Assembly (NCBI RefSeq): GCF_020740795.1
Contig: NC_067290.1
Location: 15,172,001-15,236,000, forward strand
Source: Apus apus
Lineage: Eukaryota; Chordata; Aves; Apodiformes; Apodidae
Direction: 5' to 3'
Length of the DNA: 64,000 nucleotides
This document shows positions 1-64,000 of this stretch, piece by piece (position 1 is the first letter of the stretch; every line of letters begins with the position of its first letter). The position numbers and the translations under genes are program-made. The notes below the pieces were generated by a model. The model had not been told where the DNA came from and made no database searches. It worked only from the letters and a program-made list of their open reading frames with translations.

Positions 1-3000
1 GTTTGCTTGCCATAACCTATTTTCCCTAAACCCACATTGACTGGCCTGAATGCAGGCCCTTCAGTGCTCTGCTGTGTGAGTCCAGTGCTGTCTTTCTGTC
101 CCAGGCAGATGTCTGGCTAGCTGTCCCCTTTGGGCTGTACTTCAGCCTCCTTGGATATTCAAGCAGAAGACACTTCCGGTCTTCTAAAATTTCCTCTTAA
201 AAGTGAACATCAGCACACAGCAGTTTTCTTAGCTCTCTTAGATCTCTTGGATGCAAAATTATTCAGATCTGCCAAATTTAAATCTTCTGGTGCTGGTAGA
301 TATTGTTGAATGTTCTTCTCCAATGCTAATAAGTTGGAAATGCTTCATCCTCGTAATGAGTGTTATCCTGCTTCGTCCCAAATGTTCAGTGACAGTAATT
401 ACAGCACTTCTGCCACATCGCTCTCATTAACAGCTTTCCCATCTCCACCCAGTGATGGACCTCTGTCCTTTCCAGGCTGACTTTTGTCCCTGATGCCCTC
501 CATCAATCCTTCCTTGCTCCCCAAGAGAATTCTGCCTGAAGCTCCTTTGTTTTCATGTGGTTTAAGCACCTCACAACTTCTCAGCTGACCTTGGTATGCT
601 GAGCTCAGATATTTGTGGATTTTCTATTTCTGATGGCACCTTTCATTTTGCAGAGCAGCCAGCTTCATTCTTAGCTGGCTTCCTTCATTCTTCATTGAGG
701 CATCAGTTCAGTTTCACAGCTATTATCTACATCCCCATTTTCTTTCATTTTTCCTTATTTCCCCCAGTTATATTTCCTGGAGTGATGAAGATGAGCAGGC
801 TCAGAGCAGCCCATCTCAGGCAATTCAAGAGCTCACATCTTTACCCCCCCCCCCCTTATTTTAGGGTATAACGATGACTTCAGCATTCCCAGAAGGTGAG
901 CTGGGACTTGAATTTCCAGCCATTTTTGGTTTTTCTCTTCTCACTGATAGACATTTCATTTGGCTATGTACCCAGTCTGTTAGCAGCAATGAAGAAGCAA
1001 TAGGGAAAATTATACTTTTCCTATTCTTGCCCCTATTTCTGTGCTGTTTTCTGAGCATCTTCCCCCTGTGCGATGGGTCTGCAGGCAAGAAAAGGAGCAT
1101 TTAGAGGACAATGATGCAAGCCAAATAGTCCACCATTTTTTCTAATTCTATGTCTTATTTGCCCAGTTCTCCACCAAGTCAAAACTTTGAGGAGCTGATT
1201 TAGTAAAGATTTCATAGAATGGTTTGGGTTGGAAGGGACCTTAAAGATCATCAAGTCCCAACCTCCCTGCATGGGCAGGGATAACTTCTAAGTAGACCAG
1301 GTTGCTTAAAGTCCTGTCCAACCTGGCCTTGGACACTTCCAGGGATGGCACAGCACAGCTTCTCTGGGCAAGATGCTCCAGTGTCTCACCACCTTCACAC
1401 TAAAGAATTTCTTCCTAATGTCTAACCTAAATCTCCCCTCTTCCAGTTTAAAACCATTACCCCTTCTCCTATCACTCCAAGCCCTTGTAAAAAGTCTGTC
1501 CCCAGATTTCTCGTAGGAAACTATAAGGTCTCCCCAGAGCCTTCTCTTCTTCAGGCTGAACTCTCTCAGCCTGTGTTCATAGGAGAGATCGGGCCCTCTG
1601 ATCAGGCTCTACTGTCCTCCTTTGTCTTTCCTGGGAGAAGGATCTTTGGTGAGGCAACCTGGCCCTTCCTCTTTACTGTCTTGCCTTCAGGATTGTTTAA
1701 GTCATCTTTGATTTGTGTAATCCACATGTCATGTCATTGGTTGCATCTGTAGAGGCTGGTCAGACAATCTGTGATAATCCCAACCAAATTCACATTTCAA
1801 ATGTGCACTCTTGGAGCACACCACCCTGCTGTGTTTCCTGCAGTTTTCCCTGCTCCTCAGGACAGGTGTTCCTTAGCAGTTCCTCACCAAGTCACCAAGG
1901 GCAATATGATGGTTTCTATCCCACCTGAAAGCCCTCTGGCTTTTTTCTGTCTCGGTCATGTAAGCCAAGTTTATTGTGGAAAGTGAGAAAGCTTCAACAA
2001 CCATGTTGTTCCCCAGCTGCTGAGCTCAGTAAGATCTTGGTGGGCTTGTCCATGAGCCTCTGACATGGCTGTGGGACCTGGGGCCTGTATCCCCAGCCAG
2101 TGCCTGGGGAGCAGTTCTGCTGCACAAGCCTTGGCCAGAGCAGAACAGGCACCAACCATGGCATGGGGAGAGGAGAACCCGCAGAGCTGGAGCTGGGAGC
2201 TCTTTGGTATTCACCCACAGAGCTTGCTGCTTGTTAAAGCTGGCAGAGAGTTGGGAACAATCAATTGAATTCCCTCAATATTTTGTATGGAAGTTTATGC
2301 AGGAGAGAGGCAAAGTATTTTTTTCTATTCCAGAAAAGCTAAATCTAGTGTCAGGCTACAATAAATACAGATAATTCAAGACCAGGAGCATGGCACATGG
2401 TCTCTTGAAATCCAGCCCCCGTGGTGGGGCTGGGAAGATCTCCTCTTCCCCCACTTTCCACCTCGCCAGTGAGTCTTAAAGTGTGGGTGAGGAGATTATG
2501 TAGAGAGGGAAGATTTGCATTTCATGGATACTGGGAGAGAGAACCTTAACAGAAAGGATTGGTTCTCCCAAAATTGGAGCTCATGGGGGCTTTGCCCAGA
2601 GCTGATGGGATTCTGGGAGATACTCTTCTGAAATAGATGTGAAAGCAAAAATAAAGTGAGGAATTCTACATGTCAGAAGAGAGACAGCAAGAGTGTAAGG
2701 AATGCTAAAAACTAAAGCAATATTTTCAGGAACTAAATAAAATGTGGCTCATTTGGAAAGGCTAATGACTCTGTAGTGGGGATTAAGCTGAGCCTCAGAG
2801 GTGATCTGTAATACTGGGATGAGGAGATAGCTCCTGAAATGGAAGGCAGGAAAATCCAGCCCTCATGCGGTACCTGTTGGCCCATGGACACAGAGCCCCA
2901 GGGAGCACAGGGGCTGGTGGAGCTGGATCTCCAGCAGCCCACGCCCAGCTCTGGACCTGCTTGTCCTGGATGCTGCTCTGGTCTTTGGGAATGCTCTGGT

Positions 3001-3894
3001 CCTTGTTGCCACCTTAGTTGCTTGTCTCAGAGCAATCTTTTGCAGGCAGCTCCAGTTGTCCTGCAGCCTGTGCTATATATTACTATTTGTACAGCCACTG
3101 AGCATCCTGGGGATGCTCACAGCTCTCATATGGCCTCTTTGATTAACTTAATTCAGACATTCAGTCACGGGGAACATCTCTCAAGGGGAGGAAGTCTTTC
3201 ATTTATCACCACTTAGCCAGGGACTGTTGTATTTTTCATTTGCATCTAGAAGTCCATCGTGGTGACAGCAAGGATCACGGGTTTGCTCCCAGCCGGCACT
3301 TTGCTTGCCCAGCAGTGTGGGTACATCATGAAGCAGGACTTGCTCCCTGCTCTTCCCTAGGGGGCTGCAGCATGAGATTTTGGGGTGGGATATTGCAACC
3401 CCCCACCCGGATGCCAGAAAAGCTGTCTTTGCTGGCCCCAGGGAAGCATCAGGCATCTCATGGTGGCTTTTCCCCTGGGACACTGCCAGTGGCATGGGCA
3501 ACATGCCAGCACTGGAGAGCTGCTTTAAATGGGCTTTAGGGAGATGGTGGGACAGGAGCCCTGGGAAGGGTCCTTTACCCATGGGAGAGGCACAAACTAG
3601 GCTGCCTGCAGGCAGGGCCTCATGGCTAGCAGGAACTTTACAGCAGAAGCCTTGGAGGCAAACTAAGGCTAATTAAATCTTGCTTTTGCTCTGCCACGTT
3701 GTGCCGTGGGTACCTGTGACAGTTGGCGTCTGTTTGCCCTGACTGCAAGGTGCTTTGGTGAAGAACGTGGTACCAAAATGTATTTTGGGGGTTGATGACT
3801 TGTTCCTACAGCTATCTTGGGTTTGTCTGGGCAGCCTGACAGTGTGCTGGGGGTGCCTGGCGCTCACTGCCCTTGTCCTCTCCTTGTCTTGCAG
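1..3894 (+). other. BSN: BSN intron (3' part)
   Basis: Non-coding sequence upstream of the first BSN exon in the window. It ends in a pyrimidine-rich tract and an AG at 3893-3894. It holds one CR1 LINE tail (1211-1622) and a C homopolymer near 846-856. The short open frames scattered here show no recognisable domain and no codon structure, so I see no gene in it. Confidence 0.75.
1211..1622 (-). mobile_element. CR1 LINE fragment (3' end)
   Basis: Reverse complement of an avian CR1 3' tail. It starts with the typical motif 'catagaatggtttgggttgg' followed by 'aagggaccttaaagatcatc', and continues through the family's conserved phrases ('aagaatttcttcctaatgtc', 'aaccattaccccttctcct'). Only the 3' untranslated end of the LINE is present, as usual for 5'-truncated CR1 copies. 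Small gaps against the family pattern suggest an old copy. Confidence 0.9.
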
Positions 3895-4677
3895 GTGAAG
3901 GAATGGTTGTGCTTGAACTGCCAGATGCAGCGGGCGCTGGGGATGGACATGACCACTGCTCCTCGCTCCAAGAGCCAGCAGCAGCTGCACTCTCCTTCGC
4001 CGTCCCCCTCCCAGTCCCCGGCCAAGCACCCGCCGCCCCCGGCAGTGGATAAGTCCCCCCCAGCCCCCCGTGCCCCGCAGCCTGAGCCACCCAAGCCTCA
4101 CCCCACCACGCCGCAGAGGGAACCGCACGGCCAAGGCCAGCCAAAACCTCCGGAGGCAGCCAGGTCCTCCCCGCAGCATCAGCAAGCCAAGCCTTCTTCC
4201 TCCGAGCAGAGAAAGACAACAGGAGACACGGGGGTGAAGCCTGCTGCCCCGGCCCCTGGGCCTGGAGCCCAAGAGCAGCCCCAGGAGGGTCTCACAGGGA
4301 AGATCTTTGGCTTTGGGGCATCCCTCCTGACCCAGGCGAGCACGCTCATGTCTGTCCAGCCAGAGGCCTCCCCTCCCAGCCAGCCCTCTCCTGGCAAAGT
4401 GCCTCCAAAAATAGTCTTCAGCGATGCCAGCAAAGAAGCTGGTCCCAAAGCCCCAGGGGCGCAGGGCCGGGCCGGTGCCGCCCCGGCAGCCAAGGCAGCC
4501 AAGCCAGAGCAGGGGGTCAAGCCAAAGGAAGTGCCGAAAGCAAAGGTCCTGTGCCCCCTGTGCAAGGCGGAGATCAACGTGGGCTCCAGTGAGCCCCCCA
4601 ACTACAACAGCTGCACCACCTGCCACCAGCAGGTCTGCAACATGTGCGGCTTCAACCCCACGCCTCACCTGGTGGAG
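3895..4677 (+). CDS. BSN: BSN exon: end of zinc finger 1, linker, first half of zinc finger 2
   Basis: A 261-codon exon in phase 0 at both ends (acceptor AG at 3893-3894, donor gtaagg at 4678). It opens with VKEWLCLNCQMQRALGMD, the last Cys pair of zinc finger 1. A Pro/Ser/Gln-rich linker follows, then the conserved block GLTGKIFGFGASLLTQAST, then the first three Cys pairs of zinc finger 2 (LCPLC, CTTC, CNMCGFNPTPHLVE). The last Cys pair of that finger lies on the next exon, 28 kb away. The open frame also extends to 3817 upstream, but that part is intronic. Confidence 0.95.
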
Positions 4678-7600
4678 GTAAGGGGGCTGGGGTGGGTGGG
4701 CACCTTCCAAGTCACGGGTCGGTGCTTTCTCCTTGCTTAAAATGGAGAAAAGATGGTGTGTTTTCTTTCAAGGGTCTAAAAAAGCCTGTAGGAAGCTGCT
4801 GAAGCCAGTTCCCTCCAGGGAGAAGCCCCAGGGCTGGAGACCATGGTCTTCCACTTCTTGACAAAGACTTAGATTTCATGTGTGTACATTTATTTCATGC
4901 TGGTTTCACACAAGGTGTGGAGCAAGGGGTGGCCATTGTTTGGGACACCCTCAGCAGTGCCTGTGAGTGGACAGGGTGAGGAAACAGAAACAGGTCACAC
5001 AGGTGCCAGAGTCACCAACAAGCATCCTCCTTCTGGTGCTGTGGATGGACGCTTTGGCTAGGCTTGAGATGGTGAAGGATGTTCTGCAGCACCTGCATCC
5101 TCAGATGGTGAGGGTGGAAGGAAAATGGGATGGGATGGGAAGGTGGCAGGACCTCAGCAAGAGGATTTTGAATCAGCTGAGGACACACAATGTCTTGTTG
5201 GAGTTTGCTGCCCTCTCCAGATGGCAAGGGCCCTGTGCTGTTGTGCCTGGGTGCAGGGCAGGAGAGGATGCTGAGCACAAGGTAGATGTGGAAATGTCCA
5301 GGTATAGTTTGAATGTGAATTGGCTGGGTGTCTTGCAGCCTGCTGAGATGGAGTGCAAGGAGAGGAGAAGGAGGTTGAGGTGGTCCAAGACCCACCCAGT
5401 CTCACCAAATGTAGTCAGAAGTTCTAAATTGTTGTGTTGCCTGCCCAGATCATCTTCCTAAGCACCAAAAGGTACCCTAGCCAACCTAGCTATCAATGCC
5501 TGGAGAGGAGAGTGATGCAACTGAGGCTGAGCTGAAGCCTCTTCCAGCCTTGGTAGCCAGGGTTAGAGATCTTCCAGACTCTTGGAGAAGGCCTCCATTA
5601 AATTCTAGACCCTCACCCCCTCCTCTACAGGTAATTGAGACCCTTTTGAGAAGAGGTCCAGGGCTTTCTTCTGGAAGTGCTGCATCTCACAGCCAGTAAG
5701 ACACAAAGCAGATATCATCAGCACATGGAAAAGTTAATGAGAACTTTAAATGACCAGAAGTAGGATTGCTAATCTTGGCTCCGTTCCGCAGTGGATAATT
5801 ACATTCTATGTCCCTAACTCCTCCCTGCAGTTTCAATTACTCCCAGTAATTTTCTGTTCTTCCTGAAGCTGCTGCTGTTCATGGTCACGTTTGTGGTGGA
5901 GGAGAGATGCTCTCCCAGCACATGGAGGTGTAGACCCATCAGATGGCCACCTCCTTGTCTGTAATGTCATTTTTTACTGAAATTGCTCTGCTCATTGCTC
6001 CTTCAGGGGGCCTGGAGGAGAAGAGAAGGTGTTCAAGTGCTTAGTCCCTTGGGCAGGGCTGAAGCCCCGTGTCAGCATGCCCCTTGGGCAATGGTGTTGT
6101 TTCCAGGCTTCAGAAAGCTCATGGGTTGGGGAAATGGCTTAAATGTGCTTCCTTTGGCACTGCCTGTTAATTAATTAATTACAGAATTAATTTGGGGTCA
6201 GGCTGTACCTGATAATGTGGAGCTCTCTGCAGGTATCACGGAAAAGGTGACCTCTCCCCAGCTCTTGTCTCCAGGGTCACTCACTGACACCTGGGATTAA
6301 ATTTCAGATTTTAAAGGGCAGACTCTGCCTCGGCTCCTTCAGCTCTTGGCTGAACAACTTCAGATGCTCATGGCAAACTCTCCCCGTGTGTGACCATCTC
6401 AGGGTTTCTTGCTGCTGCTGATCATTGTGATATCCATGTGCCTTCACACAGAGCGAGGTCCCACCAAGGCTTTGTGGTGTCTTAGGTTTTGTTTGCCTTT
6501 ACTCAGGATCATTATCCAGCTCAGAACAGATGGGGTGGTTTATGGGATTTTTTTTTAAGAGTTGAGGAAGAAATGCAGCAGTCTGTGAATATTCTTAACA
6601 AAAAAATTCTGAGGAAAGGAAAATATTGCAAGATCTGTTAACACAGTCAGGCTGTAGGTTTGCTTGATCTTCTGAGCAAATTGCTCTGTGATCTGATCCT
6701 CTTTTTGCCTGCAGCTCACATGAGCTTGTCCCAAGCCCCAAGATTCACTCAAATGCCAGAACAAGCTCTTTGAAGTAGTGAGGCTTGATCCATTAATTGC
6801 TTTATGAATTAGGACCTTGACTGTAAGCTGTCCTTGGAAGTTACACCAAAATTAATGAGCACATCTGAGCCAGGGTCTGGTACGTGCAGAGGAGCGTGAG
6901 CTGTGGGTGAGATGGATGGTCACCCTCTGTGTGTACCACTGGAGCCTGGACAAAGTCCACCACCAGCTTCAAACAGCCTGAGTCTCAGAGAGGGAGAGGG
7001 CATGGGCCATGGTGGCCTGGTTTTTGGAGGAAGGGTAGAGTTTTGCAGAAAAGCAGAGCTAAAATTCTGCAAATCTTTTTGTATCATCAATGCAAGCAGT
7101 CGTGGCTTCGTCTCCATGTTGTTGGTGGGCTGCATGTAATTATAGTTTCATAGCAAAACCGTGTAAACATCTTGAGAGGGGGAAAAAACTCTAAACAATG
7201 TTTGCATACTCATGCAGGACAAGGATTTTCACTAACTAGGCCATCTCCACTGCCAGTGAGGCAGTGATGACCTTGGGCTGAGGGAGCCTGCTCTACCTGT
7301 GTCACTGTGGGCTGTCCCAGCTTGATGGGAAGCATCACTCAGACAAACTGGTACTGAAATCCATCACTGCTGTTGAGGAATAGTCCCTGTGAGTGGTTGA
7401 GGTGGATCTTGGAGGGGCCAAGCGGCCAGAGGGAAAATGATGGGGAAGTATGGAGGAGATGTACGCTTAGGGAGACAACATGACATGCACTAGGCTGCTG
7501 GTGGAGGTGAGACCATGTTAGGCTGTTGCATGCTACTGGAAGCTAACCTCATCCCCAACCTACTCCTGATCTAAAGATGGAGTTGGAGGCTCTGGGTCCC

Positions 7601-10600
7601 TGTTGTCCCCTTCCACCCTCTGCAGCTGCCTGGGGAAGGTATCCAAGGAGCTGCCTCCTCCCCAGCACTTCATTCAGCCAAATGCACTCAAACCTAATGA
7701 AAGAGAAGAAAATACTAAAAGTGTTCTGTTGTGTTTTGTTTTTTTTTCCTGTGGAGTTACTGGCTGAGCTGTGTAGGTGCTGAGCCACCAAAAGAAAAAA
7801 GGGACTTGAGCTTTCCTCATCTTTGCACTGCTGTGGGCTGAGTGCTCGTGTAGTCTGATCCAAGAGCATCTCACCTGTGAGCAGCTGGGTAGTGCCTCCA
7901 ATCTCCCATGGGGTCCATCAGCATGGCAGGTTTTTATTTGGCTCTGGATCTTGGTGGGCATGGTCAGAGGATGATGGTGAGGACTGGGAGCCTGGGACAT
8001 TTGAGGAGTTCAGGTGCAAGCATAGCATTTTGGTAGTGCATCCTAGGAGAAGCATGTGGGCTGTGGAGGCCTGTGTCTCTGGAAGTGGGTGACCAGCAGA
8101 GTGGAAGCCCAAAAGTGCTCCTGACCTCCGCTTCTCTTGCTCACCCTGATACACGTTACCCAGCTTTAAATAAGTTGTTTATGTGAATTAGCAGAAGCAC
8201 AGGTGCCTGCTGCTTCCTCCCACCTCATCACACCTCCTCCAGGAGCTGGCTCGTGGTGCTGTTCCCACCAAGTCAGAGCTGGCACTTTGCAGCTCTCCAA
8301 AATTCCCTACAGGCTCAGCCTGCTTATATGCAGGCAGGGAAGAGGTTGCTGCTGCAGAAAGATCAAATGCTGGGCCATTTCCCTGTGGATTTTAGCAATC
8401 CTACCTGTCCATGGAAGAGGTTGCTACAGGAGCAAGGGAGCTGGCAAGAGCTGGATTGCAGCCTGATTGCACTGCTCGGTGCTCTCCCAGTAACCCTGAT
8501 TGACCCCGATTGACTCCAGGGGTTTTGTATTAAGGAACGAATGAACTATGCATGTTGTGGTGCTAAATGAGCATGTCAGGGTGGCCCTTTGCCTAATTAT
8601 CCAGCCTGAAACAGGAGCCTTGACAAGTTCCATTGAAAAATACTGCTGCTCCTGGGGCACCTGGTCATGACCCCCAGCGAGTGCCTTACGCTCAGGAGGG
8701 TCCTGTTACAGATTTGAGATGCTCATCACACCACATCCTAAAATTGCATTTGTTTTCTTGCTTTCCCCACGCCTTATAAGAAGCATTCCCTTTTTTTATA
8801 GTGCTTGTGTTGTCATGGGTGTGCTGCTGCATCTCCCTGTCTGCTCTCCCCAGTCAGTGCTGAAGCATTCCTCATTATATGCATATATATTATATTGCCC
8901 ACATCATCCTGGATGTGATATCACAAGTCAACAAGATGCAGGAGCAGCGTTCACTGGAGTCCTTTGTGGGACATGTTCCCCTTTTGCTTCTTGTGTACCT
9001 TCAGCCAGGTATAAACAAGCCTGTTCAGGTGGATTTCTTGCAAAGAGCTTGTAAATCACCGTATCAAATAATTTCCAGAAAGCCCTGGGCCTTTCTTTTC
9101 ATCACACTCCAAGACCTCCCACTGGGAAAAATGGGACCTCAAGCAGAACAGCTCCCCGGGATCTGATGCTGCACTGCTCAGGTCCAAGATGCCATCACTG
9201 AAGCTGGGGCTGAGACTGCCCTACTTGCAGAAGAAGCTGCAGCAGCTCCTGTGCTCCCCTCCAGCTGCAGGGAGGAATGCCTGCGAAAAAGGGAGCTTGA
9301 TTAGATGGAAAAAAACCTCTGTGAGATCAGGCTCTGTGCAGAACAGGGTGTCACTGATGGCAGCCGGGTATGGATCAGAGACAGAGGGCTGAGCAAAGGT
9401 TTTGTGCCGAAATTATTTCGGTGTCAGCACATAGATTTCATGGAAGAGGAACAAAGGGAGCAGGGAGGAGCACTGGGCTCCTGCCTCATCCGCCTTTGCT
9501 GCAGGTGGGACCTCTGGTGTGCTGAGCCTCCCTGCCCCCTTCCTGAGGGTCCATGCTCTCACCGGGAATGTCATTAGCTGTAGCTCCTGGCCAAAGAGGA
9601 TTAGCTGGGTTAAGAGGGTGCCTCCAGCTCAGCACTGTCCCAGGGTGAAAATCCCAGCCTGGGTCTGGCATCTAGGACTGGACATGGCTCCTGGGCAGCT
9701 CTGCCACCTCCTTCCAGGGTGACAAGCAGGATCTGGTTGCCCTAAGGAAAACCTGCCTCCTCTGGAGGACGGGCAATGACCGCAGTGGGGATCCAGCAGC
9801 TCACCACCCTGGAGAGCCCAGTGTCCTTCATCCATGGGATGTTCTACGTCCCTTCCCAGAGAGCTGTCTGCCTGTGTGTGGTGATGAGGCGGGTGGGTGA
9901 CAAGGAGGGACAGGCACTTATATTCTGCAGGCATCATTTTTCCATAGGAATCTGCTTCCTATTATTCATGCCAGGCTCAGAGGGCTGGAGCGTACCAATG
10001 GACAGGATCTGCAGCCCTTGGTGCAGCAGGGAGCAGCTGTTGCCAGTCACCCCTTTAAGGCTGTTTTCCATGACATCAGGCATCCTGTGGTGACAGCTTG
10101 GCAGGGTCCCCAGGGCTCAGCTGGCTGCTGAGATGCTGGGTCCCCTCTCCAGCGAAAGGAGGAGGAGAAGGATGCCATGCTGAAAGGTGGGTTAGACCCC
10201 AGTTTCCTACAAGAGGAGGAGATAGCCAGGAAAACAGGACACAGAGTGCAGCAATTCCTGGGTTTCTCCTGAATTTTTGTGCAGAACTCATGATTAAAAA
10301 AAAATAATAAAAATACCCCAGCCCCAGGGGTGTATATATTCAGGTCAGTCGCATAAACTTATCTAAGAGTGCTGCATATGACAGCCCGAGATGAAGTCGG
10401 CTTCGCCAGCGCGAGCCCTCAAATCCCTTTACAGATGGGTAATTAACAGCTCGCTGTGACTCAGGAGTTTTCTGTGCTGCTTAACCTGCTGTAATTAAGC
10501 CGGCTCCTGCCGCCGCGCTGGGTCAGGCTGGGCTCCCTGCCGGCTCCTCTGGCAAGCAGGAGGGGCTGAAACGGGGCGGAGGGCAGTGGGAATGGGTGAC

Positions 10601-13600
10601 CCAGCAGACTCCTCCCAGTGGAGTCTCATCAGCCAGGTGATGCGCAGCATCCACCGTGTCCCATCCATGTTTCTATGGCTGTCACGGCCCTTCTGGATTC
10701 TGCTGTGGGTTTTTCTGCAGAACCCCATTAGGTGTTACCTCTGCAGACACTTGCCTTCTGCTGGTTGTGTCTTTGGAGCTTCTAGCACTGCTCTAGGTGC
10801 TGGGCTTCTCCTTGCTGGATCTGCTGTCAGCTTCTGGCCATGTAGAAAATGATCCTAAGAATCCTTGTTCCTTTTGTTAATGAGGAAAAAGGCCCCAGAG
10901 CTCCAGATTCCTCTCCTCCCTTAGATGCAATTATATTATCCTGGGCAAGTGTTGGCTGTGTGTGAACCCCACTATTGGAGCCTCAGGGGAAGCTGCTGCC
11001 AGCGCCTGCAGATTGTTTTCAATGGTTCATAAAACCAAGCTATATATTCAGAGGGGTAATGACAGTAGCTGAGTGAGGAAAGGATTTCCGCCTTCTGCAC
11101 TTCTAAATGAAGATGTATTTGAAGTGAATGATGCTTCCCCGATGCCAGGCCTGGTTTTTCAGAGCATATTTGTTGTGCCCTAGGACTTGGAGCTGCTGCC
11201 TGTTGTTGTGTTGCTGTGCTCCTGGGCTAGCAAGCTGCCTGGCCAGCAGTGCCAAGGTGTTGTCCTGAACCGTCTTGCTGGGAAGGCCAGCAGGTATGGG
11301 CAAGAACAAAGCCTGAGTGCTCACCACAGAGCAGGCAGTGCAAATATTTGGGATTAAAACAGGGAGCCCTTGGGCTTTTGGGACATTAGTATTGCTGGAA
11401 GAGGGGTGGGTGCCAGATGGACGTGATACCCAAGCCTCTGTTGTGGATTGTAGCAGCATCTCTCACTGCCATGCATGGCAAACAACCCCCCCTTGCTCCC
11501 ACAGAAGGCAGGGGTGTATGGGAGGCACTGGGGTGTGCCTGCCAGCCACAGGAAAGCAGTGACTGCCCTGGCTCCACAACAACAGGAGCTGATGGAAAAG
11601 GAAGATCTGCCGGTTCCTGCCTCAGTTCAGGCTAGGAATGCTACTGGTACAGCCCCATTAGGCAGCAGCGTAGTTTTAGTTCTGCTGTAGTAGATGATGA
11701 AACTTCATCTGTACAATATTGATCACAGTGTTTCCTAGAAAGGCCAAGGAATGGTTTAGGGAGGTGCTTTTTGCCCAGATAATGCAGTTAGGCCTTGATG
11801 CCAGCTCCTGTCCCCTGATGAGCTTTTCCCAGTTGATGTTTGTTTTGGTAGGTGCTGCAAATCTACTTCTAAGAGGTGTTGGTATGTCTGTGAAACTTTA
11901 ATGGCACAGACTCATCCTTCAGAAACCTGCCTGAGCTGTCCTCAAGGAGACAGAGGGGACTGTGACCTTGCAGCAGGAACATGGAGACAGACATACAGGG
12001 CTATCGCTGCAAGAGGATTTGATATTCTCACGAGTTGAGTGCCATGAATATTAAAATTCACCAACCTGGGCAGGGCCTGAGTAACTTTCCATCTCCCGAC
12101 TGAGGTTTCACAGTTCGGAGCCACTCTGGGAAAGACTGAGAGAAGATCAATAACTGCCCTAATGCACCTTGTTAGGGGCTTGCTTGACCTTGAGAAGCTT
12201 TGAAGAGTTACTGTTGTAACTGTGTACACATGAAAGGTTGAAGGCAGCAAAAATAGGCCAAGCAGCACAGAAAGGAAGCAGGACAAGCTAAAGCTGCCAT
12301 GGTGTTTTATGGATGTGAGGAAGGTTTCTATAAATAAGTGCTGGAAAGCAAAGAAACCCAGTTCATTCACAAAATTCAAGTGTACCTGGATCTAGCACAG
12401 GATTTTCTGCCCTTGTTCATCAAGTCAGAGCCAGCAGCTGTGGTGTTGGAGCAGCCCTGGAGCCCTGTGCCTCTCTGCTGACTGGGGCAATGTCAGTGAT
12501 GTCCACTGCAGGACCAACCCAGAGATGTCCTTGTAGCTCATCAGATGGGCCCCACTTGCAGGGAGTTGATGCAGGCCTCAGCAGACTCATTGTTCAGACA
12601 TGCTGCTGGCTTGGCGGCAAAGCAAGAGGTTCCCCTGGAACCTCCCTGCTGGAGGACAGCAGGGGGGGAGCAGGAGTGTGATGTTACAGGGGAGGCATGG
12701 GGGCTCTCGGTGGGATGAGGACAGCCTGGACCCTCATTCCTGCTCCTGCTGGAATTATATTGAATGATCAGTGGCTAACGAAGCTCAGGAGCAGTCCCCA
12801 GCATGGGGACTGGCACCTAATCTCAGTAGGTTACCACCGTATGTGCCCTGGGAGAGGCAATGGTGGGCTCGGAGGGGTCTAGGGACACCTGGTGGCCCCC
12901 AGACATGCTACATATGATTACAAATTACTTCTGCCTTAGGGGTGGTGTCACTTGGACCTCATCTGCAATGCCCACCAAGGCTGGTGGGGGCTGGTTGGAC
13001 AGTCCAGGGCACTGACCCTTGAATCTAGGCTTCTTGTGCCTGGGCATAGGTGCATGGGCTCCAGTGTCACGAGGCCTCTGCCCTGCCTAGTGCAGGGGCT
13101 GCTGGTGGAGATGGAGCGTATCTGCCTGTGGCAGACACTGCTCTTATCCAAACAAGAAGTCTGTGAAGGAAGTCAGGTTGGAGGGGCCCTTTTGAGCAGT
13201 GTCCTCTGAGCAGCACTGCAGGACTGGTGGGGTTGGTGTGCTGTCCTTGAGCAGGTGCTGGCAGCACAGGGCAAGGCTGGTGGGACCACATAAATCAGAG
13301 TTTCAGTCTGAAGGTGTGGTGGGCAGACAAGGAAGAGCTCTTTTTGTTGGGGATGTTGAGGGGATTTGGCTGTTCAGCCTGTTTCCATCCTCTGGGAGCA
13401 GGCACAGATTATCCTGATGTGCTTACAGGCCGTTACACAACCTGGAGCTTTCTTCTTTTTTTTTTTTTATAACATGCCATGTTAGTACTTGGGAACATGT
13501 TGGGACACTTAATCAAGCATTTAATTGGCTTTGTAACACTGGATTTCTGAGCGGGTTGAGGGGCGGAGGCAGCTTTAGGGTTGGGCTGCAATGGAGATGC

Positions 13601-16600
13601 TCAGTTTTCCAGCTGCAATGGGAAAGTCAGACTGACTTTGTTGGTGTTGATCCACCTTCCAAAGCACCATTGTTTCTCCTAGTGGACCCAGGGGTGTTTT
13701 GCAGCTGTAGCCCACAGTCTTTAGCACCTGTAAACGTCCATGTAACAAACTTAGAGTGAGGAAAGGTGCTGATGATGATGAAGTGTATGGGTGTGCTGGG
13801 CAAGAAGCCAGTGGTGATGATGGGATTACCAGCTGGATGTGCATGTGTTGGAGATGGGCATCACTAGCTCAGGCTGGGTTCTTGTGGTGACTTCCACATC
13901 AAAGTTGTTGTTGGTAGAGCCCAAGGGCAGGGCAGGCCCCTGTGGGCAGTACAGGGGCTCCTGGTGCTGGAGCCATGTTGTTTCCATCCTGCTGAAGCAA
14001 GCCTGAGCCTTCCTCAGCCACGTGCATGTCAGTGGAGGTTGTGTCCTTCTCCAAGGGCCAACAGGACCTGACAGTTTTATGGTATCTGCAACCCAAACAC
14101 TGCAGTGTTTCACCCTGGTTTAATAATGTTTCACATAGTGGTGTTCCAGCCTTGCCATGTGCTGGGATGCCCTAATTCCTGATTACACGTGTGCTGGGGT
14201 GAGCCACGCGAGGGGAGGACTAGAAGATCCCATCTCCCAAGAAGTACATTGAGTGCAGGAGAAAATGCTGCTGGGCAAGGGAAGAAAACCCTTCAGAGAA
14301 ATGGCATTATTGGTGTGGCACCAAGCACAGGTTCAGCTGGGTGCTCAGTGGCTTTCCCCCTGGAATGTCAATGGGGTTTTGCTGGAGAGACTCAGCCCCA
14401 TCCCGTCAGGGTGGTGGGGCTGCCAGTGTCAGCCAGGGTGCCTCAGCCTCATGTTTCAAAAAATAAAACCTCACAGCATGGTAAAAAACAAAGAGCTGGA
14501 TAGACCAAAGGGGGGTGCACTGAGTCAGTGGCTGCTTCCTCCTCCTCTTTCTTGCTGGGTTCGTGAGCTAGGGAGGGTGGATGGTACCAGCCTGCTGCAA
14601 AAATAAGTGCAAAAGTGGAATAGAAAAAGAAAGCAAGCTTGGTCTTTGAAGCACACCAAGGCTCTGGGCCCGGGCAGGTCTCTGAGTGGAGGTTTTGAGT
14701 GATGTTTCATTCCTGCGTTATTCCAGGCTGATTTTCAGTCTCAGTGGTGGCCTGTGGCCACCTCACAGCCACCTTTTGAATGTTTTTTCAGACACAGGGG
14801 TCAGTACCTGGCTGGAAACACATGATTAAAGCCTTTTTGGTTGACATTTGCTGCTTAACTTGGGAGCAAAGTGTTTCACAGGGATAGTTTGATTTCTGGA
14901 GGAGCGAGATCCTTGCAAAAGTCAGGTGCCCATGTGGCACCCCAGGGCAGGGGCTGCATAGCAAAATCCCTGATGCAAGATACTGGTTTGTTTATTTATA
15001 CTTATTTTCTGCTCTCCCAAAGGAAATTCTTGGGATGACTCCTGGCATGCAGAGGAGTTGGATACCAAACCTTTACAGGCACTTTGACTGCTCTGCTGGG
15101 CAGACTGAAAGCCATGCTGCAGCCTCCCTGCTGCTGAGACAGGATTTCTTATAGATCCCTGTGCTTCCATAGTCTCTTTATAGTGCAAGGCTGTAAACCG
15201 GCTCCTTTCCAATAATCGGAAGTGTAGGAGGGATTAGCTGGGAGGTGCAGCTATTAATGTAAGTGATTGTAATTATAAGCCAAGGCATTAACATAGATGC
15301 TCCTGCTTGATCCTGAAACGCTTATGCTTTTTTCTGTCTTTCATTTTGATCCTGTTTCCGCTCCCAAGTGGGTGGGAAGGCTGATCCACTGCGTGGTGAA
15401 GTGCCTGGGGACTTGCAAGCCAGTGCCCGTTTTTGGGGCATAACCATAAAGAAATGAGGTTGACCCAGGGTGCCCTGGAGAAGGGGCTGATCACCTAGGC
15501 AATATTTAGAAGCCCTGGGGGATAAAACACTCCATCAAATGTGCCATGGTTCCCTGAAGAAATGGGGAATTTTTAGGAGAGGTCCTTGGAGAAGCTCATG
15601 AAGCAGAGGAGGGGCCAGCAGCCAGGCTGGGGAGGGCTGCAGGGCCTCTGGAGACTCGCACACTTTTTAAAGCTATTGATTGCTCTAATGCCCCATGTAT
15701 TTCTTGCTAAAAAATTTTCCTGTAGTGCAAATGCCAGCCCCAAAGAGCAGAAAATAACCCCCTGTGGGACAGCTTCTGCCACCCCGCTGGGCTCCTCTGA
15801 GGCTTGCTAGCTGTGTCACGTGTTAACATGGGTACATCTGGGTACTGTCCTTCTCTGGGGTCTGGTGTATCACGGACTGTCTGTGGGTGAAACTGTAGAT
15901 TCAAGGTTCTGTTGCATCCAAATTGCCTGTGGCATTACTTAGTAGAATACTTTTTTCTTGAGTTCCTTGGTTTTTACCCCATTATCCTTTTCTCCCTAGT
16001 TCAGGTGTATCTGGGAAATGTCTCTTATCCCTCAGCTGAGGTGTGGGGGGAATGCTGGCCCCTTTCCCTTCCTCGTAGCCCCTATGGATCTGCTCAGAGC
16101 CAATGGCCTCTCCAGCATTGGGGGTTGCTGCCTGTAAGTAGCATCACCGTGGGTGTTCTGCCACCCCACAGATTTTGATTTAAATGGAACAGAAAAAGTT
16201 TTAAGGGGAGCACAGCCACAGCTTTGCTCTACTCTACTCTTTCTGTGAGCTGGAGCTGTTGTGCCTGTGCTCTCAGAAAAGGATGTCCAAAATTATGAAT
16301 TATTTTGTACTTTGTCGAGAGTTTCTAAATATGTTTCTTGCAATGGCACCTAGAGAAGTGAGATCTCCTGGAAAGTGTGCAAAATGGGTGATTATAAGTA
16401 AGCAACCCACAAAGGGGAGTGCTGTCACCTTCTCGCTGCGTCAGAACATCCTCCTTTGGGTGGGTGAGAGGTTGTTTGCAGCCTTGGTGGTGGTTGGTTT
16501 ATATCCCTGGTGTGATCTGAAGCCGCCTGCTCTTTCTGGTGTTTTCACTCTGGGCACCCACAGAAGGGAATAGGAAACTTACTGTTGAAAAGTTGCCCAA

Positions 16601-19600
16601 CTTCTTTATGTAGCAGAAAGAAATTGGCTGGACGGGGGTGGAGGGCAGGGCAGACATGTAGCCAAGTGCTCAAACCTCCAGCCAGAAGAAATGCTTTTCC
16701 CTTCCGAGGCTGTTCCTAGAGCTGGTATTAAAAGCTATTTAGGAGCTCCTGGAAACCATTTCCCAACAAAGCAAATCGTTTCAGCTAATTAAGAACCTGA
16801 TGTGAAAGCCCCAAGTAATACTTTGCAACTTAAACAACTTTCCAAGGCATTTGGAAGAGAAACCATTTTAAAGGCACAGCTGTTGCAATTGTGTTTTCCG
16901 TGTTGGAAAGCACAGTGGAGGTGAAGATCTGGGAGGATGTGACTGGGGGTAGTGTTAGCTGCCTTTCCCTGCCATGCTTTGTCCTACTGGTCATAGTGAA
17001 CATGGAACCAGGTGAAGGGGACAGTGGGGTGGCTCAGCCTTCATGTCCCCCATCAGGTCCCATGTGGATGGTGTGTTCTTTGGAAAACCTTTGGCACTGT
17101 CTCCCTGAGCATCCCAGCAGCTGGGCTGGTGGGGAAGGGGCTCTGGGTGGGAAGAGGCTGTGCTGCTGCTGGTTGCAGGGCTGCAAGGGACAGATGGAGG
17201 GTAAACCATCTTCTCAAGGTGCCCTGGAGAAAGAACTGGGGTGCTCTCTCCAGAGCATCCCCCACTTTTCAGTCAGGGAGGATCCTGGTGACAGGGATCT
17301 GAGGGATGTCCTGGCTCAGCCATGCAGAAACCTTTGGAGCACTGGGAAAGGGAATGGTCCTGGTTGCTCCAACTCTGTGGAGCCAAGGCACCTTCTGGCC
17401 AGAGGTAAGAGCCTCTGCCAGGGCTGAGAGCTTTGCCTCCCTCTGCTGAGGATTATTTCAGTTTGTTTGTGCCTCACCAAGACCAAGCCAGCGCCAGCTC
17501 TCCCTGCCAAGTGGTATTTGGGAACCAGGGCTGGCTTCTCTGTGGCTGGAGGTCCCCCACCAGCAAACCCCTGAGCTGCCTCAAAGCTCATCCTGGCTGT
17601 GACTGTCAAAATGCACCAAACCCTCTCAGCAGAGTGCAGGGCTTCATTTCAAAAGCCTTCTCTTTGCTTCTGCCTTCCCTCCTTATCTTCCCACTGCCAT
17701 CTGCTCTGCCTGCTAAAATAAGGCAGTGTGCTGTGGCCAAGGTGGGCTGAGCCCAGGAAGCCCCTTGCTGCTCTGCCCAGGCTGCCCCAGGTGGCTCAGT
17801 ACACCCTCAGCTGGGTGTCTTCTGCTGTGGTCAAGGGGAAGCTGCACCTGTTGAAGCAGGTCCAGAGGAGGGCCACAATGGAGGCACCTATCCACACTGA
17901 TGGAGAGAGCAGTACCCACTGAGGGTGATCCCGTGCAGGGAGATCCCTTGGGTCCCTGCCCTGCCTGGATCAGATAATTTGCTGAGACCAGCTGCATAAA
18001 CTTCAGACAGGTAAGTTAAACGAGCCTTAGGAGACCTTAAGTGGAGAACAACCTATGTCCTTCATGCCTCTGTCATCCCTCAATGCCCTGTTCCATGCTT
18101 TCCTTATGGAATAGTGACCACAGGGCAATGGACACAAAGCCAGCTTCTCCACTCTCCTCCTTGGTGTGTTGAACATCTCAAAGGTAGATTTTCTGGAAGC
18201 CCCTTGGCACCCAATGAAGCAAGTACTCAGGACAGGGTGGGATGGGGTTGCTTGGTGCCCTGCAGCAGAAGTGACACTGCAGCAAGGTCCTGCACCAGCT
18301 TTTATGTTTCCCCCAACACAAAATCAAGAAGAAAGGCAAAGCTGGGAAGCAGGGAGATAACATTTTTCATAGTAAGCGTGGAGACCCCATTGCCCTTAAA
18401 GCACTGGAACCCAGAGGGAGGATTTGGGGAAAATGAAGATGCCTTTAGGAGTGATAAGAGGGCTTTTTTAATTTACAGATTGGCTTTGGGATCTGCAGAT
18501 TGCATCTCTGAATGCTTTGTGTGTTCCTGTGCCACAGCTAGAAGCTTTTGGCCCTTATTTGTGACTCCTATGACTGGGAGATAACTAGCAGGTTGTCTCT
18601 GATCTCTGACATGAGTTTTTTGGGGGTTGGGTTTGTTTTGTTGGGTTTTTTTGTTAGAACATTTTTAATTGTTTGGAGCACAAAGAGCACCCAGTTTCCA
18701 AGCCAGCTGAAGCAGAAAAGCATTGATTTTAAGTTGGTTTGCTTGAGTTGGAGAACAAATCCTCTCCAAAAATCCCCTAGTTTGGCAAAGAAATGAGCTA
18801 TTTGGTCGGGAATAACCCCTGAAAGCAGGGATGTGGGTGTCAGGATAGGACCTGAAGACCTACCCAGGGCTGGACTGCTGGGGTGTGTGTGTCCGACGGG
18901 CATCCCAACATTCCCTGGCTTTGGCAGGCTCAGGCCAGGGGGCTGTGGAGGCAAATCCCACGGGCTGCTGGGAACAAACCCCCGTGCTGCACCGGGAGGG
19001 CTCACTGTCTGCAGAGGAGCTGTGAAATTCCCAGCTTTACATAATTTCCCGATTTACTCAGAGCTGTTAAGTATGACCAACAGTCATCTGTTTGCTGAGA
19101 GCAAATAGGACGTTGGGCAGAGAAGAGTGAACTGGAGCCAGGCAGCAATATTTTTAACAAATCTGGGTTTTTCTCCAGGCTGGAAGTCAGATGAGTGTTG
19201 CCAGCCTTCAGAGGAGCAGGTTTCTGCAGTGGCCCTGAATGACTCTTAAAGTGGAGCTTCTTAAATTACTTAAAAGGTTTATATGAGGTGGTTATTCTTG
19301 TGGCTCTGGGGAGCCAAGAGGTCCCACAGGCATCTGTCTGTCTTTGCAAAAAGGGCAGTGGGGGTAGGGAATGCCTCCACAGCTGCATGTTAAGCTGAGT
19401 AAATATTCCTGTGATTTAATTTTTTTTTTAAAGCAACCATTTTACAGGGACCTCACCATTTCATTTTGGTTTGGCATCTTTTGCTGCATTTACTCTTGAG
19501 ATGAAAAATTTCAGCTCTTCCACCTGTAGCCAGTTCCTACCTCTTGGCTGCAGAGAGATGTGGCACCTCTGCTGGGAACATCCATCTGGGTTGGGGTTGC

Positions 19601-22600
19601 CAACTAATCACCTCACGGCAGCTGGGGGGGGGGGCTATCAGCTAGTTTTAAAACAAGTTTAAGTTAAATTCAGGTTTTGTTGGGCTTTTTTAAATAAGCT
19701 TAAGTTTTAAAATAAATCCTTAAGAGATGAAAATCATATTGGTCCCACCAAGGCATGTGCCTGTTCTGTGGGTAAGTCATGGGTTCCCCAAGCTGGGCAA
19801 GTTATGAGTTCCCCGAGCATGCCCTTACAGCCCAGATTTTAGGTACTTTGGTGGAATCAGGAGTTCAGGATATGAGCACAGGGAGAGGGATGCTGTCCTC
19901 ATGAGGAGAGCTGGGAGCCTGACCTGGGTGGCTGGGAGATGGTGGCCATTCTGCCCCAGCTTTGCTGGAGGGGATGGATGCAAGGCACAAGCCTGGAAAG
20001 ATGCTGATGTGTATAATTTGGGGAGTAAAATCGCTCATCCATCTCTGTTGTAACAACCCATGTTTCTAGAACGTTTCCCAGCCTTTTACTGTAATAGTTT
20101 ATTGACCTGCACAGAAGCATGAAAGATTACAAGGGTTAATTTTTCAAGCTTATCACTTGCTTTATTCCATAAAGGTAGTTCATTTGATTAAAATATTTCT
20201 GCTGCTGAAATCAGGACTCAAAATCTTGAAGCCTGGAACAGGGTATATGGGCTTTTTTTTAAGCAGGTGTTTAATGGAGTCAAACAGCATTGTCCACAGA
20301 AACCAAAGCTTCCAGTTATCTAGGAATGTGTGTGTTTCAGGGTAAAAGTCCTGGTCCTGATAGAAAAAGATGAGGATGGAGAAAGAGAGGAAGGCAAAGG
20401 GCCAAAATAAGTGGGGTCATGGGTTACCAGAGGTCTCCACCTGTCTGCTGAGCACTGGCTGCTCTCCACACTTGGCATCCTATTTCCTGAGTGCTAAACA
20501 GGCAGGAAAGTCCAGACATGACCTTCATCTCTCTGGCAAGGCCTTGGAGACCTGAGGAGAACTGTTGACAGATGTCTCCTCTGGTGGTGCATCTACCTAA
20601 CATGCAAGGGTCCTGAGAAGGTGGATTTGGTAGGTCTCAGTGGGGGAGCCCTGACTACCCCTCGCCACCTCCATGTGGGGTTTTTGTTCTCTGCTGATGT
20701 AGGGTTAGTGTTATAATTATTTTTAAAGTTTCAAAAGCATTATATGACTGTGTAGATACTGTGGGACATCAGTTTGGAATGTCCTCAGCTTCCAAGCTGT
20801 ACAAATGATGGCTCCCCCAACACACTTTGAAAATGATCCCTCATCATTGTGAAATAGGTTCAAGCCCCATTTTCTGCTGCTCACTTGGTTTGGGGACTGA
20901 ACAGCTCATAATGGGAAGGAAGGCAAAGCTCTTGATGATGCAGATTTTCTTCTGGTTTGGAAGTGAGTGGCTGCTGCCTGATAGACACTTGGGGCTCTTT
21001 GCAATCTAAAAGAGAACAATCAGACAGCTGCAATCTGCTTTTATCAAATGCTGAAAATTACTTGTTGGATGGCTGGATATTTTAGTCAACACTAGTGCCT
21101 ATGAAAAACCAAGGTTTTGATTAAATAAGACTTCTCTGATAAACTTAGCTTTTCTTGGATTTTCTTTTATTCTGTTGAAAAAACAAATGGAAAGTTATAT
21201 TTGTTTCCTGCAGAGTCTTGCCAGGTTTCTCTCTGCAAGCACTATTTTGATGGAAACTTGAAATCTTCTGCGTATGGGTTCAGTTTCTGAAGAGAGAGGA
21301 GGTTCTTTCAAGAAGGTTGTTTCATCAAACGTAAATGTGGAATAGCATGGACACAAGAAACACCTCGCACCTACACTGTGCTGGTGCACCAGGGGGAATT
21401 AGGGTCTGTGGTGACCAGGGAATGGGCTCTGCTGGACAACTCCTGGGTCTTGCTGCAGGGCTATTATCATGCAGCCAGCGTTCTGAGATCCTCCTGCTGC
21501 TGTTAACCTTGGCTGAGAAATATATCCTGATAATGGGGACTGTTAGAGATAAGGCTGCCTGGCAGGCTGATAAATCTCGTTAAGGAGCACTGCATCACGG
21601 GGTGGGGTACCACGCGCGGCCGCTTCGATTCAAACAAAAATGAACACTGTATTATTTCTTGATCAGTGAGGGAAAAATAGACTCCTGCCTCTGTGCAGGT
21701 GGGTTTCAATGCTGGATGTGGAGCTGAGTCGTGATGTTAGTGGTGGGGCTTGCTGAGGAGATGAGGTTTCTCAGTGGGTGCGTCCCTGGCAGTGCTGGAG
21801 GTGGAACCCACCAGGGTCCTCAGGGAGGATGCACTGGGAGCACCTGGTCTGGGTGGGGTGAGAGGGGATGGAGAGTTGGGACACAGTGGAGGGTGAGCAC
21901 CATGTCCCTCTCTTCAGTGTGGTTAGGTGATGGTCATCGCAGTCTGGTCTGCAAGGACTGTAAGTGATCCAGATAGCTTTATAAACATCGTGTTGGAGCA
22001 AAATGGGAAAATCAGAGCTTGTTTTCCTTGGGACAGCCATAGCTAATCTTTGAAAGCCAGACCAAACCCTCTGCTGCTTTAATACTGTTGGCTGAATTTC
22101 ATTGTGAACAGAAAATCTTCTTAATTCTTCATCTATTTGGATCCAGTCTCTCGGAACTGAGCTGGTAGTTAATTCAGCTCTTTCTCCAAGATAAAACAGA
22201 GAGAAATGCTAAGGCTCAGTGAAAAGGAAAAGCCCTTTCAGCATCTGAGACTTGCTGTCTTCTTCCTCCTATTTTCTCACTCTTTGTGATTTTCCTTTTT
22301 CCTAAATAGGCAGTGCTGAGTTCGTGTTTCCTCCTGCAATGGCACCTTCAGTTGCCCAGCCTGGACATGTTTGTCAACTTCTTTGGAAAGAGGCTCCATG
22401 TGGAGTCAGTCCCAGGCCAGGGGCAGCTCCATCTCCACCTGCTTACCTGCAGGAGGGGACATTAGGTGTTGCTCAAGGTAGCAGAAGCTGCATGGTGGTA
22501 GCCAATGGCCAGGGAAAAAAAGGAGCACATCCAGATTGGAAATATCAAGGGAGATAAACAAAAATCAAAGCTGCTGCCCAGTGGTGGCAACCACATGAGA

Positions 22601-25600
22601 TCAAGGGTGTATTCTATCTGAACCAAAGTGCTGAGGAGTGATCTGGTGCAGAAGGGAAAACTTGGGTCAGAGTGAGGATGGGCATTTCTGGTGGTCACAT
22701 CTGGCCCCAAAACTAATCTTCTCATCTTCAAATAGTAATGCAGAGGATAGCCCATGTCCCACTGAGGGGTGGTTGGCCTCCATGTCTCACCTCCTCACCA
22801 TCTTGAGGCAAACCAGCTTGCGTTCATTTCCATCACCATTGCCATGCTGGGAGATGGCATCTCTGCTTCCCATTCCCAGTGGCAGCTGGTTTACTGCTGG
22901 ATGTCTGGGCTATTGCAACAGGGTGGCAATGACACTGATGCTTAACAGACCGTTCCATGTGGGTGATGGATGCTCACCCACAGCCCTGGGAATCAGCCCT
23001 GTGGCCTAAAGACAAGCCCAAAGCATCAAAGTGCTCTCAATATCCTGCTGATTTTTAATGCAGTTTTTTGGGTTGTTGGGTTTTTTGTTGCCTTTTTTTT
23101 TTTTAATCTAATGAACTGGAAGGAAATATGTTGAGTGGGGAGGGATGTCTATATATATTCTGCAAAAGCACCAGTTTCCAAATTTTGGACAGCTGTGTAC
23201 CCTTTTTTAGCAGCCCCTTCACACAACCCACACAGCACCCAGGCTCTCACCATCGGCTGGTTTGGAAATAGGCTTCCTTGATTGCAAAATAGTTTCAGTC
23301 TTTTAACTTAGAAACATTCTTGCCATTCGAGAAGATTTTTTAAATTATTTTTTAAGCTCTGAAAATACAGAAGGTGCTTCCTGCTACTGCAGCTGCCCTA
23401 ATTGTGGAGGTGGTGGAAGATGGGCTGGGGTGAGCTAGGGGAGCCTGGCTCGTGGCTGTGGCCACACGAGGATGTGTGTGCTGAGGTGCTCTGTTCCTGG
23501 CTCTACCAGGAGCTGCTGGCCATGGGTGCTTCTCTGGATGGGTTTATTCTGAGGTCTTTGCTGGATGATCAGTCTCTTCTCCCAAGTAACAAGCGACAGA
23601 ACAAGAGGAAACAACCTCTAGTTGCCCCAGTGGAGGTTTAGATTGGACATTAGGAACAATTTCTTCATTGCAAGGGTTGTCAGGCCCTGTCACAGGCTGT
23701 CCAGGGCAGTGGTGGAGTCACCATTCCTGGAGGGATTTCAAAGCCATTTAGATGTGGTGCTGAGGGACATTGTTTAATGGTGGCCTTGGCAGTGCTGGGT
23801 TAACGGTTGAACTCTAAGTTCTGAAGAGTCTTTTCCAACCTAAATAATTTATGATGCTACCATCCAAACTGGTTAGCCAGCTGGCTCCATGGTGTTCAAG
23901 CCAGTCAATGTGAGCTTGTTTCTCAGCTCCACAGAATGAAATTATTTGGTCCTGACAGTGAAATAAGGGTATAGAAAAGTAGTCTAAGCTTGGCTCTTAA
24001 CACTGCAACTCCCTAATAATGTGGAAAATTTGGTGGTCTTCTGGCCTCTGTCGAGTCAGATTTGGGAAAGACCCTTGATGGGCATCCTGGGACAGCTCAG
24101 GAGACAGAGCAGAGCAGTGCATGCCCCCATCCTCAGGTCGGTACCCCAAAACACACATTGGTTTTCTGCAGATCTCCACGTCTGCCACCAGAGGGGCTGA
24201 CCCCGGGGCACAGCTGCTGGGCTTTGCAGCTGGGCGAGGAGCCACAGGCACTCCAGGCTGGTCGTGCTGGTGGAAACCACATTAGCAGCTCTCCTGCTGT
24301 CCACGTCACTTTCTCCCCACTGTGGTGGCATTCGCCAGCCCAGCCATCAGCTGCTGCTGTGGAATAAGCTGGACTTGGCAAGAGCACAGCTATTCCTCGA
24401 AGGCGGGCGGAGAGGAGCGTTGCTGTTACTCATCAGGCAAAGACTTTCAGCTGGAATAATCCTCCGCTGGCTCTGCGCTGTGTCGGAGCACAGGGTGGGA
24501 GGCTGTGAGCCCCCTGGGGGAATTGCCTTGACCTCTGAGCTGTGGTGTGGAGGGCTGATGGATCCCTGCTGCCACCAAGAGCAGGGGATGAAAAATACCC
24601 CCAGAGTGAGGCATGTGTGAGGGGAAGGAGAAAGGAGAGGCAAGGGAGAAGGATGCTCCCGTGTGCTGCAGGACCTGTGGTGGCCACATGGGTACCTGGC
24701 AGTTGTACCAGTGCCTTCCCTTCCTGTGGCACTGGTAAAGGGGATGGGTGGCAGGAGAGACAACCCGGTTCCTGCTCCCAGTCCCCTCTGAGTAGTTTTG
24801 GTTGGCAGCTGGGTGCAAAGGGAAGGAGTACTGGTGTGGGACAAGGCATCTCCCCTGTGGCTCCTATGGAGCCAGGGCTGGGAGCTGCCACTGCTGTGTC
24901 CTTCCCTTCCCTCCCAGCATGGCTGACAGCAGCCTCAGCCATCAGATGCAGCTTCTCCCATCTTCTGTTTCTGTGTCTTTTTTTCCAACCAGGAGAGCTC
25001 CCAGCACAGAGAAGGGAGAAGGATGGAGTGGAGCAGATGGGAGGCAGAAGATGAGCCCTGCGCCACAGAGCTCATCCCAGCAAACTCATTACCCTGCACT
25101 GCTTTTAATCACATTATTGCAGTGTGAAGGCCACCAATACATGGCACACATTTAGAATAGAGCTGGGGAGTGACTGTTGGCTCCATCAGCCTGAGAGAGG
25201 CCATGGGAACAGATAAGAGTATGCTCGTGCTGGAAAACACATTGCTGGGTTGCTTAGTCAATTGCTATTTTTAGACAGGGATTGAAATAACTATGGTGGT
25301 TTTCAGCTGGGCTAATCTGCAAGCCCTGGCTGTACTAACACTTGCCCAGTTGATGGTAATGAAGTCAATCAGCGTGGAGCTGTTGGCAGCTGAGGAAACT
25401 GCTGCAGGAGCTGTGCACCATCCCCTCACTGATTTTCCCTGCCGATGGTCCTTTACCCTGGGGGAGCACTGGGTCTTTGCTGTGCTGCCTGCAACAGCCT
25501 CTGGCTGGGCAGTGGGCAGGATGCATAGGGATTCCCTGGGGAGTCTGCCAGATCCCTGCACTCCCCTGCCTGGGTTGGCATTGGCAAGTGGCCAGCTGGA

Positions 25601-28600
25601 CTCTGGAAACACGACCTGCTCCGTGGAACGGCACGGGAGAGTTGCATTTAGCACTTCTCTTGTATTTACAGATTTTATATACATATATATATGTATAAAA
25701 GTATATATACATGCATAGAGGCCACATGCATATGCTGGATAAGTGCAGTTAGCAAGCACAAGTGCAGGCAGCTCTGCATCTGGCTTGAGTGGGATTTTGA
25801 GGGTATTTTTAGGGGACAAAAGGCTCGATGGAGCAGTGGAACACCTTGTGTGAACATGCTTGTGTGAACATGCTTGTGCGCCCTGCTGGCCATGCACAGC
25901 CAGCTCTGCCTGTCCCTCAGCTCTCCAGGGCTGCCCCTGTCTGCCTGCTGCCTCCAGTCCCCCTTGGTCTCAGTCCCCTTCTGGTGCCAGAGCCACCTGA
26001 AACCTCTCTGGCCTCTTCCCACCACAGGTACGGTTCCAATGAGCATCTCCTGCCTCTGCTCCATCTTGCCTCCCAATCTCTGGCACATTTCCTCACCCTC
26101 GTCTCAAATCCCATCACTGCCTCAGCCTCCTAGGAGAGATAAGGGCTGGGGTGGAAGTAAAACCAGGCCTGTGATTATTTGCTGATGGCACACGAGGTTG
26201 GAAATGCCCTTTTTGAACATGCTGGGGTATGCTGGGGTTGAGACCACGGTGTTTATCCTCCTCTCCACAGGGCAGCAGTAGGAGTGGTGTAGGTTGGCAC
26301 ACTCCCCCTTGCCTCCAAAAACTAAATCCAGGTGATTCCGAAGGGCTCGAGAGAGCTGAGATATGAAAATGAGCTGAAAGTGAGGGGAACAGGGCACTCA
26401 GGCAGCAGCATCTGCAAAACGAAATGACTGAGCACCAGGGCTGGCCTGGCGAGGCTGCTGGCAGAGAGCAGCTTTGCCAAGGGATGGGAAGGGCCCAGGA
26501 GCAGTTAGAAGGTGAAAAACCTGCCAGCCAGACCCAAGGCACTGCCTGGGATGGGGCTGAAACAGCTGTGGCATCCCATGATCAAGCATGACTCAGTCCC
26601 TTGCCTCTAAAGCTGTGCTAAAGCCTGTTCCTGGCATGGCCAGAGCTGTGGGGTTCTCAGCAGGAGGCTGCTGGGCACCTGGGAGATTGGGGATATCTCC
26701 CCACACGTGCAGTGCTGCTGTGGGATGGGGCATGGAAGGTGGCTGGGTGTTAGGAGCCCTCCTAAATGAGAAGTTTCCTTCAAGTGGGGCTTGGATGAGG
26801 GCTTGAGAAGTGATTCGGTGAGGTTCTTGTTAATTTGGAACTTGATTCAGATACCAGAAGTGTTTTCCATATTTTCCAGGCACCCATCTGTCACAGTGAT
26901 GAGCCCTGCACAGTACTTGTCAGCAAATAAATGAAATATTCTTGTGAGATTCACTGCATTTAATGCTGGGAGATGAGATATGGCTGGCGAGATACTCCTA
27001 CCTCAGGCTGCTTATCTTACTTTGTACAGATTTTTGTCCTGGTGTTTTAATAGATACCATGTTGATTGTGTAAAATAATACCCTAGAACATAAATAACCA
27101 GGCAGAGTCCTAGGGAGCATATTGCGGGGAGCAGTTTGTGCTGTGATGAAGACCAGGACTGTGCATCTGCCAGAAGTTGGAGAGGTTGCAGGAAGGGTCT
27201 CAGGACTGACAGGGGCAGTGGGACTGGCAGCCAGGAGCTAACCAGGGAAGCTGGGAAGCCTTCCGGGAAGCCTATGGCACTGCCAGCTCCCTGCTGAGGC
27301 TCCGAGCTGCTCAGCAGGGGGCTCATGTGCAACCGTGATGCTGAAACTCGCTGACACCGTCGTTAAAAAAAAGCCCAGTGGCACTGGGGGATTCAGTGTT
27401 TAATTAACTTGCCAAGCGGTAACGTTGACCAAAATTATGTGGGGAGATTTCTATTTTACTTAATTACAGTCCTGTTGTCGCCCATTAGTAAATTAAAACA
27501 ATTGCAGGGTAAAACCTGGCAGAGGTTGGCGAGCACTGGCCACCAGCCAAGCGGTGCTGGAGCTCAGGGGGAGCTGGGCGGTCCCCCCATGCAGGCGGAT
27601 CCCCGGGGCTCGCTGTCCCCGTGTGTCCCCCTCAGCAGCTCCAGGGTTTCCCTGCCAGCCGGGATGCTGCCAGTTGTCCCTCTCCCCTGGAGAGCAGCAG
27701 CCATCAGCACGGCACTCGCTGTCCCTTCAGTGGAGCGTGTGGGAATTGCTGCCCCATCCTGCATCTCCCAGTGCCGCTTGTGTGGTGCACAATTAAAAAC
27801 TGGGATCATCATTACCACTCAGATGTGATGCCTCGAATGAAGCCTCTTGGTTGCTGACCAGGGCTGCCCCACACCCTGGGCTCCATCCTGTCCCTGATGA
27901 CCACAGGAACACCATTTCTCTCTCTGGAAACCTACTTTTTCCAGAATTATTCTGCAAATCCTGAAGTTTTTGAGACAGTGAAGGCTGGGAGCCCAAGGGG
28001 TCAGGGTAGTGACCTTCCCAGGGGTGTAAGCTGATAATCCACTGGTCTAGGCAGTCCCTGGTGCCTTTCCTCCACCCCAGCTGGCCACTTTCCAGCTCTT
28101 CTTCTCTTAAGACGAGATCTCAGGCGCGCTTTGGTTTCATCCCTCTCTTTAATTATTGATGCTTTTCTTTTGCCTGGAGCCCACTCTGCATCCCGCTGGC
28201 ATTGCATGTGCCCCAGCTCCCCATTGCCTGTGCTCTGTGCAGCTAAAACCCCTGTGCCCACCACCATGGTCCCTTGGGCAGCAAACCTGGGGTTCCAGCA
28301 AGCTCCTACCCCCATCCTGATGGGGGCTGTGGTTTCCAGCAGCTTTAAGCAGGGAGGCTCAGAGAGGCACTGCCGTGCCTTTGCCGTAAGCTTCTTGCCC
28401 CACCCCAGCAACTGGTGCCCTGTCTCCTGGGCCGCCCAATGGTTGGGTCATGTAAAGCACTAAATACAGCCTAATTATTATTATCTTCATGGGATCTGGT
28501 TAATCTCGATGGGGATTTACAAGCTGTTGGCAAATCAGCCAGTCGTCAAATGTTTACATTTTTCTCAGGGCAGCTTAATCCCATTGGCCATGTTTGCTGC

Positions 28601-31600
28601 AAAATGCCTGTGGCCAAGTCACACAGGTAGGGATGCTGCTCCAGAGCCAATCCTTCTGAGAGGGAACAGAGGTGGGGCAGGATAACTGAACAATGACAAG
28701 CCTGCAGGACCAAGGCACAAGTCACTTGTCACCAGCACAGTGTGGATGCTGGTGCAGAGCTGTGAGGTGCCTCAGATGCAGCATCTTCACAGAGTCCCTG
28801 GGTTTTTAGCATCCTGCAACATGGCAGGTGTCAGTGCTGGTTTTGGTGGGGCTGCAGATGTCCCTTAAAGACAGGGACTGATAGCTTGCATAGGTTTGCC
28901 AGCAATGTTCCTGCTGGGTGGGGGTGGCTTTGCTTGCCTTCCACGGGCAGGATTTCTTGTCCCCCACCCCTGTCCCCATGCACATGTAGGAGCTCACAGC
29001 TTCTGCTGCTGGAGGGATTCACGGCAGCGAGGGCACAATTGCGCATGCTGGGCTGGCCATGACACACTCTCTGTTCCAGCATACACATGGCCCTGCCTGC
29101 TGGCCAAGCTGGAGGTTCTCCCACAGCTCAGCAAAATTCAGTTATCCCTTCGCTGGCTTTCTTCCATCCAAGGATGTCGCCATGTAGTGGTTTTCCACAG
29201 GGGTTCAGACTAAAGCACGGGGTGCTGGACTAGCAGAAAGAAAAGCCAGGAAGGGAAAATGCAGACTTCAAACTTCTCATCTTGGGTGTCTACTGAGGCT
29301 TGGCCAGCACTTCTCAGGGCTGGTGAAAGCTGAGGGCCAGCTCTGCCTGCAACCTTCCATGTTCCTGCCTTCTCCCTGTCCCCGAGCCTTTCTGCCTGCT
29401 GTGAAAGGCAAAGCAGCATCTCAGAGTGCAGCTCCATAATCTTTTTGGCAGGGCTATTTTTACTGGAGATTGTTCCCTTATCTGCTTCCCAGTGTGATTC
29501 CACGAAGAGTGGAGCTGTCACATATGTGAGAGCAGGATGGTGGGGTGAGCTGCTCAAACTGGGGCAGATGCCAGGAAGAATGGCTGCAGAGCCAAGGCTG
29601 GGAGGAACCTGAGGGAGGGTGCTTGGACCCACCTGCAGAGCCATCAGATCCCTGTGGCATAGGGCAGTCCTGTGTTTGCCCAGTCTTGGAGGACCCCTAA
29701 GCCTCATACAGGTGAGATGGCACCAGCAGGTCCCCTCTGCTGATGCCTGCCTTGTGCCATGGTGGTGCCCTTTGCCCACATGGACTTGGAGAGGTGACAG
29801 TGGAGGAGCATGGGGTCTCTGGTCCAGCCTCCAATATAGAGTAGGGCAGCCACCAACACTCGGGGCTTTGTACAGGAAAATCTTGAGCCCCCTCCAAGGA
29901 TGCAGGCCCCACAGGAACTGTCCTAGGCTGCACTGCTGCCTCAGCAAAGGGCCTTTTCCTGGTGTCCACCTGAACATCTGCTTTTGCCAAGCATATACAT
30001 CTGTACCTAGGTAAACCCATACAAAAGGAGGTGCTGAGCTTTTGGAGGGTGTCCTGCTATGGTGGTTGTCCCAGGAGGGCACTGGCCAGAGCCTGTGTGG
30101 CTCCTGCCTCTCCATGGGCACAAGTGCCACCTCCTTAGACAGGACCTCAGTGGCATTTAGCATCTGCAGCTGGCACTTGATGGCCAGTGTTGGCCTTCCA
30201 CAGTCACCCTTGGCTTGAGTTTTGCCCATTCCCTCATCCAGAGCTTCCCAACCACCATGGTCTGGCAGGGTTGGCCATCATAAGCACAGGCAATGTCCCC
30301 TCCAGGGAGTGTGTTAAGGGCCTGGACAGGGCAGGCTGGCTTGTTCAAGTTGGGCTGAGCTTCTCTGGTTCCTGCAGGACCAAGCTGGGAGCTGGCACAA
30401 TGGCACGGCAGAGGGGGACAGGCAGGAGCTGAGTTGAGCTCTGCCCTGGCACAGCCAGCTCATCCCCTCTGCATCACACCTCCCCCTCGCTGCTAGCATG
30501 GAGGTGGGGAGCTCTGGTGAAGAAAAATGGGATTCCTGAAAGAAAAACGAAAGGCCACGCATTTCCATGAGGCAGGGATTCAATTTGTGTCACGCAATCA
30601 CATTTCCTTCTGCAGTCTGAAATAATTACACAGCGGAGCGGGACGAGGAGATCTGATTCAGAGGCACGGGAACAAGAGCAAGTTCTGAAATAAAAGAAGA
30701 CAAATGAAATCATTAAGATATAATAGGCTGCACTTGCCCCTTAATTAGACTTTCTCTTTGATTAAGCGGTAATTAAATATTACCATGCTGAAAGGGATTC
30801 TTTTATGGCCCTCTGAAGCCCTAATGTATTCTGAAGATGTTTCTGTGCAGAGCAGGGGTTGCTGCCAGTGGTGAGGTGGGGGGAGTATGTTGTACACCTG
30901 CCTGTTCCCCACAGGAGAAGCCCCTCTTCTTCCTGGGGAGTTTGGGCAGGATGGTTGCTTCTGGTCCAAGGTGCAGCCTGAGCCCAGAAGTGTCCCTGGG
31001 GAAGTCCCACAGCTCCTGGCCACCATCAGCTGCAAAGCATTTCCAGCTTCTCACCAAAATGTGAGTGTGAGCTCCTGGGTGTTGGATGCAGGTGCCAAAC
31101 ATGTTATCCTGCTGCTGCCTCATAGGTGCAGTTTTTAGAGTTGTGGAATAGAATCACAGAATCATTTTGGTTGGAAAAGACCTTTAAGATCATTGAGTCC
31201 AACTGTTAACCCAGCACTGCCAAGGCCATCACCAAACCATGTCTCTGAGCACCACATCTACATGTCTTCTAAATTCCTCCAGGGATGGTGACTCAACCAC
31301 CTCCCTAGACAGCCTGTTTCAGAGCCTGACAATCCTTTCAGTGAAGAATTTTTTCCTAATATCCAATCTAAACCTCTCCTGGTGCAACTTGAGTCTATTT
31401 CCTTGAGACCATTTTGGTGAACCTCATCTTCTACATGGAGACCATGACCTCTGTGGCCCCAGGAGATGCTGTTGGCTTGCAACCTTGGTCCCAGGCTGGT
31501 CCAGCTGAAGACCAAGACCATCTCTCCAACAGCATGGCAGCTCTCCTGGGGCCAGCCACCCCCTGAGTCTGGCCACCTCGAGCTTTGGGAGCAACAGATC

Positions 31601-34600
31601 AACAAAAGAGGACTCTGGGGTACAGGACTTGGAGCATATCAGGCTGTTTGCTGCAAAACCAAAAAGTTTTTACACGATGGAACATCAAAAGGGAAGGAAA
31701 TGTCAGGCCCCTATTCCTGGACATTCATGGGTGGGTAAAAATAGCCCTTGGACAACCTGAGTGGGGAAAGTGCTTCTGATCCCTTAATGCAGAGCCCCTG
31801 CTGTAGTCCTGTGGGCTCTGCCACTCACAGCCCCGCGTGCAACCTGCTTTTTCCAGGTCATGAAACGATGGCTCTTGCTGAGAATTTCACTAGATGAGAT
31901 TGTCTTATTCTCTTCCTGTACAGCATGTACTTTGGGTAATATCTTTGGGAGATTTTTGTGTACTTGTGTACCCAGTATTTTCTGATAACTTAGGAAAAAA
32001 AAAGACCCGAAAGTATTATGATTATGCTATTAAACCTTTATTGTATCAAGGAGAACAAATCAGAATGAGAGAGAAGCTGCGTGGAGCACCAGGAGTGTTA
32101 AGCCACGGTAGTGATCTGCCCTCAGTGTTTAATTTCACTTAATTTTCACTTGAAATATCAGTGAGACTGGAGATTAAAAGAGCTGGTGATGCTGAGGTGT
32201 CATGGGTGAGAGTGTGAAATCCCTTTGCTGTAGCCATGGTCCTTCTGGCTGAACATCACTGAGGTCTGGACAAGGCTAGGGGTGGGTTTAAGCTGGATGG
32301 TTGGTCTCTTCTTCCAGATGGTTTGTAGGGTACGGTTCCAACACCGCACCCTGGCCTGCTCAGCACCTGTCCTCTCCTAAGCTGGTTATTTGATTTGGGT
32401 GGGCTGAGTCCTTCGTACCATCACCATGGGTCCCATCAGCTGAACTTCTCGGAGAGTTCCCTGCTGGGACAAAGGTCCAGGAGTTTGAATAGAACTTATC
32501 CTTTCTCTGTTTTGCAGAAAAACGAATGGCTGTGCTTGAACTGCCAAACTCAGCGGCTGCTCGAAGGCAGCCTCGGCGACCCTGCCCCGATGCCGCTGCC
32601 CGCCCCAAAGCAGCCGCCCCCCGGCTCCCCGCGGCACCAGCCCCCGCCCGCAGCTCCGCAGCCCCGAGCGCCCGCGCCGGCACCCGCACCGGCACCCGCA
32701 CCGCCGCCGGCAGCCCCGCAGCAGCAGCAGCAGCCCCCCCTCGCCTGCCAGGAGCCTGCGGGCTGCTGAGCAGAGCCGCACCCCCAGCCCTGCCCCGGCG
32801 GAGAAGAAGCCCCCGGTGCCAGCAGAAGAAAAGCCGCTGCCCAAAGCTGCCCCGAAGCCTTCCAGAGCTCCTGAGAGCACCGTGCTGAAGGGTAAGAGTG
32901 TGACCCCCAAACCAGAGGAGGAGAGCAAGGAGAGCCGGGCACCCCCCGAGGCACCTCGGGCGAAGGAGCAGGAGGTGAGCTCTGTGGGTGCGTCCAGCTC
33001 TGAGCGTTCCTGGGAATTGCATCCACCCTAGGGCTGGGCTGGCGCTGAGCCCTGTGCTCAGAAGTGGGAAGTTGTTCTGAGTCAGAGCAGAAGCAGTGTT
33101 GTAGGGGCCATTTGCCTCGGGAAATGGCCTTTGGGGAAAGGGTGAGCTCCACAAACTGCTGTCTCTGTACTTCTGAAGCACTTTGGAACTGCGCAGGCTC
33201 CAGAGCAGCATGCTGGTATTTGCCATCTCTTTATTACAGTTACATCAATTTGGGCATAATGCCCAGGTCATCTTTGGCTTTTGGATTTGTTTTAAAAGAA
33301 TATAAGGGCAGTTTAATTTGTTGTTCAGTGGAAAACTGGTGTCAGAACATTGCATTCTGCAGCAGCGGGCATTTTTCAAGGCCCCAGTCCCACCTTTTTT
33401 AAAATTCAGTGCAATCTGAGGGGAGAGCTTGGCTGTGTTGGGATGTTTTTCCCCCATGAGTAACTAGCACAGCCAGTGCAGCCCCCTATGGAGAGGGGAT
33501 GCAGCAGGAAGTCCCCACCAGCCAGGAGGGGATGGATGTCCCTGGGGAAGAGGCTCTGGAGGGTGTGGATGCCCCCAGGGGAGATGGTCCTCACATCACT
33601 GTCTGCTGGCACCTCCAAAACCAAGTAAGGTCTGTGGTGCCTCTGTGCTGCTGGGGTCTCAGGCCCTGCTGGTAGCATTGGGGCCAGGCACGATGGCACG
33701 TTCCCCACAGCTCAGAGGCTTGTCCCTGTGCTGCCTAATTGTAATGTCAATTAAAACAGCCTGTTTATTTCTGCTGGCATCTAATGAGGATCCTGGGGGC
33801 TGCTGTGCTTCTGAAGGCTGCTTTGCAGAGCTGTCAGTCAGGGAAATTAAAGTTCACTAAAAGGCAGCCACAGACAAATTGCTGATGAGCCACTGAGGGG
33901 GAGGACATAGGGTGGCCCCCAACCTTGGTGCTGGGCTGGCTTCCAGAGCTGCCCAGATCTTCTGCCTGCTCCCCAGGGAGGATTTGGAGGGAAGCACTGG
34001 GAAGCAGCTCTGGAGGTGCTCAGGTCTGACACTCTGCTCTCCCTCACCCACAGGATGGGAGCAAGCCTTACCTCCCGGACCTGTCCCGCAGCCCCCAGAG
34101 CCTGAGCGACACTGGCTACTCCTCTGATGGCATCTCCAGCTCACAGAGTGAGATCACTGGCCTGGTGCAGCAGGAGGAGGAGAAGCTGAGTGGCACTGGG
34201 CTGGCTGGGCAGAGCCCCCCCAGCCCCTCTGAGCTCACCAAGCTGGAGAGCAGCATGCGGCCCCTCCTGGAAGGCCGGGGTGCCCCACCAGAGACCACTG
34301 AGCGTGGCAAGGGTGGCCCAGAGTCACGGGAGGAGCAGCGGCAGCGACAGCGGCCACGGTACCTCTCCATCACCCCTGAAGCCTTCGACTCAGATGAGGA
34401 GCTAGAGGACATCCTAGAGGAGGATGAGGACTCACTGGAATGGGAGAACCAGCGGGAGCGGCGAGAGAGCGCGGAGTCTTCGGATGAGTTTGGCAGCAAG
34501 CTGCGGCACGACTACGTGGAAGACAGCAGTGAGGGGGGCTTCTCCCCGGTGCCCCCCCAGCCCAAGGGCCGGGAGGCAGAGGTGAGTGATGAGGAGTTCA

Positions 34601-37600
34601 TGCGAAGGCAGATCCTGGAGATGAGCGCAGAGGAGGACAACCTCGAGGAGGAGGAGGAGGGCTACGGGCGCACCAAGTATGGTGGCCCCAAAGCTGGGCA
34701 GAAGGCCGAGGTGGAGAAGGGCAAAGAACCAGCGTCAGCCAAACGGCGCCTGCCACACGGCCCTGGCAGCCTGTACAAGGAGGAGAGGAAGGAGGTAGAG
34801 GCGGCAGAGGGCGAGGACTTGAGCACAACCCAGGGGGGCCTGCGGCGCTTCAAGACCATTGAGCTGAACAGCACAACTGGCTATGGGCGGGAGATGGAGA
34901 TGGGCCAGGAGGCAGACACCAGCCTGGACAGGGAGCCTGAACTGGAGATGGAGAGCCTGACAGGCTCCCCCGAGGAGCGCTCCCGGGGTGAGTACTCCTC
35001 CACCCTGCCAGCCACGACACCCAGCTACACCTCGGGCACCTCGCCCACCTCCATCTCCTCCCTAGAGGAGGACAGCGACAGTAGCCCCAGCCGCCGGCAA
35101 CGGCTGGAAGAGGTGAAGCAGCAGAGGAAGGCTCGCCACCGCTCACATGGCCCCTTGCTTCCCACCATTGAGGACTCGTCTGAGGAGGAGGAGCTGCGAG
35201 AGGAAGAGGAGCTGCTGCGGGAGCAGGAGAAGATGCGGGAGGTGGAGCAGCAGCGCATCCGGAGCACAGCACGCAAGACCAAGCGCGACAAGGAGGAGCT
35301 GAGGGCCCAGAGAAGGAGGGAACGCTCCAAAACCCCCCCCAGCAACCTCTCTCCCATCGAGGATGCCTCCCCTACTGAGGAGCTGCGGCAGGCAGCAGAG
35401 ATGGAGGAGCTGCACCGCTCCTCCTGCTCTGAGTACTCACCCTCCATCGACTCCGAGGCTGAGAGCTTTGACGCTGTGACCTCCAAGCTGTACAAGTCAG
35501 GCAGTGAGTACAACCTGCCCACTTTCATGTCACTGTACTCCCCAACAGAGAAGGGGGAAAGTGGGAGCCAGCCTGCCAGCAAGCCTCTCAAGAGCGCTGA
35601 GGAAGCCTATGAGGAGATGATGAGGAAGGCAGAGATGATGCAGAAGCAGCAGGTCCAGCAGGCCCAGCCAGCTGTTTCCTACGGCAGCACCTACCAGCAG
35701 GTCGGCTACCGTGGCACCGAGAGCCAGAATGGCTTTGAATTCCAGTACACCGAGGAGTACCAGTACGATGGTGCCCCCATGCGCCCCTCCCAGCCCAGCT
35801 ATCCGAGCACCCTGACGAAGGCAGGAGCAGTGTACCAGGAGATCCTGCAGACCTCCCAGAGCATCTCTAGGATGCACCGGTCCTCCTCCTTTGACCTGGC
35901 CCTCGAGCAGGGGGAGAAGGCAAAGGGGCAGGTGGAGGCATACCAGGAGAAGCACTTCCTCAACGCCGAGAGCGCCTATGCTGACCTGATGAAGCAGAAT
36001 GGTGGCCCACTCACCCCTGGCACCAGCCCCACACAGCTCTCCGCTCCTGTCTCCTTTGCCACCTCCGACAGCAGGACAGGCAAGGTCATTCCTGACGTCC
36101 GGGTCACCCAGCATTTTGCAAAAGAGGGGCAAGACCTGGCCAAGAGCACCCCAGCAGCGCCCAGCCTGGCATCCAAGGCTGTCACCACTCCTTACACCTA
36201 CAGCAAAGACAGCAAAGGTGCCATCACGGTGACAACAGAGGCGGGTGGCCCCGGGAGCATGGCACGGAGCTACAGCTCCCCAGCCCCAGATGCCCCATCA
36301 GTAGGCAGCAGAAGCTACAGTCCAGCAAAGAGCACCATCAGCTACGGCTCACAGACAGAGGACATCAGCAGAAGCAAGGCAGTGGTGGAGATCAGTGTGC
36401 AGACAGCCAGGGAGAAGGTCCCAGCTGTGAGCGACAGCAAGCCCCCGCTGCCCAAAACATACCCCTTCTTCAAGAGCTCCAGCCCTCCACTCTCGCCCAC
36501 CTCCCCAACACAGAGTCCCACCCAAACAGCAAAGGCCACAGCAGAATTTTCCACACAGACGCAGAGCCCCCTCCTCCCTTATGAGGGTCCCACCACTGGC
36601 GCCTCTTCCCCCATGGTGGCACAGGGGACGCAGACACCGCACCGGGCAGGCTCACAGCGCCTGACCCGGCAGCCCTCCTCGCAGGATGCCCCTTTCATGC
36701 TGATCACGCTGGCAGCCGATGCAGCCAGCCAGACCAAGCCGGTCAGCTCCAGCTCCCCGACATCCCCCACCTCGTCCCCCACCCGGCCCAGCCAGCAGCT
36801 GCTAGCGCACGGCTACAGCCAAGTGCCAGAGCCAGAGCAGCCACCAGGCACCTACATCAGGGCACAGCCGGTGAAGGAGCACACCCAGAAGGCACCCGCC
36901 GTGACTTCAGCTGCTGACAGCATCGCAGGGCTGTACAGCTGGGGAGCACTCCCCGCAGAAAACATCTCCCTCTGCCGCATCTCCTCCATCCCTGGCACAT
37001 CCCGAGTGGAGCCGGGGCCCAAGGCGCCAAGCACTAATGCCGTGGACTTACGGACAGCGCTGAAGTCCGCCCCCATCATCATAACAGACCAAGGCATGGA
37101 TCTCACCTCCTTGGCTACCGAAGCCAGGAAGTACTGCCTGACCTTGGACCACATCCCAAGCCGGCAGTCCACAGCCATCCAGCCCTTGATCATCAACCTC
37201 AATGCCCAGGAGCAGCCCCATGCCATCATTGCGGCAGCCAGCACTGCTGGCCTGGCCATCGCCTCCCCCATGCTCCTCTCACAGGCCAAGCAGCCCGTGG
37301 TCTATGGAGACCCTTTCCAAAGCCGGGTGGACTTTGGGCAAGGTACTGGGAGCCCAGTGTGCTTGGCACAGGTAAAGCAAGTGGAGCAGGGTGTCCAGAC
37401 AGCTGCTGTGAGAGCCAGTGGGGCATCCAGTGGCAAGCCTGAGCCTGCCCCCCTGCCCCAAGCCAAGTTTGCGAGGTATGGCGTGCCAGGCCAGATGGTG
37501 AAGAAGGACATGCTCATCTCACAGACTGGGGGGGCACAGAACATTGGTGGTCTCCCACAGACCTTCCCACCAGAGCCAGGCTCGGAGCTGTACCGGGCAG

Positions 37601-40600
37601 TGCCAGTGGAGCTGAAGAGCCAGAGCCCTCTCCTTGCCCTGGGTGGCAAGAAGTCCCAGGTGATGATGGTGCAGATGGAGGAGGCAGCTGGCCCAGTGAC
37701 CAAAGTGCTGAAGGAGGAGCCACCACCCAATGTGCTGGACCTCACAGGTGTGAAGCCAGAGAGCCAGGTGGCCTGCTGTGACGTGGTCTACAAGTTCCCC
37801 TTTGGTGGTAGCTGCACCGGCACTTTCAACCCCACCTCCAAAATGCCAGAGAAGAAAGCCGGGGAGGCAGCAGCACCTGGCCGGAAACCCAGTGGGCCCC
37901 TCTACAGCAGCAGAGAGCCAGAGCTGCCAGAGACCTTCCCTTACCAGGAGCAGCCAGCCCCAGCACCCTCGCTCTATGAGGAGCAGAAGTTTTACCCCAC
38001 TGGCACCTTTGGCCGCCTCTACTCCTCCATGTCAGACACAAACCTCTCTGAAATTGGGATGAGCTACTACCCCATGAAGGGGGATCAGCCCTTCCACTCC
38101 CCAGCGGGTGATGCCGCCGTGGACCTCAGCACCATGAAGCACTCCTACAGTGTGGGCTTTGCTGAGGGGGGTTACCTGGGCCAGGGACTGCAGTATGGCT
38201 CCTTCTCTGACCTCCGCCAGCCAGCAGAGCTGCTGGGCCACCCACTCCCCATGCGGAGGTACAGCTCAGTCTCCAACATCTACTCTGACTACCGCTTCTC
38301 ACCTCGAGGGGACCTGACCAGCTTCCAGGAGTCTAGCCTGGCCCACTACAGTGCCACCACAGCGCGTGAGATCAGCCGCATGTGTGCTGCCCTCAACTCT
38401 ATGGACCAGTACGGGGGCCGGCACACCAACGGTCCTGACCTGCTGTCCTACGGCCCCAGCTCCGGGCCAGGAGGTGCAGGGGGAGTGGCGGCTCAGCAGC
38501 AAGGCCCTGCCCCCCCCCAAACCCAGTGGGATGTACAACCCCACCTTCCCTGAGGGGCGGCAGGGCTTGGGCAGCCTAGCACAGTACAATGTCCCCGGAG
38601 TCCGCCTGGGGACTGTCCGGCAGATGTTCCCATCCACCGCCACGGTGCGGGCCGCTGATGGCATGATCTACTCCACCATCAACACGCCCATTGCTTCCAC
38701 ACTGCCCATCACCACCCAGCCAGCCTCAGTGCTGCGGCCCATGCTGCGCGGCCTCTACAGACCCTACGGTCCGGGTGGTGTGGCGGCCGTCCCACTGGCC
38801 AGCCTGGCCAGGCTGCCAGTTGTCACTCCCCGTGTCCCACTGGCAGCACAGGGCCTCTACCGCTACCCAGCCCCCGGCCGGCCAGCCCCAGCGGCCTCAC
38901 TGATGGAGACACCGGTCTACCTGGGCAAGGCCGTCAGCACGGCACCTGCAGCAGTGGGCACTGCTCCTGCTCCCAAAGCCTCTGCTACCCCCACTGCCCC
39001 CACAGGTGGCTTGCAGCGAGCGGAGCCAGCGGGAGCCGCTCCCCGAGCTGAGGGTCCGGCAGCACCGGCAGCACCAGCAGCCAGCAAGGAGGGTGGGCAG
39101 GCAGCCGTGGTGCCCAAGCCAGTGCCAGACGGGGCTCAGCGGGAGGAGCGGGAGCGGGAGGAGGAACGGCAGCGCAAGCAGCAGGAGCACGTGCTGCAGC
39201 TGGAGCGGGAGCGCGTGGAGCTGGAGAAGCTGCGGCAGCTGCGGCTGCAGGAGGAACTGGAGCGGGAGCGTGCAGAGCTGCAGCGGCACCGGGAGAAGGA
39301 GCAGCTGCTGGTGCAGCGGGAGCTGCAAGAGCTACAATGCATCAAGCAGCAGGTGCTGCAGCAGCAGCAGGAGGAGCGGCATGCACAGCTGGCACTGCAG
39401 CGGGAGCAGCTTGCCCAGCAGCGCCTGCAGCTTGAGCACATCCACCAACTCCAGCACCAGCTGCAGCAACAGCTGGAGGAGCAGAAGCGACAGAAGAGCA
39501 CCTTCCCCGAGCCCACTGCCCAACCACCCGAGGGGCCTGCTGAGGTGCCACGGGGACCACCGCGCAATGGGCAGGCCTGGCCCCCACAGAGCCAGGGACC
39601 GCCAGAGGGGCCTCCTGGCTCCCGGTACCCCACACCACAGCGTCCACTCAGCAGCTCAGCCTCCGACATGTCACTGCAAGTTGAGGAGCCCTGGGAGCCC
39701 AGCCGAGGCATCAAGAAGAGGAACTCGATGCCACGGCTGCGGGACGCCTATGAGAAGGAGGTGACGCGGGAGGCCATTGCAGCAAGGAAGATGGCAGACA
39801 GCAGCGTGCAGACGGATGAGGAGGACGGTGAGGAGCGGTACCTGCTGTCGCGGCGGCGGCGGACGCGGCGCAGCGCTGACTGCAGCGTGCAGACAGATGA
39901 GGAGGACAGCGGGGAGTGGGAGCAGCCCGTGCGCCGCCGGCGCTCTCGGCCCTCCCGGCACGCTGAGGCTGGCGCTGAAGGCAAGGCAGAGGGGACGGCC
40001 CGTGCCATGGCCAGCGTGGGCATCCAGACCATCAGCGACTGCTCAGTGCAGACAGAGCCTGACCAGCTCCTCCGCGTGTCCCCTTCCATCCACATCACCA
40101 CCCACGACCCCCGGGTGGAGATCGTCAAGTACATCTCAGCCCCAGAGAAGACGCAGAGGGGTGAGAGCTTGGCCTGCCAGACAGAGCCAGAGCCAGCCCC
40201 CCAGCCTGGTATCGTGGTCCCCCAGCTGACAGTGCCCACCACCATTACACCCTACTCCACCAACATCCAGATGGTGAGCACGGGCCCCCTGGACCCTCAT
40301 GCTGTCCGGCAGCAGACCCTGGGCAAGTTCGAGAAGAAGAAACCGGATCCCCTGGAAATTGGCTACCAGTCCCATCTGCCAGCTGAGTCCCTCTCGCAGC
40401 TGGTGACCCGCCAGCCACCCCGCTCTCCCCAGGTCCTCTACTCACCCGTCTCTCCCCTCTCCCCCCATCGCCTCTTGGAGTCCTCCTTTGCCACCAGCGA
40501 GCGGCTGAACAAGGCTCACGTCCCCCCACAGAAGCACTTCACCACAGACTCAGCCCAGCGCCATCAGACACTGCCGCGCCCCATCAAGACCATGCAGCGC

Positions 40601-43600
40601 TCCCTCTCCGACCCCAAGCCCATCAGCCCCACCGCTGAGGAGGCTGGCAAAGACAGGTTCTCCCTCTACCAGCACCCGCTGCTTCCCGGCACCCAGGTAT
40701 GTCAGTGTGGAGAACAGGCTTTTCCTCAGGGAACAGCCCCAGGAGGCACCTCAGGATGTTTCAGTTTCATTAGTGCTGCGACAATTAATATTTTAAAGGG
40801 CTGCGGATGGCAGCTGGCGGGCACAGATACAAGCAGCGAAGCTGGCAGCCAGAGGGAGGGCCCAGAGCTCCCCTGGCAGCAGGCAGGAGTTGCTGCTGGG
40901 TGACAGCATCAAGGCTGTCCCCTGTCCCCTGCCACAACCAGATCCCTCTCCTCTCCCAAGGAGCTGCCATGCATTACTCCATTTGGAGTTGCAGCAGCTC
41001 TTGCTCCAACCTTCACCCCCCCCAGATGGTGGTTGCCTTGGGCAGCCACGCACCCTGCAAAGAGCTCCAGGGGGAGCAATTCCTAGGGCAATTCCCAGCC
41101 TGGCCTCTCCCTCAAGCTATGCTGCCAAGGGCCCGAGGACAGAAAGCAGTTTTTGCAGCAGGCAGCAGCGTGCAGGCGGCCGGCCCAGCACTTGGCCAAC
41201 TGCCACCCCCGGTAATTACTCACAGAAAGCAGCCCTGCCTGTTACTTCCATCCTATTTATCAGGCTTTTACATAAACGCTGCTTCCTTGGTGTGTGGGGA
41301 GACACGTGCACAGCGGTCTGCCTCACTGTAACCCTGGGGCATGGGAGGAGCTCTGGGTACACAGGGTGGGGGGGCACAGGCAGACACCCACCCACACCCC
41401 TGACCTGCTGTCCCTTGGCTTTGTAGGTGGGGGCACTGCAGTCGAGCCCGCTGGCGCGCAAGGTAAAGCGGACACTGCCCAGCCCACCGCCTGAGGAACC
41501 CCACGTCCCCCTAGCCAGCCCAGCCACCTCCCAGCTCTACCTGAGCAGCCTGGCCACCAAGACCACCGCGCCAGTCACCAAGGCCAGCCTGCTGAAGGAG
41601 CTGGACCGTGACCTGAAGTTGGTGGAGCATGAGGCCACCAAGCTGCGGAAGAAGCAGGCAGAGCTGGATGAGGAGGAGAAGGAGATCGATGCCAAGTTGA
41701 AGTACCTGGAACTGGGCATCACCCAGCGCAAGGAGTCACTGCTGAAGGAGCGGGGCCACCCCTACCTGCGCTGCCCTGGGGACCGCCGCGACTACCTGTC
41801 CGACAGCGAGCTGCACAGCCTGCGCCTCGCCACCTACGAGGGAGCTGGCCTGCACCCCACGCCTGCTGGGCAGTACCCTGACTTTGCCACTGCCACCGCC
41901 GCCTCCTACGGCGCCTACCCCTACCCAGCCCCACCGGGCCCCACCGCCTTCCCACCAGCACGCCTGCAGCCCCCCCAGTACCCTGCAGCCAGCACGACTC
42001 AGGATGGCTTGCCGGCAGCCCCGCTGTCTGCCTTCACCTCACCTGGCACCTTCGCAGCCCCCAGCACTGCATACCCGGACCTGGGCACCCCAGGCCAGCC
42101 AGGCTTCCGGCCCCAAAACCCCTACCAAGCCCCCATTACCTTCACTGGGGTGGCCAGTGTGCCAGCAGCACAGCCCACCCTCTTCCAGACCCCAGCAGAC
42201 GTAGCTGGCGGGCACCAGAAGCCACGGCAGACCTCGCTGGCTGACCTGGAGCAGAAGATCCCCACCAACTACGAGGTCATCAGTTCAGCCACCAGCTCCT
42301 CCACCATTCCTGATGTCACCTTCAGTGCCACAACAGCAACCAGTGGCTACGAGCAGTACAAGGCGCCCGAGGCCCGGCCAGCCGAGAGAGCCGGTGCAGC
42401 ACAGGGCCCCTCAGCTAGCTTCTCCTCCGAGTCCCTCTACACCAACCTGGAGCAGAACATCCCCCGTAACTACGTGATGATTGAGGACATCAGCGAGCTC
42501 ACCAAGGAGAGCCCGGTAGTGGAGGGGCAGAAATCGGAGCCGGCAGGCACAGGCACTGACATTCGCCACGGCAGAGAGAAAAGCGACCTGGGGGATGCTG
42601 AGGGCTCCAGCAGGCCCTGCTGCTACACCAAAGCTGAGGAGGAGTCTGAGGAAGACATCTATGACCACCATGGCTCTGACTATCGAGGAAAGAACAGCTA
42701 CCACCGGGGCATGGAAAGCAATGGCAGGGTGTCAGGGAGCTCCACCGGCTCATCCTACTACTATGGGGATAGTGACTACCGGCACTCCTCACGGGCAGAC
42801 AAGCATGGCTCTGGCGTGGCACTGCCAAAGCATTCCTCCAAGAATCTGGCACCTGCCGTTGTCTCCTCAAAGCGCAGCAAGCACAGGAAGCAGGGCATGG
42901 AGCAGAAGATCTCCAAGTTCTCCCCAATTGAAGAAGCCAAAGATGTGGAGTCGGACCTGGCCTCCTATGCAGTGACAACCTCAGTTGGCAGCAGCAATGT
43001 GGCTTCCAGGGCCAAGAAGCTGCAGGATGAGATCACGTATGGCCTGAAGAAGAATGTCTACGAGCAGCAGAAGTACTATGGTGTTTCCAGCCGGGATCTG
43101 GTGGACGAGGAAGAGCGGGTCTACTCCACAAGCAGCAGGACCCGCTCCTCTGTCTATGGGGTGGAAAAGTCCTCTGGCCGGGAGGTGGGCGGCCGGAGCA
43201 AGTCCTACGAGCGGGAGGTTATAGAGCGCTCCCAGAAAGGCAGTTCCAAGCCCTCATCCCTTGGCATGAGCCAGAGCCGTGGGCGAGCTCCCATCCGCAC
43301 ACAGCCCTCGGAGGAGGAGAGCCCTGTCAGCCCCCTGGGGAAGGTGGTGGGAGGGACGCGCGCTGTGGGGGGGGCCTGGCCCTCAGTCGGCGGGGGACCC
43401 CTGCTCACAGTTCTGCTCCAGCCACTCGTTGCCTGATGTGCAAGAGCACATCAAAGACGTGCCAAGGAGTCACTCGTACAAGCACGAGGAGGGCTACGGC
43501 ATGGACGATGCCCATTGCGTTGTCTCGGACAGTGAAGGTAACGGCTCCCTGTGGTGATCACCCCAGAGCATGGCTTCCCGGGGCATGCCTGTCTGCTCGT

Positions 43601-45484
43601 ACGCAGAGACACTCTCACTGCCTCAGTTTGCTTGACACGTGCCTTCCTCCCCCTGCCCCGGGTGTTCGGTGTTAGCCGGTCCCACGTGGTGCCCTGCCGT
43701 GCCGCGTCCCATCCCCGCGGGCTGTTCCCCGCACGCGTGCCCGCTGCTTGCCTCTCCCACCTCATTGCATGGCTTCCGCCCGGGCGGCCTCGAGTGAGCG
43801 ACTGACTGTGGTTTGTTTTTGGTTTCTGAAGCCTATCATTTGGGTCAGGAGGAGACAGACTGGTTTGATAAGCCCAGGGAGGCACGGGCGGAGAGGGTCA
43901 GGCACTACGGTGGCCACTCTTCCTCGCAGAAGAGACCCCCAGTTAAGCACACCTATCATGACTACGACGAGCCCCCCGATGAGGACCCGTGGCAGCACGA
44001 TGACTACCCCCAGCACCGCGAGCACCGGCACCACGGGGAGTATGGGCGCCACACTGGCACCTCCCGGCACGCTGGTGACGAGCCCCCACGTCGCTCATCC
44101 AAGCAGCACCCACGGGAGTCCAGCCGCCACGAGTCCCGCAGCCATGGGCCACCGGCCACTTCCAAAAAGGCACAACAGCCCGAGCCCCGAGCACCCTATG
44201 GACCCAGCTCCTCGGAATACACCCCATCGTCCCGCTCCGCTGCTCACCACCATGGTGCTGAGCCCCCCAAGACACAGAAGCCCACCCAGCCTCATGGGTC
44301 GGCCACCCCTGCGCCGAAGCCAGAGCCCCTTGCACACCCGCAGCAGCCGGCAGGCAGGCAGCAGCAGGCAGGGCAGCAGGCAGCGCGGCAGCAGCCGGCA
44401 GCACGGCAGACTGTGCAGCCGGCGGGCTCAGCACAGCCTGAGGCCAGGGGCAGGGCACAGGGACCCCCATCGTCCCGGCCACCACAGCAGCAGCCAGGGC
44501 CAGCTCAGGCAGCAGGGAAGGCACCGGCCATGCACCATGCGCAGCCAGGCGGGCACCCAACACCGGTGGTAAGTACAGGCTTGGCCAGCGCGTCTGCCTT
44601 CCTGCCCCCAGGACCAGCCTGGCTGGCCATGGCCAGGGACTGGCAGGGGAAGGGTTGGGGATGGGAGCTTTGGGACAAAGCCTATCCCACTCATGTGCCC
44701 ACCAGACCACCCCTGGGTGTCATGGGAGCAGCCAGTCCCTTGAGGGGACATCCCTTGTGCCCTGGATGACTCCCTTCCTCTTTTGGGGCTGTGGAGCAGG
44801 GGTTGGGAGTTTTGGCGTCACACCCCCAGCCAGAGCCACCTCCAGAGGATGCTCTGCTGGGAGGGCCAGCCCTGAGAGCTGTTTTTTCCATTCCAGCCAA
44901 AAGCAGAGCAGACGGACACACCCAAACCCACAGTGAAAGTGCCACAGCAGCCGGGGAGAGCGCCATCGGCACAGCCTCTGGGAGCAGCAGGTCAGTCAGC
45001 CCAGTGCACGGCGCCGTATCCCCCGTGCTGGCTGCCGGGCACCCCAGGGGCTCGGCTGAGCCACCCCAGCTGTCCTGTCCCCTCCTAACAATGGCTTTGT
45101 TTGTCCCCCAGCAGACAGCAAGGCTGGTCCAAAAGTGGCTGGGCCGCGTGGTCCTGCTGGCCCAGCCACAGGACAGCCCGGAGCAGAAGGAGAGAGTGTT
45201 TTCTCCAAAATCCTGCCGGGGGGGGCAGCGGAACAAGCAGGCAAACTGACTGAAGGTGAGGGCTGCTGCCAGAGACGGGGTGGGGGTGGTGGTGAGACAG
45301 GGTTGGGTGAGTAGGGGTGGCTGGGAGCAGCCAGTGGGATGGGGTGCTGCCACAGTCTGGGGCAAAAGCAGCAACTGAGGTCTGGGGATGAGCGGTGCCA
45401 GGGTGGCTGTGACATGCTGATGCTTCTCCTGACTTTCCTGCAGCGGTGTCGGCTTTTGGCAAGAAGTTCACTTCGTTCTGGTGA
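3895..45484 (+). CDS. BSN: Bassoon presynaptic cytomatrix protein (5'-partial in window)
   Basis: Very large scaffold of the presynaptic active zone. Coding exons in the window: 3895-4677, 32518-32974, 34054-40696, 41427-43537, 43832-44568, 44897-44990, 45115-45255 and 45444-45484. All boundaries are GT/AG and phase-consistent. Together they encode about 3667 residues, so of the roughly 3900 in mammals only the N-terminal couple of hundred are missing. Recognised from long stretches matching mammalian Bassoon: the Cys-rich Piccolo/Bassoon zinc finger, the SDTGYSSDG and SITPEAFDSDEELEDILEED regions, coiled coils, repeated QT motifs, and the C-terminus ESVFSKILPGGAAEQAGKL...FGKKFTSFW. Three +1 frame breaks fall in homopolymers (32734-32740, 38510-38518, 43367-43374). 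I treat them as probable assembly errors, because the protein is conserved on both sides of each. Confidence 0.95.
4678..10323 (+). other. BSN: BSN long intron, first part
   Basis: Start of the roughly 28 kb intron. I see no exon with both splice sites and family similarity. The longest frame (4967-5461, 164 codons) has no domain and low-complexity composition. A short TTAA-type repeat lies near 6166-6182. There is no recognisable repeat family beyond simple runs. Confidence 0.6.
10324..10520. promoter_or_regulatory. Candidate intronic enhancer (homeodomain/AP-1/GATA cluster)
   Basis: A compact block whose texture differs from the flanking intron. It contains a GATA-type site ttatct at 10359-10364, an E-box catatg at 10375-10380, two taattaa homeodomain cores (10440-10446 and 10492-10498) and a consensus AP-1 site tgactca at 10457-10463, around a CpG-bearing stretch. 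Site clustering is seen directly. Enhancer function is inference, because conservation could not be checked. Confidence 0.3.
10521..23567 (+). other. BSN: BSN long intron, middle part
   Basis: About 13 kb of intron without a supportable gene. It includes a T-run near 13452-13469, GT-rich sequence at 18610-18655, and a small CpG-rich patch with a gcggccgc octamer at 21616-21623. Open frames of up to 178 codons (for example 16891-17427) lack domains and splice context. Confidence 0.55.
23568..23862 (+). mobile_element. CR1 LINE fragment (3' end)
   Basis: Sense-orientation avian CR1 tail. It reads 'acaagaggaaacaacctcta', then the 'ggaggtttagattggacatt' and 'aggaacaatttcttcattgc' blocks, 'ccaggg...gtggtggagtcacc', and ends in 'tcttttccaacctaaataat' with a degenerate 3' end (ttatgatgctac). 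5'-truncated and moderately diverged. Confidence 0.88.
25674..25716. repeat. TA-rich microsatellite
   Basis: A run of alternating T and A with interspersed C and G (tatatacatatatatatgta...gtatatatacatgcat). A simple, partly palindromic AT-rich sequence. Confidence 0.7.
27395..27520. promoter_or_regulatory. Candidate intronic regulatory block (TAATTA cluster)
   Basis: Within about 125 bases there are taattaa at 27401-27407, taatta at 27461-27466, cattag near 27483 and further aattaa/caattg sites, inside an otherwise GC-rich intron. The clustering is visible; a regulatory role is inferred. Confidence 0.25.
28465..28575. promoter_or_regulatory. Candidate intronic regulatory block (homeodomain/forkhead)
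   Basis: Contains ctaattatta at about 28471, a taatct core at 28500-28505 and a forkhead-like tgtttac at 28551-28557 in an AT-rich island. Function is inferred from motif clustering only. Confidence 0.22.
30585..30790. promoter_or_regulatory. Candidate intronic regulatory block (dense TAATTA sites)
   Basis: Three TAATTA cores (30623-30628, 30742-30747, 30770-30775), a tttgattaa and a tcattaa element lie within about 200 bases. It stands out sharply from the neighbouring GC-rich sequence. A neural or retinal homeodomain enhancer is a reasonable guess for a BSN intron, but conservation is untested. Confidence 0.3.
31146..31412 (-). mobile_element. CR1 LINE fragment (3' end)
   Basis: Reverse-complement CR1 tail beginning 'gaatagaatcacagaatcat' and 'ttggttggaaaagaccttta', continuing 'agatcattgagtccaactgt' and ending near 'ctcctggtgcaacttgag'. 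It is a different CR1 subfamily from the copy at 1211: the wording of the conserved blocks differs. Confidence 0.88.
31413..32517 (+). other. BSN: BSN long intron, last part
   Basis: About 1.1 kb of intron ending in a clean pyrimidine tract and AG at 32516-32517 (ctttctctgttttgcag). No gene or repeat family seen. Confidence 0.7.
32518..32974 (+). CDS. BSN: BSN exon: last Cys pair of zinc finger 2 and Pro-rich linker
   Basis: Opens in phase 0 with KNEWLCLNCQTQRLLEGSLG, which completes zinc finger 2. A Pro/Ala/Gln low-complexity stretch follows, then AAEQSRTPSPAPAEKKP and the Lys/Pro/Glu-rich end, with donor gtgagc at 32975. The exon is 457 bases (3n+1), while both neighbours need phase 0, so one extra base is present. 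The best place for it is the 7-C run at 32734-32740: with six Cs the frame runs through to the donor. As printed, the first frame stops at 32767-32769. Confidence 0.88.
32670..32740. repeat. BSN: Coding low-complexity (CCGGCA/CCCGCA)n then (CAG)n tract
   Basis: Near-perfect hexamer repeats of the type ggcacccgcacc, followed by a CAG run and a C run, within the BSN exon. They encode an Ala-Pro alternating segment followed by five Gln. I do not recall an equivalent in mammalian Bassoon, where this linker is Ser/Pro/Lys-rich, so it is probably a lineage-specific expansion. Confidence 0.7.
32975..34053 (+). other. BSN: BSN intron
   Basis: Intron of about 1.1 kb between the zinc-finger exon and the giant exon. 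It ends ctccctcacccacag at 34053. No gene, repeat family or notable structure seen. Confidence 0.75.
34054..40696 (+). CDS. BSN: BSN giant central exon
   Basis: A 6643-base exon (3n+1) encoding about 2214 residues. It starts DGSKPYLPDLSRSPQSLSDT and ends SLYQHPLLPGTQ before donor gtatgt at 40697. Recognisable parts: acidic blocks (SDEELEDILEEDED near 34390); coiled coil 1 (Glu/Arg-rich, 35180-35330); QT motifs of the dynein-light-chain type near 36541-36570 (FSTQT), 36613-36645 (GTQT) and 37381-37410 (GVQT); the long Gln/Glu/Arg coiled coil 2 (39140-39500); and repeated SSVQTDEED/CSVQT motifs (39790-40060). The frame changes once, at the 9-C run 38510-38518; with eight Cs it reads APPKPSGMYNPTFPEG, as expected for Bassoon. 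Giant single exons here are typical of BSN. Confidence 0.95.
40697..41426 (+). other. BSN: BSN intron
   Basis: A 730-base intron, donor gtatgt and acceptor tttgtag. The upstream frame reads through into it until about 40903, but the conserved protein continues only in the next exon (SSPLARKVKRTLPSPPPEE). Confidence 0.85.
41427..43537 (+). CDS. BSN: BSN exon with coiled coil 3 (ELKS/CAST-binding type)
   Basis: Starts VGALQSSPLARKVKRTLPSP. It contains the highly conserved third coiled coil (KASLLKELDRDLKLVEHEA through ELGITQRKESLL, about 41580-41745), known in the family as the ELKS/CAST interaction region. Also conserved are QKPRQTSLADLEQKIPTNYE, QNIPRNYVMIEDISELTKES, KHRKQGMEQKISKFSPIEEA and EEESPVSPLGK. 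It ends DAHCVVSDSE with donor gtaacg at 43538 (phase 1). The length (2111 bases) is one more than phase allows. The excess base is best placed in the 8-G run 43367-43374, after which the frame gives GDPCSQFCSSHSLPDV, matching mammalian GDTCPQFCSSHSMPDV. Confidence 0.93.
43832..44568 (+). CDS. BSN: BSN exon, His/Gln/Pro-rich C-terminal region
   Basis: Acceptor gtttctgaag at 43831, phase 1. It begins AYHLGQEETDWFDKP, a block nearly invariant in vertebrate Bassoon, then a His/Arg/Asp-rich stretch (YHDYDEPPDEDPWQHDDYP) and a Gln/Ala/Pro low-complexity tail. It ends GGHPTPV before donor gtaagt at 44569 (phase 0). Confidence 0.93.
44897..45484 (+). CDS. BSN: BSN last three coding exons and stop
   Basis: Exons 44897-44990, 45115-45255 and 45444-45484 encode PKAEQTDTPKPTVKVPQQ..., then DSKAGPKVAGPRGPAG...GESVFSKILPGGAAEQAGKL, then VSAFGKKFTSFW and TGA at 45482-45484. 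The C-terminal motif is diagnostic of Bassoon. The acceptor before the middle exon is a NAGNAG (45110-45114), so one Ala may be included or skipped. Confidence 0.93.
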
Positions 45485-48350
45485 GAGAACGGCACAAGGT
45501 GAGTGCAGTCAGCACCAGGCGCTGTGCTGCAGGCTGTCCCTGCTCCCACTGTGTCTGACAACTTCCCTCTCCTTTCCACCACAAGGAGTTTGGGAAGCGA
45601 ATGGAGATTGAGTTGTTGCAGTGGAAAAACCTATGAAGAACCCAGTGAATTTAGCACACGGCGCTGGACTCTGGGTATAACGGTGAGTGCCCTGGGGCAG
45701 AACTACACGCTGGTCTCCTCCACCACACTGATCCCCTCCATTGCACCAGTCCCCTCCACCATGCCATCCCTGGGGCTCCCACCGCACCTCTGTCCCCTTT
45801 GACACCCACTGAGCCCTGCCTTCTGCATTCCCAGCCCTCAGGGTGAGCAGGACACAGTGCAACCCCATCCCCTTCCCTCTGGGCCACTCATTCCCATCCT
45901 CATGGCTGAGCACCGACCCCAAGCCAAAGCGTGGGGTTTGGCCTTGTTCCCTGGTCTCAGCAGAGCCGCGTGGGCCGATGCCATGTGGATGCTGGTGCAG
46001 ACCCTGGGTTTGCAGGGAAGGTTTGGGCAGCCCAAGCTCTGCTCTGGGAGCTTGTCCAGTGCGGGGGTGGCAGCAGCTGCTCAGCCGGCAGTGCCTCTTG
46101 GCTCCCCTCCGCCCCTTCGCTCGGGCTGGCGCTGCGGCTCGGTGGGGTCCCCTCCACAGGGTAATCACCACTCAGGCTAATGCCTCTCTCCTTCTGTTTC
46201 TGTCACAAGCTTTTGAAAGTAGGGCGATCCCTGGATGCTGGACCAAACAGCGGCCGAGCGGGGCCCAGCGGATGCCCTGGGGTGGACGAGCAGCTCCAGC
46301 ATGGCAGGCGGCAAGCCCTGGCACTGGATGGGCAGACGGACCCTCTGCCCCTGTGGCTGCCCCAAGTGAATGGGCCTGATCCAGACCATTGGGTCAGGCC
46401 CCGTAGGTGGGCCATGGCCCTTTCTTAAGATTATACGCAGAGTTGCTCCCTCTGAACCCCAGCTCTAGCCTCTTCATAGGTTTTTCCCCTCACAAGCCGA
46501 GGGCTGGGCGCTGTGGGCGCCGCTTCCTCCTTCCCAACCCTGCCTGCCCCACTGGGGTCATCCCCGCACCCCTGCACTGCGGCCTGCTCCTGGCCCCACT
46601 GGGGAGCCCCCGCAGCGCCTCAGCTAGGACCTAACACTGTTTTCACTACCGAACTACGAGGCCATAGGACTCTGACAGGCAGCGCGGCGTCCCGGCACGT
46701 GGCGCCGCCCCGAAGCCATTGGAAGCATCGACAGGGCCGCGCTGGCCCTCGCCACACAGCCAGCGCACCCGCCGCCGGGCACCCCTTTTCTTTCAAGAAC
46801 AGCCTTAATCATCCCACTTTGATTTCTGTGTATACCTCATCCACACCAGGGGGGGGCACGGGGCATCGTCAGGGGGGAGGAGTGTCCTTTTTTCTCAGTT
46901 TCTCTGGGTTCATTTTATTTTGAGTTGGGGTTTTTGGTTTTGGGTTTTTTTTAAACTTTATACCAAATCCTCTTCCCTCTTTGCTTTGTGCGATGAGTTA
47001 GCACACGGGCTGTCGTCTGTAGAAGCAATAGAGTGCAGGAGGCTACAAAAGAGCACAAATCCCATGGAACAAGATCAGGAGAGCTTTGCCTCTGGCAGTA
47101 TCCTTCCTCTTACTGTGCAATCCAAGTCCTTCTCAAGCCATTTCGTGGGGACACGGGGACGGCTGGCGTGGCAGCTGGTGGCCAAAGCCCGCTCGCCCTG
47201 CCAGGAGGGGATTCCCGGGGAGGGGGAGGCAGACCAAGGAGGGGGCTTGCCAGCATACGGCCCACACCCCGCCGCCTCCCCACACCGGTGGCACCCCCCC
47301 AGTGTCCCCCGCGGCAGGCGGCAGCCGCCCTCTCGCCCGCCTGATGTTCTATGCAACGAAATAACACGACTCCAGAACAAGACCTGTGAATAGCTACTCG
47401 GTTCAATGTTGCACCTAAGGGTTTCATCGCAATGCCTGCCGCCGAGCGACCCCGTAATTCCTCTTTATCGACCACCCGTGCGTATGAATTCATGGCATGT
47501 TCGACCCACGGAGGGCCACTTTGCCAAAGGGCAGCCCTAGCGCCCATGACCATCTGTCTCGTCGTAGAGCATGGCTTGCTACTTCTCTGCACGGTTCCAC
47601 CCACCTTTCAGTGCTTGCCGTTCTTTGCCTGGACTTTCTTTTTTTCTTTTCCATCGGTCCATTGCTGTACTGAAAGCTCTGAGCAGATTTATGCACTTGT
47701 TATTGGGGACCTGGTCACCGTGGGACACCTATGCCCCATGGCAGGTCCCTCACCAGGGGCTCTGCCTGTGCCCAAGGCTGGGGGAGAGGCCGACAGCTGT
47801 GGGACAGGGGGAAACGCAGCACAGAGGAGACCCCTGGCCCTACGCACACCTGCTCCCTCTCCCTGCCGATGACAAGTGCGTAGCCTGAGGGTGCCTCCTC
47901 CCGGCCCCCGCCGCTCCTTGTGCTGTAAATACTTGTACAGTGTGTAAATCACATGCGGGATCAAGACCTCCGCCAGGGCCTGTCTCGCCACCCGAGCACA
48001 TTTGCCACCTCGCCTTCGCACCCCCAGGGATGTGTAGCCCACCCCGCCAGGGCCCCACCCAAACCGCACCAGTCTGCCGGGAGGGGTGGGGGGACAGTGG
48101 GTGCGGAGACGAAGGGCTGAGCGCGGCCAGGCGCCATTTCCAGCGGTCAGTGCGGTGCCGGGTGCGCTCCCTCTGAACATTGTGACGGTGTGCGTGTCTG
48201 CTGTGCTCTGTGCCACCTGTAGTGACCCTGTACCGTGCTGTACCGTGCCGTGCCGTACCACCCCTGCCGCTGTGTCGTGACTCCCTCCCAGAAGCTGCCC
48301 CCTCACCAGGTGTTTCTGTGGGAACAGAATAAAAAGGACTTGACACAAAC
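45485..48350 (+). other. BSN: BSN 3'UTR, probably with two introns
   Basis: No conserved coding sequence. A strong donor (caag|gtgagt) lies at 45499, only 14 bases past the stop. An acceptor after a pyrimidine tract (ctttccaccacaag) ends at 45585, another strong donor gtgagt is at 45683, and an acceptor (ctgtttctgtcacaag) ends at 46209. I infer non-coding exons 45586-45682 and 46210 to the poly(A) site. The distal part has the tgtaaatacttgtacagtgt element (about 47924-47943), which I remember from mammalian BSN 3'UTRs. Antisense frames here look like shadows. Confidence 0.55.
48328..48333 (+). terminator. BSN: BSN poly(A) signal AATAAA
   Basis: Canonical AATAAA (ggaacagaataaaaagg). It is the first clear signal at the end of the conserved BSN 3'UTR and precedes a minisatellite. 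Confidence 0.75.
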
Positions 48351-48466
48351 CACAGAGTGGCCCAAATTCCTGCCTGCCTGCAGCAAGGGGGAGCAAGTGG
48401 GATCTGGACCCCCACCCCAATGGGTGCAACCAGGCTGGGTTGGCACCACACCTGGCCCATATCTGA

Positions 48467-48747
48467 GGCTGCTGGGCGGGGGAATCCCTGTGGCCTTCAA
48501 GGGCCTGATGCTCCCACCCTTGCAGGGCTGCTGGGCTGAATGGTCCCTATGGACTCCAAGGGGCTTATCCTTCAACACCAGGGGCTGCTTTTGTGGGGCG
48601 TCCCTGTGGGGCCCAATCCCTCCCACACTGGGGGATGCTGGGCAGGGGTCTTTATGGGCTCCAAGGGCCTGATCCTACACACATATCCGGGGCTGCTGGT
48701 CTGGGGGGTCCCTGTGGGCACCAAGCACCTGAGCCCCTGCACACAGA
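48467..48747 (+). repeat. 56-bp minisatellite, about five degenerate units
   Basis: Units start at 48467, 48526, 48583, 48634 and 48691. Each opens with ggctgctgg (or gatgctggg) and carries a gtccctgtggg core and a ccaagggcctgatcc-like end. Intergenic between BSN and APEH. Confidence 0.75.
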
Positions 48748-48779
48748 GCCCCTGTGCTGCAGCCACCTGCTGGGAAACA

Positions 48780-49061
48780 ACTCCGGGGCGGCCAGGGGCT
48801 GCCGGACCGCGCCTTGACCCCTGGCTACGGCTTCCAAGGCGCCCGCGGATGAACCGGTGTCTCTGGGCCGGGGGTCCCGGGGGTCCCGGCCGGGGCGCAG
48901 CGCGGACTCAAACGTCGAGGTCTCCAGCAGCGACGCCACTCGCGTCCACCTGGGGGCGCCACGACGCGGACGGCGGCCCGAGCGCCGCCGCCAACGGGAG
49001 GTGCCGGCCCCGCCCCCCCGCCCCGGAAGTGCCGGCGCTGTCCCTGCCCCGCAGCCGCGCC
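48780..49061 (+). promoter_or_regulatory. APEH: APEH CpG-rich promoter and 5'UTR
   Basis: Dense CpG sequence without a TATA box, carrying a consensus ETS site ccggaagt at 49023-49030, 32 bases before the ATG. This is the usual architecture of a housekeeping promoter. The TSS is not determinable from sequence alone. Confidence 0.65.
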
Positions 49062-52000
49062 ATGGAGCCGCCGGTGAGGGGCTGGGGGGAGAGGGGTGCG
49101 GTGGTCTCACTGCCCGGGTCCAGCCCCACCGTCCCGCTGCCTCCCGCCCCCTGCCCCGCCGCCCCCTACCCCGCCATTGCACCCTCGGGACCGCCCAGAC
49201 CCCCGGCATCTGCCTGCACCCAGGGCTCCGGCAACTGCCCTGGCCCTGCACCCCCGGTGCCCCAGTCATTGCTCTGGCACCTTCCTAATTCACCCATGCA
49301 CACCCGGAACTGCTCCCGAAACTGTCCCTGGTACCCTCCTAATCCTCCACATGTACCCCAGGAACTTGACCTCCGGTACCTCTGTAACTGCCCTGCTCTG
49401 CACCCCTGGTACTGCCCCCAGTACCCCAGTAACTGCCCTGGTACCTTAATACCCTCCCTGCACCCCCGTAGCTGCCCCAGAACTGCACCCCTGGTACTGC
49501 CTTGATACCTCAGTAACTGCCCCCGCACTCCTGATGTCCCCTAAGTACCCCACTAGCTGCCCGCAGCACTTTCTGGTACCCGCATACCCACTAGTACCCT
49601 GGTAACTGCCTGCACCCCCAGTACCTCCCCCACTACCCAGTAACTGCCCCTCTACCCTTGGGCTGCCCCAGTACCCTCCCCATGTACCCTGGTGCCACAG
49701 TAACTGCACCCTTTGCTCCCCACCCAAGCCAACCCTGGTGGGTCCTGCAGGTGTTGTCGAGCACTGAGGAGGTGGTGGAGCTGTACCGGGAGCTGAGCCG
49801 GCACCCGGGGCTCAGCACCGCCTGCCTTGGCCCTGATGTCACCACCCAGTATGGGGGCAAGTACTGCAGCCTCTACACCGGTATGGGAACGGGGAGGGGG
49901 ACAGGGGCTATCCAATGGGGCCTCTGCCTGCTGGGTGGGGATGTGGCAGGTGTCCTCACCCTGCTTCTCACAGAGTGGTCGCAGCGGGACCTGGCACGGG
50001 CTGAGAACATCAAGTTCTGCCGCCAGTACCTCATCTTCCATGACGGGGCCTCCATCGTCTACTCGGGGCCTGCTGGCACCTGCTCTGAGATCAAAGATGA
50101 GTGAGTCCTGTCCCACCCCCGTGCTGGTGTCCCCTTGGGCTGCTGATGGTGGGAGGCTGACGGGCACCCACCCACCCGCAGGCTGCTGAGCCGGGAGTCC
50201 CCCAGTGGGGCGCTGAAGGCCGTCCTGCGCAAGGTTCCTGGCAAGGAGAAGGAGAAGGAGAAGGAGAAGCAGTTCCTGGAGGTGAGGATGGGGCTGAGGG
50301 GGACTGGACCATCCCTGGGGCTCGGGGCCAGCTCCAAGCTGCATCTGGGGGCTGCCCCGGTGTCTGTGCCCCCAGGTCTGGGATCAGAACCGCAAGGTGA
50401 AGAGCATCGACCTGACAGCACTGGACAAGCATGGCAGCGTCTATGATGATGGTGAGGGGTTGGGGGTGCCAGGGATGGGGAGTCCTGGTGGGACGGTATC
50501 CAGTGCCTGATCTGTCCCCGTAGACCAGTTTGGCTGCCTGGCCTGGTCACACTCAGAGACTCACTTGCTCTACGTGGCGGAGAAGAAGCGTCCCAAGGCC
50601 GAGTCCTTCTTCCAGAGCAAAGCTCCTGAGCTGGGCACCTCTGACGAGGATGTGGGGCATCCAAAGAAAAAGGATGTGTCCTTCAAGGTGGGGTTCTCCA
50701 GCCCTGGGGCAGGCAGGGCCAGTGGGGCAGCCTTGGGGCTGATGGGGCTGTGCTGCAGGGTGAGCAGTTCGTGTACCATGAGGATTGGGGGGAGACTCTG
50801 AGCAGCCGCAGCGTGCCCATCCTCTGCATCCTGGACATTGAGGGCAGCAGCATCTCGGTGCTGGAGGGCATCCCAGAGCACCTCTCCCCTGGCCAGGTGA
50901 GGATGGGGAGCCCCAGGGAACTGGAGCAGGGAAGGTTTGGGGGCCAGCAGCAGGCTAAGACGCTCACCCCTTCTATCCCCACAGGCTTTCTGGTCCCCTG
51001 GTGACACCGGTGTGGTGTTTGTGGGCCGGTGGCATGAGCCTTTCCGCCTGGGGCTGCGGCACTGCACCAACCGCCGGTGGGTCCCAGGGGGGCACCCTGC
51101 CCCACAGCCAGGCCCCCCCTGGCCCCACCATGACTCCTGTCTCTGCCGGCAGGTCAGCACTTTTCTACGTGGACCTGATGGGTGGGAAATGCGGTGAGTG
51201 ACAAGTGTCCTGACACCCCCCCCTGCCAATGCCCCAGCTCCTTGCAGCCCCTCACCGTCCCCTTGTGCCCTTGCAGAGCCACTCTCCGAGGACACCAGGG
51301 CCGTGTGGTCCCCGCGGCTCAGCCCTGACCACTGCCGCATTGTCTACCTGGAGAACAACAGCCTGGGCCCCCACCAGCAGTGCAGCCGCCTCTGCATGGT
51401 GAGCAGCACTGGGAGGGACACTGGGGAGACACCAAGGAGGTGGCAGGATGCCCGTGGCAGGGCAGGGGCTGGCAGGAGGGCAGTGGTGCCCCCTCCCTGG
51501 GATGCAGGAGGGGCAGGTGGGCTGAGACCCTGCAAAACTCATCCCATCTCATGTCTCCTGCAGTATGACTGGCACACCAAGCAGACCAGCACAGTGCTGG
51601 AAGCTGTGCCACGACAGGCGTGGGGTGAGTAGGGCCCGTGGGGGGGGTGTTGAGTGGGCACAGGGGGGTATTGAGTGGGCACACGGGGATGCTGAGCACC
51701 AGCCCTCTCATTACAGGTGCCTTCCCAGGCATCTACTGCGGGGCACTGCCGGGGCTGTGCTGGGCGGCCGACAGCCGCAGACTGGTGCTAGACACAGCCC
51801 AGCGCAGCCAGCAGGTGAGGACTGCTGGGCCTGGGGGGCTGGGGGAAGGCCAGGGCCAGGTCAGGGCTCTGCTGGACTCTGCCCTTATGCCCCTAGGACC
51901 TGTTCGTGGTGGACACGTTGACGGGCGCCACAACCTTGCTGACGGCCGGTGAGTGCCAGGCTGGTAGGGCTGTGCTGAGTTGGGGCTGAGAAGGGGGTGA

Positions 52001-53668
52001 CACCTGCAGGTATGACTCCCCCCCCCCTCTCCAGATGCCCCCCGGGGAAGCTGGTCTGTCCTCACCATCGACCGGGACATCTTGGTGGCCAGGTTCTCCA
52101 CCCCTAGCTGCCCCCCAACTCTGGTAAGGTGACATCCCACTCCCCAGCATCCACCATCCCCTCTGGGTTCCAGCACTGACCCTTCTTCCTGCACAGAACG
52201 TGTCAGTCCTGCCCGGCGCTGGCCAGGAGGCACAGGCACGGTGGGTCTGCCTGCAGGATGCACCCCCCGTGCCCAACATTAGCTGGGGCATCCGCACCCT
52301 GCAGCCCCCGCCCGAGCAGGAACACCCCCAATTTGGTGAGTGACCATGTGGCCAAGCTTGGCTCTGCCACCACTGCCAAGCTCTGACCCCCCTTCTCAAG
52401 CCCCCCATCTCTACAGGGGGCTTGGACTTTGATGCTATCCTGCTGCGCCCCAGTGAGGGCCCCGCTGCCCAAAAGCCCCCCTTGGTCGTGATGCCCCATG
52501 GTAAGAGCTTGCTCCTCACCCCACTGTGCCCCCTACCCTGGCTGGGCAGAATCACCCCCCTTTGCCTTTTGCAGGGGGTCCCCACTCCGTCTTCACGGCT
52601 GGGTGGATGCTGTACCCGGCAGCGCTCTGCTGCATGGGCTTCGCTGTGCTGCTGGGTGAGTGGTGCTGGGGGGGCCCAGGTGCTGTTGGGTGGCACAGCA
52701 CCCATGGTGGGGCTGGGCAGGGGGCAGGAAGGGCTCTGATACCATCCCCCCCCCAGTGAATTACCGTGGCTCACTGGGCTTTGGCCAGGACAGCGTGGCC
52801 TCCCTGCCAGGCAATGTGGGCACACAGGATGTGGGTGATGTACAGGTATGACACTGGCATGTGGTCCTGACCCCGGGGCACCCCATGCTTCTGTGGGTGC
52901 CTCTGAGGAGGAAAAGCAAGGCCACCTGCCTCAGCAAGTGTCCCCCATGGTGGCAGCTCTGTGTGGAGCTGGTGCTACAGGAGGAGTCATTGGATGCCAG
53001 CCGGGTGGCACTGGTGGGGGGCTCACACGGGGGCTTCCTAGCGTGCCACCTCATCGGCCAGTTCCCTGACACCTACCACGCCTGCGTGGTCCGCAACCCT
53101 GTGGTGAACATCGCCTCCATGGTGGCCACCACCGACATCCCTGACTGGTGAGTACCGCTGCCTCCAGGGCCCCTCTGCCTTGGCACCCGCATGTGTCCCC
53201 ATCCCTCTTGCCTGCAGGTGCCTGACAGAGACGGGGCTGCCCTACACAGCTGACACCCTGCCAGACCCCACCCAGTGGATGGAGATGCTGCACAAGTCGC
53301 CCATGCAGTATGTCAACCAGGTATGTCCCTGTCCCTGTCTCAATCCCCACTGGTGGTGCCAGCACTGAGGCTGTGCTGCTCCCGCAGGTCCGTGCACCCG
53401 TGCTGCTGATGCTGGGGGAGGATGACCGGCGTGTGCCCCCCAAGCAGGGGCTGGAGTATTACCGTGCCCTCAAGGCCTGGGGGGTCCCCACGCGGTGAGT
53501 AGGGTGCTGGGTGCCCCGTTGGATGGTGCAGGCATGGCACTTACCCACCTTTCCTTTTCCAGGCTGCTCTGGTACCCGGGGAACAACCACGCGCTGGCCG
53601 GCATTGAGGCCGAAGCCGACGGCTTCATGAACATGGCGCTGTGGCTGCTCAAGCACCTGCAGTGCTGA
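49062..53668 (+). CDS. APEH: Acylaminoacyl-peptide hydrolase (acylamino-acid-releasing enzyme)
   Basis: Cytosolic S9C serine peptidase that releases N-acylated (mainly acetylated) amino acids from peptides. Exons: 49062-49073, 49751-49880, 49974-50100, 50182-50281, 50376-50451, 50524-50687, 50759-50896, 50985-51076, 51153-51193, 51277-51398, 51564-51624, 51717-51814, 51897-51948, 52035-52123, 52197-52335, 52417-52500, 52575-52655, 52757-52845, 52957-53147, 53218-53320, 53388-53494, 53563-53668. All are GT/AG and in phase; 733 aa (human 732). The N-terminal two-thirds is the beta-propeller and the rest the alpha/beta-hydrolase domain, with HGGPHS, nucleophile Ser588 (GGSHGGF, codon 53023-53025), Asp676 (GEDDRRVP) and His708 (NNHALAG). 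The start MEPP is followed at once by an intron, as in mammals (MERQ). A (GAGAAG) run in exon 4 gives a KEKEKEKEK stretch. Confidence 0.97.
49240..49700 (+). repeat. Degenerate minisatellite in APEH intron 1
   Basis: Repeated approximate units of the type 'cctggtacctcagtaactgc' with Pro-codon-like C runs (ggtaccctcc, ggtactgccc, ggtaccttaa and so on). They fill most of intron 1 (49074-49750). No coding content. Confidence 0.6.
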
Positions 53669-54000
53669 CAGCCCCCCTGCCACCGCAGCCCCCCAATAAA
53701 CAGTGTAGCTCAGCACTCCTGGTGTCTCCCACAGTGCTCCTGGTGCCTCCCACAGTGCTCCTGGCACCAACATCACTTCTGCTCCCAGCACCCCAGGGGT
53801 TTGGGGCCACTGGGTCCCCCTCCCTCACAGGTCGGCATTTGTGCCGCTGGGGACATGGTGTGGGCTGCAGGCGTGGCGGGTGGCACTGGAGGGACTGCAG
53901 GGCTGGCACCGGCCCCTCTTACGGGCTGCTCATGTGGTTTGGCAGCCTGCCCGGGCTGAGCAGCCAGCGCCGGTGGCCCAGCACGGTGGAGCAAGGCCCC
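53669..54000 (+). other. Short spacer between the tandem APEH genes
   Basis: 332 bases between the APEH stop and the paralogue's ATG. It holds the APEH poly(A) signal, then about three copies of a 22-base repeat (cacagtgctcctggtgcctc, 53705-53770), then moderately GC-rich sequence with no TATA box and no obvious CpG island. The paralogue's promoter must lie here, unless it uses read-through from APEH. Confidence 0.6.
53695..53700 (+). terminator. APEH: APEH poly(A) signal AATAAA
   Basis: Canonical AATAAA 26 bases after the APEH stop codon, giving a very short 3'UTR. Confidence 0.85.
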
Positions 54001-57000
54001 ATGGCCTCAGCAACCGAGCAGGGCATGGAGGTGGGTGAGGGGGTCCCAGGGACTGTGCAGGTGGGCACGGCCCTGTTTTTGGGGGGTGGGTACAGGCAGA
54101 GAGGTGAGTTGACCCTCACCAGCCTGCCTCTCTCCCACTGCCCAGGCGGCTGCCAGCCCAGTCGCCTGCTACCGGGAGCTGAGCCAATTCCCTGTCGTCA
54201 CCCGCGCTGCCCTGGGGGCCACCACGGGGTTACAGACTTTCCTGCTCTACACCGGTGAGTCGAGGGCTCGGCTGCCCCGGTGCTCGCAGCCCATGGAGCC
54301 CGTGGGGCAGGCGCTGACAGCCCCCTCCCGCAGAGTGCAGCCGGCCCGACCTGCCCCGCCGCCGGCTCCTGCGCTTCAGCCGCCACTACAGCCTGCAGCG
54401 AACCGGTGATGGTGGCCTCGCCGTCAGCCAGACCGCGCTCAGCACCGAGATTCACCACCAGTAGGGCACGGATGGGCTGCGGGAGGGTGCGGCATGAGCG
54501 GTGCCCACGGCATGGCCGGTGCCCGCGGCGCGGCCAGTGCCAGCAGCGTGCCGCCCGCCGCAGCCCCCGCTCCCGCCCGCAGGCTGCTCAGCCAGGACTC
54601 GCCCTCGGGGCAGCACCGCGCCGTGCTCAGCCGCTGCCCGCGCCAGGGCCACGAGCTGTTGGAGGTAACACTGCGGGGCTCACCGGGGGAGCCGGAGCGC
54701 CCGCACGGAGGGTGGGTGGGTGCTGCAACTGTGGCTGGTCGGTGCTGACCCTCGGCCCCCAGGTGTGGGGCAGCGGCGGGCGCAGCCACAGCGTGGATCT
54801 CACGGCGCTGGGACAGCATGGGGAGGTCTACACAGAGAGTAAGCCCCTATCCCCACGCCCCCTGCCCGCCACGCAGGCCGCTGCAGAACAGCTGGTGGCC
54901 CCGGTGGCTGCCCCGTGCCCGGGCGTGCCTGCACCAGGTGGGGCTTTGCCATCCTCTTACCGTGCCAGGGCCCTTTGCCTGCCTGGCCTGGTCCCACTCT
55001 GAGACGCGGCTGCTGTACGTGGCTGAGAAGATCCGGCCCAAACCACGGCCCCCCAGCCCCTGGGATGTGCCAGGAGCAGCCAGGCCCGCCGAGGAGGATG
55101 ACAATGAGGAGGTGGGTGCCATGTGCCCCAGGAGTGTGCCATGCACCCCAAAAGTGTGCCAGGCACCCCCTGAGCGTGCCATGCATGGAGGCCCATGCCT
55201 AGGGCCACCAGCCATGGGGCTAGCGCGCTGTGCCACAGGGTGAGCAGTTCGTGTACCACGAGGACTGGGGTGAGGCACTGAGCACCCGCAGCGTGGCTGT
55301 CCTCTGTGCCTTGGACATGGAAGACAGCAGTATCTCAGTGCTGGAGGGTGTCCCAGAGCACCTCTCCTCTGGCCAGGTCAGGACAGGGAGTGGGGGGAGC
55401 CCCGGGGTCCATGCCAGGGCTGTGGGATGAGCCCAGCTGTTGCACAGGCCCTGTGGTCGCCAGAAGACCGCGGCGTGGTATTTGTGGGCTGGTGGCATGA
55501 GCCCTTCCGCCTGGGGCTGAACGCCTGCACCAACAGGAGGTGAGTCCCCTGGCACCCAGTGCTATGCAGGGATGTCCATCCCATACCTGTGGGGTTCAGC
55601 ATGGACACAGGGCTCCAGCCTAACCCACATCTCCTCCCCAGGTCAGGGATTTTCCACTTGGACCTGGCCAGTAGGCACTGCGGTGAGTACCATGGATGTG
55701 GGAGGTGCCCAGGGTCCTTGGGGTCCCCAGGGTGCTGACCCCCCCACCCCCCACAGAGCTGCTGTCGTCTGAGCATGGGGTTGCCTTCTCTCCCCGGCTG
55801 AGCCCTGATGGCCATCACCTGCTCTACCTGGAGGGGGACCTGGGGGGACCCCACCGGCAGTGCCTGCGCCTGCGCATGGTGAGGTGCACTGCAGGTGCCA
55901 GGCATGGCTGTGCTGCCAGCAGTGCCCAGCCACACAGGGGTGGGATCAGCCTTCCATCCTCCTGCCTCAGTTTCTCCATCCTCACCTGCTGGCTCTCCCC
56001 AGCTCACCTGGCAGACAAGGCAGACTGTGACGGTGCTCGACGTGGTGCAAGAACCCACGGAGGGTGAGGGCAGCACGGTGGCTAGAGTTGGGCGTTGCTG
56101 GAGGGCCGGGACCCCAGGCTGGGTTCTTGTGGCCTCCGGTGCCCATGACCCCATCTCACTGGTGCTCTGTTCCTCTCACAGCCTTCACTGGTCTCTACGG
56201 GGATGCCCTGCCACCTCGGTGCTGGGCAGCTGACAGCCGACGAGCCATACTGGGCACCCCGCAGAAGAGCCGCACGGTGAGACCTGGGGATGGGCAGGGA
56301 CAGGGACATGGCCCCTGCCCTCTACAGTGACATGGCTGCCTGTGCTCTGACCCCTTACAGGACCTGCTGCTTGTGGACACGGAGACAGCCACTATCACCA
56401 ACCTGACGGCCAGTATGTGCTACCAGGCTGCCTGCGGTGCTCCAGTGAGCATCCACAATCACTACTAGCCTGTCTCTCTTCCCAGGGTCATCCAAAGGGT
56501 GCTGGGAGCTGCTCACTCTTCAGTGGGACCTGCTGGTGGCCACCTGCTCAGCCCCACACTGTCCCCCCAGCCTGGTGAGCAGAGCCCTGGCACCACGTGG
56601 CGTGGCACGGTACGGCATGGCACAGCACGGCATAAGCAGGAACAGCACAACCTGGCACAGTATTGCACAGCCTGGTGTGGCACAGCCAGATCCACCATTG
56701 TTATTGCATGGCACATTATGGCAAGCAACAGCAGAACCTGGCACAGCATGCCAGGGCCGGGTACAGCATGGCACAGCCAAGGACAGCACAGCATGGCGCA
56801 GGGCAGTGTGACCAGGCACGACACGACACGGGCTGGCACAGCACAGCATGGCATGACACAGGGTGGCACTGGATGGCACTGCACAGGGTGGCACTGGCAT
56901 GGCACAGTGTGTCGTGGCACAGAGTGGCTCTACAGAGCACTGGGACCGTGGCACAATGGGGTCGATTCCACCTCGGTAGGACCCGCTGCCCTGGGGCGGG

Positions 57001-58511
57001 GGTGCCACCTGCTGCCTGTCCCCAGGTGGTGGCTGTGCTGCCGCCAGCAGGCCAAGAGCTGCCGCTCAGCTGGGTACCGGTGGAGGACGCCCCAACAGTG
57101 CCCGGTGTCACCTGGAAGACTCTGACGGTTCAGCCGCCCTGCAGTGGTAAGCACCTGGGGGTCCCTGCCGCACCTGGGTGCCGGGAGCCGTGGACCCTCG
57201 GGTGCGGGGGTGGGTGGGGAGTGAGTGCCAGGTGGTGGGTGCTGACAGGACCCTTTCCCTGGCGCAGGCGCCCAGGCCTTTGAGGCCCTGCTGATGAGCC
57301 CACCGGATGGCACTGTGCCACACCCCCTGGTTGTGTGTCCCCACGGTGAGTGAGGGGACAGAGGGGTCACCGTGGTGGCAGTGGTGGCACTCTGGGTGAC
57401 GTCCTAACTGGCCCCAGGTGGCCCCCATGCCGTCTTTGATGCCCGCTGGCGCCCAGGCATGGCTGCGTTGTGCCAGATGGGCTTTGCTGTGCTCCTGGGT
57501 GAGTGCTGGGGGACCCAGGGACATGTGGCATCTGTGCACTGCTGGGGATGTGGTACCTATGGCCTCTGTGTCCCCAGTGAACTACCGTGGTTCTGTGGGC
57601 TTTGGCCAGGCCAGCATCAGCTCCCTGATCTCCTGCATGGGTGAACAGGATGTGGCGGACACCCAGGTGAGGGTTGGGGGGCTGGTGGGTGCTGATGGTT
57701 GGTGATGACAGTGGGTGCTAATGGGTGGGTGCCCCATGGGTGCAGCTGGCAGTGAAGCAGGCCCTGTGCAGTGAAGCCCTGGATCCACACCGCCTGGCCC
57801 TGCTGGCTGGTTCCCACGGAGCCTTCATCGCTCTCCACCTCCTCATCCGTGAGCCAGAGCGGTACAAAGCCTGTGCCCTGCGCAGCCCCGTCTCCAACCT
57901 GCCTGCATTGCTGGGCACCTCTGACATCCCCGACTGGTGAGTGCCACCCCTACCCATGCCGTGCCATGCTGTGCTGCATCCCCACGGCACCCACCAACAC
58001 CGCTGTGCCACAGGCGCTACACCTCCCTGGGGCTGCCCTACTCCTTCGAGCGGGTGCCCCATGCTGAGGAGCTGGCCATCATGCTGCTGCGCTCGCCCAT
58101 TGCCCAGGCAGCCCAGGTAAGGCAGGGGCAGGGTGCCCATGGGATGCTGCGTGCTGGGCTCCAAGCACCCACCACGAGCTGTGCTGCAGGTGCGGACGCC
58201 GGTGCTGCTGTGTGTGGGCGCCAGGGACCGGCGTGTCAGCCCCACACAAGCACTGGAGCTGTACCGGGTGCTGCGGGCCAAGGGGGTGCCAGTACGGTGA
58301 GTGGGGTGCAGGGGTGTGGGAGCAGGCAGGGATGCCTGAGGTGCTGGCTGAGCATCCTGTCCCACCCCGCAGGCTGCTGTGGTACCCAGAGGGTGGCCAT
58401 GCACTGGCCGGTGTGGAGATAGAGGCTGATGTCTTCAGGAACTGTGCTCGCTGGCTCCTCCAGCACCTGGGGCAGCCCCAGCAGGGTGGGATGGGCCAGC
58501 ACAGCCCCTAG
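54001..58511 (+). CDS. APEH tandem paralogue (acylamino-acid-releasing-enzyme-like)
   Basis: Predicted S9C peptidase. Exons: 54001-54030, 54146-54254, 54334-54460, 54583-54664, 54763-54838, 54969-55111, 55239-55376, 55448-55539, 55642-55682, 55757-55878, 56003-56063, 56182-56276, 56361-56412, 56486-56574, 57026-57146, 57268-57345, 57418-57498, 57578-57666, 57746-57936, 58014-58116, 58190-58296, 58373-58511. All are GT/AG with every phase identical to APEH; 721 aa, no internal stop. Start MASATEQGME (ATG 54001; a second ATG at 54025). Fourteen of 22 exons have exactly the APEH length, and the rest differ by multiples of three. The hydrolase domain keeps HGGPHA, Ser565 (AGSHGAF), Asp653 (GARDRRVS) and His685 (GGHALAG). 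The propeller half, above all exons 2-5, has diverged strongly, and the Lys/Glu-rich loop of exon 4 is absent. Activity is plausible but substrate preference is unknown. Confidence 0.9.
56585..56940. repeat. (GGCACAGCAT)n-like low-complexity repeat in intron 14 of the paralogue
   Basis: Irregular tandem array of short units such as ggcacagcatggcaca, ggcatggcacag and cagcacagcatgg across about 350 bases. It explains the overlapping long open frames on both strands here, which encode Cys/His/Ala-rich nonsense. Confidence 0.75.
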
Positions 58512-58637
58512 AACCTGTGGTGGCCTTGTGGTTGTGCAGGCCTAGGGTGACCACTGGCCCCAGAGACTACACCAGGACCAGGGGATGAAGTGAGCACAGC
58601 CAGGGCAGGACAGGATGTGAGTTGAGGTTTGCTGTTA

Positions 58638-58643
58638 AATAAA
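58638..58643 (+). terminator. Poly(A) signal of the APEH paralogue
   Basis: AATAAA (gttaaataaacatg) 127 bases after the stop. Cleavage is expected about 10-30 bases downstream, where it meets the MST1 3' end. Confidence 0.8.
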
Positions 58644-58690
58644 CATGTGAGATCCCAGGCAGTGCCAACATCCTCTGCCATGGCAGGGCC

Positions 58691-58696
58691 TTTATT
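58691..58696 (-). terminator. MST1: MST1 poly(A) signal
   Basis: TTTATT on the + strand, i.e. AATAAA on the - strand, 39 bases past the MST1 stop. Expected cleavage (about 58660-58681) overlaps the predicted 3' end of the convergent APEH paralogue. Confidence 0.8.
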
Positions 58697-58734
58697 GCAC
58701 AGCAGCAGCTGTGCCAGACTGGGGCTGAGCCAGC

Positions 58735-63418
<4,684 letters not shown>

Positions 63419-63770
63419 GGCGGCGGCCCCACGTCCCCGGGCTGCTGGAGCGCGGGGCCGGCCCAGGGCAAATATTAGCCCGGTGGCCCAAGGCCAGGGA
63501 CGGCCCGGGTCACGCTGCGCTGGGGGCGACAGGGGGCGGGTCCGGGGGCGGGGCCACGACGAGAGGCGTGTCCTTCGCGAGGGTGTGGTGGGGCGGGGCC
63601 GGGGCGAGCAGGGCGGGACGGCGGCGGGGCGCGCGGAGGGGGGAGGCGGGGCCGCGCGCGGCCAGGTGGGGCGGGGCGGAGCGGGGCGGGGCGGGAGCGG
63701 GTGCCGGGCGGTGATTGGCCGCGGCGCGCTCGTGCCGGCCGTTGCTAGGCGCCCTGCGCCCCGCCCCCAG
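63419..63770. promoter_or_regulatory. Divergent CpG-island promoter (MST1 leftward, RNF123-position gene rightward)
   Basis: Very CpG-dense with GC-box-like ggggcgggg runs (63600-63695), an inverted CCAAT box (attgg at 63714-63718) and gttgctaggc (63741-63750), resembling half of an RFX X-box. On the MST1 side, a TATA-like taatatt on the - strand (63477-63471) sits 53 bases before the ATG, implying a short 5'UTR. Sites are seen; promoter use is inferred. Confidence 0.6.
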
Positions 63771-64000
63771 GTACGTGCCCGCGCGGGGTCGCGCTCGCGC
63801 CGCGCCGCCCGCTCGGTGCGTCGGGGCCGCTGGCGGCAGAGCCGGGGGAGCGGCCTCCGGGCCCGGCCGTGGCACGGTGAGCGGCGGCGGGGACGGGCGG
63901 GACCGGGCTGCGTCCGGCGGTCGGCGGCGCGGGGATGGGCGGCACCTGCCGGGCCGCCCTGCCCTTGGCCTGCCGGGCGGGCTGCGCCGGGAGCGGCGGC
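63771..64000 (+). other. Probable 5' non-coding exon/intron start of the next gene (RNF123 by synteny)
   Basis: CpG-rich sequence with two good splice donors on the + strand: gtacgt at 63771 after ccgcccccag, and gtgagc at 63877 after ggcacg. In vertebrates RNF123 follows MST1 in divergent orientation and starts with a non-coding exon. No RNF123 coding sequence is visible here, so the assignment rests on gene order only. Confidence 0.35.

Follow-up and report, generated by a model that had tools for sequence, protein, structure and literature searches.

The swift gene downstream of APEH is avian APEH-2, probably an acylpeptide hydrolase with a remodelled S1 site

The gene at positions 54001-58511 of the window, the whole 64,000-nucleotide stretch of Apus apus DNA analysed here, is avian APEH-2, which belongs to an already known family rather than being a duplicate newly arisen in birds. 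Vertebrate APEH is generally regarded as one enzyme, which removes N-acetylated residues and helps to clear oxidised protein. An anciently separate second APEH occurs in birds and reptiles and is seemingly missing from mammals. We consider it probable that swift APEH-2 is an S9C acylaminoacyl peptidase of an old APEH-1/APEH-2 pair, with a remodelled S1 site, that clears oxidised proteins.

The two neighbouring genes and the end of the APEH-2 transcript were placed as follows.

49062..53668, + strand: APEH (APEH-1), directly upstream of APEH-2, 733 aa in 22 exons (exon assembly, Pfam, tree)
54001..58511, + strand: coding region of APEH-2, 721 aa in 22 exons (exon assembly, Pfam, RefSeq match)
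58638..58643, + strand: poly(A) signal AATAAA of APEH-2 (sequence)

A preliminary description of this DNA had proposed an intact 22-exon gene with a 721-residue product and no stop, and the exon assembly confirmed this, with zero internal stops in the frame and the S9C layout of an N-terminal arm, a propeller and an alpha/beta hydrolase in the product. The exon plan also held: exon-end phases agree with those of APEH in 22/22 cases, 14/22 exon lengths are identical, and the remaining eight differ by multiples of three (+18, -21, -18, -21, -3, -18, -6 and +33 bases). Splice sites, all of which had been called good, are GT-AG at every intron, although the donors of exon 3 (gtaggg), exon 4 (gtaaca) and exon 7 (gtcagg) look weaker. 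Pfam recognised both domains in the swift protein, APEH_N at 106.2 bits (cut-off 23.1) and Peptidase_S9 at 95.6 bits (cut-off 22.6), and the RefSeq Apus apus protein P0001 matched residues 1-676 at 100%. Identity between swift APEH-1 and APEH-2 proteins is about 52%.

P0001 departs from our assembly at both ends.

53932..54000, + strand: optional N-terminal extension by 23 residues, translated from the upstream ATG of the RefSeq model (P0001 begins MWFGSLPG)
58540..58588, + strand: last exon used instead of exon 22 in RefSeq isoform X2 (the P0001 C-terminus ...VPVRPRVTTGPRDYTRTRG matches the DNA past the acceptor at 58540)

The ATG at 53932 is in frame, and the first stop met upstream in that frame is at 53605. 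The MAS start, as at 54001, was found in 20/68 bird rows (P0002-P0069), and 48/68 start otherwise; either 54001 or 53932 may be the start codon. In isoform X2 exon 22 is skipped, with loss of the catalytic His, and the acceptor used sits in the 3' UTR. Since a model of this kind could hardly be produced by homology alone, transcription of APEH-2 is favoured.

A protein search with the 721-residue product gave 618 matches. The 120 of them listed were all from birds, comprising 116 APEH-2 orthologues, many of them partial models, and four APEH/APEH-2 mosaics, which is in line with the earlier view that the gene has been kept. In the mosaics (P0074, P0094, P0095 and P0097) the first part is APEH-1 and the remainder APEH-2; they are probably gene-model fusions and were set aside. 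Five relatives' models turn to unrelated letters where exon 19 meets exon 20, directly behind DIPDW, which suggests read-through into the intron, and one relative's model is named LOW QUALITY. Database names for bird APEH-2 include "acylamino-acid-releasing enzyme-like", among others. In the Chrysemys protein P0138 the first 150 residues matched all three references poorly, and the remainder is APEH-1.

Catalytic and acyl-binding residues were located in an alignment of 60 APEH-2 and 21 APEH-1 proteins, built from near-full-length rows hand-chosen from 248 fetched, plus the pig protein and the two swift proteins.

57339..57341, + strand: Pro484, porcine Pro506, strand-breaker residue (alignment; role from PMC12514842)
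57342..57425 (57342-57345 + 57418-57425), + strand: codons of the HGGP oxyanion loop, interrupted by intron 16 (assembly, alignment)
57812..57814, + strand: Ser565, catalytic nucleophile, porcine Ser587 (alignment)
57821..57823, + strand: Ala568, in GSHGAF (alignment)
57923..57925, + strand: Asp602, porcine Asp624, forms a salt bridge with Arg677 (alignment)
58015..58020, + strand: Arg607-Tyr608, porcine 629-630, S1-pocket helix, APEH-2 signature (alignment; all fetched proteins compared)
58226..58228, + strand: Asp653, catalytic, porcine Asp675 (alignment)
58232..58234, + strand: Arg655, porcine Arg677, binds the acyl/P2 group (alignment; role from PMC12514842)
58398..58400, + strand: His685, catalytic, porcine His707, exon 22 (alignment)

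HGGPHA, Ser565, Asp653 and His685 were all present, as had been described, and the triad is retained in 33/33 aligned bird APEH-2 proteins (swift and 32 further). With both domains, the triad and the HGGP loop, swift APEH-2 belongs to the S9C APEH family. Residue 568 is Ala in 33/33 bird APEH-2 proteins and Gly in the other 48 aligned proteins. The mammalian APEH fold was recognised in a modelled structure of P0003, the hummingbird orthologue (mean pLDDT 81.0), not in one of the swift protein itself; the model's best match was porcine APEH 7px8 (TM 0.87/0.91, 48% identity), to whose sequence swift APEH-2 scored 680.6 bits. Next to the S1 helix, loop 613-619 of that model falls to pLDDT <50, and the direction of Arg607 cannot be read there.

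The preliminary description had been unsure how widely such a gene was known in birds; avian APEH-2 is in fact in print, as PMC4422685 (2015) reports a "cluster 2" paralogue, APEH-2, in teleosts, chicken and zebra finch, with Trematomus bernacchii and Chionodraco hamatus as founder fish. A tree with APEH, as that description had suggested, was built, and in it bird and squamate APEH-2 joined at 100/99. APEH-1, sharks included, formed its own clade at 100/98, and amphibian, coelacanth and teleost APEH-2 fell outside it, as did the swift protein; the tree covers vertebrate sequences and has no outside root. Forcing bird APEH-1 and APEH-2 into a single clade cost 241 log-likelihood units (p-AU 1.92e-45), and a bird-only duplication was rejected under the model used. 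As judged from these sequences, the duplication took place before birds and squamates split, and probably before living bony vertebrates; the history we favour is one of duplication before living bony vertebrates radiated, followed by losses in some lineages. The teleost-sauropsid APEH-2 join is weak (50/30; 91/76 in a smaller tree), and this branch alone does not tie bird APEH-2 firmly to the founding fish proteins. The coelacanth protein lies next to APEH-1 at 97/99 and is also nearer APEH-1 in masked BLAST.

The clearest difference between the two classes lies in the S1 pocket, whose helix is formed by residues 625-632 (PMC12514842). At porcine positions 629-630, Arg-Tyr was found in 60/60 aligned APEH-2 proteins, from birds, squamates, amphibians, coelacanth and teleosts, versus Cys-X in 21/21 APEH-1. 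Eight columns among 672 are class-diagnostic; five of these fall in the hydrolase, between 619 and 679, and of the eight only 629 and 630 show no variation in APEH-2. This signature was found in the present alignment and does not appear in the sections of PMC4422685 consulted. Given that the coelacanth protein has Arg-Tyr yet groups next to APEH-1, the pair could be the older state and not have originated in APEH-2. Positive net charge relative to APEH-1 is an APEH-2 feature proposed in PMC4422685, which gives -9 and -1 for fish APEH-1 and +16 and +14 for fish APEH-2. Counted in the same way (H+K+R minus D+E), swift APEH-1 has +1 and APEH-2 +15, though whole-protein ranges overlap between classes (5 to 37 for APEH-2, -8 to 9 for APEH-1).

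It had also been claimed that the propeller diverged far more than the hydrolase core. This did not hold: swift APEH-1 and APEH-2 are identical at 227/443 propeller (51.2%) and 140/259 hydrolase positions (54.1%), and the propeller/hydrolase divergence ratio is 1.06, compared with 1.09 for pig versus swift APEH and 1.55 for swift versus Zonotrichia APEH. A propeller-driven change of specificity was thus rejected as stated; the altered substrate preference drawn from it is reasonable, but the propeller-based reasoning is not supported. Between the swift paralogues, the first ~190 residues are poorly conserved (72/181 identical before exon 7), the best conserved stretch, exons 7-8, lies inside the propeller (61/76), and exon 20 of the hydrolase ranks with the least conserved (11/34). 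Nei-Gojobori dN/dS, computed for this within-window paralogue pair only, with dS at 0.9-1.0 and probably saturating, was 0.50 for the propeller, 0.42 for the hydrolase and 0.47 overall.

The similarity of exons 7-8 may reflect an old gene conversion.

55239..55539 (55239-55376, 55448-55539), + strand: exons 7-8, unusually APEH-like, possible old gene conversion (vs APEH exons 7-8, 50759-51076)

Nucleotide identity to APEH is 85% in exon 7 and 77% in exon 8. In the protein, bird APEH-1 and bird APEH-2 share a mean of 80% here, versus 72% and 70% with their squamate orthologues, while over the rest the bird paralogues share 51%, versus 71% and 58%. Swift fourfold sites agreed at 20/29 positions in exons 7-8 versus 90/190 elsewhere (Fisher p 0.045, post hoc). 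In an exon 7-8 tree of 32/36 chosen rows (four were too short there), bird APEH-1 joined sauropsid APEH-2 at 99/99. However, forced APEH-1 monophyly was not rejected for exons 7-8 (p-AU 0.203), the neighbouring segment, residues 100-189, behaved alike (p-AU 0.109), APEH-1 as one clade was rejected in 0/9 segments, and the site-pattern contrast was not significant (3:1 vs 55:7, p 0.41). Gene conversion is a possible lead from these comparisons.

By analogy with fish, the likeliest function is cleavage of oxidised proteins by an acylpeptide hydrolase whose S1 site has been remodelled. Acylated or oxidised peptides would be hydrolysed by the standard Ser-His-Asp mechanism, with Arg655 presumably holding the acyl group; Arg607-Tyr608 and the positive charge may lead the enzyme to prefer bulky, acidic or oxidised side chains at P1, and bird APEH-2 may help to clear oxidised proteins as fish APEH-2 does. 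Fish APEH-2 broke down oxidised BSA and the fish APEH-1 tested did not, and icefish APEH-2 alone, of three enzymes assayed, accepted Ac-Phe-pNA. The reports we found of oxidised-protein endohydrolase activity of APEH-2 concern Antarctic fish only; mammalian APEH-1 has likewise been linked to oxidised proteins. The step from fish biochemistry to birds is a long one, because the teleost protein differs at the active site, with Ile/Val for Pro506, and the tree join is weak.

Several other readings were weighed against this. Adjacency, the common exon plan and the 80% protein identity of exons 7-8 would suit the history implied by the preliminary description, a tandem APEH duplicate of the bird lineage that diverged fast. 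The adjacency stands, but squamates carry the same paralogue, Arg-Tyr is shared as far as teleosts, and the likelihood penalty is severe, making such an origin exceedingly improbable. Equally hard to credit is a decaying gene or annotation artefact: relatives' models are indeed poor in places (the mosaics, the garbled sequences and the LOW QUALITY entry), but the swift copy is intact, every catalytic residue is matched in the alignment by another 32 bird proteins of near-full length, and dN/dS between the swift paralogues is 0.47.

The more serious contenders concern activity. An acylpeptide hydrolase of the ordinary kind, with no special substrate and either redundant with APEH-1 or retained for reasons of dosage or tissue expression, would fit the fold shared with APEH and the retention of the triad, oxyanion loop, Pro506, Asp624 and Arg677; given the near-invariant class-specific residues of the S1 helix, the shifted net charge and the fish APEH-2 kinetics, which are unlike those of APEH-1, we think this rather unlikely. 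A catalytically weak or non-peptidase member with another role, such as a hetero-oligomer partner of APEH-1, might be read from the bird-only Ala after GSHG, the RefSeq isoform without the catalytic His, and a kcat and kcat/Km of icefish APEH-2 reported as about two orders of magnitude below those of APEH-1. Conservation of the triad across all 33 aligned bird proteins would be needless if activity were lost, and we regard this role as a slim prospect.

Remodelling of S1 in an active hydrolase remains the preferred reading. A wider scenario can be offered tentatively, and we doubt that every part of it will stand: vertebrates would have had, since before living bony vertebrates radiated, two acylpeptide hydrolases, of which APEH-2 owes a P1 specificity of its own to the almost invariant Arg-Tyr. 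The gene would have stayed beside APEH-1 in birds, and probably also in squamates, amphibians and ray-finned fish, while mammals, turtles and crocodilians would have lost it; bird exons 7-8 would have been re-used from APEH-1 by old gene conversion. If so, mammals, turtles and crocodilians must handle APEH-2 substrates, probably oxidised or acidic, in another way. The Arg-Tyr signature could explain the oxidised-protein activity of fish APEH-2, and it makes the suspected specialisation testable. Since two related serine hydrolases may share substrates and inhibitors, what is known of APEH in mammals, and work on organophosphate biomarkers, may not be directly transferable to birds.

Compared with known systems, swift APEH-2 resembles the APEH-2 (cluster 2) of PMC4422685 in its place outside the APEH-1 clade, its Arg-Tyr at 629-630 and its positive charge. 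Unlike teleost APEH-2, which has Ile/Val in 11/11 rows, the bird protein keeps Pro506, and unlike fish APEH-2 it has Ala after GSHG, a bird-only change; identity to Gymnodraco APEH-2 is 56% in the hydrolase and 41% in the propeller. With APEH-1 (acylaminoacyl-peptidase, EC 3.4.19.1, S9C; porcine 7px8) it shares the fold, triad, oxyanion loop, Arg677-Asp624 pair and exon plan, whereas APEH-1 has Cys-X in the S1 helix, a lower net charge and a separate clade that includes sharks.

Downstream of APEH (also APEH-1), a second gene, APEH-2, occupies the plus strand; its ATG at 54001 follows the APEH stop after a gap of just 332 bases. The exons of both genes were assembled from splice signals, and the features of the locus are as follows (window positions).

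near 43071, plus strand: end of a Bassoon-like coding sequence upstream of APEH, which we take to be BSN
49062-53668, plus strand: APEH (APEH-1), 22 exons, 733 residues
50759-51076: APEH exons 7-8, counterpart of APEH-2 exons 7-8 at 55239-55539
53695: APEH poly(A) signal, between the APEH stop and ATG 54001
54001-58511, plus strand: APEH-2, 22 exons, 721 residues
58540-58588, plus strand: alternative last exon of RefSeq isoform X2, exon 21 being spliced into the 3' UTR
60740, 61292, 61728 and 62150, minus strand: four kringle motifs of a gene beyond APEH-2, presumably MST1

The preliminary description had presented APEH-2 as an intact gene with the APEH exon plan and a preserved catalytic triad, and both points were borne out. 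All 22 exon-end phases are equal between the two genes, exon lengths are identical in 14 of 22, no stop interrupts the frame, and the introns are all GT-AG. Both swift proteins match APEH_N and Peptidase_S9 well over the Pfam cut-offs. Swift APEH-2 has Ser587, Asp675 and His707 of the triad (numbering of porcine APEH), and also keeps Pro506, His507-His511, His588, Asp624, Trp628 and Arg677. When swift APEH-2 was aligned with 32 near-full-length bird rows chosen by us from 116, only position 511 varied among the active-site positions checked (32 His, 1 Cys). The amphibian protein P0146 has Arg at 675 followed by gaps and the squamate protein P0212 has a gap at 508-511; both look like incomplete models. 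APEH-2 is a real, intact and conserved gene, and it is an already known paralogue in birds.

By eye, poly(A)-like signals about 50 bases apart at 58638-58700 make APEH-2 and the minus-strand kringle gene seem convergent, and a stretch of about 180 bases is near-exactly repeated in tandem at 59340-59680, in an apparent MST1 intron.

The top database match, "acylamino-acid-releasing enzyme-like isoform X2 [Apus apus]" (P0001, the RefSeq protein), is 100% identical over residues 1-676 and starts at 53932, 23 residues upstream of ATG 54001. The N-terminus is MAS, as at 54001, in 20 of 68 other bird rows (P0002-P0069) and different in 48, so that 54001 and 53932 are both candidate starts; the sequence alone does not fix the start, because the exon 1 frame is open for about 140 codons upstream, across the APEH 3' end (53605-54030). 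The P0001 tail RPRVTTGPRDYTRTRG is encoded 3' of an alternative acceptor at 58540, so that exon 22 is skipped and the catalytic His lost; isoform X2 is a possible inactive form. Its model can also be taken as an indirect sign of APEH-2 transcription, because a homology-only model would hardly yield the exon 22 skip.

The two classes differ at porcine positions 629-630 (Arg607-Tyr608 of swift APEH-2). These are Arg-Tyr in 60/60 aligned APEH-2 proteins of birds, squamates, amphibians, coelacanth and teleosts. All 21 aligned APEH-1 proteins instead have Cys at 629, with Leu, Met, Ser, Thr, Val or Ile at 630. A wider count covered 248 fetched proteins minus four mosaics, the coelacanth protein being counted as APEH-2 in the Arg-Tyr tally though masked BLAST put it nearer APEH-1. 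Cys stands at 629 in 28/28 APEH-1, and Arg-Tyr in 197/216 APEH-2, pigeon rows P0022 and P0059 included; two (Phrynocephalus, Pogona) have Arg-Phe, 12 are without the stretch, and five run into unrelated letters at the exon junction there, probably an intron read into the model. The four mosaics have Arg-Tyr because their second half is APEH-2. When 672 columns were scanned for class-diagnostic residues (one residue in at least 93% of APEH-2 and absent in APEH-1), eight were found, five of them in the hydrolase (619, 623, 629, 630 and 679). Of the eight, 629 and 630 alone show no variation within APEH-2. According to the available text of PMC12514842, the S1-pocket helix spans 625-632 and Arg677 sits on the acyl group. 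From the signature and its placement on this helix, we propose that P1 choice may be what differs between APEH-1 and APEH-2. In the model of P0003, the hummingbird orthologue, the loop just before the Arg-Tyr pair (613-619, P0003 numbering) has pLDDT <50. The residue after GSHG (57821-57823) is Ala in 33/33 aligned bird APEH-2 and Gly in the other 48 aligned proteins.

Searching with the swift protein gave 618 matches, and the 120 listed were all birds by name: 116 orthologues, which share 59-100% identity across the aligned region and include many partial models, and four APEH/APEH-2 mosaics. The mosaics (P0074, P0094, P0095 and P0097) join APEH-1 sequence to APEH-2 at differing points and are either fused gene models or products of read-through splicing, the latter conceivable because the two genes share phases. 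Further searches, with a kiwi piece and the worm-lizard orthologue as queries, extended APEH-2 to squamates, caecilians, axolotl, coelacanth and teleosts. Among the best 120 of 1094 matches to the worm-lizard query (lowest 601 bits), no row named a mammal, turtle or crocodilian; amphibian and coelacanth members (624-655 bits) and APEH-1 of squamates, sharks, ray-finned fish and birds (601-623 bits) were listed. This pattern suggests that APEH-2 was lost in mammals, turtles and crocodilians, a reading that depends on gene models, on the matches listed and on a ceiling of 7995 candidates. Both turtle rows of the kiwi search are APEH-1 by the tree. For mammals, the available text of PMC4422685 (2015) describes one APEH only, as it does for every organism analysed there apart from teleosts and chicken.

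With equal source-sequence length as a proxy for the same contig, APEH-1 and APEH-2 agreed in 5/5 species having both with lengths given (Atlantisia, Paroedura, Tiliqua, Microcaecilia and Lampris). Close adjacency is strongly suggested only in Atlantisia, where the shared length is 13,770 bases, and Paroedura, where the source enters both as isoforms X2-X4 under a single name.

The main tree (55 proteins, 747 columns) was built without an outgroup. Bird and squamate APEH-2 join at 100/99. A single clade (100/98) gathers the APEH-1 proteins from sharks, ray-finned fish, a caecilian, pig, squamates, turtles and birds, and amphibian APEH-2 (99/99), the coelacanth protein and teleost APEH-2 fall outside it. 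Given that sharks fall inside APEH-1, the simplest reading, with the root inferred, is a duplication before living jawed or bony vertebrates radiated. When bird APEH-1 and APEH-2 are constrained to group together, the log-likelihood falls by 241 units (p-AU 1.92e-45). Branching order among APEH-2 groups is weakly supported (50/30); a 41-row tree grouped teleost and sauropsid APEH-2 at 91/76. The coelacanth protein is nearest APEH-1 (97/99), as in masked BLAST; depending on the root, it is the deepest member of APEH-2 or else branches off deep on the APEH-1 side. In the available text of PMC4422685, with amphioxus and Ciona as outgroups, two clusters were obtained, chicken and zebra finch APEH-2 standing beside teleost APEH-2.

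A propeller far more diverged than the hydrolase, as had been described, was not found: identity between the swift paralogues is 51.2% and 54.1%, respectively, and ordinary APEH-1 comparisons show a similar or larger propeller excess. Conservation is poor in exons 2-5 (24-48% of residues) and hydrolase exon 20 (32%), and very high in exons 7-8 (80-81%). Constraint is visible only in a coarse way: Nei-Gojobori dN/dS between the swift paralogues is 0.42 for the hydrolase, 0.50 for the propeller and 0.47 overall, with dS about 0.95, probably saturated, and GC3 79-82%. Nucleotide identity is 85% and 77% in exons 7 and 8 and 33-71% in other exons. In exons 7-8, the two bird genes are more closely related to one another than to any other sequence, a hint of old gene conversion there, although the topology tests are not significant.

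In the open-licence listings searched on acylpeptide hydrolase paralogues and in the available text of PMC4422685 and PMC12514842, neither APEH-2 from squamates or amphibians nor the Arg-Tyr signature was found described. What is new is modest: the occurrence of APEH-2 across squamates, amphibians and the coelacanth, the Arg-Tyr signature of the S1 helix, and a correction on where specificity would be set, if changed likelier in the hydrolase pocket than through a fast-evolving propeller.

Fish APEH-2 offers a comparison. In the available text of PMC4422685, Antarctic fish APEH-2 cleaved oxidised BSA and the fish APEH-1 tested did not; icefish APEH-2 alone among three enzymes assayed accepted Ac-Phe-pNA, but its kcat and kcat/Km were lower by some two orders of magnitude. 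Net charges there were +16 and +14 for APEH-2 against -9 and -1; by an equal count, swift APEH-2 has +15 and APEH-1 +1, the class ranges overlapping (5 to 37 and -8 to 9). Unlike teleost APEH-2, which has Ile or Val in 11/11 rows, bird APEH-2 keeps Pro506, credited with a roomier site in the available text of PMC12514842. Given this difference, bird APEH-2 may pair the roomier Pro506 site with the APEH-2 S1 helix.
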